Assembly: GCA_020832185.1 (NCBI GenBank)
Contig: JAFIFE010000014.1
Location: forward strand, 62,001 to 126,000
DNA: 64,000 bases
Origin: Alkalibacterium sp.
GTDB taxonomy: Bacteria > Bacillota > Bacilli > Lactobacillales > Carnobacteriaceae_A
Reading direction: 5' to 3'
A program made the translations under genes and the position numbers. The notes beneath the pieces are model-generated. The model had not been told where the DNA came from. It saw nothing but the letters and a program-made list of their open reading frames with translations, and made no database searches. Positions 1 to 64,000 of this stretch are shown here, in pieces (position 1 is the stretch's first letter; each line of letters starts with the position of its first letter).

Positions 1-525
<525 letters not shown>

Positions 526-549
526 TCACCTTTATCTTTCTGAATTTTT

Positions 550-1128
550 TTATAGTGTTACTGAAACTTTTGCTGCGCGTAATACGCGGTCGTGCAGTTT
601 AAATCCTTTTTCAAAAACTTGAGCAACTTCATTACTTTCCTGTCCTTCATTGGCGGGCACTTGTGTGTATGCTTCATGAAAGTTAGGATCAAACGGTTTT
701 CCTAATGGATCTATGATTTCAATGCCTTCTTTTTCAAACGCTTGAAGTAAAGAGTTCATAACCATTTCGATCCCCTTTTTAAGGTTCTCGCCAGCTTCTG
801 TATCCACTTCAATCGTTAATGCCCGTTCAATATTGTCAAATGCCGGAAGAAGTTCTTTTGCTAAAGACTGAGAGCTGTAACGCTGCAAGTCTTCTCTATC
901 CCTTTGATTTCGTTTGCGGATATTAGCTAGTTCTGCCTGAAGACGATAATAGCGATCCGTCATTTCATTCAGTTCGTTCTGCTTCTCGTCAAGTTCAGAG
1001 GTCTCAGAGACTTCTTCGCTTGTGGATTCCAGTGTTTCTGTGTCTTTAGAATCATCAGCTGATTCGTTTTCAGAATGTCTGACATCCTGAGAATCATCTT
1101 TTAATTCCTTTTCATCTTTTTCATCCAC
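550..1128 (-). CDS. grpE: Nucleotide exchange factor GrpE
   Basis: Cofactor that makes DnaK release ADP. The 192-aa product has a strongly acidic N-terminal arm (about residues 1-50, rich in D/E/S), a helical dimerisation region (N-I-R-K-R-N-Q-R-D-R onward) and the C-terminal beta domain ending in V-S-V-T-L. The start is a GTG at 1128 with a GAGGA ribosome site 7 nt upstream. The same frame has the hrcA stop just before it, so no longer product is possible. It sits between hrcA and dnaK and belongs to the CIRCE-controlled class I heat-shock operon. Confidence 0.97.
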   Translation of the reverse strand: MDEKDEKELKDDSQDVRHSENESADDSKDTETLESTSEEVSETSELDEKQNELNEMTDRYYRLQAELANIRKRNQRDREDLQRYSSQSLAKELLPAFDNIERALTIEVDTEAGENLKKGIEMVMNSLLQAFEKEGIEIIDPLGKPFDPNFHEAYTQVPANEGQESNEVAQVFEKGFKLHDRVLRAAKVSVTL

Positions 1129-1149
1129 TTTATCTTCCTCATTTCCTTG

Positions 1150-2178
1150 TTATTCTAAATAGTAGTTCAACAATGTGTGAGTCAGTTGTTTTCTAAATAC
1201 ATCCAGTACGCCAAATGTCTCATCATAAGACATACTTGTCGGACCTAAAACAGCCAGAATACCAGTTCCATGCCCGCTTACTTTATAAGTCGCTGTCACT
1301 AAACTGAAATTAGTAAATAAATCATTATTCATTTCCTCACCGATTTTCACTTCGAAATCCTGATGCATATGGTCGATCAGCAAATCCAAATTCCCTTTAT
1401 TTTCAAGTAGCGTATAAAGTGACTTTAACTTTTGCTTATCCATATTGTCACTGAAATCCAGCAAGTTCATTTTACCAGAGATATGATACCGGTCCTCACT
1501 GGAGGAATTCAAAGCGGATTCTAGGGTTAAAAACATGTCCATTGCATTCGAGACATACTTTCTGATCAATAGCGGGATATCCCTCTGAAGTTTTCGTGCA
1601 ACTTCATTTAATGGAAGCCCCACTAAGTGATGATTGAAAATATTGGCCACTTTAGTCAAGTCGGATTCGTTGATCGACTTGGGCAGTCGGAACACTTTAT
1701 TTTCAATCGTCCCTCTGTCTGTCTGAATAATGGCCATCACATGATTATCATTCAAAGCCAGCAATCTAAAACCAGTTAATCGACTGGACTCTGCTTTGGG
1801 TCCCAATACTATTGCAGTATAGTTCGTCAAATCAGATAGAAGCTGAGCTGACTGATGCATGATATCGTCCATCTGCTTGACATGATTCCCTAGGACGTCA
1901 TTGATGACTTGCATCTTATCCTGAGCTACTTGCTGAGGTTTGACTAAATGATCGATATAAAAGCGGTAGCCTTTTAATGACGGCACACGTCCGGAAGATG
2001 AATGTGTTTTTTGAATAAAGCCCAGCTTTTCCAGAAAACTCATTTCATTTCTAATCGTTGCCGAACTGGCATCTACATCTAATTCATTCATAATCGTTTT
2101 AGACCCGATAGGCTGACCAGTAGATGTATACAACCGAATTAACGCATCAAGAATACTAATCTGTCTCTTTGTTAACAT
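1150..2178 (-). CDS. hrcA: Heat-inducible transcription repressor HrcA
   Basis: Repressor of class I heat-shock genes that binds CIRCE and needs GroEL for activity. The 342-aa protein starts M-L-T-K-R-Q-I-S-I-L, has a winged-helix DNA-binding region in roughly the first 80 residues (S-A-T-I-R-N-E-M-S-F-L-E is typical) and the GAF-like HrcA domain behind. I chose the ATG at 2178 because AAGGAG lies 8 nt upstream; the in-frame GTG three codons earlier overlaps that ribosome site. First gene of the operon with grpE and dnaK, about 85 bp downstream of a perfect CIRCE, so autoregulated. Confidence 0.97.
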   Translation of the reverse strand: MLTKRQISILDALIRLYTSTGQPIGSKTIMNELDVDASSATIRNEMSFLEKLGFIQKTHSSSGRVPSLKGYRFYIDHLVKPQQVAQDKMQVINDVLGNHVKQMDDIMHQSAQLLSDLTNYTAIVLGPKAESSRLTGFRLLALNDNHVMAIIQTDRGTIENKVFRLPKSINESDLTKVANIFNHHLVGLPLNEVARKLQRDIPLLIRKYVSNAMDMFLTLESALNSSSEDRYHISGKMNLLDFSDNMDKQKLKSLYTLLENKGNLDLLIDHMHQDFEVKIGEEMNNDLFTNFSLVTATYKVSGHGTGILAVLGPTSMSYDETFGVLDVFRKQLTHTLLNYYLE

Positions 2179-2264
2179 GTGCATCACTCCTTGGCACCTT
2201 TAGAGACTACTGACAGTTACAACACTAAATTAATTCTCACCACAATCTCGTTTCATTCATTAAA

Positions 2265-2291
2265 TTAGCACTCGAAACACTCGAGTGCTAA
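2265..2291. promoter_or_regulatory. CIRCE operator (HrcA binding site)
   Basis: TTAGCACTC at 2265-2273, a 9-bp spacer, and GAGTGCTAA at 2283-2291: an exact match to the 9-9-9 CIRCE inverted repeat bound by HrcA. It lies just downstream of the hrcA promoter, where a bound repressor blocks transcription. Confidence 0.97.
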
Positions 2292-2300
2292 CACATTTAT

Positions 2301-2329
2301 AATTTATCAAATAGAGTCAGTTCTGTCAA
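2301..2329 (-). promoter_or_regulatory. Promoter of hrcA-grpE-dnaK
   Basis: On the minus strand, a -35 box TTGACA (2329-2324), a 17-bp spacer and a -10 box TAAATT (2306-2301), a vegetative-type promoter. Transcription would start at the edge of the CIRCE repeat, the usual arrangement for this operon. Confidence 0.75.
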
Positions 2330-2332
2330 CAA

Positions 2333-3289
2333 TTAAATCTGATTTATTTTGACCTTTGCTAAACTTTCTTTTGCTTCTATCTGATCCTGATCCAGACGTT
2401 CAATCAATTCATCCACTGAGTTGAACTTGATTTCATCCCTCAAGTAGTCTACCCACTTCACCTGAACATCTTCTCCATAAATTTCTTCACTGAAATCAAA
2501 CAGATGGACTTCGATAGAATAGTTAGGACGATGACCAAATGTTGGATTATAGCCTATTGAGGCCATTCCATCATGCCACTCATTGTTAACATGCATTTTA
2601 ACGGCGTATACGCCTCTCTTAGGCACCATCACATATGGGTGAGGGTAAATGTTAGCAGTCGGGTACCCCAGGTCTCTTCCCCTTGCATCGCCATGAATAA
2701 CAAAGCCGCTTGTTTCATATATATACCCTAATAATTCATTCGCCTGGTCGATTTTCGCCTCACTAATATATCTTCTGATACGTGTTGAACTGATTTTATC
2801 TTTTTCGTCTGTCTTCTTGTTGACTTTAACTATGTCAAAACGGCCTTTTGCATAGGAATGTAATGTGTCCATGTTTGCAACATGCGCTTTCCCATAAGTA
2901 TAATCAAAACCAGCAACGACGACTTTGGCATGCCAGTTCACAATGTACTCGTTCACAAATGTCTGCGGCGAAAGTGCCCCAAACTTAGATGTAAACGCGA
3001 CTTCGTAAAGAATATCGACTCCCAGATGACTCATGATTTCTTCTTTTCGGTCCAGCGGAGTCAGGTAGTTCAGATTGTCAGGATCGAAATTTCTATAGAC
3101 AAACGCCGGGTGTCTGTTGAAAGTCATGACTGCACATTTCATATTTTTTTCCTTAGCCAGCTGGATGCCTTTTTTGATTACTGCCTGATGCCCTCTGTGA
3201 ACACCATCAAAAAAGCCTAATACCAGCACAATATCATTTTGATAAATCTCTTTTGGGTCATATGGGTGATGTATTTTAATAATTTCCAT
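2333..3289 (-). CDS. ribF: Bifunctional riboflavin kinase / FAD synthetase
   Basis: Makes FMN from riboflavin (C-terminal kinase) and FAD from FMN (N-terminal adenylyltransferase). The 318-aa protein shows the nucleotidyltransferase motif G-F-F-D-G-V-H-R-G-H near residue 25 and the kinase motif G-Y-P-T-A-N-I around residue 220. I start it at the ATG at 3289 (M-E-I-I-K-I-H); the reading frame is open further upstream but that would run into truB. It follows truB by 10 bp and is co-transcribed with it, a pairing conserved in Bacillota. Confidence 0.96.
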   Translation of the reverse strand: MEIIKIHHPYDPKEIYQNDIVLVLGFFDGVHRGHQAVIKKGIQLAKEKNMKCAVMTFNRHPAFVYRNFDPDNLNYLTPLDRKEEIMSHLGVDILYEVAFTSKFGALSPQTFVNEYIVNWHAKVVVAGFDYTYGKAHVANMDTLHSYAKGRFDIVKVNKKTDEKDKISSTRIRRYISEAKIDQANELLGYIYETSGFVIHGDARGRDLGYPTANIYPHPYVMVPKRGVYAVKMHVNNEWHDGMASIGYNPTFGHRPNYSIEVHLFDFSEEIYGEDVQVKWVDYLRDEIKFNSVDELIERLDQDQIEAKESLAKVKINQI

Positions 3290-3299
3290 ATTGCTGCAC

Positions 3300-4217
3300 C
3301 TACAATTCGTTCCGTAGAACTTTAATGGGTTTGATGACTTGATCTTTAGTCGGATGAACACCGTAAATAGCTACGGCCTTGTCCTTGAACATAAATACCA
3401 GTCGATCCTGAGAACCAGTTAAGTACTGCTGCCTGTCGAGGCGAGCACCATTTTTCACATTGCGGTATTCGTCTTCCGTCAATATATACTTTGGTAAATG
3501 ATTTAGAGCTGCTTCAAGAGGAAATAAGGCGTTGTCAATTTTCTCAGCATCCATCAACATCTTAATTTCTTCCAGTGTGTAAGCTTGCTCCCTCGTAAAT
3601 CCTCCACTTGATTCTCTGGTCAATTGAGACATGTGAGAAGGGTATCCTAATGATTTCCCTACATCAACAGCCAGCGTCCTGACATACGTTCCTTTCCCAC
3701 AATGTACTTCAAATGAAAAGGTGATTGTCTGCTCTTCCTCATTGAAAATCACTGAAGATGTACGCTTGAACTGATAGACACTTGCAATTCTTGAAGGCCG
3801 TTCCACTTCTTTTCCTTCTCGTGCATATTCATACAGTCGTTTCCCGTTTACTTTTACAGCCGAGTACATGGGGGGTGTCTGATGAATGTCTCCCACAAAC
3901 GTTTGCAGTACGCTATCGACTTCTCCCTCTGAGACAGGTTCCATCACTGGTTTCCGTTCCACAATCTCTCCAGAACGATCCTCAGTTGTAGTAGAAAATC
4001 CTAATGTGATTTCTCCAGTGTACACTTTTTCAGAATCCATCATATATTCGATTGTTTTAGTGGCTTTGCCAATTGCTACTGGAAGAACCCCATCTACATC
4101 CGGATCCAGCGTCCCCGAGTGGCCAATTTTTTTTGTTTTTAAAATCTTTCTTAATTTGTAAACGACATCATGACTTGTCATGCCTATTTCTTTCCAGACA
4201 GGTAGCAAACCTTCCAT
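3300..4217 (-). CDS. truB: tRNA pseudouridine(55) synthase TruB
   Basis: Isomerises U55 to pseudouridine in the T-loop of tRNAs. The 305-aa protein carries the catalytic motif G-T-L-D-P-D-V-D-G with nucleophile Asp38, followed by the TruB family core and a C-terminal extension that is shorter than a full PUA domain would suggest. First gene of truB-ribF, separated from rbfA by a hairpin terminator, so this pair may have partial independence from the nusA-infB operon. Confidence 0.97.
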   Translation of the reverse strand: MEGLLPVWKEIGMTSHDVVYKLRKILKTKKIGHSGTLDPDVDGVLPVAIGKATKTIEYMMDSEKVYTGEITLGFSTTTEDRSGEIVERKPVMEPVSEGEVDSVLQTFVGDIHQTPPMYSAVKVNGKRLYEYAREGKEVERPSRIASVYQFKRTSSVIFNEEEQTITFSFEVHCGKGTYVRTLAVDVGKSLGYPSHMSQLTRESSGGFTREQAYTLEEIKMLMDAEKIDNALFPLEAALNHLPKYILTEDEYRNVKNGARLDRQQYLTGSQDRLVFMFKDKAVAIYGVHPTKDQVIKPIKVLRNEL

Positions 4218-4256
4218 AGTATCCTCCTCTTTTGAGACAGCTTATTTAACCAAAAG

Positions 4257-4294
4257 AAAAGAGAATCTATGTCTATTAACAAAGATTCTCCTCT
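4257..4294 (-). terminator. Intrinsic terminator after rbfA
   Basis: Inverted repeat GAGAATCT (4261-4268) / AGATTCTC (4283-4290) with a 14-nt loop. On the minus strand it is followed by TTTTCTTTT; the plus strand also ends in a T run, so it can work both ways. It lies between rbfA and truB. Confidence 0.75.
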
Positions 4295-4332
4295 TTTTTT
4301 GCTTAGTTACTCAACTATTTTGTTAGAGAACT

Positions 4333-4689
4333 TTATTCCTCATGCTCTTGTTTTATTTGATTGAGGAGTGAGTCGATCTTGCTTCCGTAAGCAATCGATT
4401 CATCTCTTGTAAATTTCAGTTCCGGAGTTTTGTGAAGGGTCAGTCTGCTGCCTAGTTCTTTACGTACCAGACCAGTCGCTTTATCTAATCCCTCTTGAGT
4501 ATTTTTTACATCATTTTCTCCATCAGAGAGTGTGCTGTAAAAAATGGTCGCCTGCTGTAAATCGCCAGTTACATCAACTCCAGTGACTGTTACTCCGTCA
4601 ACTCTTGGATCTCTTACTCGTTTACGTAAAATATCAGTTACTTCTTTTTGAATTTCCTGAGATACTCTACCTACTCTATATTTCGGCAT
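4333..4689 (-). CDS. rbfA: 30S ribosome-binding factor RbfA
   Basis: Cold-adaptation factor that matures 16S rRNA and binds the 30S subunit. The 118-aa protein (M-P-K-Y-R-V-G-R-V) has the single KH-like RbfA fold, including D-P-R-V-D-G-V-T-V-T. The ATG at 4689 is preferred over an in-frame GTG three codons upstream because AGG lies 8 nt before it and the length then fits the family. Last gene of the rimP-nusA-infB operon; a terminator follows. Confidence 0.95.
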   Translation of the reverse strand: MPKYRVGRVSQEIQKEVTDILRKRVRDPRVDGVTVTGVDVTGDLQQATIFYSTLSDGENDVKNTQEGLDKATGLVRKELGSRLTLHKTPELKFTRDESIAYGSKIDSLLNQIKQEHEE

Positions 4690-4741
4690 ACTTTTCACCT
4701 ATCCTTTGTGTTCATTAATTCAATGAACTAAAATTAGTGAT

Positions 4742-7168
4742 TTATTTTTTGATTTCGACCATTTCATATGCTTCAATAACATCATCGATTTTGATATCGT
4801 TGTACCCTTCGATAGTCAGTCCACATTCAAAGCCTTTTTTAACTTCTTTAGCGTCATCTTTAAATCGTTTAAGACTTGACAGTTCACCTTCGAATATAAC
4901 TACACCATTTCTCACTAGTCTGATTGAGCTGCTGCGTCTGATGACTCCATCAGTAACGAAACATCCTGCAATCGTTCCAACTTTAGACACAGCGTAAGTT
5001 TCTCTTACTTGAACTTGTCCAGTTACTTTTTCTTCGAATTCAGGATCGAGCATACCCGTCATTGCTGCTTCGATTTCATCGATGGCATTATATATAACAC
5101 GGTGCGTGCGGATATCGACTTCTTCTCTATCTGCACTCTCTTTTGCCTGAATAGTCGGACGAACGTTAAATCCAATGACAATAGCTGAACTTGCAGAAGC
5201 TAATGTGATATCACTTTCGTTTATCGCTCCAACACCTGTGTGGATGATGTTGACTTTAGCGCCTTCTACTTCGATTTTCTCCAAGCTGGCAGCTAGTGCT
5301 TCAACAGATCCTTGTACATCTGCTTTTACGATCACGTTAACTGATTTCAGTTCGCCTTCTTCTAAGCTATCGAATAAGTTTTCTAACGTCACTTTATTCG
5401 TTGTCGCACGTTGAGCATCGGTTGCAGCTGCTGCGCGGGCTTCTCCTACTTGTCTTGCTGTTTTTTCATCTTCAAAGACGACGAAACGGTCACCTGCTTG
5501 AGGTGTTTCGTTCAGTCCAGTAACTTCAACTGGTGCTGAAGGTCCTGCACTTTTCACTCGACGGCCTTTATCATTAGTCATGGTTCTGACACGTCCAAAA
5601 GCATTCCCTATTACAATAGGTTCACCTTGGTGAAGAGTTCCCTGCTGAACAAGTAAAGTGGCAATAGGCCCTTTAGATTTATCCAGACGTGCTTCAATAA
5701 CTGTTCCTATTGCTAAACGCTTAGGATCAGCTTTCAGTTCTTCCACTTCAGCAACTAAAAGAATCATTTCCAGTAATTCATCAAGGTTCTGGTTGAACAA
5801 CGCTGAGATTTTAACAAAAATCGTGTCGCCGCCCCAGTCTTCTGGTACGAGTTCATATTCAGTCAGTTCCTGCATCACGCGGTCAGGATTTGCTCCAGGC
5901 TTGTCTACTTTATTTACTGCTACGATGATCGGTACACCCGCTGCTTTAGCATGGTTGATTGCTTCAATAGTCTGAGGCATAACCCCATCATCTGCAGCAA
6001 CGACGATAATCGCGATATCCGTGATGTCTGCTCCACGAGCACGCATAGTAGTAAACGCGGCGTGTCCAGGTGTATCAAGGAACGTAATCAGTTTACCCTG
6101 TTCTTCGACCTGATAAGCACCGATATGCTGAGTGATTCCGCCTGCTTCGCCTTCTGTTACATTCGTTTCACGTAATGAGTCAAGCAAGGTTGTTTTCCCA
6201 TGATCGACATGTCCCATGATCGTAACTGTAGGAGGACGCGTCACAAGGTTATCTTCATTGGGCTCTTCTTCGAAGAATGTATCGAAATCAGTTAAATCGA
6301 CTTGTACTTTTTCTTCAGTGTCCATGCCATACTCAGCTGCCAAAAGTTCAATCGTTTCTTTATCCAGCGACTGATTCTGTGTAGCCATTACACCCATCAT
6401 GAATAATTTTTTTACAATTTCAGCTGGTTCGCGGTAAATTTTCTTAGATAGCTCGACAATTGTCATGCCGTCAGTGTATTCAAGAACCTCTGGTAATTCT
6501 CTGTGCTTACGTGGTGTTTGAGAAACAGGAGCAGACTGCTGCTTTTTCCCTCTACGTTTTCTTCCAGATGGTCCGCCATGAATCCCTCTGTGCTGTCTTG
6601 AGTTACGCTTCTTCTTGTTTTCAAACTGCTGCTTTTGTTTCTCGTCAGTTGTACGCTTTGGCGTAGCATTAGTCTGAGCGGCAGGAGCCTGTTTAGCTGT
6701 ATTTTTCTTCGGTTGAGACGCTGGTTTCGAATTAGTCTTATTTATATTGGATTGTCCTTTACTACTATTAGATTTTTGGTTTGTCTGGTTATTAGGTTGT
6801 GCTGATTTATTCCCTTGACTTGCTTGTTGCTTATGCGCAGGTTTCGGTCTGTTATCCTGTTTTTGATTAGGTGTTTGTCTGCGGTCCTGATTGTTTCCTG
6901 ATTTCTGATTCGCGTGTGCAGCTTGCTTAGGTTGCTGACTGCTGTTTTTATGATCAGCAGCTGCATTAGGTTTAGATTGTGGTGCTTCAGTTTTCGGTTG
7001 AGATTTTGCAGGAGCCTGCATAGCTTTTTTCAGCTTGTCTATATCTCCATCATGCATTGTTGACATATGGCTACTGTAATCAATCCCTAACCCTTTAGCT
7101 GTTTCTAAAACCTTTTTACTGGCTACATCATTTTCCTTCGCGAATTCATAGACTCTCTTTTTGCCCAT
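4742..7168 (-). CDS. infB: Translation initiation factor IF-2
   Basis: GTPase that brings fMet-tRNA to the 30S subunit and promotes subunit joining. The 808-aa protein has an N-terminal IF2-N module ([12 protein letters not shown]), a long low-complexity linker rich in Q, N, K and P (about residues 50-210), a second IF2-N module, then the G domain from about residue 315 with G-H-V-D-H-G-K-T-T (G1), D-T-P-G-H (G3) and N-K-V-D (G4), and domains II-IV. The linker accounts for most of its extra length over B. subtilis IF-2. It sits between ylxQ and rbfA in the conserved operon. Confidence 0.98.
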
Positions 7169-7189
7169 TTAATCACCTTCCCATTCATT

Positions 7190-7489
7190 TTACAGCAACT
7201 TTTGAAGGGAATGCACAAAGCCTTTATCTAAAAGGGCGCATACTGTTCGTTCCTTCCCTAAAGCGTGGGAGACTTCTTCTCTGGAAAAAGTCGTTACAAC
7301 AGGCACGTTGTAATACTCACACTTATTCAAAAATTGCTTTCTTGTATTCTCACTTGCATCTGACGCAACAATAACTAATTTTGCCTTATTTGATCTAACA
7401 GCTTGAAGCACTAACGATTCTCCAGATATTAGCTGATTGGCTCTTTGCGAGAGGCCTATCAGATTCAAAGCGCGTTGTTTATTGCTCAT
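7190..7489 (-). CDS. ylxQ: L7Ae-family RNA-binding protein YlxQ
   Basis: Small (99 aa) L7Ae/L30e/S12e/Gadd45-family protein expected to bind kink-turn RNA; its exact cellular target is not settled. Visible features are the N-terminal L-N-L-I-G-L-S-Q-R-A and the alpha/beta core with V-I-V-A-S-D-A-S-E-N-T. I start it at the ATG at 7489 (M-S-N-K-Q-R-A), which overlaps the end of ylxR by 11 nt, suggesting translational coupling. It sits between ylxR and infB, its conserved position. Confidence 0.92.
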   Translation of the reverse strand: MSNKQRALNLIGLSQRANQLISGESLVLQAVRSNKAKLVIVASDASENTRKQFLNKCEYYNVPVVTTFSREEVSHALGKERTVCALLDKGFVHSLQKLL

Positions 7490-7775
7490 TTTCAATTTCC
7501 ATTCGTGCCTGTCTGTAATCAATGTATTCAATCAATTCATCATAGAAGACATCATCTACTTTTGCATTCAATGCTTGACTGATCAACTGCTTTTCTTTTG
7601 CTTTTTTTACTAACTCACTGTCTAAAGATATATAAGCACCTCTACCGTTTTTCTTACCAGTAGGATCGATTGAGACAACGCCTTCCTTACTGCGGACAAT
7701 GCGTACCATCTCTTTTTTAGGCTTCATTTCATTAGAAGCTATGCATTTTCTCATTGGAACTTTTCGATTCTGCAT
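7479..7775 (-). CDS. ylxR: RNase P modulator RnpM / YlxR (DUF448)
   Basis: A 98-aa DUF448 nucleic-acid-binding protein; family members are reported to bind RNase P RNA. Conserved features are R-K-V-P-M-R-K-C near the N terminus and the G-R-G-A-Y motif near the middle. The frame is open upstream inside nusA, but the ATG at 7775 has a strong GGTGGGG ribosome site and gives the standard family length. Fifth-from-last step of the rimP-nusA-ylxR-ylxQ-infB-rbfA operon. Confidence 0.92.
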   Translation of the reverse strand: MQNRKVPMRKCIASNEMKPKKEMVRIVRSKEGVVSIDPTGKKNGRGAYISLDSELVKKAKEKQLISQALNAKVDDVFYDELIEYIDYRQARMEIENEQ

Positions 7776-7797
7776 AATTCCCCACCTTAAGTTTACT

Positions 7798-9231
7798 TTA
7801 GTCTTCATCACTGTCATCTTCTGGGAAGGTAGCCTCTTCAACTTCATCAATTGATGCTTCTGAACCCTCTTCCTCATCATGACCATCTCTAGCTTCTGCA
7901 AATTCGATCAGATCTTCTGCATCATTCGGGTCTAGTTCCCCACCCTGGAAATCTGTTTCAAAAACAGGTTCTCCTGGCTGATCGTCTAGATCACTGACTT
8001 CTTCCGCAAGTACAGTTGAATCATCAGCATCTGAAACTTTTTCTGCATTTAATTCTTCAACTGATTCATCGTCCTTATCAGAGAAGAGCAATTCGTCATC
8101 TGACAGCAGTTCTACTTCCTTTACAGCTGACTCATCATCTTGGCTCAAGGCATCAAAGAAAGAATCGTCTTTCAACTCTTCCGCTTCCTGTTGCATTGAT
8201 TCCATATCAGATTCAGACTTGATATCGATTTTAAATCCAGTTAGCTTAGCGGCTAAGCGGACATTTTGTCCTCTTTTCCCGATAGCTAATGAGAGCTGGT
8301 AATCCGGAACAACGATCACACAAGAATGCTGATCTTTATCGAATTGGACTTCCAGTACCTGAGCTGGATTCAATGCGTTTTTAATATAGACGGCCGGATC
8401 TTTATCCCATTCGACAATATCCATATTTTCACCGTTCAGTTCATTAACGATAGCTTGAACTCGTGCTCCTCTTGGTCCGACACACGTTCCAACGGGATCC
8501 ACATTCTCATCTCTGGATGCAACAGCAATTTTAGAACGGTCGCCCGCTTCTCTTGCAATAGAAATGATTTCAACGATGCCATCATAAATCTCAGGAACTT
8601 CCTGTTCAAACAATCGTTTGATCAAGTTAGGATGTGTACGGCTGACGAACACTTGTGGGCCTTTAGTCGAGTTTTCTACATTACTCACGTATACTTTGAT
8701 ACGGTCATGAGTAGAATAGGTTTCATTCTCGATCTGATCACGCTTGGACAGCACTGCTTCAACTTTACCAAGATTGATATAGATGAATTTACTGTCCTGA
8801 CGTTCTACGGTTCCTGTCATCAAGTCATCTTCATAAGCAATATACTCATTGTATATGATAGAGCGTTCTGCTTCACGCATACGCTGCATGATCACTTGTT
8901 TAGCAGTCTGAGCGGCTATACGACCAAAGTTCTTCGGTGTAACTTCATATTTGATTTTATCGCCGACTTCATAAGCTCTATTTTTTTCTCTTGCTTCATC
9001 CAGGCTGACTTCCAGCTGAGAGTCATAGACGTCTTCAACTACTTCTTTAACCTGATTAACCGTGATCGTTCCTTTATCTTCATCAAAAAGCACTTCAACA
9101 TTTTGTGATGTTCCGTAGTTACGTTTGTAGGCAGAAACTAATGCTGCTTCAAGTGCTTCGATAACGATTTCTTTAGAGATGCCTTTTTCTTTTTCTAGTG
9201 TTTCAAGAGCAGCGGCCAATTCTTTACTCAT
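7798..9231 (-). CDS. nusA: Transcription termination/antitermination factor NusA with long acidic tail
   Basis: Binds RNA polymerase and RNA hairpins, tuning pausing and termination. The 477-aa protein has the N-terminal RNAP-binding domain, an S1 domain, and KH1-KH2 ending near residue 339 (S-L-A-I-G-K-R-G-Q-N-V-R-L-A). After that comes a 138-residue tail with 58 Asp/Glu and only a handful of Lys/Arg. B. subtilis NusA stops soon after KH2, so the tail is an addition; similar acidic C-terminal regions occur in other bacterial NusA proteins. Second gene of the operon after rimP. Confidence 0.97.
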   Translation of the reverse strand: MSKELAAALETLEKEKGISKEIVIEALEAALVSAYKRNYGTSQNVEVLFDEDKGTITVNQVKEVVEDVYDSQLEVSLDEAREKNRAYEVGDKIKYEVTPKNFGRIAAQTAKQVIMQRMREAERSIIYNEYIAYEDDLMTGTVERQDSKFIYINLGKVEAVLSKRDQIENETYSTHDRIKVYVSNVENSTKGPQVFVSRTHPNLIKRLFEQEVPEIYDGIVEIISIAREAGDRSKIAVASRDENVDPVGTCVGPRGARVQAIVNELNGENMDIVEWDKDPAVYIKNALNPAQVLEVQFDKDQHSCVIVVPDYQLSLAIGKRGQNVRLAAKLTGFKIDIKSESDMESMQQEAEELKDDSFFDALSQDDESAVKEVELLSDDELLFSDKDDESVEELNAEKVSDADDSTVLAEEVSDLDDQPGEPVFETDFQGGELDPNDAEDLIEFAEARDGHDEEEGSEASIDEVEEATFPEDDSDED

Positions 9232-9270
9232 GTTTAAACCCCTTTATTCAATTTTTCAGTATACCTAAAA

Positions 9271-9741
9271 TTAAAACTCAATAGCATATCTTGCTTTAGT
9301 TACATTCGTTTTAGGTATGTCAATTTCTTTGGTACGTGTTTTAATTTTCACTTCTAATACCAGCTTGTCCCCATCGAACGCTTTCAGATGCCCTTCATAG
9401 GCATCAAATCCTTCGAACTCGCCATTTAATCCTACATATATATACTTGCCGACAGCTTTATTAAAGTCTTCATCGGTTTTTATAGGTCGCTCAGCACCTG
9501 GAGAAGATACCTCCAGATAATAGGCATACGGAATCGGATCAGGTTCGATCGAATCCAGTTTTTCGCCTACTTTTTCACTAAAGACGGCACAATCATCCAA
9601 ATCTATTCCTTCATCTTTATCGATGTATAACCTTAAAAACCAGTTCTTGCCTTCTTTAACATATTCTACATCAACTAACTCATAACCTAAATCTTCTGCT
9701 ATAGGTTCTGATAGTACTCTTACTTTGTCTATTATGCTCAA
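9271..9741 (-). CDS. rimP: Ribosome maturation factor RimP
   Basis: Needed for 30S subunit maturation. The product of about 156 aa has the family core D-L-G-Y-E-L-V-D-V-E-Y-V-K-E-G-K-N-W and the C-terminal SH3-like part. Start choice: an in-frame GTG at 9750 lies only 1 nt from the AGGAG ribosome site, while the TTG at 9741 is 10 nt away, so I prefer TTG; the longer form (159 aa) cannot be excluded. First gene of the nusA-infB operon. Confidence 0.93.
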   Translation of the reverse strand: MSIIDKVRVLSEPIAEDLGYELVDVEYVKEGKNWFLRLYIDKDEGIDLDDCAVFSEKVGEKLDSIEPDPIPYAYYLEVSSPGAERPIKTDEDFNKAVGKYIYVGLNGEFEGFDAYEGHLKAFDGDKLVLEVKIKTRTKEIDIPKTNVTKARYAIEF

Positions 9742-9800
9742 ACAGGTCACTCTCCTCTCAAATGAGTACGACTTTTCGCAGCATTCGTCAAGGCTGTGAA

Positions 9801-9828
9801 AAAGAGTGAGCGGATTCGCTCACTCTTT
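9801..9828 (-). terminator. Intrinsic terminator after polC
   Basis: A 12-bp perfect stem (9801-9812 with 9817-9828) closed by a GATT loop, core GAGTGAGCG/CGCTCACTC. In the minus-strand transcript it runs straight into TTTTTC. It separates polC from the rimP operon. Confidence 0.85.
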
Positions 9829-9903
9829 ACACGGTCTATCTCGCTCGATTCGTCTACTAGTGTACCATACATACAATACCAAGGCAACTTTAAGCGGCCT
9901 GTA

Positions 9904-12900
9904 TCAGATGTCGAATAAAGAGAGCTGATTCTCGTCAGGTAAATCTTTCAAAGCCTGATTTGTCTCCAAATATTCCATAACTGTTTTGGATACTTTCCCT
10001 CTTCTGGACAAGTCTTCTTTCGATAAAAACGGCTCATCTTCACGAGCTTCAACAATCGCACTTGCTACACTGCCACCAAGAGATGGAACAGCTCTGAATG
10101 GAGCAATCAAGGCATTGTCTTCAATCGTAAAATCAGTAGCGTGAGATTTGTCCAGGTCGACCATTTTGAACTCAAATCCCCGCTCGACCATTTCGTTGGC
10201 TAATTCAAGCACAGTGAGCATATTTTTATCTTTGGTTGTTGCGTCCATGCCCTTATCCGTAATTTCCTTCATACGTGCTTTAATCACGTCTTTCCCCTGA
10301 CACATCGCTTCAAGATCAAAATCACTTGCTCTGATCGAGAAATAGGCAGCATAGTAAAACAGTGGATAGTGAACCTTGAAGTAAGCAACTCTTAAAGCCA
10401 TCAGTACGTAAGCAGCAGCGTGGGCTTTAGGGAACATGTACTTGATTTTCAAACATGAATCGATATACCATTCAGGCACATCCTCTTCACGCATAGCGGC
10501 CTGCCAGTCGTCTGGTATGCCTCGTCCTTTTCTTACGTGCTCCATAATTTTAAAGGCGATATCATCTTCCAGTCCCTGGTGCTGTAAATAAACCATGATG
10601 TCATCACGACACCCGATTACTTCTGCCAGCGGAATATTGTGGAGACGGATCAGCTCTTCTGCATTTCCAAGCCATACATCCGTTCCGTGAGATAGTCCCG
10701 ATATCTGCAGCAATTCTGCAAAGGTTGTCGGATTCGTCTGTTCCAGCATCTGCCGTACAAAACGTGTCCCGAATTCCGGCACCCCCAGTGTCCCTGTCTT
10801 GGAGAAAATCTGTTCTTCTGTCACTCCTAATACATCTGTCCCACTGAACAACTTCATAACATCTGGGTCGTTTGCTGGAATATCCAGCGGATTGATACCT
10901 GACAGATCCTGAAGCATTCGAATCATCGTCGGATCATCGTGTCCAAGAATATCCAGTTTCAGTACATTATCATGAATAGAATGGAAGTCAAAGTGAGTTG
11001 TTTTCCATTTAGACTCTTTATCATCAGCCGGAAACTGGATTGGACTAAAGTCATAGACATCCATATAGTCCGGTATAACGATGATTCCTCCCGGGTGCTG
11101 GCCAGTCGAACGTTTGACCCCTGTCAATCCTTTTGATAATCGGTCGATCTCAGCTGACCGGTAATGCAGCTGATGATCGCGTTCGTACCCTTTAACATAT
11201 CCAAATGCAGTACGGTCCGCAATGGTTCCGATCGTTCCTGCTCTATATACATACTCTTCACCAAATAATTCTTTTGTATAATGGTGGGCTGTTGCCTGAT
11301 ATTCCCCGGAGAAGTTTAAATCGATATCTGGTACCTTATCTCCCTTGAACCCCAGGAAAGTTTCAAAAGGAATGTCCTGACCATCTCTATAAAGGTCCGA
11401 GCTGCAGTTAGGGCATGCTTTCTCAGGAAGATCAAAGCCTGATCCGACTTCTCCACTTGTGAAAAATTCTGAATACTGACAGCCATTACAGCGGTAATGC
11501 GGCGGCATAGGATTAACTTCAGTGATCCCGGTCATAGTGGCTACGAAACTTGACCCGACAGATCCCCTTGACCCAACCAGATAGCCGTCCTCTATACTTT
11601 TATGAACCAGTTTCTGTGAAATCAGATAAATTACCGAGAATCCATTCCCAATGATACTGTCCAACTCTTTTTCAAGACGTGCTTCGATTATCTCAGGTAA
11701 TGGGTTGCCATAAAGACTGTGCGCTTTATCATAACTCATCTGTCTGACTTCTTCTTCAGCACCTTCCATTTTAGGTGTGTACAGTTCTTTTTTAACTGGC
11801 GTAATGTCATCATCGATCTGATCATTCAACTTATGCGGATTCTCAATAACGATTTCTTTTGCTTTTTCTTCTCCCAGGAAGGCGAATGAGCTGAGCATTT
11901 CATCAGTCGTTCTAAAGTGAACAGAAGGATTTGTTGAACCTGATGAAAAATGAGAATTCTGAGTTTCAAGGAGAATATCACGGTAAACCGAGTCCTCCGG
12001 CTGAAGGTAGTGAACATTCCCCGTCGCAATGACTGGTTTCCCTAGTTCTTCTCCAAGAGTCATGATGTTCTTGATAATATCCTCGAGATCAGACTCATTA
12101 CGTATCAGTTCTCTATCGATCAAATCACTGTACACTTCTTTAGGCATAATTTCCAGGTAGTCATAATAGTCAGCTTTTTTCTTCGCTTCTTCATACCCTT
12201 TTTGCATCATCGCTTCAAAGACTTCCCCTTTGGAACAGCCGGAACCGATAATGATTCCTTCACGGTGTTTTTCAAGGACCGATCTGGGTAATCTAGGCAC
12301 ACGGTAAAAGTAGTCGATCAGAGAACCGGATATGATTTTGAAAAGATTCTTAAGGCCTGACTGTGAACTGGCCCATAGCGTCACGTGACTTGGTCTTGAC
12401 CGTTTGTAGGCGTCCCCTTCTCCCATGAAGTTATTCAGTTCATCATGGTAATGCACATCATGTTCATCCTGCGCTTTTTTTACAAAAATCCAAAGAAGGT
12501 TTCCCGTTGTCTGTGCATCATAAATAGCTCTGTGGTGCTGTTCCAGGTTGACTTTAAATCGCTTGGCCAACGTATTGAGGCGGTGACTTTTGAACGTTGG
12601 ATTAACGAAACGTGAAAACTCCAGCGTGTCGATGACTGGCGAATCTGATAGTGGCATCCCATGTTTCTTATAGGCTGTATTGAGGAAGCCCATATCAAAT
12701 GACGCGTTATGCGCAACCAGTATAGTGTCTCCGCAGAAAGCTCTGAACATTTCCAGCACTTCTTTTTCGGTCTTTGATCCTCTAACCATATCATCAGTGA
12801 TTCCAGTTAACTGAACTGTGGTATCAGATAATTTGTGTCCAGGATCAATAAATTCCTGAAACTCCTCGATCACATTCCCTTTGTGCATCTTGACGCCTGC

Positions 12901-14235
12901 CAATTCAATGATGTTATCATAAATAGCAGATAAACCTGTGGTCTCCACGTCGAATACAACATAGGTGGCTTCATTTAGATTCAAGCGAGCTTCATTATAG
13001 GCAATGGGTACCCCATCATCGACGAGGTTCGCCTCCAGACCGTAAATCACTTTTATTCCATTGTCTTTTCCGGCAGAATGCGCTTCTGGGAAAGACTGCC
13101 CCACCCCGTGGTCGGTAATGGCTATTGCTTTATGTCCCCATTTAGCTGCCTGTTCCACCAGTTTAGAGGCACTTGAAATAGCATCCATCTGACTCATGTT
13201 AGTATGGGCGTGTAATTCGATTCGTTTTTGACCGTCTGAATAATTGTCTTCTCTTACATCATGAAAAGTCTGTGCAATATCCTGGACATTCATGACTAAA
13301 TCTCTCATGAACGTGTCTTCCTGGATACTTCCTCGAACTTTTACCCACATTCCAGGTTTGATTGCTTCAAATAGATTTTCATCCTGTTCATTATTCGAAA
13401 ATCGTTTACAGGTGAAGGATGAAGAGTAATCGGTTATTTTCAAGAGCAGTAACTTTCGTCCTGATCTAAGTTCTCTCACTTCGCAGTCAAACACATAGCC
13501 TTCTAGCGTTATCCGTCTTTCTTCTTCCACTACATTGATCATCTGAGTGATTTCTTCGTTAGCAGGAATGGCTCTACCTAGTTTGATAGGTCCATTATGT
13601 CCTTCTTGTTTGGCCTGTGCTTTTTTCTTTTCAGCAGAGTCCACAAGCTTTGTATATTCTTTTGCCAGCAGTTCATCATTTTCTTCTTTTTTCAGCTGAA
13701 ACTCTTTCACTTTATCTTTACTTGCCTGAGCATCAACAACTGCTTTAATCATAAATTCTTTAGGAAAACCAAAAGACTGGTAGGCTTTACTGATCTGTGG
13801 CAGAAATTCTTTATCATATTTTTCAAAAACAAGTTCCTGATCAATGATAAACACCCATTTATTCTCTCTTAATACAGGGAAACTAGAGGCTAAAACCTGA
13901 TTACAGATAGGCGAGTCTACACCACTCGCTTTACATGCCGCATTCCAGTATTCTTTGACTTTATCATCAGTGACCGCTGGTTCTGTCGTCTGAATGATGA
14001 TATCGACCGCACAAATGGCATGAAAAGACTGTCTGATTTCATTTGTAAGAGAAAGATACAGTCGGTAAGGCAAAATGTTTGGAAACGTCAGTCTGATCTC
14101 CCATTTTTTTTCATGCTTATAAACGGTGACCGATTCTACTTCTCCCTTATGTATCCACTCTTTATCCTCATCGGCCATTTCGATCTTCGTTTGTTTTATC
14201 AGTGTTTGAAACAGTTCAGCTTTGTTTAAACTCAC
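9904..14235 (-). CDS. polC: DNA polymerase III alpha subunit, Gram-positive type (PolC)
   Basis: Replicative DNA polymerase of low-GC Gram-positives with built-in proofreading. The 1443-aa protein shows an N-terminal region and OB domain, a PHP domain ([11 protein letters not shown]) split by the 3'-5' exonuclease (V-V-F-D-V-E-T-T-G), a zinc-binding pair (C-N-G-C ... C-P-N-C) and the polymerase palm (P-D-I-D-L-N-F-S-G). Full length. The start is GTG with AAGGA 6 nt upstream. It follows proS but has a terminator and a probable promoter between, so it can be expressed alone. Confidence 0.98.
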
Positions 14236-14270
14236 AGAAAATCCTTCTTTCTACATTCACTCTTTATACG

Positions 14271-14299
14271 ATTATAGAATAGAAAACTGAGACAGTAAA
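14271..14299 (-). promoter_or_regulatory. Probable polC promoter
   Basis: Minus-strand -10 TATAAT (14276-14271) and -35 TTTACT (14299-14294) with a 17-bp spacer. The -35 lies in the loop of the upstream proS terminator, so terminator and promoter are interleaved. A short leader with AAGGA leads to the GTG start. Confidence 0.5.
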
Positions 14300-14316
14300 T
14301 GCCTCAGTTTTCTATT
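14278..14316 (-). terminator. Intrinsic terminator after proS
   Basis: Long stem AATAGAAAACTGAG / CTCAGTTTTCTATT (about 14278-14291 and 14303-14316) with an 11-nt loop, AT-rich at its base. It is symmetric enough to work in both directions. It closes the uppS-cdsA-rseP-proS unit. Confidence 0.7.
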
Positions 14317-14328
14317 TATATCATTCAA

Positions 14329-16065
<1,737 letters not shown>

Positions 16066-17334
16066 TTAATTTAAAAAGAATGTCTGTATATCATTCCATG
16101 TGACGAGAAGCATCAAAATTAAAAGGAACAGAACCCCTATTAATGTAATGTAGCCCTCTTTTTCTTGACTGATCGGCTTTTTACGAATACCTTCTATGAT
16201 ATTGAGTAATAATTTTCCTCCGTCAAGCGCCGGAATGGGTAATAAGTTCATGATTCCAAGATTGACACTTAAAAATCCGATCCAGCTGATCAGGCCGAAT
16301 ACCCCTGCTTGAACAACTGCTTCTGTTGTTGCATAAATCGCAACGGGTCCCCCCAGCTGGTTCACACTAAATCCACCCGTAAAGAATGATCCGAGCAGTG
16401 TGAATATCTGAGTGATAATGAATAATGTCTCTGTAAAGCCATAAGTGAGCTTAGAGGTAAGACTTTCGTCAATATAAGCTTGAACACCAATTCTTCCAAT
16501 CTCTTCCCCTTCAGCATCGAACACTTCCGGTTGAATCACTTCTTCTATAGATTGACCCGTTTCTTTTTCAATCTCGAAAGTCATTTCTTCATTCGGGTTT
16601 TCCTGAATCATTCCAACCATTTGATTCCAGGAATCGACAGGCTCATCATTGATTGCAGTAATCCTGTCCCCTTCCTCCAAACCTGCTTGATCAGCAGGAG
16701 ATCCCTCTTCAACAAGGCCGATCAAAGGGTCTTGACTGGGTACGCCACCTTGAAGGAAAGCTAATAAAGTAAAGGCCACTATAGCTAAAATAAAGTTGTT
16801 CATAGGTCCTGCAAAGTTCGTCATCATGCGGTTTCCTAGAGAGGCACTTTGGAACTGTCTGTCTTTCGGGGCGATTTGTAATAGCGTCCCGTCCTTTTCG
16901 ACTAAAAGAGCATCACGTTTCACGCTATAAACTTTTTCCTCATTATCAAACCCCACTCGGCCTGCAATAAATAAATCGTCATCAAAATTAAACGACGTGA
17001 CTTCCATCGGAACAGTTTCAAGTGAATCGTCATGTGACTGCAAGTCTATTTTTTCAACAGCGTCATTTTCATCCAAACTAAGCTGCACAGACATTCCAGG
17101 TCTGATATCCGCTTCTTCTTCATACCCTGCCATTCGAACATACCCTCCGACAGGAAGCAGTCTGATCGTATACGTCGTTTCACCTTTACGATGATGAAAG
17201 ATTTTGGGACCAAATCCTATCGCAAATTCTCGGACCAGAATGCCCGCTCGTTTTGCGAAATAAAAATGCCCAAATTCATGAATAATCACAATAATTCCAA
17301 ATACTAGTGCAAAAGCCAGAATAGTCTGAATCAT
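16066..17334 (-). CDS. rseP: Site-2 zinc metalloprotease RseP/RasP (M50)
   Basis: Membrane-embedded protease that cuts transmembrane substrates such as anti-sigma factors and leftover signal peptides. The 422-aa protein has the zinc motif H-E-F-G-H in the first membrane helix (residue about 19), a PDZ domain in the middle (G-S-P-A-D-Q-A-G-L-E-E-G-D) and the second catalytic motif P-A-L-D-G-G near the C terminus, followed by a final hydrophobic helix. It sits between cdsA and proS. The N-terminal loop carries an acidic stretch (E-E-E-A-D-I) often seen in Lactobacillales homologues. Confidence 0.96.
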   Translation of the reverse strand: MIQTILAFALVFGIIVIIHEFGHFYFAKRAGILVREFAIGFGPKIFHHRKGETTYTIRLLPVGGYVRMAGYEEEADIRPGMSVQLSLDENDAVEKIDLQSHDDSLETVPMEVTSFNFDDDLFIAGRVGFDNEEKVYSVKRDALLVEKDGTLLQIAPKDRQFQSASLGNRMMTNFAGPMNNFILAIVAFTLLAFLQGGVPSQDPLIGLVEEGSPADQAGLEEGDRITAINDEPVDSWNQMVGMIQENPNEEMTFEIEKETGQSIEEVIQPEVFDAEGEEIGRIGVQAYIDESLTSKLTYGFTETLFIITQIFTLLGSFFTGGFSVNQLGGPVAIYATTEAVVQAGVFGLISWIGFLSVNLGIMNLLPIPALDGGKLLLNIIEGIRKKPISQEKEGYITLIGVLFLLILMLLVTWNDIQTFFLN

Positions 17335-17353
17335 AGGTGCGCTCCTTTAAAAA

Positions 17354-18133
17354 TCATAATAATCCAATAATAAATAATAGATTCAATACCAGTAATAAAC
17401 TGTCAAACCGATCTAATATTCCTCCATGACCCGGGAGTAAATTCCCTGAATCCTTTACATTGTACTCTCTCTTAATTTTAGATTCAACTAAATCTCCTAT
17501 TTGTCCGGCGATTGAAATCACGACCATAAATAAAAGGGAGAGAAGGTATGATTCAAATAACGGAAAATAAATCAAGTAAACAGCACTGATTACAGTTGAA
17601 ACCACTGTGCCGCCAATAGATCCTTCAATTGTCTTATTCGGCGAAATCTTAGGAGCCAACTTTGTTTTCCCTATTTTTCTGCCTATAAGATATGCGCCGG
17701 AGTCTGTCGACCAGATGACCAGCAGAACCAGCATCAGAAAAGTCAGACTATATACTCTAAGGGCTGCAAATGAGTAAAATGCAACGCCTATATAAACTGT
17801 CATCAAGACAATAGAGCTCAACTGAGTCACTTTAAAATCCGGGTATTTAACCGAGTAAATCAGCAAGCTGACTGCCAGTAAACTGACTATTTTGAGCATG
17901 ATGTTGCTTTCAATAAGTGGAGCCAGAATCGGGCTGAGAACCATACTAAACACAGCGAGCCCTGATAGGAGTGCCGGAAAAGAGTAGAGGCCCAGTTTAT
18001 TCATCTGTATGAATTCGATTTGCCCTAATAACGCAAGGACTCCCATTAATATAAGCAGAGGCCATCCTCCAATAAATAGGATGGGTATAAACAGGATCAG
18101 GGCTATAACTGCAGTTGCAACTCTTTTTAACAT
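17354..18133 (-). CDS. cdsA: Phosphatidate cytidylyltransferase (CDP-DAG synthase)
   Basis: Makes CDP-diacylglycerol from phosphatidic acid and CTP, the branch point for phospholipids. The 259-aa integral membrane protein has about eight hydrophobic segments and the C-terminal CdsA signature (K-R-E-Y-N-V-K-D-S-G-N-L-L-P-G-H-G-G-I-L-D-R-F-D-S). Genes for its substrate (plsC at 24116) and a consumer of its product (56593) are elsewhere in the window. Located between uppS and rseP. Confidence 0.97.
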   Translation of the reverse strand: MLKRVATAVIALILFIPILFIGGWPLLILMGVLALLGQIEFIQMNKLGLYSFPALLSGLAVFSMVLSPILAPLIESNIMLKIVSLLAVSLLIYSVKYPDFKVTQLSSIVLMTVYIGVAFYSFAALRVYSLTFLMLVLLVIWSTDSGAYLIGRKIGKTKLAPKISPNKTIEGSIGGTVVSTVISAVYLIYFPLFESYLLSLLFMVVISIAGQIGDLVESKIKREYNVKDSGNLLPGHGGILDRFDSLLLVLNLLFIIGLL

Positions 18134-18158
18134 TCTATTTCCTCGGCTTTCCTAAAAT

Positions 18159-18905
18159 TTAGACAGCTCCATATCTACGCTGTCTATTCTTATAACTTAA
18201 TAGTGCTTCGTCCAGAACATCTCCATTAAAGTCGGGCCAAAGTAAATCTGAAAAGTAAAACTCACTATATGCGTTTTGCCAGAGTAGAAAGTTACTCAAT
18301 CGTTGTTCCCCACTGCTGCGCACTAAGAGATCCACATCCTGATACGGTGAGATCGATTCTGTAAAGAGGTGTTCTTCGATTGCTTTCTCATTGATGTCAT
18401 TGACTTTAATTTCTCCATCAATCGCTTTCTGACAGAGTGACTGTGTGGCTTTAACGATTTCTGCACGACTTCCATAATTAAACGCGAAATTAAGGATCAT
18501 GCCTGTGTTATCTTTAGTATCCTCCATTGCATTTTGAATGGCTTTTTTTGTAGAGGAAGGGACCTTCTCATCAAAACCGATCATGTTTACCTTTACATTC
18601 TTTTCCTGTAATTCAGGTACAAACCGATCAAAGAAACGAATAGGCAACTGCATTAAAAAATGCACTTCCTTTGGGGGTCTTTTCCAATTTTCTGTAGAAA
18701 AAGCATACAAGGTCAAGACTTTGACTCCACGTTCGCTTGCTCTCATTGTTACTCTTCTAACAGCCTCCATGCCTTCTTCATGTCCATATTTTCTAGCTTT
18801 TCCTTTTTGTTCAGCCCAGCGCCCATTGCCATCCATAATCATAGCGACATGGGCGGGTATCTTAATTTCTTCGTTTTCAACCATAACGATCGGTGTCAGA
18901 TACAC
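18159..18905 (-). CDS. uppS: Undecaprenyl diphosphate synthase (isoprenyl transferase)
   Basis: Builds the C55 lipid carrier for peptidoglycan and other wall polymers. About 248 aa with the catalytic H-V-A-M-I-M-D-G-N-G-R-W-A motif and the C-terminal R-S-S-G-E-Q-R-L-S-N-F-L. Start choice: AGGAGG is 2 nt from an ATG at 18908 and 5 nt from the next codon, GTG at 18905, so GTG fits better. The motif at the expected R-x-G-E-x-R-x-S position is intact. First gene of its operon; upstream there is a TATAAT (minus, 19000-18995) with a poor -35. Confidence 0.96.
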   Translation of the reverse strand: MYLTPIVMVENEEIKIPAHVAMIMDGNGRWAEQKGKARKYGHEEGMEAVRRVTMRASERGVKVLTLYAFSTENWKRPPKEVHFLMQLPIRFFDRFVPELQEKNVKVNMIGFDEKVPSSTKKAIQNAMEDTKDNTGMILNFAFNYGSRAEIVKATQSLCQKAIDGEIKVNDINEKAIEEHLFTESISPYQDVDLLVRSSGEQRLSNFLLWQNAYSEFYFSDLLWPDFNGDVLDEALLSYKNRQRRYGAV

Positions 18906-18908
18906 CAT

Positions 18909-19090
18909 ACCCTCCTAGAAATCAGTATACATCTCTTCTATTGTAGTAAAAATCAATCATAATTACCATATAAATTAGAATACACATGACAGTTATTATA
19001 AAACGTTCTGTTTTTAGTATGTAGAATCTTTTGATATACTAATAATAAGCTAACACATAGGTGTTAATTTAATGTTAAGGAGGTCCTCCT
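18909..19090. other. Intergenic region upstream of uppS and of the 29-codon ORF
   Basis: AT-rich. It holds a minus-strand TATAAT at 19000-18995 (candidate uppS promoter, weak -35) and, on the plus strand, the extended -10 promoter and 5' hairpin of the small ORF described separately. No other coding potential seen. Confidence 0.5.
19032..19066 (+). promoter_or_regulatory. Extended -10 promoter and inverted repeat before the 29-codon ORF
   Basis: TGA-TATACT (19032-19040) is an extended -10 box; the -35 region is poor, as is common for such promoters. Just downstream, TAACAC (19051-19056), ATAG, GTGTTA (19061-19066) form a perfect inverted repeat that would sit at the very 5' end of the RNA, as an operator or a hairpin. 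Confidence 0.5.
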
Positions 19091-19180
19091 ATGAGACGTA
19101 TGAGAAAATATTTTATTAGCATTGTAGTGACATCAGTGGTTACAAAACTGGTAAACAAATACATTATCAGTAAATTATAA
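19091..19180 (+). CDS. Small hydrophobic, cationic peptide of 29 aa (hypothetical)
   Basis: A 30-codon ORF (ATG to TAA) on the plus strand between minus-strand uppS and frr. AAGGAGG sits exactly 7 nt upstream of the ATG, the best ribosome site one could ask for. The peptide has a basic N terminus (M-R-R-M-R-K), a hydrophobic beta-branched middle (F-I-S-I-V-V-T-S-V-V) and a Lys-containing end (K-Y-I-I-S-K-L), so it may span or coat a membrane. It has its own promoter-like sequence and a hairpin after it. I do not recognise a family. A small membrane peptide, toxin-like peptide or leader peptide are all possible. Confidence 0.5.
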   Translation: MRRMRKYFISIVVTSVVTKLVNKYIISKL

Positions 19181-19192
19181 TTAAATGAAGAA

Positions 19193-19263
19193 AAGGAGAG
19201 TCAGCTCTGAATTCAAAGGTTTATTTTTACACGACCCTTTGAGTTCCTCAAGCTACTCTCCTT
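19193..19263. terminator. Long bipartite hairpin between frr and the 29-codon ORF
   Basis: AAGGAGAGT-c-AGCT (19193-19206) pairs with AGCT-ACTCTCCTT (19251-19263), and inside it TCAAAGG (19213-19219) pairs with CCTTTGA (19236-19242), giving a 71-nt imperfect stem-loop. The minus-strand tail is TTTTCTTC and the plus-strand tail ATTTTTA, so it could end both frr and the small ORF, which converge here. Confidence 0.65.
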
Positions 19264-19267
19264 ATTT

Positions 19268-19825
19268 TTATCCTTCGAGTATTTCTTTTTCTTTTTCTTC
19301 TGATAGCTTGTCTATCGCTTTAACACTTGCATTAGTCAGTTTCTGAACTTCTTCTTCATAATTATGAAGATCATCTTTAGTCAGATCGCCATCTTTTTCT
19401 GCTTTTTTAAGAGAATCGATTGCATCGCGACGAATGTTACGAACAGATACCTTAGCATTTTCAGATTCTTTTCCTACTTGCTTGGCAATATCTTTTCTTC
19501 TTTCTTCTGTCAGCGCTGGAACGACCAGACGAATGACATTTCCATCATTTGAAGGTGGAATTCCGATATCTGACTGATTAAGAGCCTTTTCGATGTCACC
19601 CAATGCAGATTTATCATAAGGCGTTATCAAAAGTACACGAGGTTCCGGTACTGAAATTTGAGCTACCTGGTTTAATGGTGTAGGCGCGCCGTAGTAATCG
19701 ATATTTACTCTGTTAAGTAAACTTGGATTAGCTCGACCTGCTCTGATCCCACCTAATTCTCTTACGTATGCTTGTTCTGCTTTCTTCATTCTTTCCAATG
19801 TGTCTTTTAATATTGCTTGAGTCAC
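19268..19825 (-). CDS. frr: Ribosome recycling factor
   Basis: Splits post-termination ribosomes together with EF-G. The 185-aa protein has the typical N-terminal [13 protein letters not shown] and [10 protein letters not shown] motifs and a C-terminal three-helix bundle. It begins with GTG at 19825, sharing one base with the pyrH stop codon (TAGTG), so it is translationally coupled to pyrH. The order pyrH-frr is universal in Bacilli. Confidence 0.98.
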
Positions 19826-20550
19826 TATTTTTTCCTCCTGACAGTCGTCCCAATTGTTTCACCTAAAGCGACGCGTTTTATATTACCTTTTTTGTTTAAG
19901 TTAAATACGACCAATGGAATATCATTATCCATACTTAGTGAAGACGCTGTGGTGTCCATAACTTGTAGTGATTTGTTGATGATATCTAAATATGTCAGTT
20001 CTTCATATTTCACAGCATTCTCATCCACATTTGGATCAGCCGAATACACGCCGTCTACGTTATTTTTAGCCATCATTATCACGTCAGCATGCATTTCTGC
20101 CGCTCTGAGAGCTGCTGTTGTATCTGTAGAGAAGTAAGGATTCCCAGTACCTCCAGCGAAAATGACAACGCGTCCTTTTTCTAAGTGTCTCATAGCTTTT
20201 CTGCGAATATAAGGTTCAGCAACCTGACGCATCTCAATAGATGTCTGCACTCGCGTTGGCACACCAATATTTTCCAGTGAATCCTGCAGCGCTAACCCAT
20301 TCATAATTGTCGCTATCATGCCCATATAATCGGCTTGAGAACGTTCCATGCCCATTTCTGCTCCGACATGGCCACGCCAGATATTCCCACCGCCCACTAC
20401 TATCGCAATTTCAATGCCTAATTCGTGAACATCTTTGATTTCCTGACAAATTTCCTGAATAGTTGGGGGTGCAATACCGAATCCAGTATCCCCAGCTAGT
20501 GCTTCACCACTTAGTTTAAGTACTATGCGTTTGTATTTCGGTTCATCCAT
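19825..20550 (-). CDS. pyrH: UMP kinase
   Basis: Phosphorylates UMP to UDP; hexameric and regulated by GTP and UTP. The 241-aa protein has the amino-acid-kinase fold with K-L-S-G-E-A-L near the start and [15 protein letters not shown] chose the ATG at 20550 because GGAGGG lies about 9 nt upstream; the frame is open eight codons further but that ATG has no ribosome site. Normally directly after tsf; here a flavoprotein gene intervenes, and pyrH has its own probable promoter. Confidence 0.97.
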
Positions 20551-20582
20551 ATAATCGTTCCCTCCATAATTCATACAATTTT

Positions 20583-20591
20583 ATTCTACCA
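20583..20591 (-). promoter_or_regulatory. Probable extended -10 promoter of pyrH-frr
   Basis: Minus-strand TGG-TAGAAT (20591-20583) forms an extended -10 box; transcription would begin about 25 nt before the pyrH start. The -35 is weak. Its presence makes sense because the flavoprotein gene separates pyrH from the rpsB-tsf promoter. Confidence 0.45.
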
Positions 20592-20662
20592 CATAACCCG
20601 ATTGAGGTCATTAAAAAATAAATACGTCTGCCCAGTCAAAGAGTTAACCGTGAACCCTAAAA

Positions 20663-22060
20663 TCACTTCTGAGGAAGATTATGTGCAGTTTGACTGGCTC
20701 TGATAAACATGGCAGCTTGTTTTCCGGCCTGTCTGCCAAAAACGACAGTTTCTGCTATAGCGTTTCCACCAATTCGATTTTCCCCATGCAATCCGCCGAC
20801 AGTCTCACCCGCAGCGTAAAGGCCCTTTATACTAACCCCTTTTGAACTTTGGACTTCTGCCTTTGTATTTATTATTACTCCACCCATTGTATGGTGGACA
20901 CCCGGAGCAACTTTAATGGCAAAAAAAGGAGCGCGTGACAGCCTGTGGTCCATCCCTGTAGATCTGTGGAACTCTATGTCTGTTTTCGATTTCACTGCCT
21001 GATTCCATTTGTTCAAAGTATTGTTGAACACTGAACAGTCTATATTGAGGACTTTTGAAAGCTCACTTATCGTTTGACTCTCATATACCATCCCTTTTGA
21101 CTGATAAAACCCTATTGCCGGTACACGAGTCTTTACATTCGCATCGAAAACAAGAAAAGAAAATTCCTCACTAGTATCCATAATGGCTTTTGAAACCACA
21201 TCTCTTCTGTCCAGTTCATTAACAAATCGGCATCCGCTGGCTGAAATTAAGATAGCTCCTTCACCTCTTATGGCTTCAGTCATTAGAAATCCACTCTCCT
21301 GATGAACCGTTGGGTGAACCTGTACATGGTTTAAATCACGAACAGCTCCTCCCACATCTTGAATCATATGAATACCTTCACCCATACTCCCTTCGTCATT
21401 GGTCGTTATAAAGCGGTCTAATCCTGGAGAAACCTCACTGAGCATAGACCGATTGGACCCGAATCCACCCGTTGTCACAATGACTGTTTTAGCTTTGATC
21501 ACTCTCTCCCGTCCGTCTTCAATAACTACTCTAACGCCACCAATTACTCCGTTTTCTATAACCAGGTTCTTTACATCAGCATTGACAACCACTGGTATGT
21601 CTCTCTTTTCTACATTTTTTTTAAGCCCTTTGACTAAGTACCCACCTATCGCTGAACCATCAGATGGTCTATGTGTTCTTTTCAAACTCATCCCACCCGT
21701 GGTAGTTAAATTTGAAAGTGAGATGTCAAGCGAATCAAGCCAGTTGATCGCGTCTGCTGAATGTTCAACGAAATACCTCAGCAGTTCAGAATCGTTGCTT
21801 CCGTTCCCGCCTGCTAATGTCTCTTCATAGAATCTGCCATTGCTGTCATTAATTCCTTGTTTCTTTTGGAATTTTGTTTCAGATGCGTTCATTCCAGCTG
21901 AAGACTTGATAGTATTTCCTCTGACTGTCGGCATCTTTTCAAAAATAACAGGATGGGCCCCGCTGTCTTTAGCCGTTATGGCAGCAGACAACCCTGCACC
22001 CCCTGCGCCTACAATGATGACATCATAATCGTTCATTAAATCGAAAGGTTGACTGGTCAC
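20663..22060 (-). CDS. FAD-dependent fumarate-reductase-like flavoprotein
   Basis: A 465-aa soluble flavoprotein of the fumarate reductase / flavocytochrome c class. It has the FAD motif D-Y-D-V-I-I-V-G-A-G-G-A-G near residue 15, the substrate-side H-P-T and R-G-E-G-A-I-L-I-S, R-F-V-N-E-L-D-R-R-D with the catalytic-type Arg, and C-terminal G-E-N-R-I-G-G-N-A. There is no FMN-binding domain, heme domain or signal peptide, so it would act in the cytosol; the electron donor and true substrate (fumarate, urocanate or another enoate) cannot be told. Start: GTG at 22060 with GGAGG 7-8 nt upstream. It lies between tsf and pyrH, an unusual insertion point, after a strong tsf terminator. Confidence 0.85.
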   Translation of the reverse strand: MTSQPFDLMNDYDVIIVGAGGAGLSAAITAKDSGAHPVIFEKMPTVRGNTIKSSAGMNASETKFQKKQGINDSNGRFYEETLAGGNGSNDSELLRYFVEHSADAINWLDSLDISLSNLTTTGGMSLKRTHRPSDGSAIGGYLVKGLKKNVEKRDIPVVVNADVKNLVIENGVIGGVRVVIEDGRERVIKAKTVIVTTGGFGSNRSMLSEVSPGLDRFITTNDEGSMGEGIHMIQDVGGAVRDLNHVQVHPTVHQESGFLMTEAIRGEGAILISASGCRFVNELDRRDVVSKAIMDTSEEFSFLVFDANVKTRVPAIGFYQSKGMVYESQTISELSKVLNIDCSVFNNTLNKWNQAVKSKTDIEFHRSTGMDHRLSRAPFFAIKVAPGVHHTMGGVIINTKAEVQSSKGVSIKGLYAAGETVGGLHGENRIGGNAIAETVVFGRQAGKQAAMFIRASQTAHNLPQK

Positions 22061-22140
22061 TTGATCGCCTCCGTTTGACTGTTTGTAAAGATGAAGTGTA
22101 GAGAGCAGAGTCCGCATGGAGCAGCGGTATATTTTTTTGC

Positions 22141-22178
22141 AAAAAAAGAGCAGGGTCATCGTTCATCCCCTGCTCTTT
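22141..22178 (-). terminator. Intrinsic terminator after tsf
   Basis: Perfect 11-bp stem AAAGAGCAGGG (22145-22155) / CCCTGCTCTTT (22168-22178), 12-nt loop, followed on the minus strand by a run of seven T. It separates rpsB-tsf from the flavoprotein gene. Confidence 0.9.
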
Positions 22179-22188
22179 AACTGTTATA

Positions 22189-23073
22189 TTATTTTTTACC
22201 TAATTGGCTTTGAACTTCAGCTGCGAAATCTTCAGTACGTTTTTCAATTCCTTCTCCAACTTCGTAACGGATGAATGATTTGATTGACGCGCCGTTTTCT
22301 TTCAGGTACTCACCAACTGTTTTATCTGGGTCTTTAACGTATGGCTGGTCAACTAAACTTACTTCTGCTAACCATTTGCTCAAACGTCCCTGAACCATTT
22401 TTTCAACGATATTTGCTGGTTTTCCTTCGTTTTTAGCTTGTTCAGTTAACACGTTTAATTCATGATCTCTTTCATCTTGAGAGATTTCATCACGTGTAAT
22501 GAACTTAGGGTTGATCGCTGCAATATGCATTGAAACATTACGTGCAACTTCTTCATCATTCGTTCCTTCAACAGTTGAAAGAACAGTAATGCGTCCGCCC
22601 ATGTGCTCATAATCTCCAAAAACATCGTTATCTGTTTTTTCAACAACTGCAAAACGACGGAAAGTGATTTTCTCTCCAATAGTCTGAGTTGCTTCAGTAA
22701 TCGTGTCCTGGATAGTTTCGCCATTCATGTCTAAACCTAATGCGTCTTCAACAGATGCAGGGTTGTGAGTTGCGACAGTTTTAGTAATGCCTTTAACCAG
22801 GTTCTGGAATTTATCGTTTTTAGAAACGAAATCTGTTTCAGAGTTGATTTCAGCAATTGCTGCTACATTTCCTTCAATATATACGTTTGCTAATCCTTCA
22901 GCCGCAATACGGTCTGCTTTTTTAGCTGCTTTTGACACGCCTTTTTCTCTCAGGTAGTCAACAGCTGCGTTCATATCTCCGTCAGTTTCAACTAGTGCTT
23001 TTTTCGCGTCCATCATTCCTACGCCTGTTTTATCACGTAACTCTTTTACTTGAGCTGCTTTAATAGTTGCCAA
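22189..23073 (-). CDS. tsf: Translation elongation factor Ts
   Basis: Guanine nucleotide exchange factor for EF-Tu. The 294-aa protein begins with a UBA-like N-terminal domain ([19 protein letters not shown]), contains the conserved T-D-F-V motif near residue 80 and the C-terminal dimerisation region. It follows rpsB by 45 bp and shares its promoter; a strong terminator follows. Confidence 0.98.
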
Positions 23074-23118
23074 TATTATTCCTCCTTAGTAGTTTGTGAA
23101 GTCCGGTTTAAACGAATA

Positions 23119-23877
23119 TTATTCGTTGTCGCCTTCGACTACTTCAACGATTTCATCTAAAGAATCAGATTTAGCTTCTTCTTCGAAGCCTTCTTCTCCC
23201 TGGTTTCCTTCGATAACAGCGTCAGCCATTGTTTTAGTTAATAATTTAACTGCACGAATAGCGTCGTCATTTGAAGGGATGATTACATCGATCTCATCTG
23301 GATCACAGTTTGTGTCTACCATAGCTACGATAGGAATATTCAATTTTTGAGCTTCTTTAACTGCAATGTGCTCTTTTCTTGGGTCAACAATGAACAATAC
23401 ATCTGGACGTTTAGGCATATCTTTAATTCCGCCTAAGAATTTGTCAAGACGATCGCGTTCTTTGAGTAAAATTCCCACTTCTTTTTTAGGTAAGACTTCG
23501 AAAGTTCCGTCTTCTTCCATTTTTTCTAACTGTTTCAAGCGTTTGATACGTTTTTGGATAGTATCCCAGTTAGTCAATGTTCCACCTAACCAACGGTGGT
23601 TGATGTAGTAAGCGCCAGCTCTGATAGCTTCTTCTTTAATAGCATCCTGTGCCTGTTTTTTAGTTCCTACAAAAAGAACTGTTCCGCCATCTTCAGCGAT
23701 GTCGCGTACATAATTGTAAGCTTGATCGATCAACTTAACTGTTTTCTGTAAGTCGATGATGTAGATACCGTTTCTTTCTGTAAAGATATATGGTTTCATT
23801 TTCGGGTTCCAGCGTCTAGTCTGGTGTCCGAAATGAACACCTGATTCTAATAATTGTTTCATTGATACAACTGCCAT
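23119..23877 (-). CDS. rpsB: 30S ribosomal protein S2
   Basis: Ribosomal protein on the back of the 30S subunit, needed for S1 assembly. The 252-aa protein shows family signatures [19 protein letters not shown] near the N terminus and [12 protein letters not shown]. It ends in an acidic tail (about the last 25 residues). First gene of rpsB-tsf, with a strong promoter and a folded 5' leader that may carry S2 feedback control. Confidence 0.98.
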
Positions 23878-23904
23878 TTGTCATTCCTCCATTTGGTTTT
23901 ATAT

Positions 23905-24000
23905 TTTCCTCCCCGAGCCTCATCTGTTTTGAACACTCTATGGCATTAGAGCACCATTCAATACATCAGCTCAGGTGTGAAATTAGTGCTTTATGCACCG
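23905..24000 (-). ncRNA. Structured 5' leader of rpsB (possible S2 autoregulatory element)
   Basis: In the roughly 120-nt leader, three helices can be seen in the minus-strand RNA: a 5' hairpin GUGC/GCAC (23998-23995 with 23989-23986); an outer helix CCUGAGC/GCUCGGG (23975-23969 with 23918-23912, one G-U); and inside it CUCUA/UAGAG (23951-23947 with 23940-23936). Ribosomal-protein leaders of this kind often bind the protein they encode; that S2 does so here is inference. Confidence 0.4.
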
Positions 24001-24006
24001 CTAATT

Positions 24007-24035
24007 ATTATACTATAGAAACAGAATGATTGCAA
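24007..24035 (-). promoter_or_regulatory. Promoter of rpsB-tsf
   Basis: Minus-strand -35 TTGCAA (24035-24030), 17-bp spacer, perfect -10 TATAAT (24012-24007). Predicted start near 24000, about 120 nt before rpsB. Confidence 0.85.
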
Positions 24036-24082
24036 TTCCTAATAAAAATAAATCTTGCACATTTCGTTATTCTACCGCATAC

Positions 24083-24088
24083 TATAAT
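24083..24088 (+). promoter_or_regulatory. Probable -10 box for plsC
   Basis: TATAAT at 24083-24088, about 28 bp before the GTG start, on the plus strand and divergent from rpsB. The -35 region at the right distance is poor (TTTCGT-like). Confidence 0.4.
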
Positions 24089-24115
24089 GAGAACATATAA
24101 AGGAAGTGGAACAGC

Positions 24116-24712
24116 GTGTTTTTTTCATTTATTCGTGGACTAGTCAGACTTCTTGTCTATCTATTAAACGGCAAACCAGATGTACAATGTAAAGATAATC
24201 TCCCTAAAGAAGGAAATTATATTCTCATAGCACCCCATCGCTCATGGATCGATCCAGTGTTTTTAGTTTTAGCCGCATCACCTAAACAATTCAGCTTTAT
24301 GGCTAAAAAAGAATTATTTAAATACCCCGTATTTAAAACGCTGATCACTAAAATGAATGCTTTCCCTGTCGACCGCATCAACCCTGGACCCAGCGCGATT
24401 AAAACGCCTGTAAAAATTTTAAAAGAAACAGACCTGGGGCTGGTCATCTTTCCAACAGGAACAAGACACTCACAGGAAATCAAAGGCGGCGCAGTCACGA
24501 TTGCAAAATTAAGCAAAAAGCCAATCATTCCAGTCGTGTATCAGGGGCCGTTTACATTTAAAGCATTGCTTAAAAGACAAAAGGCGAGCGTCCGTTTCGG
24601 AGAACCTTTTATTGTCGAACGTAAAGTCGAAGGTGTAAAAGATGTAACAGCTTATTATTCTGAAAAAATTCAAAAAGCATTTATCACCTTGGATTCCGAA
24701 ATCACAAAATAA
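24116..24712 (+). CDS. plsC: 1-acyl-sn-glycerol-3-phosphate acyltransferase (PlsC family)
   Basis: Adds the second acyl chain to lysophosphatidic acid to give phosphatidic acid at the membrane. The 198-aa protein has an N-terminal hydrophobic helix, the catalytic H-x4-D motif (H41-R-S-W-I-D46), and F-P-T-G-T-R where most homologues have F-P-E-G-T-R; the Glu-to-Thr change touches the substrate-phosphate-binding motif. It starts with GTG after AAGGAAG. One of few plus-strand genes here, divergent from rpsB and convergent with the ABC exporter, sharing a two-way terminator. Confidence 0.93.
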   Translation: MFFSFIRGLVRLLVYLLNGKPDVQCKDNLPKEGNYILIAPHRSWIDPVFLVLAASPKQFSFMAKKELFKYPVFKTLITKMNAFPVDRINPGPSAIKTPVKILKETDLGLVIFPTGTRHSQEIKGGAVTIAKLSKKPIIPVVYQGPFTFKALLKRQKASVRFGEPFIVERKVEGVKDVTAYYSEKIQKAFITLDSEITK

Positions 24713-24770
24713 AAAACCTTATCCTAACCAGGAATCAATTGATATGCCTGGTAAAGGATAAGGTTTTTTT
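24711..24770. terminator. Bidirectional terminator between plsC and ABC exporter gene
   Basis: A-run, AACCTTATCCT (24715-24725), inner CCAGG/CCTGG hairpin, AGGATAAGGTT (24755-24765), T-run. A long nested stem with A/T tails on both sides serves the two converging genes. Confidence 0.9.
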
Positions 24771-24771
24771 G

Positions 24772-26559
24772 TTAGATTTGCAGACCTATATTCTGCAGTT
24801 CGTACATATCTTTGTAAGAGCCTCCGCGCTCTATAAGTTCATCATGTGTTCCCCGTTCAATGATGTGCCCTTTATCCAGCACTAATATCTGATCAGCATC
24901 TCGAATGGTTGACAGTCTGTGTGCAATGGCAACCGTTGTTCTGCCTTTTCTCATTCGTTCCAGCCCTTCCTGAATGAGAGATTCAGTTTCAGTATCGATG
25001 TTGGCAGTGGCCTCATCCAAAATGAGTATTTTGGGATCTCTGACAATCGTGCTGGCGAAAGAAATCAGCTGTTTCTGTCCACTTGAGAAACTGGCGCCTC
25101 TTTCAACCACTTTAGCATCATACTGTCCAGGCAATTCTTCAATAAACTTGTCCGCTTGCACGAATCTGGCAGCTTCGATGATTTCTCTATCTGTTATAGC
25201 TTTATTCATTATGCGGATATTGTCTTTGATCGTTCCATAAAACAGAAACGAATCCTGGAGTACGAGTCCTGTACGCTGACGCAATTCTCTCATTGGAAAC
25301 TCTCTGATCGAACGTCCATCAATCAGAACTTCTCCTTGCTGAAAGTCATAAAAGCGCATCAGTACATTAATGATGGATGATTTCCCGCTGCCTGTGTGTC
25401 CAACCAGAGCAATGGTTTCTCCCGGATTGACTGTGAAGGAAATATTATTCAGCACATTATGTTCATCATCATACGAGAAAGACACATTCTTAAATTCAAT
25501 CTTCCCATTAGTAATGTGTGCTTCAGGGTTATCTACCTGCTCAGGAACGAATTCTTCGTTATCCATAACGGTAAGAATCCTGCTGCTTGAGATAACTCCG
25601 TCCTGAAACAGGCTCAAACTATCCATCAGACGGGTCAATGGCCGGAAAAAGTCATTTGCATACGAAGTAAATGCATATATGATCCCTACTTCTATTGGAT
25701 TATTCAGTGCGTTTATACCAAATATAGCGAGGATCAGGACAACTGACAAAGTATACAGCATATTGATTACCGGACTTAACAGTAACGCATTGATTTTAAC
25801 CATAGAGTACCTTGAGTCGAAATAGGCTTTATTCGTTTCTTCAAACTCTTTCTGAAGGCGTTTCTCCTGTCTGAACTGCTTGATTACAGACATCCCATTG
25901 ATCGTTTCGGCTAGTTTTGTATTTAATAAGCTGAGTTTGGATTTCATTTCACCATACGTGCGTGAACTGTATACCTGATAGAAACGGATGATCACTAACA
26001 GGACAGGTGCAAATATCAGAATCCATAAGGTAACAGTCACATCCAGCAGGAACATCGCACCAAGGGATATCAATACACCAAAGACCCCTTGAATGATTGT
26101 TAAGAACACATGCCAGAAATCTTTCATTGCTTCTGTGTCATTAGTTGCACGTGTAATGATCCACCCTGTTGACGTCTGATCAAAGAAACGCATACCCAAA
26201 TTGTGTAATTTTGTAAACAATTGATGTCTGATATTCTGAACGGTTTTTTCTGACGCCATATTGAATATATACAACTCAAAATACCACACCGTCATTCGTA
26301 TAATCGTGACACCAAAGTGGAGCCCTGCAAACAGGAGAATAGTCTGAGTAGCTACTGTCCCCGTAGTAAGGTGATCATCGATGAAAATTTGTATGATTCT
26401 TGGCAACGCCGCGTTAGTGACTGCCAGGGCAACACTGAATACGATTGCCAGAAAGAACTGGTTTTTATAAGGTGAAGCAAAAGATAAGATACGTTTGATA
26501 ATGTGCATCTGCTCTTTAAATGGAATCGCTCGTCTTTTCTGTAACTCCTGATTTTCCAT
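24772..26559 (-). CDS. Heterodimeric ABC multidrug exporter, subunit 2 (YheH/BmrD-LmrD type)
   Basis: A 595-aa half-transporter: N-terminal ABC-exporter transmembrane domain (about residues 20-310, six helices) and C-terminal ATPase. Walker A G-H-T-G-S-G-K-S-S and Walker B L-I-L-D-E-A with the catalytic Glu are canonical, but the signature is F-S-S-G-Q instead of L-S-G-G-Q. It overlaps the upstream subunit by one base (TAATG). With that partner it should form one active and one degenerate ATP site, as in BmrCD and LmrCD. Likely drug or lipid efflux; substrate unknown. Confidence 0.92.
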   Translation of the reverse strand: MENQELQKRRAIPFKEQMHIIKRILSFASPYKNQFFLAIVFSVALAVTNAALPRIIQIFIDDHLTTGTVATQTILLFAGLHFGVTIIRMTVWYFELYIFNMASEKTVQNIRHQLFTKLHNLGMRFFDQTSTGWIITRATNDTEAMKDFWHVFLTIIQGVFGVLISLGAMFLLDVTVTLWILIFAPVLLVIIRFYQVYSSRTYGEMKSKLSLLNTKLAETINGMSVIKQFRQEKRLQKEFEETNKAYFDSRYSMVKINALLLSPVINMLYTLSVVLILAIFGINALNNPIEVGIIYAFTSYANDFFRPLTRLMDSLSLFQDGVISSSRILTVMDNEEFVPEQVDNPEAHITNGKIEFKNVSFSYDDEHNVLNNISFTVNPGETIALVGHTGSGKSSIINVLMRFYDFQQGEVLIDGRSIREFPMRELRQRTGLVLQDSFLFYGTIKDNIRIMNKAITDREIIEAARFVQADKFIEELPGQYDAKVVERGASFSSGQKQLISFASTIVRDPKILILDEATANIDTETESLIQEGLERMRKGRTTVAIAHRLSTIRDADQILVLDKGHIIERGTHDELIERGGSYKDMYELQNIGLQI

Positions 26560-28310
26560 TACGCTTCGCCCCCTTTCAATGCTCTCTCAAGCTGCTGCTG
26601 CTCGTACATTTCTTTGTACCAGCCGTCTTGTTCCAGTAAACTGTTATGCGTTCCTCTTTCGACAATGGCTCCCTCTTCGATCACTATGATCTCTTCGGCA
26701 TGCATCACTGAACTGATTCTGTGTGCCGCAATAATAGTGGTCTGCCCTTGTCTTACATCTTTAAGTCCCGATAAGATACTTTCTTCTGTCTTAGCATCGA
26801 CCGCTGATAAAGAGTCATCTAATATCATCAGTTCCGGATTGATCAGAATCGCGCGTGCGATTGAAATACGCTGCTTTTGTCCACCTGAAAGTGATACCCC
26901 TCGTTCACCCACTTCAGTGTCATAGCCATTAGGCAGCTCCAGAATATCTGCATGAATATCGGCCAATTTAGCTGCAGCTTCCACTGCTTCCTGTGACAAT
27001 CCAGGATCTGCGAAACGTATATTTTCTCTGATCGTATCTGAGAAAAGGTAGTTATCCTGTGGCACATATCCGACCTCTTTTAAGAGAGCGTCCAAGGTGT
27101 AATCTCTAATATCATACCCGCCGTATTCGATTTTGCCTTTGTACCCATCGTATTCTCTCAAGAGCAGTTTCAGAATCGTCGTTTTCCCCGCTCCGGTCTT
27201 CCCTACTATTCCAAGTGTTCCACCCGCAGTTAATCTGAAATGGATATTTTTCAGGGTTTCTGTTTCATCCTCTGGATACGCAAATGCATCCAGTTCAAAT
27301 GTCAGATCACCGGAAATGGGCTTGTCGATTGCACCATGTCTTTCTTCAATAGAGGTTTCTTCTCTTAAAAGGGTTTCGATCCGATCATAACTTGCAGATC
27401 CTCTTTCAATGATATTAAATAAACGCCCTATAGCAAACATTGGCCATACAAGCATGCCGATATAATTAATAAACGTGACGAAATCTCCGATTGTTATTTC
27501 ATTTCCTGAAATAAGTAATCCCCCAATAAAGATTGTCAGGAAATAAGAAATCCCCATTATGAATGTAATTGCCGGATCAAATAATGAATCGATTTTATAC
27601 ACTGATTTGTTTTTAATAACTACATTATCTGTCTGTTTTGAAAACTCTTCAATATCTTCTTTCTCCTGCCCAAAGGTTTTGATGACTTTGATGCCCTGAA
27701 TGCTTTCTTGAACTTTGTCATTCAGATGCGAAAAGGCTGCCTGGGCATCTCTAAATCTCAAATGCAGTTTCTTCCCAAGAACACGTGAAGTGACCGCAAG
27801 AAGTGGAAGAGGAATGACTGCGATCAGTGTCAACCGCCAGTCGACGATAAACAGCATCGCTAATAAAGTCGTCAGCCCGACACTAATCGCATCAGCTAGA
27901 GTCAGTATTCCCCCGCCTGCGACCATTCTCAAGCCTCTCAGGTCATTCGTTGCATGGGCCATCAAATCACCCGTGCGGTATTTCTGAAAAAATTGATTAT
28001 CCATATTCGTAAAATGATCAAACAGCTGTTTTCGAACGATTTGTTCAAGTTTTGCAGCATTTCCCCATATTTTCACCCGCCATATGTACCGCAGCACATA
28101 CTGAAGGACAGCTGTCGAGGCTAGGATAGCTAACCACATTGTTAAAGATTGTTCTGTGACTGTGGTCGTTTCAATTTCGTCAACAACAATTCCAATGATA
28201 CGTGGTGGAATCAACTGAAGAATCGCTACAATAACCAGTGAAGCAATCCCTAATAAATATGATTTCTTTTCTTGTCTGAAAAACCAACTTAATCGTTTAA
28301 ATATCCCCAT
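26559..28310 (-). CDS. Heterodimeric ABC multidrug exporter, subunit 1 (YheI/BmrC-LmrC type)
   Basis: A 583-aa half-transporter with a transmembrane domain (residues about 15-300) and ATPase domain. Walker A is G-K-T-G-A-G-K-T-T and the signature L-S-G-G-Q is canonical, but Walker B reads L-M-I-L-D-D-S, with Asp in place of the catalytic Glu. This is complementary to its partner: this subunit's Walker B and the partner's F-S-S-G-Q build the degenerate site. First gene of the pair; a 15-bp perfect inverted repeat about 40 bp upstream may be its operator. Confidence 0.92.
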   Translation of the reverse strand: MGIFKRLSWFFRQEKKSYLLGIASLVIVAILQLIPPRIIGIVVDEIETTTVTEQSLTMWLAILASTAVLQYVLRYIWRVKIWGNAAKLEQIVRKQLFDHFTNMDNQFFQKYRTGDLMAHATNDLRGLRMVAGGGILTLADAISVGLTTLLAMLFIVDWRLTLIAVIPLPLLAVTSRVLGKKLHLRFRDAQAAFSHLNDKVQESIQGIKVIKTFGQEKEDIEEFSKQTDNVVIKNKSVYKIDSLFDPAITFIMGISYFLTIFIGGLLISGNEITIGDFVTFINYIGMLVWPMFAIGRLFNIIERGSASYDRIETLLREETSIEERHGAIDKPISGDLTFELDAFAYPEDETETLKNIHFRLTAGGTLGIVGKTGAGKTTILKLLLREYDGYKGKIEYGGYDIRDYTLDALLKEVGYVPQDNYLFSDTIRENIRFADPGLSQEAVEAAAKLADIHADILELPNGYDTEVGERGVSLSGGQKQRISIARAILINPELMILDDSLSAVDAKTEESILSGLKDVRQGQTTIIAAHRISSVMHAEEIIVIEEGAIVERGTHNSLLEQDGWYKEMYEQQQLERALKGGEA

Positions 28311-28351
28311 AATTTTATCTCCTAGTTGAATTTTCGATTGTTATTTCTAAT

Positions 28352-28366
28352 ATGACATATTGTCAT
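28352..28366. promoter_or_regulatory. Inverted repeat upstream of the ABC exporter operon (candidate operator)
   Basis: ATGACA-TAT-TGTCAT, a perfect 6-3-6 palindrome 42 bp before the exporter start codon, in the promoter region. A site like this suits a TetR-, PadR- or MarR-type repressor, as found for many drug exporters. The regulator gene is not beside it. Confidence 0.45.
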
Positions 28367-28381
28367 GTTTTGATAAATAGC

Positions 28382-28408
28382 AACGGACAGTTTGTCTGTC
28401 TGTCCGTT
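28382..28408 (-). terminator. Weak terminator-like hairpin after yneF
   Basis: AACGGACAG (28382-28390) / CTGTCCGTT (28400-28408), 9-bp perfect stem. The minus-strand tail (GCTATTTATC) is only partly T-rich, so termination may be weak. Confidence 0.4.
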
Positions 28409-28418
28409 ATTGTCTCAC

Positions 28419-28658
28419 TTATTTCTTTTTCTTTTTCGCGGTCTTCTGTTGAGTTTTCATTTGGCTCATCATCTGATTGATTTTTCGTTCAGACGGTTTT
28501 TGTCCCATTTGAAGCATCATCATACGCAGCATGTTTTCATCGATTGGCGGATTTTTTTCAAAATAATCCATCATGTATTTTCTTGCAATGAAAAACCCAC
28601 CTACAAGTCCTCCGATTAACGCTAAAATAATTAATAAAATAGCTAATCCAGTATTCAT
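28419..28658 (-). CDS. yneF: UPF0154 small membrane protein YneF
   Basis: A 79-aa protein with one N-terminal transmembrane helix containing G-G-L-V-G-G-F-F (residues about 5-27) and a Lys-rich cytoplasmic tail ending in five lysines. It matches the UPF0154/YneF family; its job is unknown. As in B. subtilis it lies close to tkt and lexA, which supports the assignment. AAAGGAG upstream of the ATG. Confidence 0.9.
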
Positions 28659-28797
28659 TTTCGTTCACTCCTTTCGAATTCATATCTTATCAAATAGCAG
28701 ATAATTAATAAACTGCTCACTGAACTATTCTACACAATAAATAGTCAAAAATAAACCTTTATATCTCAAATGAATCATTTACTTTAATATAACAGAT
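28659..28797. other. Noncoding region between tkt terminator and yneF
   Basis: AT-rich stretch of about 140 bp. It holds a TAGAAT-like -10 and scattered TTGACT-like elements that do not combine at standard spacing, so a yneF promoter is likely but not resolved. No ORF. Confidence 0.3.
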
Positions 28798-28832
28798 AAA
28801 AAAAATCACCCCTATAATGATAGAGGTAATTT
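28798..28832 (-). terminator. Intrinsic terminator after tkt
   Basis: Ten-bp stem in the minus-strand RNA (28830-28821 with 28814-28805, two G-U pairs) followed by eight U. The G-U pairs make it one-directional. Confidence 0.8.
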
Positions 28833-28847
28833 TTTCTGCTAAATGGT

Positions 28848-30845
28848 TTAGTTGATTGATAAATAAGTGTTTACAACGTTTTCAGGTGTGAACCCATATG
28901 CTTCAACAACTGCTTCGCCATTTCCACTTGCACCAAATTTATCGATAGCCAAAACTTTTCCTTCTGAACCAGCGTATTTGTGCCATCCAAATGATGAGCC
29001 CATCTCAATTGCCACTCTGTTTTTAACAGCAGCAGGCAATACGGATTCTTTATACTCATCTGATTGATCTTCGAATAAATCGAAACTTGGCATAGAGACA
29101 ACAGATACGTCATGTCCCTGAGCTTTCAATTCTTTTTGAGCTTCAACTGCTAATGACACTTCTGATCCAGTTGCAATCAATATACCATCTGGAGTTTCTT
29201 TGTCAGATGCAGATAAAACATAGGCACCTTTTTTAACATTTTGTCTAGCTGATGATTGAGTTCCCGGTAATACAGGCAAGTTCTGACGTGTCAGTACAAG
29301 CATTGTCGGTCTGTCAGTTGATGTCACAGCTACTTCCCATGCTGCAGCCACTTCATTTCCGTCAGCAGGACGTAATACCGTTAAGTTATGCATGCCTCGG
29401 AAACTTGATAGTTGTTCTACTGGCTCATGTGTCGGTCCATCTTCCCCAACCGCAATAGAATCATGTGTCATAACGTATATAGCCGGAATACGTGATAGTG
29501 CCGCTAAACGAACAGCAGGTCTCAAGTAGTCAGTAAAGACAAAGAATGTAGCAACATAAGACTTCGTTCCACCGTGCAGTAAAATACCGTTTAATGCAGC
29601 AGTCATTGCGAATTCACGCACACCATACCAGATATTGCGTCCTTCATATTGTCCTGCCTGGAAGTCTTTAACATCGTCGATCATTGTTTTATTAGATCCG
29701 GATAAATCTGCAGACCCGCCCCAGAAATTTGGAACAGTTTTTGCAATGGCATTCAATACTTTTCCACTAGTCGAACGTGTAGCATCTGCTCCATCACTTT
29801 CCGCAAAACTTGGTAAGTCTTTATCCCAGTCTGCAGGTAATTCTCCAGATAACGCAGCATCAAATCGATCTGCTAAGTCTGAATCTGACTGACGGTAGGC
29901 AGAAACTAATGAATTCCATTCTGATTCAGCTTTTTCGCCTTTATCGATCATGTACTCTTTAAAGCGATCTTTTACTTCTTGAGGGACGTAGAAGTCTTCG
30001 CCTTCCCATCCGTAAGCTTTCTTAGCTGCTTCCACACCTTCAGGTCCAAGTGGAGCACCGTGCACATTGTGTGTACCGGCATTTGTAGCACCAAATCCGA
30101 TAACTGTTTTGATTTCGATCAGTGAAGGCTGTTCAGTATTTTCCTTAGCTTTTTGAATAGCCTGATCGATTGCTTCTAAATCATTGCCATCTTCAACAAG
30201 AATATGTTCCCATCCATAAGCTTCATAGCGTTTACCGACATTTTCAGTGAATGCATTAGAGGTTGGTCCATCTAATTGAATGTCGTTGGAATCGTATAAC
30301 ATGATCAGTTTACCTAATTTCAAGTGTCCGGCAAGAGAAGATGCTTCTTGAGAAACGCCTTCTTGGAGATCGCCATCTCCGCATAATGTATAAGTATAGT
30401 GATCAACGATTCCGTACTCGTCTTTATTATAAGTAGCTGACAAGTGAGCTTCTGCCATAGCCATACCTACAGCGTTTGCAATTCCCTGACCTAATGGGCC
30501 AGTCGTTGCTTCAACCCCATCAGTAATGTGTACTTCAGGATGTCCTGGTGTATTCCCTTCCAATTGACGGAAGTTTTTAAGGTCATCAATGGATACATCA
30601 TATCCAGATAAGTGGAGTAAGCTGTATAATAACATTGAACCGTGCCCTGCAGATAATACAAAACGGTCTCTGTTGAACCATCTAGAATTATTTGGATTAA
30701 CATTCAAGTGACGTGTCCATAATGCATACGCCATTGGTGCAGCTCCCATTGGTAATCCGGGATGCCCAGAATTGGCTTTCTGTACGCCATCAATACTTAA
30801 TGTACGAATTGTATCAACAGCCATTTGATCTATTTTATCGAACAA
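28848..30845 (-). CDS. tkt: Transketolase
   Basis: Thiamine-diphosphate enzyme of the pentose phosphate pathway that moves two-carbon units. The 665-aa protein shows [20 protein letters not shown], the TPP motif G-D-G-D-L-Q-E-G (residues about 155) and a C-terminal domain. It starts with TTG at 30845 (AAAGGG upstream); an internal ATG seven codons on is a less likely start. Conserved neighbours ynzC and yneF. Confidence 0.97.
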
Positions 30846-30892
30846 TGAACTTCAACCCTTTCGTTTGTTTAAATTTTAAACCTACCGTATTA

Positions 30893-30921
30893 TTGTACTA
30901 TTATTAACAAGTTATTTCAAT
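30893..30921 (-). promoter_or_regulatory. Promoter of tkt
   Basis: Minus-strand -35 TTGAAA (30921-30916), 17-bp spacer, -10 TACAAT (30898-30893). It lies between ynzC and tkt, so tkt is expressed separately from ynzC. Confidence 0.75.
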
Positions 30922-30957
30922 CTATTCTCATGTAATTGTAAGGGAATACAGGTCGGG

Positions 30958-31200
30958 TTACTGTCTCCCGTGTAAACCCTTCTCTTTTTGAATATCTTTA
31001 ACTTTATCAGGCGTCACGTCATTGCCATCAGGGTCAACTACTTTCATCCCCTCAATCTGATTTTTCATTCCAGATCTAAAAGCCAGAATGTATTCATCTC
31101 TCAGTGACTTTTGTTCAGTCTTCTCTTCTTCTGTAAGACCTTCGCTTCTTTCTTTTCTGACTAGTTCGTTAATTCTGTCCAGTTTGTTCTTTTCTAACAT
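30958..31200 (-). CDS. ynzC: DUF896 protein YnzC
   Basis: An 80-aa small helical protein of the DUF896 family (N-K-L-D-R-I-N-E-L-V-R-K-E-R-S-E-G-L then L-R-D-E-Y). The founding member is a two-helix protein of the B. subtilis yneA-yneB-ynzC SOS operon; function unknown. It is divergent from lexA, as expected, and its promoter region overlaps the LexA box at 31308-31321, so SOS control is plausible. AAGGAGG upstream of ATG. Confidence 0.92.
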   Translation of the reverse strand: MLEKNKLDRINELVRKERSEGLTEEEKTEQKSLRDEYILAFRSGMKNQIEGMKVVDPDGNDVTPDKVKDIQKEKGLHGRQ

Positions 31201-31307
31201 AAAATCCTCCTTAAATCACGTTTCTTTATTGAACCTACCCTTTAATCATACCATTACTGACTTCAAAGTGGTAGGCATAGATGATTAAATTAATAACTAT
31301 TGTCATT

Positions 31308-31321
31308 CGAACATTTGTTTG
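31308..31321. promoter_or_regulatory. LexA box 1
   Basis: CGAAC-ATTT-GTTTG: one base off the Gram-positive LexA consensus CGAAC-N4-GTTCG. It overlaps the lexA -35 and lies in the shared lexA/ynzC control region. Confidence 0.8.
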
Positions 31322-31347
31322 AATTGGGCAATTGGCTATGCTATACT
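31319..31347 (+). promoter_or_regulatory. Promoter of lexA
   Basis: -35 TTGAAT (31319-31324), 17-bp spacer, -10 TATACT (31342-31347), flanked by two LexA boxes, consistent with autorepression. Confidence 0.75.
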
Positions 31348-31359
31348 AAATCTAATAAT

Positions 31360-31373
31360 AGAACGGTTGTTCC
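31360..31373. promoter_or_regulatory. LexA box 2
   Basis: AGAAC-GGTT-GTTCC: symmetric single-base change in each half of the consensus CGAAC-N4-GTTCG. It lies just after the predicted transcription start. Confidence 0.7.
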
Positions 31374-31403
31374 ATTAAAATAGATGAAAGTGAGGGTTAA
31401 TGA

Positions 31404-32039
31404 ATGACCACTAGGGGCCGAAAAGGCGAAAAGCAGATTGAGATACTTCATTATATTTACAGTCAGTTTAAAAAGAAAGGGTACCCACCCACAGTGAGAG
31501 AAATTGGTACAGCAACAGCACTTTCTTCTACCTCAACTGTACACGGGCATTTAGCACGACTTGAGAAAAACGGATTTATTTTGAGAGATCCTTCTAAACC
31601 AAGAGCAATTGAATTTACCAAATTAGGATTAGATAAATTAGGCATCAATGAAGATGAAGATAAAATCCCATTACTGGGCGTGGTTACTGCGGGAGAACCT
31701 ATCTTAGCGATCGAAGAAGCAACAGATTACTTCCCTATACCGAATGATCTTGAATTAGATAAAGGAAACCTGTTTATGCTGACCATTCGTGGCGAGAGCA
31801 TGATGAATGTTGGAATTCTTGATGGAGATCAGGTAATCGTTCGAAAACAGGAAACGGCTAACAATGGAGACATTGTGATCGCCATGACTGATGAAGACGA
31901 AGCCACATGCAAACGATTCTACAAAGAAAACAACTATATCAGACTTCAACCTGAAAACGACTCGATGGATCCTATCATACTGAATGATGTCAAAATCCTT
32001 GGGCGCGTTATCTCATTGTATAGAAGCCATATATTTTAA
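31404..32039 (+). CDS. lexA: SOS repressor LexA
   Basis: Represses DNA-damage genes and self-cleaves when RecA is activated. The 211-aa protein has an N-terminal winged helix (about 1-70; P-P-T-V-R-E-I-G), the Ala-Gly cleavage site in V-V-T-A-G-E-P, the catalytic Ser in R-G-E-S-M-M and a downstream Lys. Two LexA boxes flank its promoter. The neighbouring gene for the SOS division inhibitor (yneA), present in Bacillus, is missing here. Confidence 0.97.
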
Positions 32040-32041
32040 GC

Positions 32042-32084
32042 AAAAAAAGTATCCATCCTCTGTAAATAGGATGGATACTTTTTT
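32042..32084. terminator. Bidirectional terminator between lexA and apt
   Basis: AAAAAGTATCCATCCT (32044-32059) / AGGATGGATACTTTTT (32068-32083), 8-nt loop, with A- and T-runs on both sides. It serves the converging lexA and apt genes. Confidence 0.93.
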
Positions 32085-32086
32085 AT

Positions 32087-32599
32087 TTAATACGTCATTA
32101 AAGTGAAAATGTCATAGCCTTTAATCTTATCTCTACCGTTAAGGTCTGCCAGTTCAATGAAAAATGCTGCTCCAACTACTTCCCCGCCTAATTTCTCAAC
32201 GAGTTCAATAGTTGCTGCAATGGTGCCGCCTGTAGCAAGCAAATCATCAGTAATCAGAACTTTTTGACCGGGTTTGATTGAATCACTATGCAGCTGCAAT
32301 ATATCATTCCCGTATTCCAGTCCATAACTGACTTCGATTGTTTCTCTTGGCAGTTTTCCTTTTTTACGACATGGGGCGAATCCGATTTCCAGTTCATTAG
32401 CTACTGGACAGCCAACAATAAACCCACGTGCTTCGGGTCCTACTATCATATCGACTCCCTTGCCTTTAGCATACTCTACAATTTGACGAGTCGCTTCTTT
32501 ATACGCTTTTCCATCAGCCATTAATGGAGAAATGTCTCTAAATGTAATTCCTTTTTCTGGAAAATCTGGTACGTCCGCTATATATTTCTTAAAATCCAT
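32087..32599 (-). CDS. apt: Adenine phosphoribosyltransferase
   Basis: Salvages adenine to AMP using PRPP. The 170-aa protein has the PRPP-binding motif [13 protein letters not shown] and the adenine-pocket E-A-R-G-F. I start at the ATG at 32599 (M-D-F-K-K-Y-I), 7 nt after GGAGG; the in-frame TTG two codons upstream is too close to it. It follows recJ by 35 bp, the usual recJ-apt pair. Confidence 0.97.
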
Positions 32600-32634
32600 G
32601 TTCAATCCTCCGTTATGCTCTACACATATACATT

Positions 32635-34941
32635 TTATGACTCATTTAGGTTGGCAAGTAATTCGCTAAAAGAACTATAAACCAGTTTTTCTTCGACTTC
32701 GATCTGGTTCAATCGTCTCTTATACGTTTTAGTATCTTCCAGTCTCTTTTTGCTGGGATTGGATACAACACTTAACTTCCCATCTTCCATTGTAACAAAT
32801 TCATTCTCTAAAAACACCATTAACATAAATTTTGCTACTTCTTTATCTACTTTAAGGAAACTGATTAGTTCCTTTGTATCTTTCTCAAGCGTAATTTCTT
32901 TTTTACTATGCAGCCATTTATATAACGATGAAAACTGAGAATGCTTTGGCATCCCTTTAAAATAATACTCATTGGGCGAATATAAAAAGATATACAGCGA
33001 ATGAGCAATATAATACGAGTAGACTGAATTAAAATCAGAAATGTTATCTGGCGTATCGATTATATACACTTTTTTATCTTGAGAAATCGATGTCAATTCA
33101 GATTCTGCTGTAAACAAATGATGTGATGCTCCTGAAGCTATTTCAGGATGCCATTTTGAGTACACATTTTTTTGAAAGAAAATATAATGAGCATTTGCAT
33201 CTTTAAAGACCGCTTTATTTAAATTAGTTTGTCTTTTATCAATAATAATCGACTGGTCGGTTCTGTAATCAATGGCCTGAACCTGCAATTTTCGGTTGCC
33301 ATTCCATTCATTGATAGAAATATAACCGGCCACATCGATTGTAGGATGCGCTTTAAATACTTCCTGCCAGTCAGATGCGCCAAATGCGATTAAATCAATC
33401 ACTTTTCCGTCTTTGGATAATAAGGATTTGAAGTGATCTTTATTCGCTCCTATAACTCTCGGATCTTGCGGGATAACAGAAGAAACATTGAATAAAGGTC
33501 TCTTGTTGTCCTGGCCAAATGGTCTGAGCTGATTCAGCTCTTCTATCAATTCCACTGACAACTCATCCCAGTCAGCCATAGAGTCTATAACTAACTCTTT
33601 CTTTAATTCACTCTCACCAATTATAGATTTAGCACTTGAATTTAAATCCTCAACAAAAACATCTAATTTATCCATATCCAGACTTAGTCCGCATGCCATT
33701 TCGTGCCCGCCGAATCCAGTAAGATGATGTTTCACCTTTTCCATACAGAGATATAAATTAAACCCATCAACGCTTCGTCCAGACCCTTTTAATTTATTTT
33801 CAGCTTCATCCACCGATAGAATAAGAGTAGGCTTGTTAGTCTTTTCAACGACTTTACTCGCGACTATTCCAAGCACCCCCTGATGCCAATCAGCATCTTT
33901 AAGAACGATAATGGTGTCATCTTTATGGTCTTCAAGCTGTCCCATAGCTTCTTTAGTGATCCGTTCGACAATTTCCTTACGTTCGCTGTTTTTATTAAGA
34001 ATCGTATCGCTTATTTCTGCTGCTTTTTCCTCATCAAATGTAGTAAGTAAATCTACCACAATGGAAGCATCTCCCAATCGTCCTACGGCATTGATTGGTG
34101 GGGCTAATTTAAATCCAATAACTTCTTCATCTATATCCCCTAGTTTGATATCAGCTTTCGCGAGAAGACTCAGTAGGCCTAATCGTTGCGTTCTTTTAAT
34201 CAGTTTCAAGCCGAAATAAGCGATTGCCCTGTTTTCATCAGTCAATGAAACGACATCTGCTATCGTTCCGATCATAGCCAACTCAAGGAGCTCCTCAGGT
34301 ATTTCTCCTAACAGCGCCTCAGCTACTTTCAGACTTACGCCTGCTCCAGCTAATTCCTTAAACGGATAATGCCCATTCGGATGATTCGGATGAATAATGC
34401 TATACGCATCTGGTAATGTTTCAGGGCATTCATGATGATCCGTAACTATTACGTCAACCCCTAGTTCATTCGCTCTATCAATTGCCTCATGTCCAGCTAT
34501 TCCATTATCAACGGTAACAATCAATTCAGTCCCGTTTTCGATCAGCTGTTCAAACGCTTCAATGTTAGGGCCGTACCCCTCTTTGAAACGATTAGGAATA
34601 AAATAATCCACCTGACCTCCAAGCAATTCGATCGCTTCATACATGATAACCGTACTGGTAACACCGTCAGCGTCATAATCTCCATACACTGTAATTTTTT
34701 GATGACTGGCAATCGCAGCTTGAATCTTCTCGATTGTCTTTTTCATATCCCATAAGTCATAGGGATCGTGAAACCAGTCAATTGATGGTTCAATAAACCC
34801 ATTTATTTCTTCTTTCGTTGTTAACCCTCTGTTTAGACATAAACGGATGAACGTTTTGGAATGATTTAACTCATTTGATAATTGTTCTATTTTTTCTTCA
34901 TCACCGTTTACCATATCACGCCAAGTTGTTTCTGATAGCAA
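32635..34941 (-). CDS. recJ: Single-strand DNA exonuclease RecJ
   Basis: 5'-3' ssDNA exonuclease in repair and recombination. The 768-aa protein has the DHH-family motifs [16 protein letters not shown] and T-D-H-H-E in the N half, the DHHA1 motif [10 protein letters not shown] and a long C-terminal OB/extra domain typical of Bacilli. Start: TTG at 34941, 8 nt after AAGGAG; an in-frame GTG at 34950 overlaps that site. Upstream of apt. Confidence 0.96.
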
Positions 34942-34981
34942 TCCATTCACTCCTTGTTTGATTCATGCTTCCCTATTATAA

Positions 34982-35024
34982 CAAAAAAAAAGATACAATA
35001 AAGAAAACTCTTCATTGTACCTTT
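34982..35024 (-). terminator. Intrinsic terminator after degV
   Basis: Long stem (34989-35003 with 35009-35024, one mismatch) followed on the minus strand by nine T. Strong one-way terminator. Confidence 0.85.
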
Positions 35025-35037
35025 CTCATCATGTCAT

Positions 35038-35901
35038 TTAATCTAAAATTTGAACACCGATCCCAATCAATCCTGGACCAGTATGCACACCTAAGGCTGG
35101 ACTAATTTGATCAAAGAAAAATTCTTCGTAGTGCGGTAATTTTTCTTTCATTTCTTCACGAATCGCTTCTGATTCTTCCAATGCAGTTTTCCCACCATAT
35201 GCAATGGCTAAGTTATACTTTTTAGAATCACCGGCATATTCTTCGACCAGTTGAAGTGTCTTACTGACAGATTTAGATTTCCCTCTGACTTTTGCGACGG
35301 TATGATAAATACCATCTTCATTACACGTGATAATCGGTTTAAGATTCATCATGCTGCCTAGGACAGATGACACTAACCCAATTCTTCCACCTTTTTGAAG
35401 GTATTCAAGTGTCGGAACATGGAAAAAGACTTTTGCTTTTTCAACTCCGTCAGTCAATTCTTGCTTGATTGTTTCCCATTCTTTGTCGCTGTCAGATAAA
35501 AGCGCGGCCGAAACGACTGAGAAACCAGACCCGATCCCGATATTTTTAGTGTCTAAAACAAAGATATCCATACCATCATATTGTTCAGCCACAATACGGA
35601 TCATGTTATTGGTTCCACTTAATCCACTGGAGATTGTTACTACTAAAACTTTTTCATACCCTTCCGCTTTAATATCGTCAAGTATGTCTTTAATCATTTC
35701 TCCATCAGGTAAAGATGTTTTAGGAATCTCGTTTTCCATACGGTCATACACTTCTTCAGCTGTAATGTTGACTTTGTCAATGTATTCGCCATCTTCAAAT
35801 ATGATTTTTAAGGGAATAACTTTAACATCGTATTTGTTTTTGATTATTTCTGGCACATCTGACCCAGAATCCGTTAGAACTGCAATTTTCTGTTTATTCA
35901 T
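35038..35901 (-). CDS. DegV family fatty-acid-binding protein
   Basis: A 287-aa DegV-fold protein. Family members bind fatty acids and hand them to fatty acid kinase (FakB role); whether this one does is not shown here, since no fakA is nearby. Motifs: V-L-T-D-S-G-S-D-V at the N terminus, G-L-S-G-T-N-N near residue 90 and the typical L-E-Y-L-Q-K-G-G-R-I-G. Start ATG at 35901, overlapping the lapA stop by 8 nt; GGGGG lies upstream. Confidence 0.93.
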   Translation of the reverse strand: MNKQKIAVLTDSGSDVPEIIKNKYDVKVIPLKIIFEDGEYIDKVNITAEEVYDRMENEIPKTSLPDGEMIKDILDDIKAEGYEKVLVVTISSGLSGTNNMIRIVAEQYDGMDIFVLDTKNIGIGSGFSVVSAALLSDSDKEWETIKQELTDGVEKAKVFFHVPTLEYLQKGGRIGLVSSVLGSMMNLKPIITCNEDGIYHTVAKVRGKSKSVSKTLQLVEEYAGDSKKYNLAIAYGGKTALEESEAIREEMKEKLPHYEEFFFDQISPALGVHTGPGLIGIGVQILD

Positions 35902-36220
35902 TGTTGTCCCCCAGTCCGTTAGTGTGTTCATTTATTTCTGTATTATCTTCTGTACCATCAAGATCTTTATTAGATCGTGTTTTTCGAGTAGAACGCTTTT
36001 CTTTTCTCTCTTTATTATGGTCTTTGTAAACCTTGAAAGTAGATAAAAGTGTCGCAATCAAAGCCCCCAGCAAGACAGATACAAAAATTATGATAATAAG
36101 AGGCCACTCAACTGTCGTAAACCCAAAATTCATTGGAACTGGATCAACGTTCAATACGGACAAATAAGCCACGACTAAAAAAAGAACAATTGCCCCAACC
36201 ATGCTCCATTGACGTTTCAT
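35894..36220 (-). CDS. LapA-domain membrane protein (DUF1049)
   Basis: A 108-aa protein with two N-terminal transmembrane helices (residues about 6-28 and 42-64) joined by a loop with V-D-P-V-P-M-N-F-G, the LapA/DUF1049 pattern, and a charged cytoplasmic tail (K-E-R-K-E-K-R-S-T-R-K). Role in Gram-positives is unknown. ATG at 36220 follows AGGAG by 7 nt. Coupled to degV by overlap. Confidence 0.85.
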   Translation of the reverse strand: MKRQWSMVGAIVLFLVVAYLSVLNVDPVPMNFGFTTVEWPLIIIIFVSVLLGALIATLLSTFKVYKDHNKERKEKRSTRKTRSNKDLDGTEDNTEINEHTNGLGDNNE

Positions 36221-36293
36221 AAGCAAACTCCTCTCGAATATAACCTATTTTCTTAAGAATAACATAATTTGATGAGTATTTCATTAGAAGCGC

Positions 36294-37085
36294 TTATTTT
36301 TTGTTAAAAGCAGTTCTGACAAGGTAATCACTGATTGTCGGAAACAGGGTATACAATTTAGCAGCTGCATCCAGTACTTTTGGCATGTTCACTTCACGCT
36401 TCGATGTCCCGATTGCCTTTATTGTCTGTTCAGCCACATAGTCTGCTGATAAAACGACTGAACTGACATTTTCAAGGTAAGCACCTGATGGGTCAAATTC
36501 ATCAAAAAATGCTGTATCTACTGGGCCTGGATTGACTGTTGTCACTTTGATATCGTGATCTTTCATTTCTAATCTTAACGTGTTGCTGAAACCAATAACA
36601 GCGAATTTAGTAGCTGAATATACGGCAGATTTTGGTGTGGCAATTTTACCTGCAATTGAAGCAACGTTAAGGATATGTCCAGATTTGAAGGGGATCATAT
36701 TTTTTGCAACCAGCTGTGACATATACATTAACCCAAGCACATTTACTTTGAACATATTCTCTACTTTAGAAAAATCATATTCAGTAAATGCCTGTGTATG
36801 TCCGAAGCCTGCATTATTGATCAGAACATCGATATGTCCTAATTTATCCGTAATATGACTAACTGCTTTTTCAATCGCTTTAAAGTCAGACACATCCAGC
36901 GGATATACAATGACTCGTGCATTGTATTTTTCCTTACACTTCTGTTTAACTTCATTCAATTTATCTACACTTCGTGCGCTCAAAATCAAAATGGCACCCT
37001 TAGAAGCCAGTTGATAGGCAAGTGCCTCTCCAATCCCTGAAGAGGCTCCTGTGATCCATATTAATTTATCTTTCACTTTAGTCAT
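36294..37085 (-). CDS. Short-chain dehydrogenase/reductase (YqjQ-like)
   Basis: A 263-aa SDR: G-A-S-S-G-I-G nucleotide motif near residue 14, N-N-A-G, catalytic S (V-A-S-I-A-G), Y-S-A-T-K and P-G-P-V-D-T. Substrate unknown. The start ATG at 37085 overlaps the rnz stop by 8 nt, so it is coupled to rnz, the same pairing as in Enterococcus/Lactobacillus-type genomes. A C-terminal hydrophobic helix may bind it to the membrane. Confidence 0.9.
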
Positions 37086-38025
37086 CCGTTTCCACTTCTT
37101 TCTTAACAGGTATTGATATTTCCGAGAAATCATTCATCATATAGGTTTCAGGAAAATATCTTCGTGCTTCTTTCTCCATTGCTTTACTATCTGCATACAG
37201 ATACCGCGCACTAACATGTGTTAATAAGAGTTTAGATACATTTGCTTCTTTTGCTACCTTGGCTGCGTCCACATTGGTTGAATGATTATAACTAGTGGCA
37301 AGTTTCTGATCATCAGAGGTAAAGGTACTCTCGTGTACGAGCACATCTGCATCCTTAGCCAGTTCAACACTCGCTTTGCTTTTTAACGTGTCTCCTAAAA
37401 TCGTTATGATTCTACCCTTTTGACTTGGGCCTATGAAGCGCCTGCCATCGATTTCTCTGCCATCTTCTAATGTGACCGTCTTCCCCTGCTTCAACTGACC
37501 AAACAAAGGACCAAACGGCACCCCAATTTCTTTTAGTTCGTCAGCCATCAATTCTCCGTCACGGTCTTTCTCCTGGACTCTGAATCCATAGGAAGGAATG
37601 CCGTGCTGAAGCTTTTTAATACTGACCACAAACTGATCATCCTCAAATATGACTTCTTCATTGCTGAATTCGACAAATCTGATGGGATATCTAAAGTGCG
37701 ATTGAGACAATTTCAATGACATTGTGACATACTGTTTGATTCCCGGAGGACCATAAATCGTCAGTAAAGTCTCTCCCCCTTGAAAAGCTCTGCTGCTGAG
37801 AAGTCCTGGCAGCCCAAAGATATGGTCACCATGCATGTGAGTGATAAATATCTTTTCTATTTTTCTAGGCTTGACAGTCGTATTCAGGATTTGATGCTGA
37901 GTAGACTCTCCACAATCAAATAACCAGAGACTGTTTCGTTCATCCAGTAATTTTAAGACAATACTTGATAAATTTCGGTGTTTTGCCGGTACACCTGATC
38001 CGGTCCCTAAAAATAATAAATCCAT
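37078..38025 (-). CDS. rnz: Ribonuclease Z
   Basis: Metallo-beta-lactamase nuclease that trims the 3' end of tRNA precursors without encoded CCA. The 315-aa protein has the zinc motif T-H-M-H-G-D-H near residue 62 and downstream His/Asp ligands (L-V-H-E-S-T-F; S-Y-N-H-S-T). The tRNA-Arg in this window lacks encoded CCA, consistent with the need for RNase Z. Two genes downstream of obgE and overlapping the SDR gene. Confidence 0.97.
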
Positions 38026-38045
38026 GTCATTATCCTTTACCTAAT

Positions 38046-39459
<1,414 letters not shown>

Positions 39460-39489
39460 AAAAAAAGAGCCGATGGTTCGACTCTCTTA
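39460..39489 (-). terminator. Terminator overlapping the end of the HemA-like gene
   Basis: AGAGCCGA (39466-39473) / TCGACTCT (39478-39485) with a TGGT loop; in the minus-strand RNA the C/A position is a G-U pair, followed by seven U. The stop codon of the HemA-like gene lies at the base of the stem. Confidence 0.8.
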
Positions 39490-40629
39490 AACGTGGTGAC
39501 CTATTTTTTTGACAAAACACATTTGATTGCTTTTAAACCTCTTTTTAACCGGTTTTGGCAACACTTCACATTCCTGAATCTGATTATAATGGGCCATATA
39601 CTGACTGGTCGTTCCTGTAATCAATTCATCATATGCTGTACGAGCTGCCTCTACCTTGTCTTCCACAAACATTTTCTTTGGTTCATCATCTATATGTTTA
39701 TAGACTAATGTTTCAAATTTTGAAAAGACGGTCTCATCCTGTGTGGAACTAAAATCAAAAAACAGCTGCTGCTTCAATGTAGGTCTGAGTACATGCATTT
39801 CATTGATCAGTTCTTCTGAAATCCAGGTATTTTTCTCAGAAGGCCCAATGATGATGGCATCTGATTTAGCCAAACGGTAAAGCAGTTGAGAGGAGTCCAC
39901 GACATGGATATTTTTAAGCCATTTAGACTGATTGGTAATCTTCAGCCATTGCTTCAGTTCTTCAACAGACCGCTGAGATTCACTGCTTCGGTTCAGCACC
40001 GTGAGTGAGCCATATTCAGACCCTGACAGATGTTTGATTACCTGATTCGTCAGGCCTTCGCTTCCTATGACAAAATAATGGCCGACATTATAGTCCTCGA
40101 GAGTAGATTTGATCAGCCTCACTGCTCTGGACACATCCCCTTGAAGTAACGGTTCGATTGCTTCTTTTTCACACAGTTCAAGTGAAAAGTCCACAACTTT
40201 CTTAAACAGTGAATGCAGAACATTTCCTGCTGTATCTTCTTCAACTGCATTCATCAAAGCATTGTCAATCACATCTACTGGTTCATATGTGTGATTTTTT
40301 GACAGCTCAATGTTACTTGATACATGAAGGAGATGTTTAACAACATCCTCATTAAATTTGCTGTATGTTTCAAGAATCACTTCTTCAAGCATCTTATTGG
40401 TGTATTGGGATAAGTAGCGCAGCAGATCCCCATGCTTAAAATCTTTCTCGTCTACAAATAGATAATATTCATTTCTGTTATCTGTGACAAGCAGGACAAC
40501 TTCTTCAACACCATCGAATGCAGAGATGTCTCTTAAATGTTCTCTGCGATCTGACTGTGTCAAACTGTATTTGTGTATATCCTCGGATGAGACAGTGTCT
40601 CTATTCACTCCATACATTAACAGTTTCAT
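39487..40629 (-). CDS. Glutamyl-tRNA reductase-like protein lacking the catalytic Cys (probable pseudoenzyme)
   Basis: A 380-aa protein that lines up with HemA over its length: residues 1-60 (Y-G-V-N-R-D-T ... D-N-R-N-E-Y-Y-L-F-V-D-E) match the catalytic domain, residues about 180-290 the NADPH domain (F-V-I-G-S-E-G-L ... L-N-R-S; S-D-A-I-I-I; F-F-D-F-S-S), and the following helix the spinal region (H-I-D-D). The catalytic Cys50 of S-T-C-N-R-T-E is Asp50 here; His99 is kept; the G-x-G-x-x-G loop and the G-E-x-Q motif are lost, and the C-terminal dimer domain is cut short. It overlaps engB by 4 nt, the slot hemA occupies near ysxC in Bacillus. No other heme gene is present. Real function unknown. 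Confidence 0.8.
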   Translation of the reverse strand: MKLLMYGVNRDTVSSEDIHKYSLTQSDRREHLRDISAFDGVEEVVLLVTDNRNEYYLFVDEKDFKHGDLLRYLSQYTNKMLEEVILETYSKFNEDVVKHLLHVSSNIELSKNHTYEPVDVIDNALMNAVEEDTAGNVLHSLFKKVVDFSLELCEKEAIEPLLQGDVSRAVRLIKSTLEDYNVGHYFVIGSEGLTNQVIKHLSGSEYGSLTVLNRSSESQRSVEELKQWLKITNQSKWLKNIHVVDSSQLLYRLAKSDAIIIGPSEKNTWISEELINEMHVLRPTLKQQLFFDFSSTQDETVFSKFETLVYKHIDDEPKKMFVEDKVEAARTAYDELITGTTSQYMAHYNQIQECEVLPKPVKKRFKSNQMCFVKKIGHHV

Positions 40630-41231
40630 TCCGTCTCATTCCTTGTGTAGCTCAAAATTTCTTCCCAAATCTCATCACGACCTTCTCTGTTTAGAGAAGA
40701 AAACGTAAAGAATTTATCTTCAGGTTCGAATCTGAGCGCTCGTTTGATTATACCCTCGTGCTTATTGTATTTTGACTTTTTAATTTTGTCGGCTTTTGTC
40801 CCTATAACTAAAACAGGGATATTATAGTATTTATATAAATCATACATTTGCACATCTAAATCTGATGGTTCATGTCTGAAATCAACTAATAAAATACCAA
40901 GTGCCAGTTCTTCTCTGGTCGCAAAGTATTCAGTCATCATTCTGCCCCATTTTTCCTGCTCGGCATTGGAAACTTTGGCATATCCGTATCCTGGAACATC
41001 AACAAAAAACAATTCTTTTTCAATATTAAAGAAGTTAAGCGTACGTGTCTTACCGGGTTGTCCCGACGTACGAGCTAATTTTTTTCGATTGACCATCGTA
41101 TTAATAAAGGAAGACTTTCCTACATTGGATCTCCCCGCCAGAACGATCTCTGTCAGGCCATCCTCGGGATACTGTGAAGGAGACACGGCACTTATTGTAA
41201 TCTCAGCATAATTTATTCGATCGCTGTTCAT
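40626..41231 (-). CDS. engB: Ribosome biogenesis GTPase EngB (YsxC/YihA)
   Basis: GTPase for 50S assembly. The 201-aa protein has G-R-S-N-V-G-K-S-S-F-I-N (G1, residue about 30), D-V-P-G-Y-G-Y-A (G3) and G-T-K-A-D (G4). GGAGGAG lies upstream of its ATG. It follows clpX, whose terminator is between, and overlaps the HemA-like gene by 4 nt (ATGA). Confidence 0.97.
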   Translation of the reverse strand: MNSDRINYAEITISAVSPSQYPEDGLTEIVLAGRSNVGKSSFINTMVNRKKLARTSGQPGKTRTLNFFNIEKELFFVDVPGYGYAKVSNAEQEKWGRMMTEYFATREELALGILLVDFRHEPSDLDVQMYDLYKYYNIPVLVIGTKADKIKKSKYNKHEGIIKRALRFEPEDKFFTFSSLNREGRDEIWEEILSYTRNETE

Positions 41232-41385
41232 TTTCTTCTCCTCCGTTTTCGTAATTAATCACTAGTAAGTATATCATATTCATCAAGATTTTAAAGGCTT
41301 ATATTATAAATTTGTAACAGCCACAAGGCTATGTTACGAAAAAGTGACTAAACTACCTCTGGACTGTCATACAAAAGATATAAAA
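41232..41385. other. engB upstream region with hairpin and extended -10 promoter
   Basis: Contains an inverted repeat GTAACAGCC / GGCtaTGTTAC (41314-41337, loop ACAA, two-base bulge) and, closer to engB on the minus strand, TGA-TATACT at about 41277-41269, an extended -10 box. The hairpin lies upstream of that promoter and may be an operator or a second terminator. Confidence 0.4.
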
Positions 41386-41416
41386 AACCTCTAAGAAAAG
41401 ATCTTTTCTTAGAGGT
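41386..41416 (-). terminator. Intrinsic terminator after clpX
   Basis: A 30-bp perfect palindrome (41387-41416, CCTCTAAGAAAAG and its complement) followed on the minus strand by TTTTTTAT. Confidence 0.9.
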
Positions 41417-41432
41417 CCCCTATTATTTTATC

Positions 41433-42686
41433 TTAACTGACTTTTTGTCCATCTTCATCATAAAAGACAGGATTAGATTGTGTTTCGACTGTTTCCTGCG
41501 TGATGACTACTTTTTTGATATCTGGACGGCTCGGTACTTCAAACATAATGTCCATCATGATGCTTTCGATAATTGAACGTAAGCCACGGGCACCCGTATC
41601 TCTTTCGATCGCGCGCTTCCCGATTCCTCGTAATGCGTCTTCTTCAAAATCAAGTTCAACTTCGTCGATTTGAAGCAGTTTCTTATACTGTTTGACCAAT
41701 GAATTTTTAGGTTTAGTCAGGATTTCAACTAAATCATCTTCATTCAGTTTATCTAGAACAGCAGTAATTGGCAGACGTCCGATAAATTCTGGAATCAATC
41801 CGTATTTTAGTAAATCTTCTGGAATGATCTGCTGCATGATGCTGTGTGTCTCATCAGCCTCTTTACGCTTACTAGTTGCTCCAAATCCAATCACTTTGTC
41901 ACCTAAACGATTCTTAACGATCGTTTCGATTCCATCAAATGCGCCACCAACAATAAACAAAATGTTGGTTGTGTCGATTTGAATAAGTTCTTGATGAGGA
42001 TGCTTTCGTCCACCTTGAGGAGGAACACTGGCAGTTGTGCCTTCAAGTATTTTTAACAACGCTTGTTGAACACCTTCACCACTGACATCTCTTGTAATAG
42101 ATACATTTTCTGATTTACGTGCAATCTTGTCGATTTCATCTACATAAATGATGCCGCGTTGAGCAAGCTCCACATCGTAATCTGCAGACTGAAGTAATTT
42201 CAGAAGAATGTTCTCTACATCTTCCCCTACATAACCGGCTTCAGTTAAATTAGTTGCATCTGCAATTGCAAAAGGAACATTTAAAATTCGTGCCAGTGTC
42301 TGAGCAAGATAGGTTTTACCTGATCCAGTTGGACCAATCAGACAGATATTACTCTTCTGAAGTTCAATATCATCATCAGACTCTTCATCTAAACTGTTGA
42401 TACGTTTGTAATGGTTGTATACCGCCACTGATAAAGCTTTCTTGGCAGATTCCTGTCCAATGATATACTCATTCAGTATTTCACGGATTTCATAAGGTTT
42501 CGGTACATTCATCTCGCCATCAAAGGATTGCTTGTTGAATTCCTCTTCCATGATTTCCTGACATAAGTCCACACATTCATTACAAATATATACTCCTGGA
42601 CCAGCCACTATTTTTTTAACTTGTTCTTGTGATTTCCCACAGAATGAGCAAGAAATATTGCCCTTTTGTTCTTCATCATTAAACAT
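41433..42686 (-). CDS. clpX: ATP-dependent Clp protease ATP-binding subunit ClpX
   Basis: AAA+ unfoldase that feeds substrates to ClpP. The 417-aa protein has a four-Cys zinc domain (C-S-F-C-G-K ... C-N-E-C), Walker A G-P-T-G-S-G-K-T, pore loop G-Y-V-G-E-D-V and Walker B V-D-E-I-D-K. I start at the ATG at 42686 (M-F-N-D-E-E-Q), 9 nt after GAGGTG and equal to the usual family start; the open frame goes seven codons further. Between tig and engB, a conserved order. Confidence 0.98.
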
Positions 42687-42734
42687 AGGCAAGGTCACCT
42701 CTTTCATAGACTAGTATATTTTTTCGGTATTTAT

Positions 42735-42771
42735 GAAAAACGGGAATGCTGGTTAGGCATCCCCTGTTTTA
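42735..42771 (-). terminator. Terminator-like hairpin after tig
   Basis: AAAAACGGGAATGC (42736-42749) / GCATCCCCTGTTTT (42757-42770), stem with one mismatch and a G-U pair, with TTTTTC on the minus strand. Confidence 0.65.
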
Positions 42772-42783
42772 TATATACCCGTT

Positions 42784-44094
42784 TTACTCTGTTTCAGAGC
42801 TTTCAGTTTTCTCTAGTGTTTCCTTAGCAGTAGATGTAATCAAATCGATTGCTTTTTTCAGAGAAATATCTCTGTTTAATAAATCTGGAGACAAGACGTT
42901 ACGTACTTGATCTTCAGGCATATTGTATTGACCAGCAAGGTCAGTAATTTCTTTTTCCATATCTTCTTCAGTTGCTTCAAGGCCTTCAGCTTCAACGATT
43001 GCTTCCAGCACTAAGTTAGTGCGTACGTTGAATTCAGCATCGCCTTCAAATTGTTTATGAAGATCTTCTTCTGAAGAATTTGTCATCTGGTAATACATTT
43101 CTGGTGAAATACCTTGTTGTTTCAAGTTATTCAAGAACATATCCATTTGACGGTGAACTTCTTCATGAGCCATTTCATGAGGAATTTCTTCAATCTTAGC
43201 ATTTTCTACTGCTTTTTTGATTGCTTCGTCGTCTCTAGCATCATCAGCAGAAGAGACTTTGCCTTCTTCTAATTCTTTGCGGATTTTTTCTTTTAATGCG
43301 TCAACAGTTTCAACATCTTCATCTAAATCTTTAACAAATTCATCATCCAGTTCAGGTAAAGCTTTAGCTTTTACTTCATGAACTTTAACTTTGAATACTG
43401 CTTCAGCACCAGCTAAATCATCTGAATGATATTCTTCAGGGAAAGTAACCGTTACGTCTTTTTCGTCTCCAGCCTTAACACCAACTAATTGGTCTTCAAA
43501 ACCAGGGATGAATGAGTTTGAACCTAATTCTAGAGAATGGTTCTCACCTTTTCCGCCTTCGAAAGCTTCGCCATCTTTAAATCCTTCGTAGTCCATAACA
43601 ACTGTATCGCCTTCTTCAGCTGCTTCTTCTTTGATAGTCAATTCAGCTAAGCTCTCACGACGTCTGTTCAATGCAGCATCCACGTCTTCTTCAGATAATT
43701 CACGGTCTTGTTTAGCTACTTCAAGCTCTTTGTACTGACCAAGTTCTACGTCAGGCTTCAAAGTCACGTCAGCAATCAATTCCCAGTCCTGATTCTTTTC
43801 AACTGATTTGATGTCGATGTTTGGTTGAGCAACTGGATCAATACCCGCTTCTTGAACAGCTTTAGAATAAGCTGCCGGTAATAAATCGTTTAATGTGTCT
43901 TCATAAAGTGCAGCTTCACCATACATTTGGTTGAAGATACGGCGAGGTACTCTACCTTTACGGAATCCAGGGATGTTTAAGTTTTTTTGTACTTTTTTAA
44001 ATGTCTTATCTAAACCTTTTTGAACAGTTTCCTGATCGATAGTGAACTCTAAACGACCTGTAGTCGCTCCAGTTTTTTCAAAAGTTGTTTCCAT
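42784..44094 (-). CDS. tig: Trigger factor
   Basis: Ribosome-bound chaperone and peptidyl-prolyl isomerase. The 436-aa protein has the ribosome-binding signature (N-I-P-G-F-R-K-G-R-V-P; residues about 39-49), the FKBP-type PPIase domain (V-V-M-D-Y-E-G-F ... G-F-E-D-Q-L-V-G) and the C-terminal chaperone helices. GGAGGGTAAT precedes the ATG. Upstream of clpX, as usual. Confidence 0.98.
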   Translation of the reverse strand: METTFEKTGATTGRLEFTIDQETVQKGLDKTFKKVQKNLNIPGFRKGRVPRRIFNQMYGEAALYEDTLNDLLPAAYSKAVQEAGIDPVAQPNIDIKSVEKNQDWELIADVTLKPDVELGQYKELEVAKQDRELSEEDVDAALNRRRESLAELTIKEEAAEEGDTVVMDYEGFKDGEAFEGGKGENHSLELGSNSFIPGFEDQLVGVKAGDEKDVTVTFPEEYHSDDLAGAEAVFKVKVHEVKAKALPELDDEFVKDLDEDVETVDALKEKIRKELEEGKVSSADDARDDEAIKKAVENAKIEEIPHEMAHEEVHRQMDMFLNNLKQQGISPEMYYQMTNSSEEDLHKQFEGDAEFNVRTNLVLEAIVEAEGLEATEEDMEKEITDLAGQYNMPEDQVRNVLSPDLLNRDISLKKAIDLITSTAKETLEKTESSETE

Positions 44095-44201
44095 GTATAA
44101 TTACCCTCCGAATTGAATTGTATTTTAGTAATAGTTTATTATTCTCGCTAATCAAGAAAATAATAGGGTTATCACCTTAATTTATTTAAACATACTTGAT
44201 T

Positions 44202-44230
44202 ATCATACAATATTTTGTGAATAATGTAAA
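44202..44230 (-). promoter_or_regulatory. Promoter of tig
   Basis: Minus-strand -35 TTTACA (44230-44225), 17-bp spacer, -10 TATGAT (44207-44202). The leader is about 100 nt long. Confidence 0.6.
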
Positions 44231-44244
44231 CTGTAGAAGCTTAA

Positions 44245-45195
44245 TTACTGGAATTCCTGATGGATTTTGTTGATCCAGGATTGAATAAATTCCACTTGTT
44301 TCCTGTCTATGGTTTCAAGGTCCCCTTCAGAGGAATCAATTGAACAGGCAATGACTCTAATCCAGTCTTTTGTCACCTGTTCGTCTATTACTTCAGTTAT
44401 GAAGGGATACAATAAAAGAAGGATCATATTCAGCTCATTTTCAACTAGTTCCTTCAACGATGGATTCTGATCATACAATTCATTTGTCTGATGCATTAAG
44501 TTCAAAACTGCAGGGTCCTGTTCAAAGGCGTGCACATCTATTGGATTGACTACTTTCGTTTCATTAAACCACGTATACGTGTACTCCTGGTCCACTTTCC
44601 TTGAAATCAGAAGCGACAGAAAGCCCGAGCGCGAAATAGGGTGAACGTATGGGTTTTGAAAAACTGAAGGGGCCGCTTTCTCAAGATTCTCAGTCTTCAT
44701 TGCATGAGCTTCCTGGATAATAGTAAATTGTTCTTCGGGAGAAGCTGATGCTAAAGAAAAAAGCTGTTTTGTTCGTTTTTCCTCCATAGCCTTCCGTTTC
44801 TTCTCCTCTTCCTCTTTCATATCGTATAACGTACTCTGCAGTGTTTTCCAGTTATCTTCATACTGCAGGGAAGGTTCTTTTAATTTATCATCGATACATT
44901 TTTGAGCGAGTAAAAACTGATGATTATGTATCAGCAACTCGACATAGACCAGTATCCTTTTATCATTAGTGGTGTAAAACGATTTTTTGTCCTCCGCCAG
45001 TTCCAGTGCTTCCTGCACTTGGCCATTATGGAAAAGAGCGGATACCAGCAGTACATTTAGACTATTCTCTTCTTTAATCGCATATGCTTTTCTTAAATGC
45101 TCAATTGCTTTTTCATAATTACCCTGTTGCAGCTCAGTCATTGCGTGATGCATATATGTCCCGTAATTTTTCGGAAATTCGATTTGATCTCCCAT
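44245..45195 (-). CDS. TPR-repeat protein of unknown function
   Basis: A 316-aa cytoplasmic protein. The N-terminal third has tetratricopeptide-like helices (A-M-T-E-L-Q-Q-G-N-Y-E-K-A-I-E-H-L-R-K-A-Y; then A-L-F-H-N-G-Q-V-Q-E-A-L-E-L-A), the middle a charged coiled-coil segment (K-E-E-E-E-K-K-R-K-A-M-E-E-K), the rest no motif I know. The upstream region has an extended -10 (TGG-TACAAT, about 45225-45217). It lies alone between tig and the fatty-acid operon; similar TPR proteins are found next to tig in related Lactobacillales, but the role is unknown. Confidence 0.8.
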   Translation of the reverse strand: MGDQIEFPKNYGTYMHHAMTELQQGNYEKAIEHLRKAYAIKEENSLNVLLVSALFHNGQVQEALELAEDKKSFYTTNDKRILVYVELLIHNHQFLLAQKCIDDKLKEPSLQYEDNWKTLQSTLYDMKEEEEKKRKAMEEKRTKQLFSLASASPEEQFTIIQEAHAMKTENLEKAAPSVFQNPYVHPISRSGFLSLLISRKVDQEYTYTWFNETKVVNPIDVHAFEQDPAVLNLMHQTNELYDQNPSLKELVENELNMILLLLYPFITEVIDEQVTKDWIRVIACSIDSSEGDLETIDRKQVEFIQSWINKIHQEFQ

Positions 45196-45228
45196 ATCCT
45201 ACTCACTCCTCGGACATATTGTACCACA

Positions 45229-45250
45229 CCCTTTTTTTAGAAAAAAAGGG
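45229..45250. repeat. Perfect 22-bp palindrome upstream of the TPR gene
   Basis: CCC and seven T, AG, seven A and GGG: 10-bp arms with a 2-bp centre. It lies between the accA terminator and the TPR-gene promoter; it may be a terminator for reverse transcription or a cruciform. Function unknown. Confidence 0.5.
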
Positions 45251-45261
45251 CCATATAACTT

Positions 45262-45296
45262 AAAAAGCAACAGGAAAGGACTCCCCATTGCTTTTC
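45262..45296 (-). terminator. Terminator of the fatty-acid synthesis operon (after accA)
   Basis: AAAAGCAA (45263-45270) / TTGCTTTT (45288-45295) with an imperfect inner stem; the minus-strand tail is TTTTTAAG. It directly follows the accA stop codon. Confidence 0.75.
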
Positions 45297-46079
45297 TTAG
45301 AATTTTCTGAACCGCTCATAGCGATTTTTGACTAAATCATCTTTAGACAATCGTGTTAGCTCCTGCAACTTGACATCAATGTCTTTTTTCAGACGATCTA
45401 TGATCACTTCTTTGGTTAACCATTCTTCGCCCTCAGTTTCAGGTATTACGTGTTCAATCACATCTAAGTCTTTCAAGTCTTTGGATGTCAGTTTCATTAA
45501 TTCCGCCGCATCACTGGCTCTCTTGGCATCTTTCCATAAAATCGATGCAAATCCTTCAGGTGATAAAATAGAATAGATAGAATACTCCATCATCCATACT
45601 TCATCAGCAAGTGCCAATGCTAAGGCTCCGCCACTTCCGCCTTCACCTAAAATGATTGCCAGAACCGGCACCTTTAAGTCGCTCATTTCCAGCAGATTTC
45701 TGGCGATCGCTTCTCCCTGTCCTCTTTCCTCAGCTTCTACTCCACAGTATGCACCTGAGGTATTGATGAAGTTCAGTATCGGACGGTTAAACTTCTCAGC
45801 CTGTTTCATGAGCCTCAAAGATTTTCGGTATCCTTCTGGGTGAGCTGATCCAAAGTTGGATGCCATATTTTCTTCCAGAGTCGTCCCTTTTTTATTTCCA
45901 ATAACCGTCACTGCCCGGCCATTCAAACGACCGATGCCTCCCATGATCGCTTGATCATCTTTGTACAGGCGATCTCCATGCAGCTCAATAAAATCTTCTA
46001 TAAGCGTGGATGTGATGTCCTGAATGTTCAATCGGTCCGTTTTACGCGCTAAAGAGACGGTTTCCATTACATTACTCAT
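45297..46079 (-). CDS. accA: Acetyl-CoA carboxylase carboxyltransferase subunit alpha
   Basis: With AccD, transfers CO2 from carboxybiotin to acetyl-CoA to give malonyl-CoA. The 260-aa protein has the crotonase-like core with [21 protein letters not shown] and [10 protein letters not shown]. Start ATG at 46079, 6 nt after AGGAGG, overlapping the accD stop by 8 nt. Last gene of the fab/acc operon. Confidence 0.97.
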
Positions 46080-46944
46080 AGTCACCCTCCTTTGCAGATC
46101 TGTCAGGGGCTACGTGCATATCAAGCAGTTGGCTTATGACAGACCGTAAGTGTTCCCGCTCAACGATTTGATCGATAAACCCGTTTTTAAGCACGGTTTC
46201 CGCTAGTTGAAAATCTTCAGGCAGCGATTCGTTGATCGTCTGCTCAATGACTCGCTTCCCGGCAAAGCCTACCAGTGCACCTGGTTCAGCTAATATAATA
46301 TCCCCAAGCATGGCAAAGCTTGCTGTTACACCGCCCGTTGTCGGATCTGTCAGTACGGTTAAATAAAACAGTCCCTTTTCAGAATGTTTTTTTATAGCTG
46401 CACTTGTTTTAGCCATCTGCATTAAAGAAAAAATACCTTCCTGCATTCTTGCACCACCAGAAGCTGTAAATAAGACGACCGGCAGAGAGTGTTCCGTCGC
46501 TTTTTCAAACAGACGCGTAATTTTTTCTCCTACTGCCTGCCCCATGCTTCCCATGATGAAATGGGAATCCATAATTCCGATAGCTGCATCAAGGCCATTA
46601 AATGACGCTTGCCCAGTCAGTACTGCTTCTCTCAGACCCGTACTGATTTGAACATTTTTGATTTTCTCTTCGTAATCAGGAAAGTCCAGAGGGTTTTTTG
46701 GCTGAGACATTTCATCCCATTCATTGAAACTCTTCGGATCGATCGTGAGAGCTAATCTCTCTTGTGCCCGGATACGGAAAGCGTAATGACAATTCGGGCA
46801 AATACGTTCCTGACCAAGTGCCTTGACATATACTGACTGCTTACAGCTAGGGCATTTCTCAAACATTCCATCAGGAACAGATGGCCCATTTTGAGAAGTA
46901 GACTTTTGAATGGAGATGTATGGTCTTTTTTTAAACAGTCTCAT
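46072..46944 (-). CDS. accD: Acetyl-CoA carboxylase carboxyltransferase subunit beta
   Basis: Partner of AccA. The 290-aa protein has the N-terminal four-Cys zinc finger (C-P-S-C-K ... C-P-N-C) and the carboxyltransferase core ([10 protein letters not shown]). ATG at 46944 follows AAGGAGG and overlaps the accC stop by 14 nt. Both overlaps in accC-accD-accA point to coupled translation, fitting the need for equal subunits. Confidence 0.97.
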
Positions 46945-48316
46945 CAATAGCCTCCTTCTCATTCAACCAATTGGGAATGATTACTTTCGACAATGTTTCT
47001 GTCGTATAGTCACCCGAAACGAAGGCTGACTGTTGAAGTAGATCCAGTTGAAAATCAAGATTCGTCTGAATGCCTTCGATGACCGTTTCGTTTAAAGCCC
47101 GATTCATTTTGCTGATAGCATCTTCTCTCGTGTTGCCATGTGTGATCACTTTAGCGATCATAGAGTCGTAGTAGGGAGGAATCACCCCACCAGCAAACAT
47201 AGCCGTATCGACACGCAACCCTAAGCCACCCGAAGGCATATTCAGATAACTGATTTCTCCCGGAGAAGGGGCGAAGTTGAATGACGGATTTTCCGCATTT
47301 ATTCGACACTCGATCGCATGACCCGTAAAGGTGACATCCTCTTGAGTAATGGAAAGCTTATGGCCTGATGCGATATTGATTTGTTCTTTAACGATATCTA
47401 TTTGCGTGATCATTTCAGTGATGGGGTGTTCAACCTGGATTCGAGTATTCATCTCCATAAAGAAAAACTGTTCTTCTTTATCTACTAAAAATTCGATCGT
47501 CCCGGCGTTCTTATACCCGACTTTTTTTGCGGCTCTAACAGCGCTGGCACAAATTTTCTCCCTCACCTCATCAGTCAATGACGAACTGGGAGCCTCTTCA
47601 ACTATTTTCTGATGATTACGCTGAAGCGAACAATCCCGTTCACCTAAATGGACCACATTCCCATAGTTATCTGCTAAAATTTGCACTTCAATGTGTTTAG
47701 CAGGTGTAATGATTTTTTCGACATACATTCTGTTATCATTGAATGCTGCTTTTGACTCAGACTGTGCCTGAAGAAAACTGGCTTCCAGGTTATCTTCATC
47801 GAAAACCATTCGCATGCCTTTTCCGCCACCACCAGCTACTGCCTTGATGATCACTGGCAGACCAATGTCCTGCACATTTCTATGCAGCTGCTCTAATGTA
47901 GTGATGGATTCATTGCTTCCAGGTATAACTGGAACATCGGCTTTCTGCATCATCTCTCTCGCATTAGATTTATTTCCCATCTGATCAATAATCGTCTTAT
48001 CGGGGCCAATAAATGTAATATTCACTTCTTCACACATAGCCGCGAATAAACTATTCTCAGAGAGAAATCCAAAACCGGGATGGATAGCTTCAGCACCTGT
48101 CAAGACTGCAGCACTTAGAATATTATGTATATTCAAATACGAGTCTGACGCTTTTGGAGGACCTATGCATACTGCCTCATCTGCTAATTGCATATGAAGG
48201 GCATCTTCATCAGCAGTAGAATAAACAGCAACTGTTTTTATATTCAATTCTTTACAGGCACGAATAATGCGTACGGCTATTTCTCCTCTATTGGCTACTA
48301 ATATTTTTTGAAACAT
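46931..48316 (-). CDS. accC: Acetyl-CoA carboxylase biotin carboxylase subunit
   Basis: ATP-dependent carboxylation of the biotin on AccB. The 461-aa protein is an ATP-grasp enzyme: N-terminal [17 protein letters not shown] loop G-G-G-G-K-G-M-R, catalytic region [10 protein letters not shown]. Length and motifs complete. Downstream of fabZ by about 40 bp. Confidence 0.98.
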
Positions 48317-48355
48317 GCATAACCCTTCCTTACTAGTTAATAATTGAGGTCTCTA

Positions 48356-48787
48356 TTATTTTCCAATAATAAATGTCATCTCAACTTCACATACTTTTTT
48401 ACCGTCAACATAAGCGACGCCTTTTCCAATACCAGCATATTCTTTTAATTTGACAATATCCACTTTTAATTCCAGCACGTCTCCCGGCACGACTTTTTTT
48501 CTGAACTTCACTTTGTTCAGTCCACCTAGGTATGCTGTCTGACCTTTAAACTGGTCCAGTTTCAGTAATGGAATCGATCCTGCTTGAGCAAGACTTTCCA
48601 CTATCAGGACACCTGGCATAACAGGTTCTCCCGGGAAGTGTCCCTGGAAAAACTCTTCATTGATCGTTACATTTTTGATTGCCGTCACGTGCTCACCAGG
48701 AATCAGTTCAGTAACTTTATCGATAAAGTAAATAGGGTAACGGTTAGGGATCAGTTCTTGAATTTCAGCAATAGTCATTGTAGTCAT
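48356..48787 (-). CDS. fabZ: 3-hydroxyacyl-ACP dehydratase FabZ
   Basis: Removes water from 3-hydroxyacyl-ACP in each elongation cycle. The 143-aa hot-dog protein has the catalytic His in G-H-F-P-G-E-P-V-M-P-G-V-L-I-V-E and N-R-Y-P-I-Y-F-I-D near the start. Only one fabZ/fabN-type gene is in this operon and no fabM is seen, so how unsaturated fatty acids are made is not explained by the window. Confidence 0.97.
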   Translation of the reverse strand: MTTMTIAEIQELIPNRYPIYFIDKVTELIPGEHVTAIKNVTINEEFFQGHFPGEPVMPGVLIVESLAQAGSIPLLKLDQFKGQTAYLGGLNKVKFRKKVVPGDVLELKVDIVKLKEYAGIGKGVAYVDGKKVCEVEMTFIIGK

Positions 48788-48799
48788 TAGTATACTCCT

Positions 48800-49276
48800 T
48801 TAGCTTGTCTTAATTTTGATTAATGATTGATTAAATTCAACTGGTTGCCCATCTTCAATCATAATATTACTTATTTCACCATCAACATCGCTTTTAATTT
48901 CATTCATCACTTTCATTGCTTCGATGATACATAGTGTCTGCCCTTTTGTGACAGTATCTCCTTCTTTAACAAAAACCGGTGTATCCGGCGATGATGAAAG
49001 GTACCCTGTTCCTACAATAGGCGCTTTTATTTCATGTAACGACTCATTATCATCCACTAGCGATGAGGCGGGCTGAACTTCCTGAATTTCAGGAGCGGGT
49101 GCAGTTTTTTTTGCTTCGGAAGATTGTGAACGGGAAGCTGGTTCTTTAATGTCAGAAGCAACAGCATTTTCTCTTTTGCTCATCTTTAAAGAAATATTTT
49201 CATTTTCCATCTCGAACTCATACAGAGATGATGCATTAATATGATCGATCAGCTCTTTTAGTTGTTCAAAGTTCAT
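48800..49276 (-). CDS. accB: Acetyl-CoA carboxylase biotin carboxyl carrier protein
   Basis: Carries biotin between AccC and AccA/AccD. The 158-aa protein has an N-terminal helix, an A/P/S-rich linker (about residues 50-85) and the biotinyl domain with E-A-M-K-V-M-N (Lys is biotinylated). ATG at 49276 shares its A with the fabF stop (TAATG); GGGAGGG is upstream. Confidence 0.97.
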   Translation of the reverse strand: MNFEQLKELIDHINASSLYEFEMENENISLKMSKRENAVASDIKEPASRSQSSEAKKTAPAPEIQEVQPASSLVDDNESLHEIKAPIVGTGYLSSSPDTPVFVKEGDTVTKGQTLCIIEAMKVMNEIKSDVDGEISNIMIEDGQPVEFNQSLIKIKTS

Positions 49277-50517
49277 TATTGACCCTCCCATTTCTTGAAG
49301 CATGTTACTGCATTATGTCCTCCGAATCCTAAAGAATTATTTAAGGCATACTTAATTTCTTTTTCTCTGGATTTGTTTTCAATATAATCTAAATCACATG
49401 CTTCATCAGGTGTAGTGATATTGATAGTAGGAGGCATGATTCCTTCCTGAAGAGCTTTTACTGCCGCAATAGCTTCAATAGCGCCTGCGCCACCCAGTAA
49501 ATGACCTGTCATACTCTTAGTGCTTGAAATGGCTACACTTCTTGCTGCGTCTTCTCCTAGAGCCAGTTTGATGGCTTCAGTTTCAGACACATCGTTTGCC
49601 GGCGTTGAAGTCCCATGCGCATTGATGTACCCAACGTCTTCAGGCGTAATACCTGCTTCAGACAATGCCAGTTTCATCGCACGTGCAGCACCGGATCCGT
49701 CTGGTGAAGGAGCAGTCATATGGAAACTGTCACCTGTAGCACCGTATCCTGTAATTTCTCCATAGATTTTAGCGTTTCTATTTAAAGCAGAAGTTAAACT
49801 TTCAAGCACGATTACACCTGCTCCTTCACCCATAACAAATCCGTGACGGTTTTTGTCAAATGGGATAGAAGCTGCATTCGCATCTTCACTTGTAGATAGA
49901 GCATTCAAAGCAGCAAAGCCAGACATACCGATTTCATTGATACTGGCTTCAGCTCCACCAGCCAGCATGACATCTGCATAGCCGTGTTTGATTGTTCTGA
50001 ACGCTTCTCCTATTGAATTATTACCAGAAGCACAGGCAGTTACAATAGATAAATTGGGGCCTTTAGCACCCGTTGCTATTGAGATATTCCCTGCAACCAT
50101 ATTCCCAATGGCCATAGGAACAAAGAAAGGTGCCACTCTATCTAATCCTTTTTCATGCATTTTAATGATCTGATCCTGCATAGCATTCAATCCGCCAATG
50201 CCTGATCCAACAATTACACCCATTCGTTCCGGATCAGTTACTTCCAGGTCGATCTGGCTGTCTTTTACTGCTTCAAGGGCGGCAGCTACACCATATTGAG
50301 AAAATGGATCCATACGTTTAGCTGATTTTCTGTCCATAAAATCTTTAGCAACAAAGCCTTTAACTTCTCCTGCTACGTGAACATCGATTGCTTTTCCATC
50401 AAATTTAGTTAAAGGCCCAATTCCATTTCTGCCTTCTTTTAATCCGTCCCAAAATTCTTGTACTGAATTGCCTAGCGGCGTAATTGCTCCTAATCCAGTA
50501 ATCACTACTCTTTCCAT
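49276..50517 (-). CDS. fabF: 3-oxoacyl-ACP synthase II (FabF)
   Basis: Condensing enzyme for chain elongation. The 413-aa thiolase-fold protein has the Cys nucleophile in V-T-A-C-A-S-G, the first catalytic His in N-A-H-G-T-S-T and the second in F-G-G-H-N. Complete. Between fabG and accB in the operon. Confidence 0.98.
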   Translation of the reverse strand: MERVVITGLGAITPLGNSVQEFWDGLKEGRNGIGPLTKFDGKAIDVHVAGEVKGFVAKDFMDRKSAKRMDPFSQYGVAAALEAVKDSQIDLEVTDPERMGVIVGSGIGGLNAMQDQIIKMHEKGLDRVAPFFVPMAIGNMVAGNISIATGAKGPNLSIVTACASGNNSIGEAFRTIKHGYADVMLAGGAEASINEIGMSGFAALNALSTSEDANAASIPFDKNRHGFVMGEGAGVIVLESLTSALNRNAKIYGEITGYGATGDSFHMTAPSPDGSGAARAMKLALSEAGITPEDVGYINAHGTSTPANDVSETEAIKLALGEDAARSVAISSTKSMTGHLLGGAGAIEAIAAVKALQEGIMPPTINITTPDEACDLDYIENKSREKEIKYALNNSLGFGGHNAVTCFKKWEGQ

Positions 50518-50533
50518 TCTTAGCCTCCTAAGG

Positions 50534-51265
50534 TTATCCGTTCATTACCATTCCGCCATCAACATGGAACACTTGTCCTGTGATGTACTTCTGGTTGCTC
50601 AAAAACTCAACTAAGTCCGCAACTTCTTCCGCTTCCCCTAATCGTTTGAGCGGAACTGATTCAAGTGCTTTTTCTTTGATGTCATCTGTCAATTTATCTG
50701 TCATATCTGATTCTATAAATCCTGGAGCGATAGCGTTTGCTACGACACCTCTTGGAGCCAGTTCTTTCGCTAAAGATTTTGTCAGCCCGATCACACCGGC
50801 TTTACTTGCCGCATAATTAGATTGACCGACATTTCCAACTGTGCCCACAACACTGGATAAATTGATGATGTGTCCAGATCTTTGTTTAAGCATCACTTTA
50901 GCTACTTCTCTAGAAGTATAGAATGTTCCTTTTAAATTGATATCCAATGTTGCATCGAACTCTTCATCAGACATACGAATGATCAAATTATCTCTAGTAA
51001 TGCCGGCATTATTCACCAGAACATCTATTTTCTTGAACTGTTTTTTAGTCTCTTTAATCAGTTGTTTTGCGAAAGACGAATCACTCACGTCTCCTGTTAT
51101 CACATAAGCTGTTCCTGGGAAAGAGTTGAAGAACTCTTTTAATTCATCAGATAGTTCACTGCGTCCATTTACAACAACAGTGTGCCCAGCTTTTAAAAAA
51201 CTGACAGCGATTGCTTTACCGATTCCTCTAGTACTTCCTGTGACAATGACTGTTTTCTTATCCAT
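50534..51265 (-). CDS. fabG: 3-oxoacyl-ACP reductase FabG
   Basis: NADPH-dependent reduction of 3-oxoacyl-ACP. The 243-aa SDR has G-S-T-R-G-I-G, N-N-A-G-I-T, catalytic Ser (L-S-S-V-V-G) and Y-A-A-S-K. ATG at 51265 has GAGGGG upstream; the in-frame GTG at 51277 is joined to the fabD stop and overlaps that site, so it is not the start. Confidence 0.97.
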   Translation of the reverse strand: MDKKTVIVTGSTRGIGKAIAVSFLKAGHTVVVNGRSELSDELKEFFNSFPGTAYVITGDVSDSSFAKQLIKETKKQFKKIDVLVNNAGITRDNLIIRMSDEEFDATLDINLKGTFYTSREVAKVMLKQRSGHIINLSSVVGTVGNVGQSNYAASKAGVIGLTKSLAKELAPRGVVANAIAPGFIESDMTDKLTDDIKEKALESVPLKRLGEAEEVADLVEFLSNQKYITGQVFHVDGGMVMNG

Positions 51266-51276
51266 AATTCCCCTCA

Positions 51277-52206
51277 CTATCCATGCGTATTCTCTACGAT
51301 TTTTTCGAGTTGATTGATTTTCTCAACATTTTTAACTGACACACTCTTATCGATTGCTTTGATAAATGATCTAAGTGTTTTACCCGGTCCTACTTCAATA
51401 AAATCAGTTGCACCATCTTGTATCATTTGCTTGATCATCTGCTCAAAACGAACGGACGAGATCATTTGTTTCGTAAGTAATGCAGGAATAGACTGGCTGT
51501 CAGGATACTTGTCGGCTGTAACATTTGAATAAACAGGAACCCTATTCGGTTTAAACTGACTATTTTCTAAGACGCTCGAAAACTCTTCGGCTGCCGGTTC
51601 TAGTAGTAATGAATGAAAAGGACCGCTGACGTTTAATTCCACTACACGTTTAGCTTGTGCTTCTTCAGCTTTTTTCATTGCCAAGTCGACGCCAGCTGAA
51701 CTACCCGATAACACTAGTTGTGTGGGGGTATTGTAATTCGCAACCGATACATAATGGGTTTTTGATACCTCATCACAAATAGCTTCTATAACTGAGGCAT
51801 CCAAACCAATAACAGCGGCCATTTTTCCTTTACCGTCTGGGACAGCTTCCTCCATAAGAGTTCCTCGTTTATGAACAAGTTTAACCGCCTCAAAAAATGA
51901 CAAAGCGCCTGAGGATACTAATGCCGTATATTCTCCAAGGCTTAGCCCTGCGACCATATCGGGATTAACCCCTTCTTCATTAAGTAATCTTTCAATGGCA
52001 TAGCTCACGGTTAAAATAGCCGGCTGAGTATAAGGTGTAAAATGGATTTTCTTCTCATCTTCAAAACAGATAGAAGCTATATCTTCGTTTAAAGCCTCAC
52101 TGGCTTCTTCAAATATTTCCCTGACCATCTGACTGTTATCATAGAATTCTTTTCCCATACCTAAATACTGTGCACCTTGACCACTAAATACAAATGCAGT
52201 TTTCAC
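51277..52206 (-). CDS. fabD: Malonyl-CoA:ACP transacylase FabD
   Basis: Loads malonyl groups on ACP. The 309-aa protein has F-S-G-Q-G-A-Q at the N terminus, the catalytic Ser in G-L-S-L-G-E-Y and the catalytic His in F-H-S-L-L. I start at the GTG at 52206 (V-K-T-A-F-V-F-S-G-Q-G), the family start, with AAAGG upstream. A FabT-like palindrome lies in the 78-bp gap before it. Confidence 0.96.
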   Translation of the reverse strand: MKTAFVFSGQGAQYLGMGKEFYDNSQMVREIFEEASEALNEDIASICFEDEKKIHFTPYTQPAILTVSYAIERLLNEEGVNPDMVAGLSLGEYTALVSSGALSFFEAVKLVHKRGTLMEEAVPDGKGKMAAVIGLDASVIEAICDEVSKTHYVSVANYNTPTQLVLSGSSAGVDLAMKKAEEAQAKRVVELNVSGPFHSLLLEPAAEEFSSVLENSQFKPNRVPVYSNVTADKYPDSQSIPALLTKQMISSVRFEQMIKQMIQDGATDFIEVGPGKTLRSFIKAIDKSVSVKNVEKINQLEKIVENTHG

Positions 52207-52251
52207 GTTCAACGACCTTTCATTATAGAAAAACGATTGACACCTCAATAA

Positions 52252-52268
52252 ACTTTGAGTATCAAAGT
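52252..52268. promoter_or_regulatory. FabT-like operator between fabK and fabD
   Basis: ACTTTGA-GTA-TCAAAGT, a perfect inverted repeat. Its core TTTGA-N3-TCAAA matches the sites in front of fabT in this window and the streptococcal FabT consensus. It suggests a second control point inside the operon. Confidence 0.6.
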
Positions 52269-52284
52269 ATTAGTCTAAATTTTT

Positions 52285-53235
52285 TTAGAATACGACCGGA
52301 TTTGATGTGACTTCTTTATATTCGCGCATCAATTCCTGGATGATTTCCTCACAACTCTGTTCTCTGGAGACGAGTCCGGCTATCTGACCAGCCATAAAGG
52401 ATCCCCCATGTTTATCGCCTTCGATCACGGCTTTTCTCAAAGCCCCTTTTCCAATTGCTTCCAGTCTTGCAAAATCAGGGTTTGCATCACTGCTTATTTC
52501 TTTTTCGACTTTCAGATATTCTTTAGTCAATTTATTTCTCAGTACACGTACTGGATGTCCAGTAACTAGTCCGGTAACGACTGTATCAATGTCTCTTGCT
52601 TTTAGAATGCGTTTCTTGAAGTTATCATGTGCGATACTTTCATGAGCCACAACAAAGCGCGTACCTAATTGAACAGCTGAGGCACCCAACATAAATGCTG
52701 CGGCCATCCCTCGTCCATCGGCAATCCCCCCAGCAGCTATAACTGGAATAGTCACAGCGTCTACCACTTGTGGGACGAGTGTCATAGTCGTTAATTTCCC
52801 GATATGACCTCCGGCTTCCATTCCTTCACAAATAATGGCATCTGCGCCTTCATTTTCCATACGTCTGGCTAATGCCACAGAAGCAACGACTGGTATGACG
52901 GATATTCCTGCTTCTTTGAACCTCTCCATATACTTGCCCGGGCTACCTGCCCCAGTAGTAATGACTTTTATGTTTTCCTGACAGACAACATCTACGACTT
53001 CATCTACATAAGGTGAGAGCAGTAAAATGTTCACTCCAAAGGGTTTGTCAGTCAGTTTTTTTGTTTCCTTGATTAGTTCTCTTACAAACTCACCCGGCTC
53101 ATGTCCTGAACCAAGCATTCCCAGTCCACCTGCATTTGATACGGCTGCGGCTAAACTGGGTGTCGCTACCCAAGACATCGCTCCTTGTATGATGGGATAC
53201 TCAATTCCGAGCTGATCTAATAATGGTTGATTCAT
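52285..53235 (-). CDS. fabK: Enoyl-ACP reductase II (FabK, FMN-dependent)
   Basis: Last reduction of the elongation cycle, by a flavoprotein unrelated to FabI; triclosan-insensitive in known cases. The 316-aa TIM-barrel protein shows P-I-I-Q-G-A-M-S-W-V, G-A-G-S-P and the E-G-x-E-A-G-G-H-I-G motif with the conserved His. AAGGAGC upstream of ATG. Between acpP and fabD, as in streptococci and enterococci. Confidence 0.96.
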   Translation of the reverse strand: MNQPLLDQLGIEYPIIQGAMSWVATPSLAAAVSNAGGLGMLGSGHEPGEFVRELIKETKKLTDKPFGVNILLLSPYVDEVVDVVCQENIKVITTGAGSPGKYMERFKEAGISVIPVVASVALARRMENEGADAIICEGMEAGGHIGKLTTMTLVPQVVDAVTIPVIAAGGIADGRGMAAAFMLGASAVQLGTRFVVAHESIAHDNFKKRILKARDIDTVVTGLVTGHPVRVLRNKLTKEYLKVEKEISSDANPDFARLEAIGKGALRKAVIEGDKHGGSFMAGQIAGLVSREQSCEEIIQELMREYKEVTSNPVVF

Positions 53236-53256
53236 CTAGGAGCTCCTTCCTCTGTA

Positions 53257-53487
53257 TTAGGCTTCTAATTGTCCTTCTACATACTTCACTAAATCTTCAA
53301 CAGTAGAAAGCCCTTCTTCTGATTCGATTTTAATATCAAATTCGTCTTCGATATCATTGATGATCTGGAATAGATCTAAGCTGTCTGCTTCAAGCTCTTC
53401 TCTGAAGTTAGTTGTGCGTTGTACTTCGCTTTCTTCTTTGTCTAACTGGTCTACGATAATTTCCTGGATTTTTTCAAAAGTTGTCAT
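53257..53487 (-). CDS. acpP: Acyl carrier protein
   Basis: Carries growing acyl chains on a phosphopantetheine arm. The 76-aa acidic protein has the attachment Ser in A-D-S-L-D-L. Follows fabH in the operon; GGAGG upstream of ATG. Confidence 0.97.
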
Positions 53488-53503
53488 TTTATAATTCCTC
53501 CGA

Positions 53504-54490
53504 TTAGTTAATTTCTAGAAGTAACGTTCCCCAGGTTAATCCCCCGCCAAACGCACTCAAGATAATTTTTTGTTTTTTGTCAATAAATAATTTGTTGTCT
53601 TTAGCCAATTCATCGATCAAAATAGGTAAACTGGCTGCAGATGTGTTTCCGTATGTTTGAATGTTCATTGGAAATTTATCAATCGAACACCCTAATTTTT
53701 TTGCTACTATTTCAATTATACGAGCATTTGCCTGATGCAGAAGGACATAATCCACTTCCTCAATAGAAGTGTCGTTATCTGTCAACACCTTGTTAATACT
53801 CTTAGGAATAGATTTAGTCACAAAATTAAAAATTTCTCTTCCGTCCATTGTTAAAAAGCCGGAAGCCTCTTGTGTATCGACCAGTGGATTGCTAACCTTT
53901 TTTTCGCCTGAGGTCAATGCATATCCCTTGTTCCCATTTGCATGCAGGTCTTCAGTAAGGAACTGTTCGTCTTCTTCACTCTTCTTTAGAAGAACTCCGC
54001 CTGCACCATCTCCAAATAAGACAGCTGTTTTTCTATCTGACCAGTCGATTGCTTTAGACATGACTTCTCCGCCTAATACTAAGGCGTATGGAAGATGCAT
54101 ATGTCTCAGCATTTTCTCAGCAGTTGACAGAGCATAGACAAAACCCGAACACGCCGCATTCAAGTCGAATGCCATTGCGTTTGTTGCTTTAATAGCTGCC
54201 TGGACCTTGCTCGCCACTGAAGGCGACTGCCCATCAGGAGTCATCGTTGCGACTATAATCAGTCCAATGTCTTCAGGGTCGATCGATCGACCTTCTAACA
54301 CATTCCTGCTTGCTTTAATACATAAGTCACTTGTATCTTCACCCTCAGATAAATGACGGGTTACAATACCTGTCCGCTTGTATATCCATTCATGAGATGT
54401 GTCCATCCATTTTGACAAGTCGTCGTTAGACACTTTTTTTTCAGGTACATATTTCCCAGTAGAATGAATTTTAATTTTAATAGGCTCCAT
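53504..54490 (-). CDS. fabH: 3-oxoacyl-ACP synthase III (FabH)
   Basis: Starts fatty-acid synthesis by condensing a primer acyl-CoA with malonyl-ACP. The 328-aa protein has the catalytic Cys in N-A-A-C-S-G-F, His in L-L-H-Q-A-N and Asn in Y-G-N-T-S-A-A. Its ATG shares the A of the fabT stop codon (TAATG). Second gene of the operon. Confidence 0.97.
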
Positions 54491-54945
54491 TACTCTGGTA
54501 ATTGCTCCTTTGTGCGTTCCAAGAAACTATGAAGGTTAAGTAACCCTTTCATCAATACTTCTGCTTCTTCTTCGCTCATTTCTTGTAACGTTTCTCTGAC
54601 CATATCTCGATGAAATTTATCATGAAGACGATAAAGCAACCGTCCATTTTTAGTAAGGGCCAGCTTGACTACTCTTCTGTCAGTCTCACTTCTCACTCTA
54701 ATGACGTATTCTTTTCTCACCAGATTATTGACAGATACAGTTAACGTTCCAACTGTAATGCCTAATTTCTTGGCAACTTCACTTGTCGTGTGTTCCTGAT
54801 ACATGCCTATGGCATCGATGGTATGCATTTCTTTAATAGAAACATCTTTGAACTGGCTTGACTGTAAAGTTCGCTCTTCAATCATTAAAACATCATTGAA
54901 TATAGACACAAGATAGCCGTTTATCTCGTTAATTTTGGGATCCAC
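54490..54945 (-). CDS. fabT: Fatty-acid biosynthesis repressor FabT (MarR family)
   Basis: MarR-family repressor that senses acyl-ACP and represses fab genes in streptococci and relatives. The 151-aa protein has a winged helix (T-S-E-V-A-K-K-L-G-I-T-V-G-T-L-T and the wing around E-T-D-R-R-V-V-K-L). It starts with GTG at 54945 after AGGAGG at 7 nt. Identification rests on its place as first gene before fabH and on two TTTGA-N3-TCAAA palindromes in its promoter, which imply autorepression. Confidence 0.93.
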   Translation of the reverse strand: MDPKINEINGYLVSIFNDVLMIEERTLQSSQFKDVSIKEMHTIDAIGMYQEHTTSEVAKKLGITVGTLTVSVNNLVRKEYVIRVRSETDRRVVKLALTKNGRLLYRLHDKFHRDMVRETLQEMSEEEAEVLMKGLLNLHSFLERTKEQLPE

Positions 54946-54975
54946 ATCAGCTCCTCCTATTCGTTTGTCTTTTTT

Positions 54976-54990
54976 GTTTGATTATCAAAC
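54976..54990. promoter_or_regulatory. FabT operator, site 1
   Basis: GTTTGATTATCAAAC, a perfect palindrome about 30 bp upstream of the fabT start; it contains the TTTGATTATCAAA core of streptococcal FabT sites. Confidence 0.8.
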
Positions 54991-54991
54991 T

Positions 54992-55007
54992 ATTTGACAA
55001 TCAAAAT
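54992..55007. promoter_or_regulatory. FabT operator, site 2
   Basis: ATTTGACAATCAAAAT, adjacent to site 1 and about one and a half helical turns away centre to centre. Core TTTGA-CAA-TCAAA. Confidence 0.65.
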
Positions 55008-55043
55008 ATTAACTTAGATTTATGAAACTGTCAAGAAAAATTC

Positions 55044-55076
55044 AAAAAAAAATAAACCATCAAGGGATGGTTTATT
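55044..55076 (-). terminator. Intrinsic terminator after the DUF2187 gene
   Basis: AATAAACCATC (55051-55061) / GATGGTTTATT (55066-55076), AAGG loop, with nine T in the minus-strand tail. Strong. Confidence 0.9.
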
Positions 55077-55087
55077 CTTAAAGCTGA

Positions 55088-55438
55088 TTATTCTTCGTCC
55101 AGCTGATTTTTAAATCCTTCTATATCTTTAAAGTTAACCACTGTTTTTTCTTCAACTAAATCATGCATTCTTTCGGCTGAATGATTCCAGTTGATTCGGA
55201 CGATCGCGCTGTTAGTAAGTAATTTTTCAATTACACCTTCCATCGGTTCATCACGGAATGAAAAAACAATTTCATCCCCAACATCGGGTCTTAAATCCTC
55301 TTTTATGGATTCAATAATTTCGACTGCTTCTTTATAGGGTAAATCCAATAAATTAGCAATTCGGGAGTTACTGGCACCTTTACGAAGTTCAGTTTCTACT
55401 AATTGTTGAACTTCAGCAGTGATCTCTTCTTTAGCCAC
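55088..55438 (-). CDS. DUF2187 family protein (YkvS-like C terminus)
   Basis: A 116-aa protein. The second half (G-D-E-I-V-F-S-F ... V-V-N-F-K) matches the small DUF2187/YkvS beta fold; the first half looks like a helix-turn-helix-sized helical region (A-S-N-S-R-I-A-N-L-L-D-L-P-Y-K-E-A). Function unknown. I start at the GTG at 55438, 6 nt after GAGGGG, because the ATG two codons upstream touches that site. It has an extended -10 promoter (TGG-TATAAT, 55492-55484). Confidence 0.75.
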   Translation of the reverse strand: MAKEEITAEVQQLVETELRKGASNSRIANLLDLPYKEAVEIIESIKEDLRPDVGDEIVFSFRDEPMEGVIEKLLTNSAIVRINWNHSAERMHDLVEEKTVVNFKDIEGFKNQLDEE

Positions 55439-55483
55439 TTTCATCCCCTCAATTCTTCATTAAGTTTTTATACTCCTTTAATA

Positions 55484-55492
55484 ATTATACCA
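55484..55492 (-). promoter_or_regulatory. Extended -10 promoter of the DUF2187 gene
   Basis: Minus-strand TGG-TATAAT (55492-55484); weak -35. Predicted start about 40 nt before the gene. Confidence 0.6.
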
Positions 55493-55562
55493 TAATAACA
55501 TAATAATAGCGAATAAGACTTGATATTAGTCTCTTGATAATCCGTACATACCAAATTTCATA

Positions 55563-55800
55563 CTTGCTATGCTTTGCTGCCACTGCGATTATCCATGGCG
55601 CTTTTCTCTCCCCCAGCGTTATTTCGTGTAGTTGGACCCAGCTGAGCTTCCGACATTGGGCCTGCTAAATGAATCCCTTGGTGCCACCTTAACTGTTCAT
55701 CACCTAAAGGCGTCTCGCATGAACTGACGGACAGCTCACCCCTTATCGAAAATTTTCTAATCTTATGGACCTTTTTCGCCTTGGTCATTATCGAACTCAA
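55563..55800 (-). ncRNA. GC-rich noncoding island, candidate structured RNA of unknown class
   Basis: Bases 55581-55740 are about 50% G+C while the 60 bases to the left are 28%, a contrast typical of structured RNA in AT-rich genomes. Several helices can be drawn on the minus strand: UGAGCU/AGCUCA (55738-55733 with 55648-55643), GUUCAU/AUGAAC (55724-55719 with 55700-55695) with an inner CGCC/GGUG hairpin, GGCCCA/UGGGUC (55662-55657 with 55640-55635), CGCU/AGCG (55618-55615 with 55602-55599). A GATAAT -10-like box lies near 55790. A 94-codon ORF spans it but has no ribosome site. I could not match it to tmRNA, RNase P, 6S, SRP, T-box or a known riboswitch. Strand is inferred. Confidence 0.35.
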
Positions 55801-55837
55801 CACTTTTAAAATCAGGAAATAATCAATGTTTACGGAC

Positions 55838-55875
55838 AAAAAAAGTATCAACCCGTCGTCCTGGTCGATACTTTT
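55838..55875 (-). terminator. Intrinsic terminator after the marR gene
   Basis: AAAAGTATC (55841-55849) / GATACTTTT (55867-55875) with a partly paired GC-rich inner part, and seven T on the minus strand. Confidence 0.85.
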
Positions 55876-55921
55876 AACTAAACTATTATTATTCAGATGT
55901 GATTGCTTTACCAGCCACTGA

Positions 55922-56362
55922 TCATTCCAGTAGATCTACAGCTTTGTATCCCACTTTTTTCAACGTTCTTTGAAGTGTCTGAATTTCGTCATCTGTACAC
56001 TCTTCGAAAAGTTCAGCAATTTTTTCAGCATGCTTTGGAAAAATCTCACGCATCAATAGTTGACCGTCTTCAGTCAATTCACAAAAAGTCACTCGTCTAT
56101 CGAACTTGTCTGCTATTCGGTTCACAAATCCCTTTTCTTCGAGACGATCGACAACATACGTTATACTGCTTGAAGCCAGTAGTATCTGTTTCCCGATCAT
56201 TTGAATAGGTTGTCTTCCCTTATTGAACAAAAGCTCAAGAACGGTAAACTCAGTTGCATTTAAGCCATATGAAGACATGTCTTTTTTTACCACTTTTTCT
56301 ACACTTGATGAGGCCCTAAGCAAAATAGTTAGAGCTTTTAATTCTTCTTTGTTGTCATTCAT
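55922..56362 (-). CDS. MarR family transcriptional regulator
   Basis: A 146-aa MarR-type winged-helix protein (T-V-L-E-L-L-F; G-K-Q-I-L-L-A-S-S-S-I-T-Y-V-V-D-R-L-E; wing D-R-R-V-T-F). Closest by feel to the MhqR/OhrR-like branch; no reactive Cys in the N-terminal OhrR position is seen, so redox sensing of that type is unlikely. ATG at 56362 with GGTGGTG upstream. Target unknown; no obvious partner gene next to it. Confidence 0.88.
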   Translation of the reverse strand: MNDNKEELKALTILLRASSSVEKVVKKDMSSYGLNATEFTVLELLFNKGRQPIQMIGKQILLASSSITYVVDRLEEKGFVNRIADKFDRRVTFCELTEDGQLLMREIFPKHAEKIAELFEECTDDEIQTLQRTLKKVGYKAVDLLE

Positions 56363-56592
56363 TATTTTCACCACCATTATAGGTAAATACCCTTATTACA
56401 TCGAAAGATGAAAACAGCAAGCTGTCACTGAGTATGGAAGCCTGCAACTTAAATGCTGATAGTCCCAGTAAATTTACTAAGCTACATGTTTATTCATTAA
56501 AGTCTGTATCAATGTTTTATATCGTGATTTAATTAATTGCCTGTTACTCTATTATAATAACACACTGGACATCTAAAAATAAATAACAGGTC
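56363..56592. other. Noncoding region between marR and the phosphatidyltransferase gene
   Basis: About 230 bp, AT-rich. It has a short hairpin ACAG/CTGT (about 56414-56424), a small palindrome GGTAAATACC just before marR that may be its operator, and a TATAAT (minus, about 56555) without a good -35. No ORF of note and no clear terminator for the upstream gene. Confidence 0.35.
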
Positions 56593-57150
56593 TTATTTTA
56601 AGTTATTTTTATGCAATGAGTTAAATAATTGATGGTAATGGTAAAAGGCGATTACCTGAAAGACACTGGCTGTTGCAACTAAGATAGTTAACGTCACTTC
56701 ATTCAATGCAGGAAAAAATACGGCTATAAACATTGTAAAGTAAAAGACGATCGTTGCAATTTTACCATGCCAGATCGAGCCATCTAATGTTTTTTTCTTT
56801 CGATAAAGTCGGATATTCTCAACAAACATGTAAGATTCTTTAATAAGGAATAAAATAAACAGAAAGATAAATACCGGCCACTTGAGCATTAGTACCCCTA
56901 CAACAGATACCTGGGTCAGTTTATCGGCTATCGGATCAAGTAGTTGTCCGATCTTAGTTCCCTGATTGAACCGTCTGGCAATAAACCCATCCAGTGCATC
57001 AGTCAAACCGGACAGCACCAACACTCCAGTAGCATAGACATGCTCTCTTTGAGTTTCTGCATTTAGATAAGCATATACAAATACAGGGATAAGTAATAAT
57101 CTGAAATACGATAATAAGTTTGGTATTGTAACCCAATCTTTTCGATTCAT
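56593..57150 (-). CDS. CDP-alcohol phosphatidyltransferase (PgsA-like)
   Basis: Integral membrane enzyme that joins CDP-diacylglycerol to an alcohol, most likely glycerol-3-phosphate. The 185-aa protein has the full motif D-G-x2-A-R-x8-G-x3-D-x3-D (D-G-F-I-A-R-R-F-N-Q-G-T-K-I-G-Q-L-L-D...) and about five hydrophobic helices. I start at the ATG at 57150 after AGGAAGG. In many relatives pgsA sits beside cinA-recA; its isolation here means it could be a second CDP-alcohol transferase instead of the main pgsA. Confidence 0.85.
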   Translation of the reverse strand: MNRKDWVTIPNLLSYFRLLLIPVFVYAYLNAETQREHVYATGVLVLSGLTDALDGFIARRFNQGTKIGQLLDPIADKLTQVSVVGVLMLKWPVFIFLFILFLIKESYMFVENIRLYRKKKTLDGSIWHGKIATIVFYFTMFIAVFFPALNEVTLTILVATASVFQVIAFYHYHQLFNSLHKNNLK

Positions 57151-57330
57151 AAGAGTCCTTCCTCTCCATATGTACAATCTTCCTCACTCGTTAAAAGAAG
57201 TGAACGCTGCTTTTAAAACTGGCATAGACCCTGTAGTCTATAAGCACCTTAATAGCATTTATATTCAGTATGTTGAAAATATCCTAATTTAGTATACTTA
57301 AATTATACACTAATAGCAATTTTAGAAAAG
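57151..57330. other. Noncoding region upstream of the phosphatidyltransferase gene
   Basis: About 180 bp. Contains the inverted repeat ATAGAC (57224-57229) / GTCTAT (57236-57241), 6-bp loop, of operator size, and AT-rich sequence with TATAAA-like boxes. No coding ORF. Confidence 0.35.
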
Positions 57331-57372
57331 CAAAAGACAGCTTATTTTATATCTGCGTTTAAATAAGCTGTC
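57331..57372 (-). terminator. Intrinsic terminator after the stress-type gene
   Basis: GACAGCTTATTT (57336-57347) / AAATAAGCTGTC (57361-57372), 12-bp stem, tail TTTTGCTTTT on the minus strand. Confidence 0.85.
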
Positions 57373-57390
57373 CAGCATACTATTAGACCT

Positions 57391-57828
57391 TTATCTATTT
57401 GAAGTTGGGTTTGTATTTTCTGGATTAAGGTGGTCCCCATGACTCTCATCATCAGATTTAGGTTTGTCTGGGTCTACGCCGAATCCAGGAGCATGTAATT
57501 CGACCTCATCTTTTTTAGAATGGGATTCCGCGAGGTCTTTTTGAGGGTTTTCCTTCTCTAACAGGACATATCCTCCTCTTCTCAAGATGTCATCATACAG
57601 CTCGATTGAGTGATCATCCAAGCCGTGATTATTTAATGGGGCTTTTTCATTAAAGTCCCCTTCATTAACTGTTTCGATTTCTACAGGAACCAGAGATTTT
57701 AAATCTGATGCGTGCTCTTCAAGTGTGACAACTAGAAGGTTGTTCGCATGAAACGCTCCACTTTGAATTAGATTTTCTAATTCTGCAACGAACTCTTCGA
57801 CGCTTTGATGTGCTGTAACAAATTTCAT
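57391..57828 (-). CDS. YflT-like general stress protein (hypothetical)
   Basis: A 145-aa acidic protein. The N-terminal about 100 residues resemble the YflT/GsiB-type heat-induced stress domain (F-V-A-E-L-E-N-L-I-Q-S-G-A ... N-L-L-V-V-T; G-G-Y-V-L-L), the last 45 are charged and look disordered (K-S-D-D-E-S-H-G-D). No membrane segment. AAAGGAGG precedes the ATG. The family call is tentative; a single-gene unit with its own terminator. Confidence 0.65.
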   Translation of the reverse strand: MKFVTAHQSVEEFVAELENLIQSGAFHANNLLVVTLEEHASDLKSLVPVEIETVNEGDFNEKAPLNNHGLDDHSIELYDDILRRGGYVLLEKENPQKDLAESHSKKDEVELHAPGFGVDPDKPKSDDESHGDHLNPENTNPTSNR

Positions 57829-57922
57829 TATCCATTCCTCCTTTAAACTTTGTACATTCTCATATTACCAAAGGATCGAAAAAGTAACCAATGATAACTA
57901 CGGAAGAATTTAATTTCATGTG

Positions 57923-57951
57923 TTGACTTTTTGCTTAAAACATTATATACT
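57923..57951 (+). promoter_or_regulatory. Promoter of tRNA-Arg
   Basis: -35 TTGACT (57923-57928), 17-bp spacer, -10 TATACT (57946-57951), start about 12 bp before the tRNA. Confidence 0.8.
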
Positions 57952-57969
57952 AAATTCTGTTGTTAAAAA

Positions 57970-58043
57970 GTTTCGGTAGCTCAGCTGGATAGAGCATTCG
58001 CCTTCTAAGCGAACGGTCGGGGGTTCGAATCCCTCCCGAAACG
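57970..58043 (+). tRNA. tRNA-Arg (anticodon TCT)
   Basis: Full cloverleaf: 7-bp acceptor GTTTCGG/CCGAAAC, D arm GCTC/GAGC, anticodon stem TTCGC/GCGAA with loop CTTCTAA (anticodon TCT, reads AGA/AGG), 5-nt variable loop, T arm GGGGG/CCCTC with TTCGAAT. CCA is not encoded. Single-gene unit with promoter and terminator. Confidence 0.96.
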
Positions 58044-58052
58044 TAAATAAGC

Positions 58053-58094
58053 AAAAAAGTGGGAACCCAGTGCTTTCAGGGTTCCCACTTTTTT
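58053..58094. terminator. Bidirectional terminator after tRNA-Arg
   Basis: AAAAAAGTGGGAACCC (58053-58068) / GGGTTCCCACTTTTTT (58079-58094), 10-nt loop. Strong both ways. Confidence 0.93.
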
Positions 58095-58139
58095 AGTTCT
58101 CTTTAAAAAAAAACCAATTAAAAACGAAGCAGAATAAAA

Positions 58140-58174
58140 GCGCTGATCTTTGAAAAGATCAGCGCTTGTTTTTT
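58140..58174. terminator. Terminator hairpin after glnA
   Basis: GCGCTGATCTT (58140-58150) / AAGATCAGCGC (58155-58165), TGAA loop. Minus-strand tail TTTTATTCTG; the plus strand has a run of eight T. It ends the glutamine synthetase gene and blocks read-through from the tRNA side. Confidence 0.85.
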
Positions 58175-59518
58175 TTAATATAGGTGTAAGTAATTTTCTT
58201 TTTCCCATTTACTGACTTCAGCTTTATAGGAATCCCATTCAACCATTTTTGATTTGACAAAGTTTGTGTAGATATGATTGCCAAGAGATTCTTTAATAGT
58301 ATCATTTCTCTTCAGTGCTTTTAATGCACTGTGCAGACTTGTAGGGAGTGAACGTATCCCTTGCTCATCCAGTTCGTACTCATCCATATCGTAAATGTTA
58401 TCATTTGTCTCTTCTGGAGGAGTCATATCGTTCTTGATGCCATCCAATCCCGCTTTCAGCATTGCAGCCAGTGCCAGATAAGGATTTGCCATAGGATCAA
58501 CTGATCGCACTTCAAGACGCGTAGAGAGACCTCTGGATGCAGGAATACGAATCATAGGTGTGCGGTTACTGCATGACCATGCAATGTAGACAGGCGCTTC
58601 ATACCCTGGTACAAGACGTTTATATGAATTGACCGTCGGGTTCGTGATCGCTGTAAACGCAGGCGCATGATGAAGCAGGCCGGATAAGAACTGATAGGCT
58701 TCATTGCTTAATTGTCTGTCATCACTTTCATCATAAAAGGCATTTTCTTCCCCTTTAAATAATGACATGTTGCAGTGCATTCCTGAACCATTTATACCAA
58801 ATAAAGGTTTTGCCATGAATGTAGCATGCAGACCGTATTGACGTGCTACAGTTTTTACAACTAACTTAAAGGTTTGAATATTATCGCAGGCCTCTACCGC
58901 ATCAGCATACTTCCAGTCTATTTCATGCTGCCCAGGTGCCACTTCATGGTGACTTGCTTCAATTTCAAATCCTAAGTCTTCTAATTCCAGAACAATGTCA
59001 CGACGGCAGTTTTCAGCTAAATCAGTAGGTGCCAGGTCAAAGTAGCCACCATTATCGTTCAATCGTTCTGTTACTTCATCATTTTCATCTAATTTAAATA
59101 AGAAAAATTCCGGCTCGGGACCTAAATTGAATGAGGTATAGCCCATTTCTCTTGCTTCTTCCATTACTCGTTTTAAGTTGGTTCTTGGATCTCCTAAAAA
59201 AGGCGTCCCATCAGGATTAGCAATATCACAAATCAATCGTGCTACTCGCCCTTTCTTTGAAGACTCCGTTTCCCAGCTGAAGACTAACCATGTGTTTAAG
59301 TCTGGTTGAAGATACATATCAGATTCCTGGATACGTACGAACCCTTCAATGGATGAGCCATCAAACATCATTTTATTGTCCAGCACTTTTTCTAGCTGAC
59401 TAACTGGCACTTCCACATTCTTAACGATACCTAGAATATCAGTGAACATTAAGCGTAAGAAGCGAACGTTGTTGTCCTTTACATCTTGTACTATTTTGTC
59501 CCTCGTCATCTCTGTCAT
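58175..59518 (-). CDS. glnA: Glutamine synthetase type I (GSI-alpha)
   Basis: Makes glutamine from glutamate, ammonia and ATP. The 447-aa protein has F-D-G-S-S-I-E-G-F, the glutamate/ATP site ([15 protein letters not shown]), N-G-S-G-M-H-C-N and [13 protein letters not shown]. It keeps Arg62 (G-F-V-R62), the residue that B. subtilis GS uses for feedback inhibition. I start at ATG 59518 after GGGGAG. Paralogue of the next gene. No glnR beside it. A hairpin TGGTACTA/TAGTACCA lies upstream. Confidence 0.96.
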
Positions 59519-59695
59519 ATTCGTTCTCCCCAATCTATACCACTTTTTGTAATGCTCTTTATAACATTGGTACTAAAAGCACTTTTGAATAGTACCACTC
59601 TGATTAAAAGTGTGCAATAGATTCTTAATAAGTAAACGAATTGCAGGTATTTTCTAAATATAATTAAGTTTCAGGGGATCAAAGTTTACTTAATT
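59519..59695. promoter_or_regulatory. glnA upstream region with inverted repeats
   Basis: TGGTACTA (59568-59575) and TAGTACCA (59590-59597) form an 8-bp-arm inverted repeat with a 14-nt spacer. Nearer the gene, TGTAA-N9-TAACA (59548-59566) resembles a GlnR/TnrA site but its spacer is 9 instead of 7. A TATAGA box (about 59540) lies close to the ribosome site. Promoter not resolved. Confidence 0.4.
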
Positions 59696-59756
59696 AATAA
59701 ACCACCTGTATTAGGAGTCACTTTAGAGGTGACTCACTCAATACAGGTGGTTTATT
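59696..59756 (-). terminator. Nested double inverted repeat after the second glutamine synthetase gene
   Basis: AATAAACCACCTGTATT (59696-59712) pairs fully with 59740-59756, and inside it GAGTCAC (59715-59721) pairs with GTGACTC (59729-59735). A 61-nt hairpin, unusually long. The minus-strand tail TAATTAAG has few T in a row, so it may be a terminator or an RNA stabiliser. Confidence 0.6.
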
Positions 59757-59762
59757 TAAAAA

Positions 59763-61103
59763 CTAATATAATTCAAAGTAACGATCAGTTTCCCATTGAG
59801 AGACAGATTTAGCAAAATTAGCCCAATCTGTTTCCTTTGCAGCTACAAATCTGCTGAAAATATGCTCTCCAAGGCCTGATTTGATGACTTCATCTTCTTT
59901 CAATGCTTCCAGTGCTTCATAAAGATTTTTCGGTAAGGATTGAATATTGTTTTCATTCCGTTCGATCTGATCCATATTGTAAATATTTTTATTTACTGGA
60001 TTTGGTGCGCTCTTAGCCTCTGATATCCCTTTTAGTCCAGCCTTAAGTAATACAGCCAATGCTAAATAAGGATTTGCGGTAGGGTCAACGCTTCTTAACT
60101 CTACTCGGGTGGAATTACCTCTAGAAGCTGGAACACGTATAAGAGGGGTCCTATTTGTCCCTGACCAGGCAACGTAAACAGGTGCCTCAAATCCAGGAGT
60201 TAATCGTTTATATGAGTTAACGATTGGATTACAAACTGCAGTATACGCTTGTGCATGGTCCAAAAGTCCTGCTATAAACTGATAGGCCGTATCGCTTAAT
60301 CCTTCTTCTGAGTTTTCTTTATAGAATGCATTACCCTCTTCATTGAATAAAGACATGTTGAAGTGCATTCCAGATCCACTAATATCTTCAATTGGTTTAG
60401 GCATAAATGTAGCATGCAGTCCATGTTTTCTCGCTACTGTTTTAACGATGAGCTTGAATGTCTGAATATTATCACACGCTTCTACTGCATCGGCATATTT
60501 CCAGTCTATTTCGTGCTGACCGGGAGCAACCTCATGGTGACTCGCCTCAATCTCAAAACCTAATGCTTCCAGCTCCAGGACAATGTCTCGACGACAGTTC
60601 TCTGCCAGATCAGTTGGGGCTAAATCGAAATATCCGCCATTATCGTTTAATGTTTTACTTGGTTTGCCATTTTCATCTAATTTAAACAAGAAGAATTCCG
60701 GCTCAGGTCCTAAATTAAAGGAAGTGAATCCGAGTTCTTTCATATCTTTTACAACACGTTTTAAATTATTTCTTGGATCCCCTGCAAAAGGAGTTCCATC
60801 AGGCATGTGAACATCACAAATAAATCGTGCGATTTTCCCATCACTATTCTCTAATTTCCAAGGAAAAACCAACCAGGTATTTAAATCAGGGTGCAGCTTC
60901 ATATCACTTTGATCGATTTCAACAAATCCATCTATAGACGACCCATCAAAAGCCATTTCATCAGACATAACTTTATCTAACTGACTGATAGGTACTTCCA
61001 CATTCTTGATTACCCCGTCAATATCTGTAAACATCAATCGTAAAAACCTGACGTTCTTTTCTTTTGCTTCTTTTTGTATAGCCTCTTTAATCTCGGCGGA
61101 CAT
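59763..61103 (-). CDS. Glutamine synthetase type I paralogue with Arg62 replaced
   Basis: A 446-aa GSI protein, similar to its neighbour over the whole length and with the active-site motifs present ([28 protein letters not shown]). Differences lie at regulatory spots: G-F-V-E62 instead of R62, and [12 protein letters not shown] where the neighbour has [12 protein letters not shown]. This suggests an active enzyme with altered feedback. Its start (ATG 61103) has only a distant AAAGGG, so it may be weakly translated. Own leader and terminator; not co-transcribed with glnA. Confidence 0.9.
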
Positions 61104-61178
61104 AGTCCAATCATCATCCCTTTCGTCATTTTGTTAAATGACTTTTTTTGTTCAGTATTAAGGGTACTAATATCTCGA

Positions 61179-61207
61179 TGCAATGTCAATCAGGAGGCCT
61201 TACCTGA
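61179..61207 (-). promoter_or_regulatory. Candidate promoter and operator of the second glutamine synthetase gene
   Basis: TTGACA on the minus strand (about 61189-61184) is a perfect -35; the -10 at 17 bp (TACCCT) is poor. Directly upstream TCAGG (61190-61194) / CCTGA (61203-61207) with a GGCC-centred core is an inverted repeat abutting the -35. Confidence 0.4.
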
Positions 61208-61250
61208 CTATATTACGCATACTGAAAAAAGACACCCTATAAATAAGTAT

Positions 61251-61281
61251 AAAAAAAAAGTCGAGATCACATGATCTCGAC
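61251..61281 (-). terminator. Intrinsic terminator after hup
   Basis: GTCGAGATC (61260-61268) / GATCTCGAC (61273-61281), ACAT loop, nine T on the minus strand. Confidence 0.93.
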
Positions 61282-61300
61282 AGATAAAAGTATTCACTTT

Positions 61301-61576
61301 TTATTTAACCGCATCTTTCAATGCTTTACCAGCTTTAAATGCTGGAACCTTGCTTGCAGGGATTTGGATTTCTTCCCCAGTTTGAGGGTTACGTCCTTTA
61401 CGTGCAGCACGATCACGAACTTCAAAGTTACCAAAGCCAATTACTTGAACTTTTTCTCCGTCAGCAAGTGTGTCTTTAATTGTTTCAAAAACAGCTTCTA
61501 CTGCTGCAGTTGCGTCCTTTTTAGTAAGGTCAGCTGAAGCTGCTACTTTTTCGATTAATTCTGCTTTATTTGCCAT
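61301..61576 (-). CDS. hup: DNA-binding protein HU
   Basis: Nucleoid protein that bends DNA. The 91-aa protein has [12 protein letters not shown] at the start and the DNA-arm motif [23 protein letters not shown] upstream. Gene order rpsA-der-hup is conserved in Bacilli. Confidence 0.98.
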
Positions 61577-61803
61577 TGTATTCTTTCACCTCCTCAAAAG
61601 AAGATCGATGCACGCTGATTAAAAATCATCATGCGATCTTACAACATTCTTTTGTATTTGAATGTAATGGGTGAAATAGTCTAAACTTGACATTTCATTT
61701 AAAAAGATACCATAGAATCCTTGATACTGCAATGCTTTTATCGAAATCTCTTAGATTATTCACCTTTGAACAGGGTCTAAAAACCATTGAGTTCCCATAA
61801 CAT
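61577..61803. promoter_or_regulatory. hup upstream region with leader hairpin
   Basis: 227 bp without a gene. AAGATCG (61601-61607) pairs with CGATCTT (61634-61640) with further partial pairing inside, ending in CTTCTTTT on the minus strand: a leader hairpin that looks like an attenuator just before the hup ribosome site. A TAAGAT -10-like box (about 61641-61636) overlaps its far arm, so its place in the RNA is uncertain. Confidence 0.4.
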
Positions 61804-63117
61804 TTATTTTCTTCTACGAGGAATTATCCGAATAGGTGTTCCTTCGAAGTTGAAAGTGGCTCTGAATTTATTTTCAAGATATCTGGCATATGAAAAGTGA
61901 AGCAACTCCGGATCGTTCACGAATATAATAAATGTCGGAGGCGAAACGGCTACTTGCGTCGTATAGTATATCTTCAGACGACGCCCCTTATCTGTCGGAG
62001 TCGGGTTAGTCGCAACAGCATCCATAACGACATCATTTAAAATCGATGACTGAATACGTAAATTACGGTTCATAAAGACTTCACTGATTCTATCCGGCAG
62101 GACATGCAGTCTCTTTTTCGTAATAGCAGATACAAAAACGATTGGTGCGTATGCAAGATACTGAAACTCGTCTCTTACATCCATCTCAAATTCTTTCATG
62201 GTATTCGTTTCTTTTTCTACTGTATCCCATTTGTTTACAACTAAAATAATTCCTTTGCCTGCTTCATGAGCATAGCCAAATACACGCTTATCCTGCTCTC
62301 TGATGCCTTCTTCTGCATTAATGACACACAAGACTACATCCGAGCGTTCAATCGCTCTCATGGCTCTCAACACACTATATTTTTCCGTATTCTCGTACAC
62401 TTTTCCTTTTTTACGCATACCGGCAGTATCTATCATAACAAAGTCTCTGCCATCCTGGGTCTCGAAACGTGTATCTACTGCTTCTCTGGTTGTGCCGGCA
62501 ATATCAGAAACGATTACACGTTCTTCTCCGATGATTGCATTGACAAGACTCGATTTCCCTACGTTTGGTCTACCGATCAAGCTGAATTTAATAGTGGACT
62601 CATCATACTCTTCTTCAGTAGAATCAGGGAATTCTTTAATAACAGCGTCTAAAACGTCCCCTAAACCTAATCCATGCGAACCGGATATCGGATAAGGCGT
62701 GCCTAAACCTAAGGAATAAAATTCGTAAATTTCAGTTCTTAACTCTGGATTATCCGCTTTATTAACAGCCAATATGATAGGCTTTCCAGACTTGAATAAT
62801 ATTGGTGCGACTTGTTCATCTGCATTTGTCACGCCTTCTCTCACACTCGTCAGCATGATAATTACATCGGCTTCTTCAATCGCGATTTGTGCCTGATTTC
62901 TAATCTGAACATTTAATGGTTCGTCTTCCATTGTGATACCACCTGTATCAATCAATGAGAACTCTTTGCCAAGCCATTCAGCATCAGCATAAATTCTGTC
63001 ACGGGTCACCCCGGACACATCTTCCACTATAGAGATTCTTTCACCTACTATTCGGTTAAAAATCGTGGATTTCCCTACATTGGGTCTTCCGACTATAGCA
63101 ACTGTTGGTTTTGTCAT
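61804..63117 (-). CDS. der: Ribosome biogenesis GTPase Der (EngA)
   Basis: Tandem GTPase for 50S assembly. The 437-aa protein has two G domains ([12 protein letters not shown] near residue 10 and [12 protein letters not shown] near 182) with D-T-G-G and D-T-A-G motifs, then a C-terminal KH-like domain. The ATG at 63117 with AGAAGG upstream is preferred; the open frame goes on 16 codons. Confidence 0.97.
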
Positions 63118-63154
63118 TCGTATACCTTCTCTCAAAACTGTTCTTCTTAAAATA

Positions 63155-63199
63155 GCCACACCCAACTAAGGCAGGCTCAGTCCCTGCTTTAGTTGGGTG
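63155..63199 (-). terminator. Intrinsic terminator after rpsA
   Basis: CACCCAACTAA (63159-63169) and TTAGTTGGGTG (63189-63199) with an inner GCAGG/CCTGC pair; minus-strand tail TGGCTATTTTAAG is moderate. Confidence 0.7.
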
Positions 63200-63229
63200 C
63201 GGTAAACTATACCGATTTAAGTTCGATAC

Positions 63230-64000
63230 TTATTCGTTATCATTATCCAGGAATCCGGATAACTGATCACCGATCTGATCGCCTAACGTGAAGGCTCCAT
63301 CTTCTTCTTCATCATGAAGAGTCGGTTTTTTCACTGCCGGTTTTTTTGCTTTTGCTGAGTCTGAACTAGACTCTTCCTGAGGAGTGGTGTTTTCAGTTAA
63401 AGCTTTGATGCTCAATGACACACGCTGTTCTTCAGGATTGACACTTAACACTTTCACTTCGATTTCTTCATCTTTTCCGACAATTTCATGAGGCGTTTCC
63501 ACATGTTTATGTGCCATCTCAGAAATGTGAACCAGCCCTTCAACACCAGGCTTCACTTCAACGAATGCACCGAAATCTGTCACGCGTTTGACTTTGCCTT
63601 TTACTACTGTACCGGGTGCCAGTTCTTCAGCAGCATTATCCCAAGGTCCAGGTAGTGTATCTTTGATCGATAGTGAGATACGTTCTTGCTCTTTATCGAC
63701 TTTCAATACTTTCACATCTACTTTATCCCCTTTAGATAATTTATCTTTAGGGTGATTGATGCGTTCATGTGCGATTTCTGAAATGTGTACCAATCCGTCT
63801 ACTCCTCCGACATTTACAAATGCACCGAAGTTTGTTAGACGAACGACTTCACCAGACACAACTGACCCTTCTTCAAGGTTATCAAGAGCTTTCTCTTTTT
63901 CAGCAGCCTGATCTTTCTCAAGTAATACTTTACGAGATAGGATAAGCTGGCGTTCATTCGGATCGATTTCAATAATCTTGAACGTGTAGGTTTGACCTTC
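63230..64000 (-). CDS. rpsA: 30S ribosomal protein S1 (partial, 5' part outside window)
   Basis: S1 RNA-binding protein that helps mRNA reach the 30S subunit. The last 256 codons are seen; the frame runs open through the window edge at 64000, so the N-terminal S1 repeats are missing. Two complete S1 repeats are visible (V-V-S-G-E-V-V-R-L-T-N-F-G-A-F-V and V-V-K-G-K-V-K-R-V-T-D-F-G-A-F-V), each with G-L-V-H-I-S-E, then a short acidic tail (E-E-E-D-G-A-F). Upstream of der, as usual. Confidence 0.95.
   Translation of the reverse strand, partial: EGQTYTFKIIEIDPNERQLILSRKVLLEKDQAAEKEKALDNLEEGSVVSGEVVRLTNFGAFVNVGGVDGLVHISEIAHERINHPKDKLSKGDKVDVKVLKVDKEQERISLSIKDTLPGPWDNAAEELAPGTVVKGKVKRVTDFGAFVEVKPGVEGLVHISEMAHKHVETPHEIVGKDEEIEVKVLSVNPEEQRVSLSIKALTENTTPQEESSSDSAKAKKPAVKKPTLHDEEEDGAFTLGDQIGDQLSGFLDNDNE

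Follow-up and report, generated by a model that had tools for sequence, protein, structure and literature searches.

Glutamyl-tRNA reductase (GluTR; HemA or GtrR, profile TIGR01035) is the first enzyme of the haem pathway, and several of its structures have been solved (1gpj, 4n7r, 5che and 5yjl). The N-domain of the enzyme holds the catalytic Cys, as stated in PMC6399207. In Bacillus and Staphylococcus, a gtrR-hemX-haem operon is described in PMC5801465, and there the enzyme is active and the haem pathway follows it. When we searched titles and abstract openings of the open-licence literature, none dealt with an inactive GluTR or with the HemA of Carnobacteriaceae. PMC11528492, on a cryptic plastid, contains the terms "glutamyl-tRNA reductase" and "pseudoenzyme", and PMC8017148 contains "Carnobacterium" and "aminolevulin".

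We analysed a 64,000-nucleotide stretch of Alkalibacterium DNA (the window), which carries a gene related to gtrR of this operon (Table 1). Its product resembles GluTR in having the N-domain and the Rossmann fold, a location near engB, and the residues His99, Arg52, Glu54 and Asp60. The product differs from GluTR, however: 24 of the 25 proteins in the group formed by it and its close relatives lack the catalytic Cys, half of the active site has been lost along with the NADPH loop, the dimerisation domain is absent, the score falls below the family cut-off, and the genomes contain no hemB, no hemC and no hemL above cut-off. Annotation of the gene as a glutamyl-tRNA reductase would be wrong.

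The open reading frame starts with ATG at 40629 on the minus strand, and many stops interrupt the plus strand over the same interval. We take the preceding gene to be engB (ysxC/yihA), which encodes a ribosome-assembly GTPase, and the following gene, named from its sequence, to be obg. The preliminary description had reported an intact frame coupled to engB by 4 nt and no haem-biosynthesis gene after it; in accordance with this, the frame is open, its start overlaps the end of engB by 4 nt, and obg comes next.

Table 1. Features of the locus, with positions in the window.
Feature	Position	Strand	Basis
HemA-derived protein (putative GluTR pseudoenzyme), 380 aa	39487..40629	-	ORF, profile and structure matches
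Residues 1-105 (N-terminal), with the beginning of the GluTR catalytic domain; the portion conserved in the family	40315..40629	-	
Codon 50: Asp where GluTR carries the catalytic Cys	40480..40482	-	alignment
Codon 99: His, kept from the active site of GluTR	40333..40335	-	alignment
Residues 161-320, Rossmann-like, nucleotide loop without its second Gly	39670..40149	-	
ATGA 4-nt overlap of engB stop and HemA-derived start	40626..40629	-	
engB (ysxC/yihA)	40626..41231	-	
obg, the downstream neighbour in the window as in the 13 further f1 regions examined	38046..39347	-	

The product matched the Pfam profiles GlutR_N (E 4e-14) and Shikimate_DH (E 4.9e-7) above the Pfam cut-offs. The NCBI profile TIGR01035 (hemA) matched with an E of 3.6e-22 and 78.9 bits, and its curated cut-off of 209.55 was not reached. 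Among solved structures, the closest relative was plant GluTR (4n7r, E 2.4e-5), which was the sole match with E < 0.001. The homology of the product to GluTR is well above chance. The N-terminal G-x-N-x-x-T motif noted earlier is also present and reads G7-V-N9-R-D-T12.

We then compared the predicted fold with GluTR structures. An AlphaFold2 model built from 25 relatives (pLDDT 84.7, pTM 0.80) contains the GluTR N-domain, a Rossmann-like domain, the start of the spinal helix and a low-confidence tail (residues 356-380). The top seven Foldseek matches in the PDB were all GluTR chains (4n7r, 6.5e-18). When the whole model was superposed using VIA-align, the Z-scores were 21.4 for 5che (330 residues, 13.1 Å), 21.3 for 4n7r (333 residues, 12.4 Å) and 18.7 for 1gpj (321 residues, 7.9 Å), and the best non-GluTR fold reached 13.5, with 3.1 Å over 135 residues in the Rossmann part. 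The rmsd values of 7.9-13.1 Å against the solved GluTRs suggest that the domain angles are different. The N-domain modelled alone (pLDDT 89.6) matched GluTR with a Z of 18.4 and an rmsd of 1.9-2.0 Å over 150-151 residues; 1gpj gave a Z of 14.7 and the next unrelated fold 6.1. Together with the GlutR_N match, this comparison bears out the derivation from GluTR proposed in the preliminary description. The truncated C terminus mentioned there is also evident, in that the protein ends 26 aa past the modelled spinal helix (residues 323-354) and lacks the dimerisation domain beyond the helix start.

The family to which the window genome belongs (f1) is represented by 27 genomes from nine genera, four of the genomes being less than 90% complete. 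The HemA-derived gene directly follows engB in 25 of them, covering eight of the nine genera. The other two (G010 and G013) also lack engB, and we therefore take them as putative assembly gaps. The window was compared with 13 other f1 regions, and in all 14 the gene lies between engB and obg. The frames of all 25 members are intact and encode 335-385 aa; apparent internal stops in the copies of G012 and G018 were rejected, since the matches ran beyond the true stop and both ORFs are intact. A profile search across the order (395 genomes) gave a match in 90 genomes, namely 25 of f1, 12 of the nearest family (f2) and 53 weaker ones. The nearest family was defined by the HemA gene tree and not by the species tree. 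The 12 f2 matches have open frames of 457-513 aa and E-values of 4e-71 or better. The 53 weaker matches, mostly of 416-471 aa, were judged by length, with the active site read in L028, L029 and L030. In the class search, 272 of 299 genomes had a match above the hemA cut-off, and 11, including the window genome, had only matches below it. HemA-profile matches were also seen within open frames of 748-764 aa in G261, G328 and G332 (family f5), which are perhaps fusions with another enzyme.

For the active-site comparison, we used 40 reference HemAs that carry the TCNR motif. Thirty came from Bacilli, being the best-scoring loci of the class search with some near-copies among them, three from family f7 and seven from f2. 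The HemAs of L080-L114 were located by TCNR (35 of 35 had the motif), cut 49 residues before the Cys and given a Met at residue 1. The Cys50 numbering and M1 are thus fixed by construction in these rows; the untrimmed L001, L023, L024, L028 and L030 number alike, and L029, whose first residues are missing here, numbers one less than the other untrimmed rows. We take Cys50 and His99 to be the catalytic residues in E. coli GluTR numbering. When the window protein was aligned with HemAs having their own start (L023, L024, L028 and L030), D50 fell on Cys50 and H99 on His99, as originally claimed. Scoring of column 50 in the 25 f1 proteins beside engB gave D in 11, E in 10, S in two, N in one and C in one, so that 21 are acidic and one has Cys. 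By parsimony, this column requires at least four acidic/non-acidic changes over the whole tree, counting the one by which the acid was gained, and six or more D/E swaps among the 21 acidic f1 rows.

The rest of the active site was scored in the same way. Near-invariant columns (at least 39 of the 40 HemAs) numbered 60, or 59 without the script-written start Met; the window protein keeps 22 of the 59, and only 13 are kept in at least 20 of the 25 f1 proteins. First, H99, E54 and D60 are kept in all 25, R52 in 22, and T, S or N at position 49 in 23; the window protein retains R52, E54 and D60. Second, S109, G113, E114, Q116 and Q120 of GluTR are kept in only 4, 9, 2, 1 and 1 of the 25, respectively, and the window protein has none of the first four. 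Third, the first Gly of the GxG in the NADPH loop is kept in 23 and the second in two; the window protein has G189 and E191 at these positions, consistent with the worn glycine loop that had been described for its Rossmann-like region. Finally, the last HemA alignment columns, corresponding to the C-terminal dimerisation part, are gaps in at least 20 of the 25.

The one f1 protein with Cys at position 50 (L025:1501-2514 of genome G017, 338 aa, motif SECQRLEYY) is otherwise dismantled, and its Cys was either retained or regained. This Cys and the mostly kept T/S/N49, R52, E54 and H99 leave room for a residual ligand pocket or another chemistry.

The remnant pocket might still bind tRNA-Glu by its glutamyl end, or else free glutamate, which would make the protein a sensor or sequestering protein for Glu-tRNA-Glu. 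The residues kept at positions 49, 52, 54, 60 and 99 and the unchanged fold of the N-domain speak for such a role. However, the pocket residues from S109 to Q120 are mostly gone, the dimerisation domain is absent, and the protein is net acidic (residues 1-355: f1 mean -17, window protein -22), a charge that is unfavourable for bulk RNA binding; we regard this role as unlikely. The preliminary description had offered tRNA-Glu binding or NADPH binding as the possible function. Both are guesses, the acidic charge counting against bulk RNA binding and the degraded nucleotide loop against NADPH. An enzyme with a changed mechanism, in which the acidic residue in place of Cys50 would hydrolyse or modify an acyl substrate together with H99, is still harder to support. 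The prevalence of D or E at position 50 and the repeated swaps between them look like a kept charge, but the S, N and C found there in the remaining proteins and the loss of the second half of the pocket make it quite improbable.

The haem pathway was examined in the same genomes. No hemB or hemC was found in the 27 f1 genomes, and the same searches matched in 11 of 14 control genomes. A hemL above cut-off was found in none of the 27; matches far below the cut-off in 11 of them were taken as other aminotransferases. Cytochrome bd subunit I (cydA) was also found in none of the 27. The f1 bacteria seem unable to make haem, and we rejected ALA synthesis in f1, since no HemL above cut-off, HemB or HemC was found there. 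The protein could alternatively be a haem-responsive regulator that has retained the known haem feedback of GluTR without the pathway. The abundance of Staphylococcus aureus GluTR responds to haem according to PMC5801465, but the absence of cytochrome bd subunit I, hemB and hemC from all 27 genomes renders a regulator of this kind very unlikely.

The f2 set comprised 15 genomes, the 12 with a HemA match and G027, G035 and G048. A hemL above cut-off was present in 12 of the 15, and cytochrome bd subunit I in six, four of these among the 12 with HemA; hemB was found in none of the 15 and hemC in one (G116). Full-length HemA-type frames together with HemL were found in G042, G055, G062, G076, G083, G090, G103, G116, G123, G130, G137 and G144, and Cys50 was seen in all seven f2 HemA proteins that were read. 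In L041 (9065-11742), HemA is followed by hemL (654.7 bits) with a 4-nt overlap. These 12 genomes seem able to make ALA, without a known tetrapyrrole enzyme that uses it. The full-length f2 HemAs (L023, L024 and L080-L084) share with the HemA-derived protein the N-domain residues described below and the locus after engB, and they are nearest to it on the tree; unlike it, they have kept the TCNRTE Cys and the dimerisation part, coexist with a hemL above cut-off, and do not overlap engB. In three genomes of family f3 (G036, G043 and G049), hemC was above cut-off, and neither hemB nor, with this query, HemA gave a match.

In a quick IQ-TREE analysis of 65 proteins, with SH-aLRT as the only support measure, all 25 f1 proteins fell into a single clade (100), which was joined with f2 (100) on a branch of 1.59. 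The f2 proteins did not come out as a resolved clade. The program also warned of long branches, namely end branches of up to 5.6 in f1 and that of L030, so that the order inside f1 and its exact place beside f2 are unsure. Within f1, residues 1-105 had a mean pairwise identity of 58%, and the other parts one of 26-28%. The matching parts of the 33 HemAs outside f1 and f2 gave 63% and 58-69%, indicating that the constraint in f1 has shifted to residues 1-105. Ten residues in this part (K2, Y6, Y21, G40, Y55, F64, H66, G67, L70 and I85) are present in 23-25 of the 25 f1 proteins and in all seven f2 proteins but in none of the 33 others. L57 and Y72 show the same f1/f2 pattern with L030 as the exception (one of the 33 others), and R71 (five of the seven f2 proteins and five of the 33 others) and Y89 (six of the 33) are weaker markers. 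Since the ten residues are common to f1 and f2 and absent from the others, a putative new surface is apparently older than the loss of catalysis in f1. The simplest inference from these sequences is that the ten changes arose in the f1/f2 ancestor before f1 lost Cys50; they could also reflect plain shared ancestry without a new function.

Full-length Nei-Gojobori dN/dS was measurable in six of 15 pairs with more than 60% identity (0.064, 0.071, 0.087, 0.099, 0.105 and 0.114), values that are rough because dS exceeded 1.7 in four of the six; the remaining nine pairs were saturated. The measured values correspond to purifying selection. That the gene is a decaying hemA remnant not yet lost is hardly credible and was rejected: the Rossmann part does evolve fast and some members are very divergent, but all 25 frames are open, dN/dS is 0.06-0.11 and the proteins form one clade across eight genera. 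The earlier view that the gene is kept by selection for a role other than making ALA is upheld by its retention beside engB in 25 of 27 genomes, the purifying selection, the single clade and the lack of hemB, hemC and hemL above cut-off.

The spacing between the gene and engB differs among the families. In f1, 21 of the 25 genes begin with a 4-nt overlap with the engB stop and one with a 1-nt overlap, and gaps of 2, 34 and 44 nt separate the two genes in the other three. Seven f2 loci, from the 12 genomes with HemA, show gaps of 85-134 nt when starts are chosen by alignment, and these values depend on the chosen start codon, longer starts being possible in some. In f7, the gap is about 124 and 148 nt at two loci (or 127 and 154 if counted up to the first codon that matched), and engB lies elsewhere in the third genome compared (G059). 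Among the 30 Bacilli loci, engB was recognised upstream in 18, at a distance of 358-891 nt, and was not recognised within 1.5 kb upstream in the other 12. The comparison of the f1 overlap with these wider gaps makes the tight coupling look derived in f1. Covariation of pairwise distances was also calculated, and the partial correlation between the HemA-derived protein and EngB was -0.16 (66 pairs, 12 loci), while EngB gave 0.63 with obg, 0.55 with tig and 0.70 with clpX. The partial values of the HemA-derived protein with rnz, recJ and tpr were 0.49-0.56, but fast-evolving genes are prone to cluster in such a test. The link to ribosome assembly raised in the preliminary description is supported by the gene coupling and not by distance covariation with EngB, and the acidic charge also speaks against it; the link itself is still a guess. 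The overlap, absent in three of the 25, could be only a regulatory convenience.

Based on these observations, we suggest that the protein is probably a catalytically dead descendant of GluTR that is kept as a non-enzymatic binding protein and made together with EngB; the loss of catalysis and the binding function are both inferred. The dismantled active site, the strong selection and the engB overlap make a new non-enzymatic job probable. In this proposal, the common ancestor of f1 and f2 would have lost hemB and mostly hemC while HemA stayed, and the N-domain of this HemA would have gained the ten residues K2 to I85 and, less exclusively, L57, R71, Y72 and Y89. In f1, HemA would then have been stripped of Cys50 and of the second half of its active site, and its NADPH loop and dimerisation domain would have gone as well. 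The f1 genome would also have lost hemL, and the HemA gene would have become coupled to engB. The protein would most likely bind its partner through residues 1-105. Since its start overlaps the engB stop and joint translation is probable, ribosome assembly or translation would be the likeliest setting, although this setting, taken on its own, is a guess with less than even odds. If the binding-protein proposal is correct, a family without the searched haem-pathway genes keeps the first enzyme of that pathway in a dead form, which would imply an unrecorded second role of GluTR, and f2, which has HemA and HemL and lacks HemB, may represent an intermediate step.

A more specific course of events can be imagined, in which the second job came first and the enzyme was lost later. 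An orphan HemA would have gained the surface in the f1/f2 ancestor, f2 would be a living intermediate with both enzyme and surface, and f1 would keep the surface only, as an EngB-coupled factor of translation or ribosome assembly. This sequence of events is speculative and rather doubtful; if true, it would be a stepwise case caught with its intermediate still alive.

Two minor observations were made on the f1 loci. In L050:5174-7531 (genome G008), two ORFs on the opposite strand lie between clpX and engB, and the pair of engB and the HemA-derived gene is intact. The C-terminal tail (39490-39564 in the window) closes with KKISYKV or KRISYKV in L004, L007, L008 and L009, which are of the same genus, and looser forms of this ending are found in the window protein and in L002.
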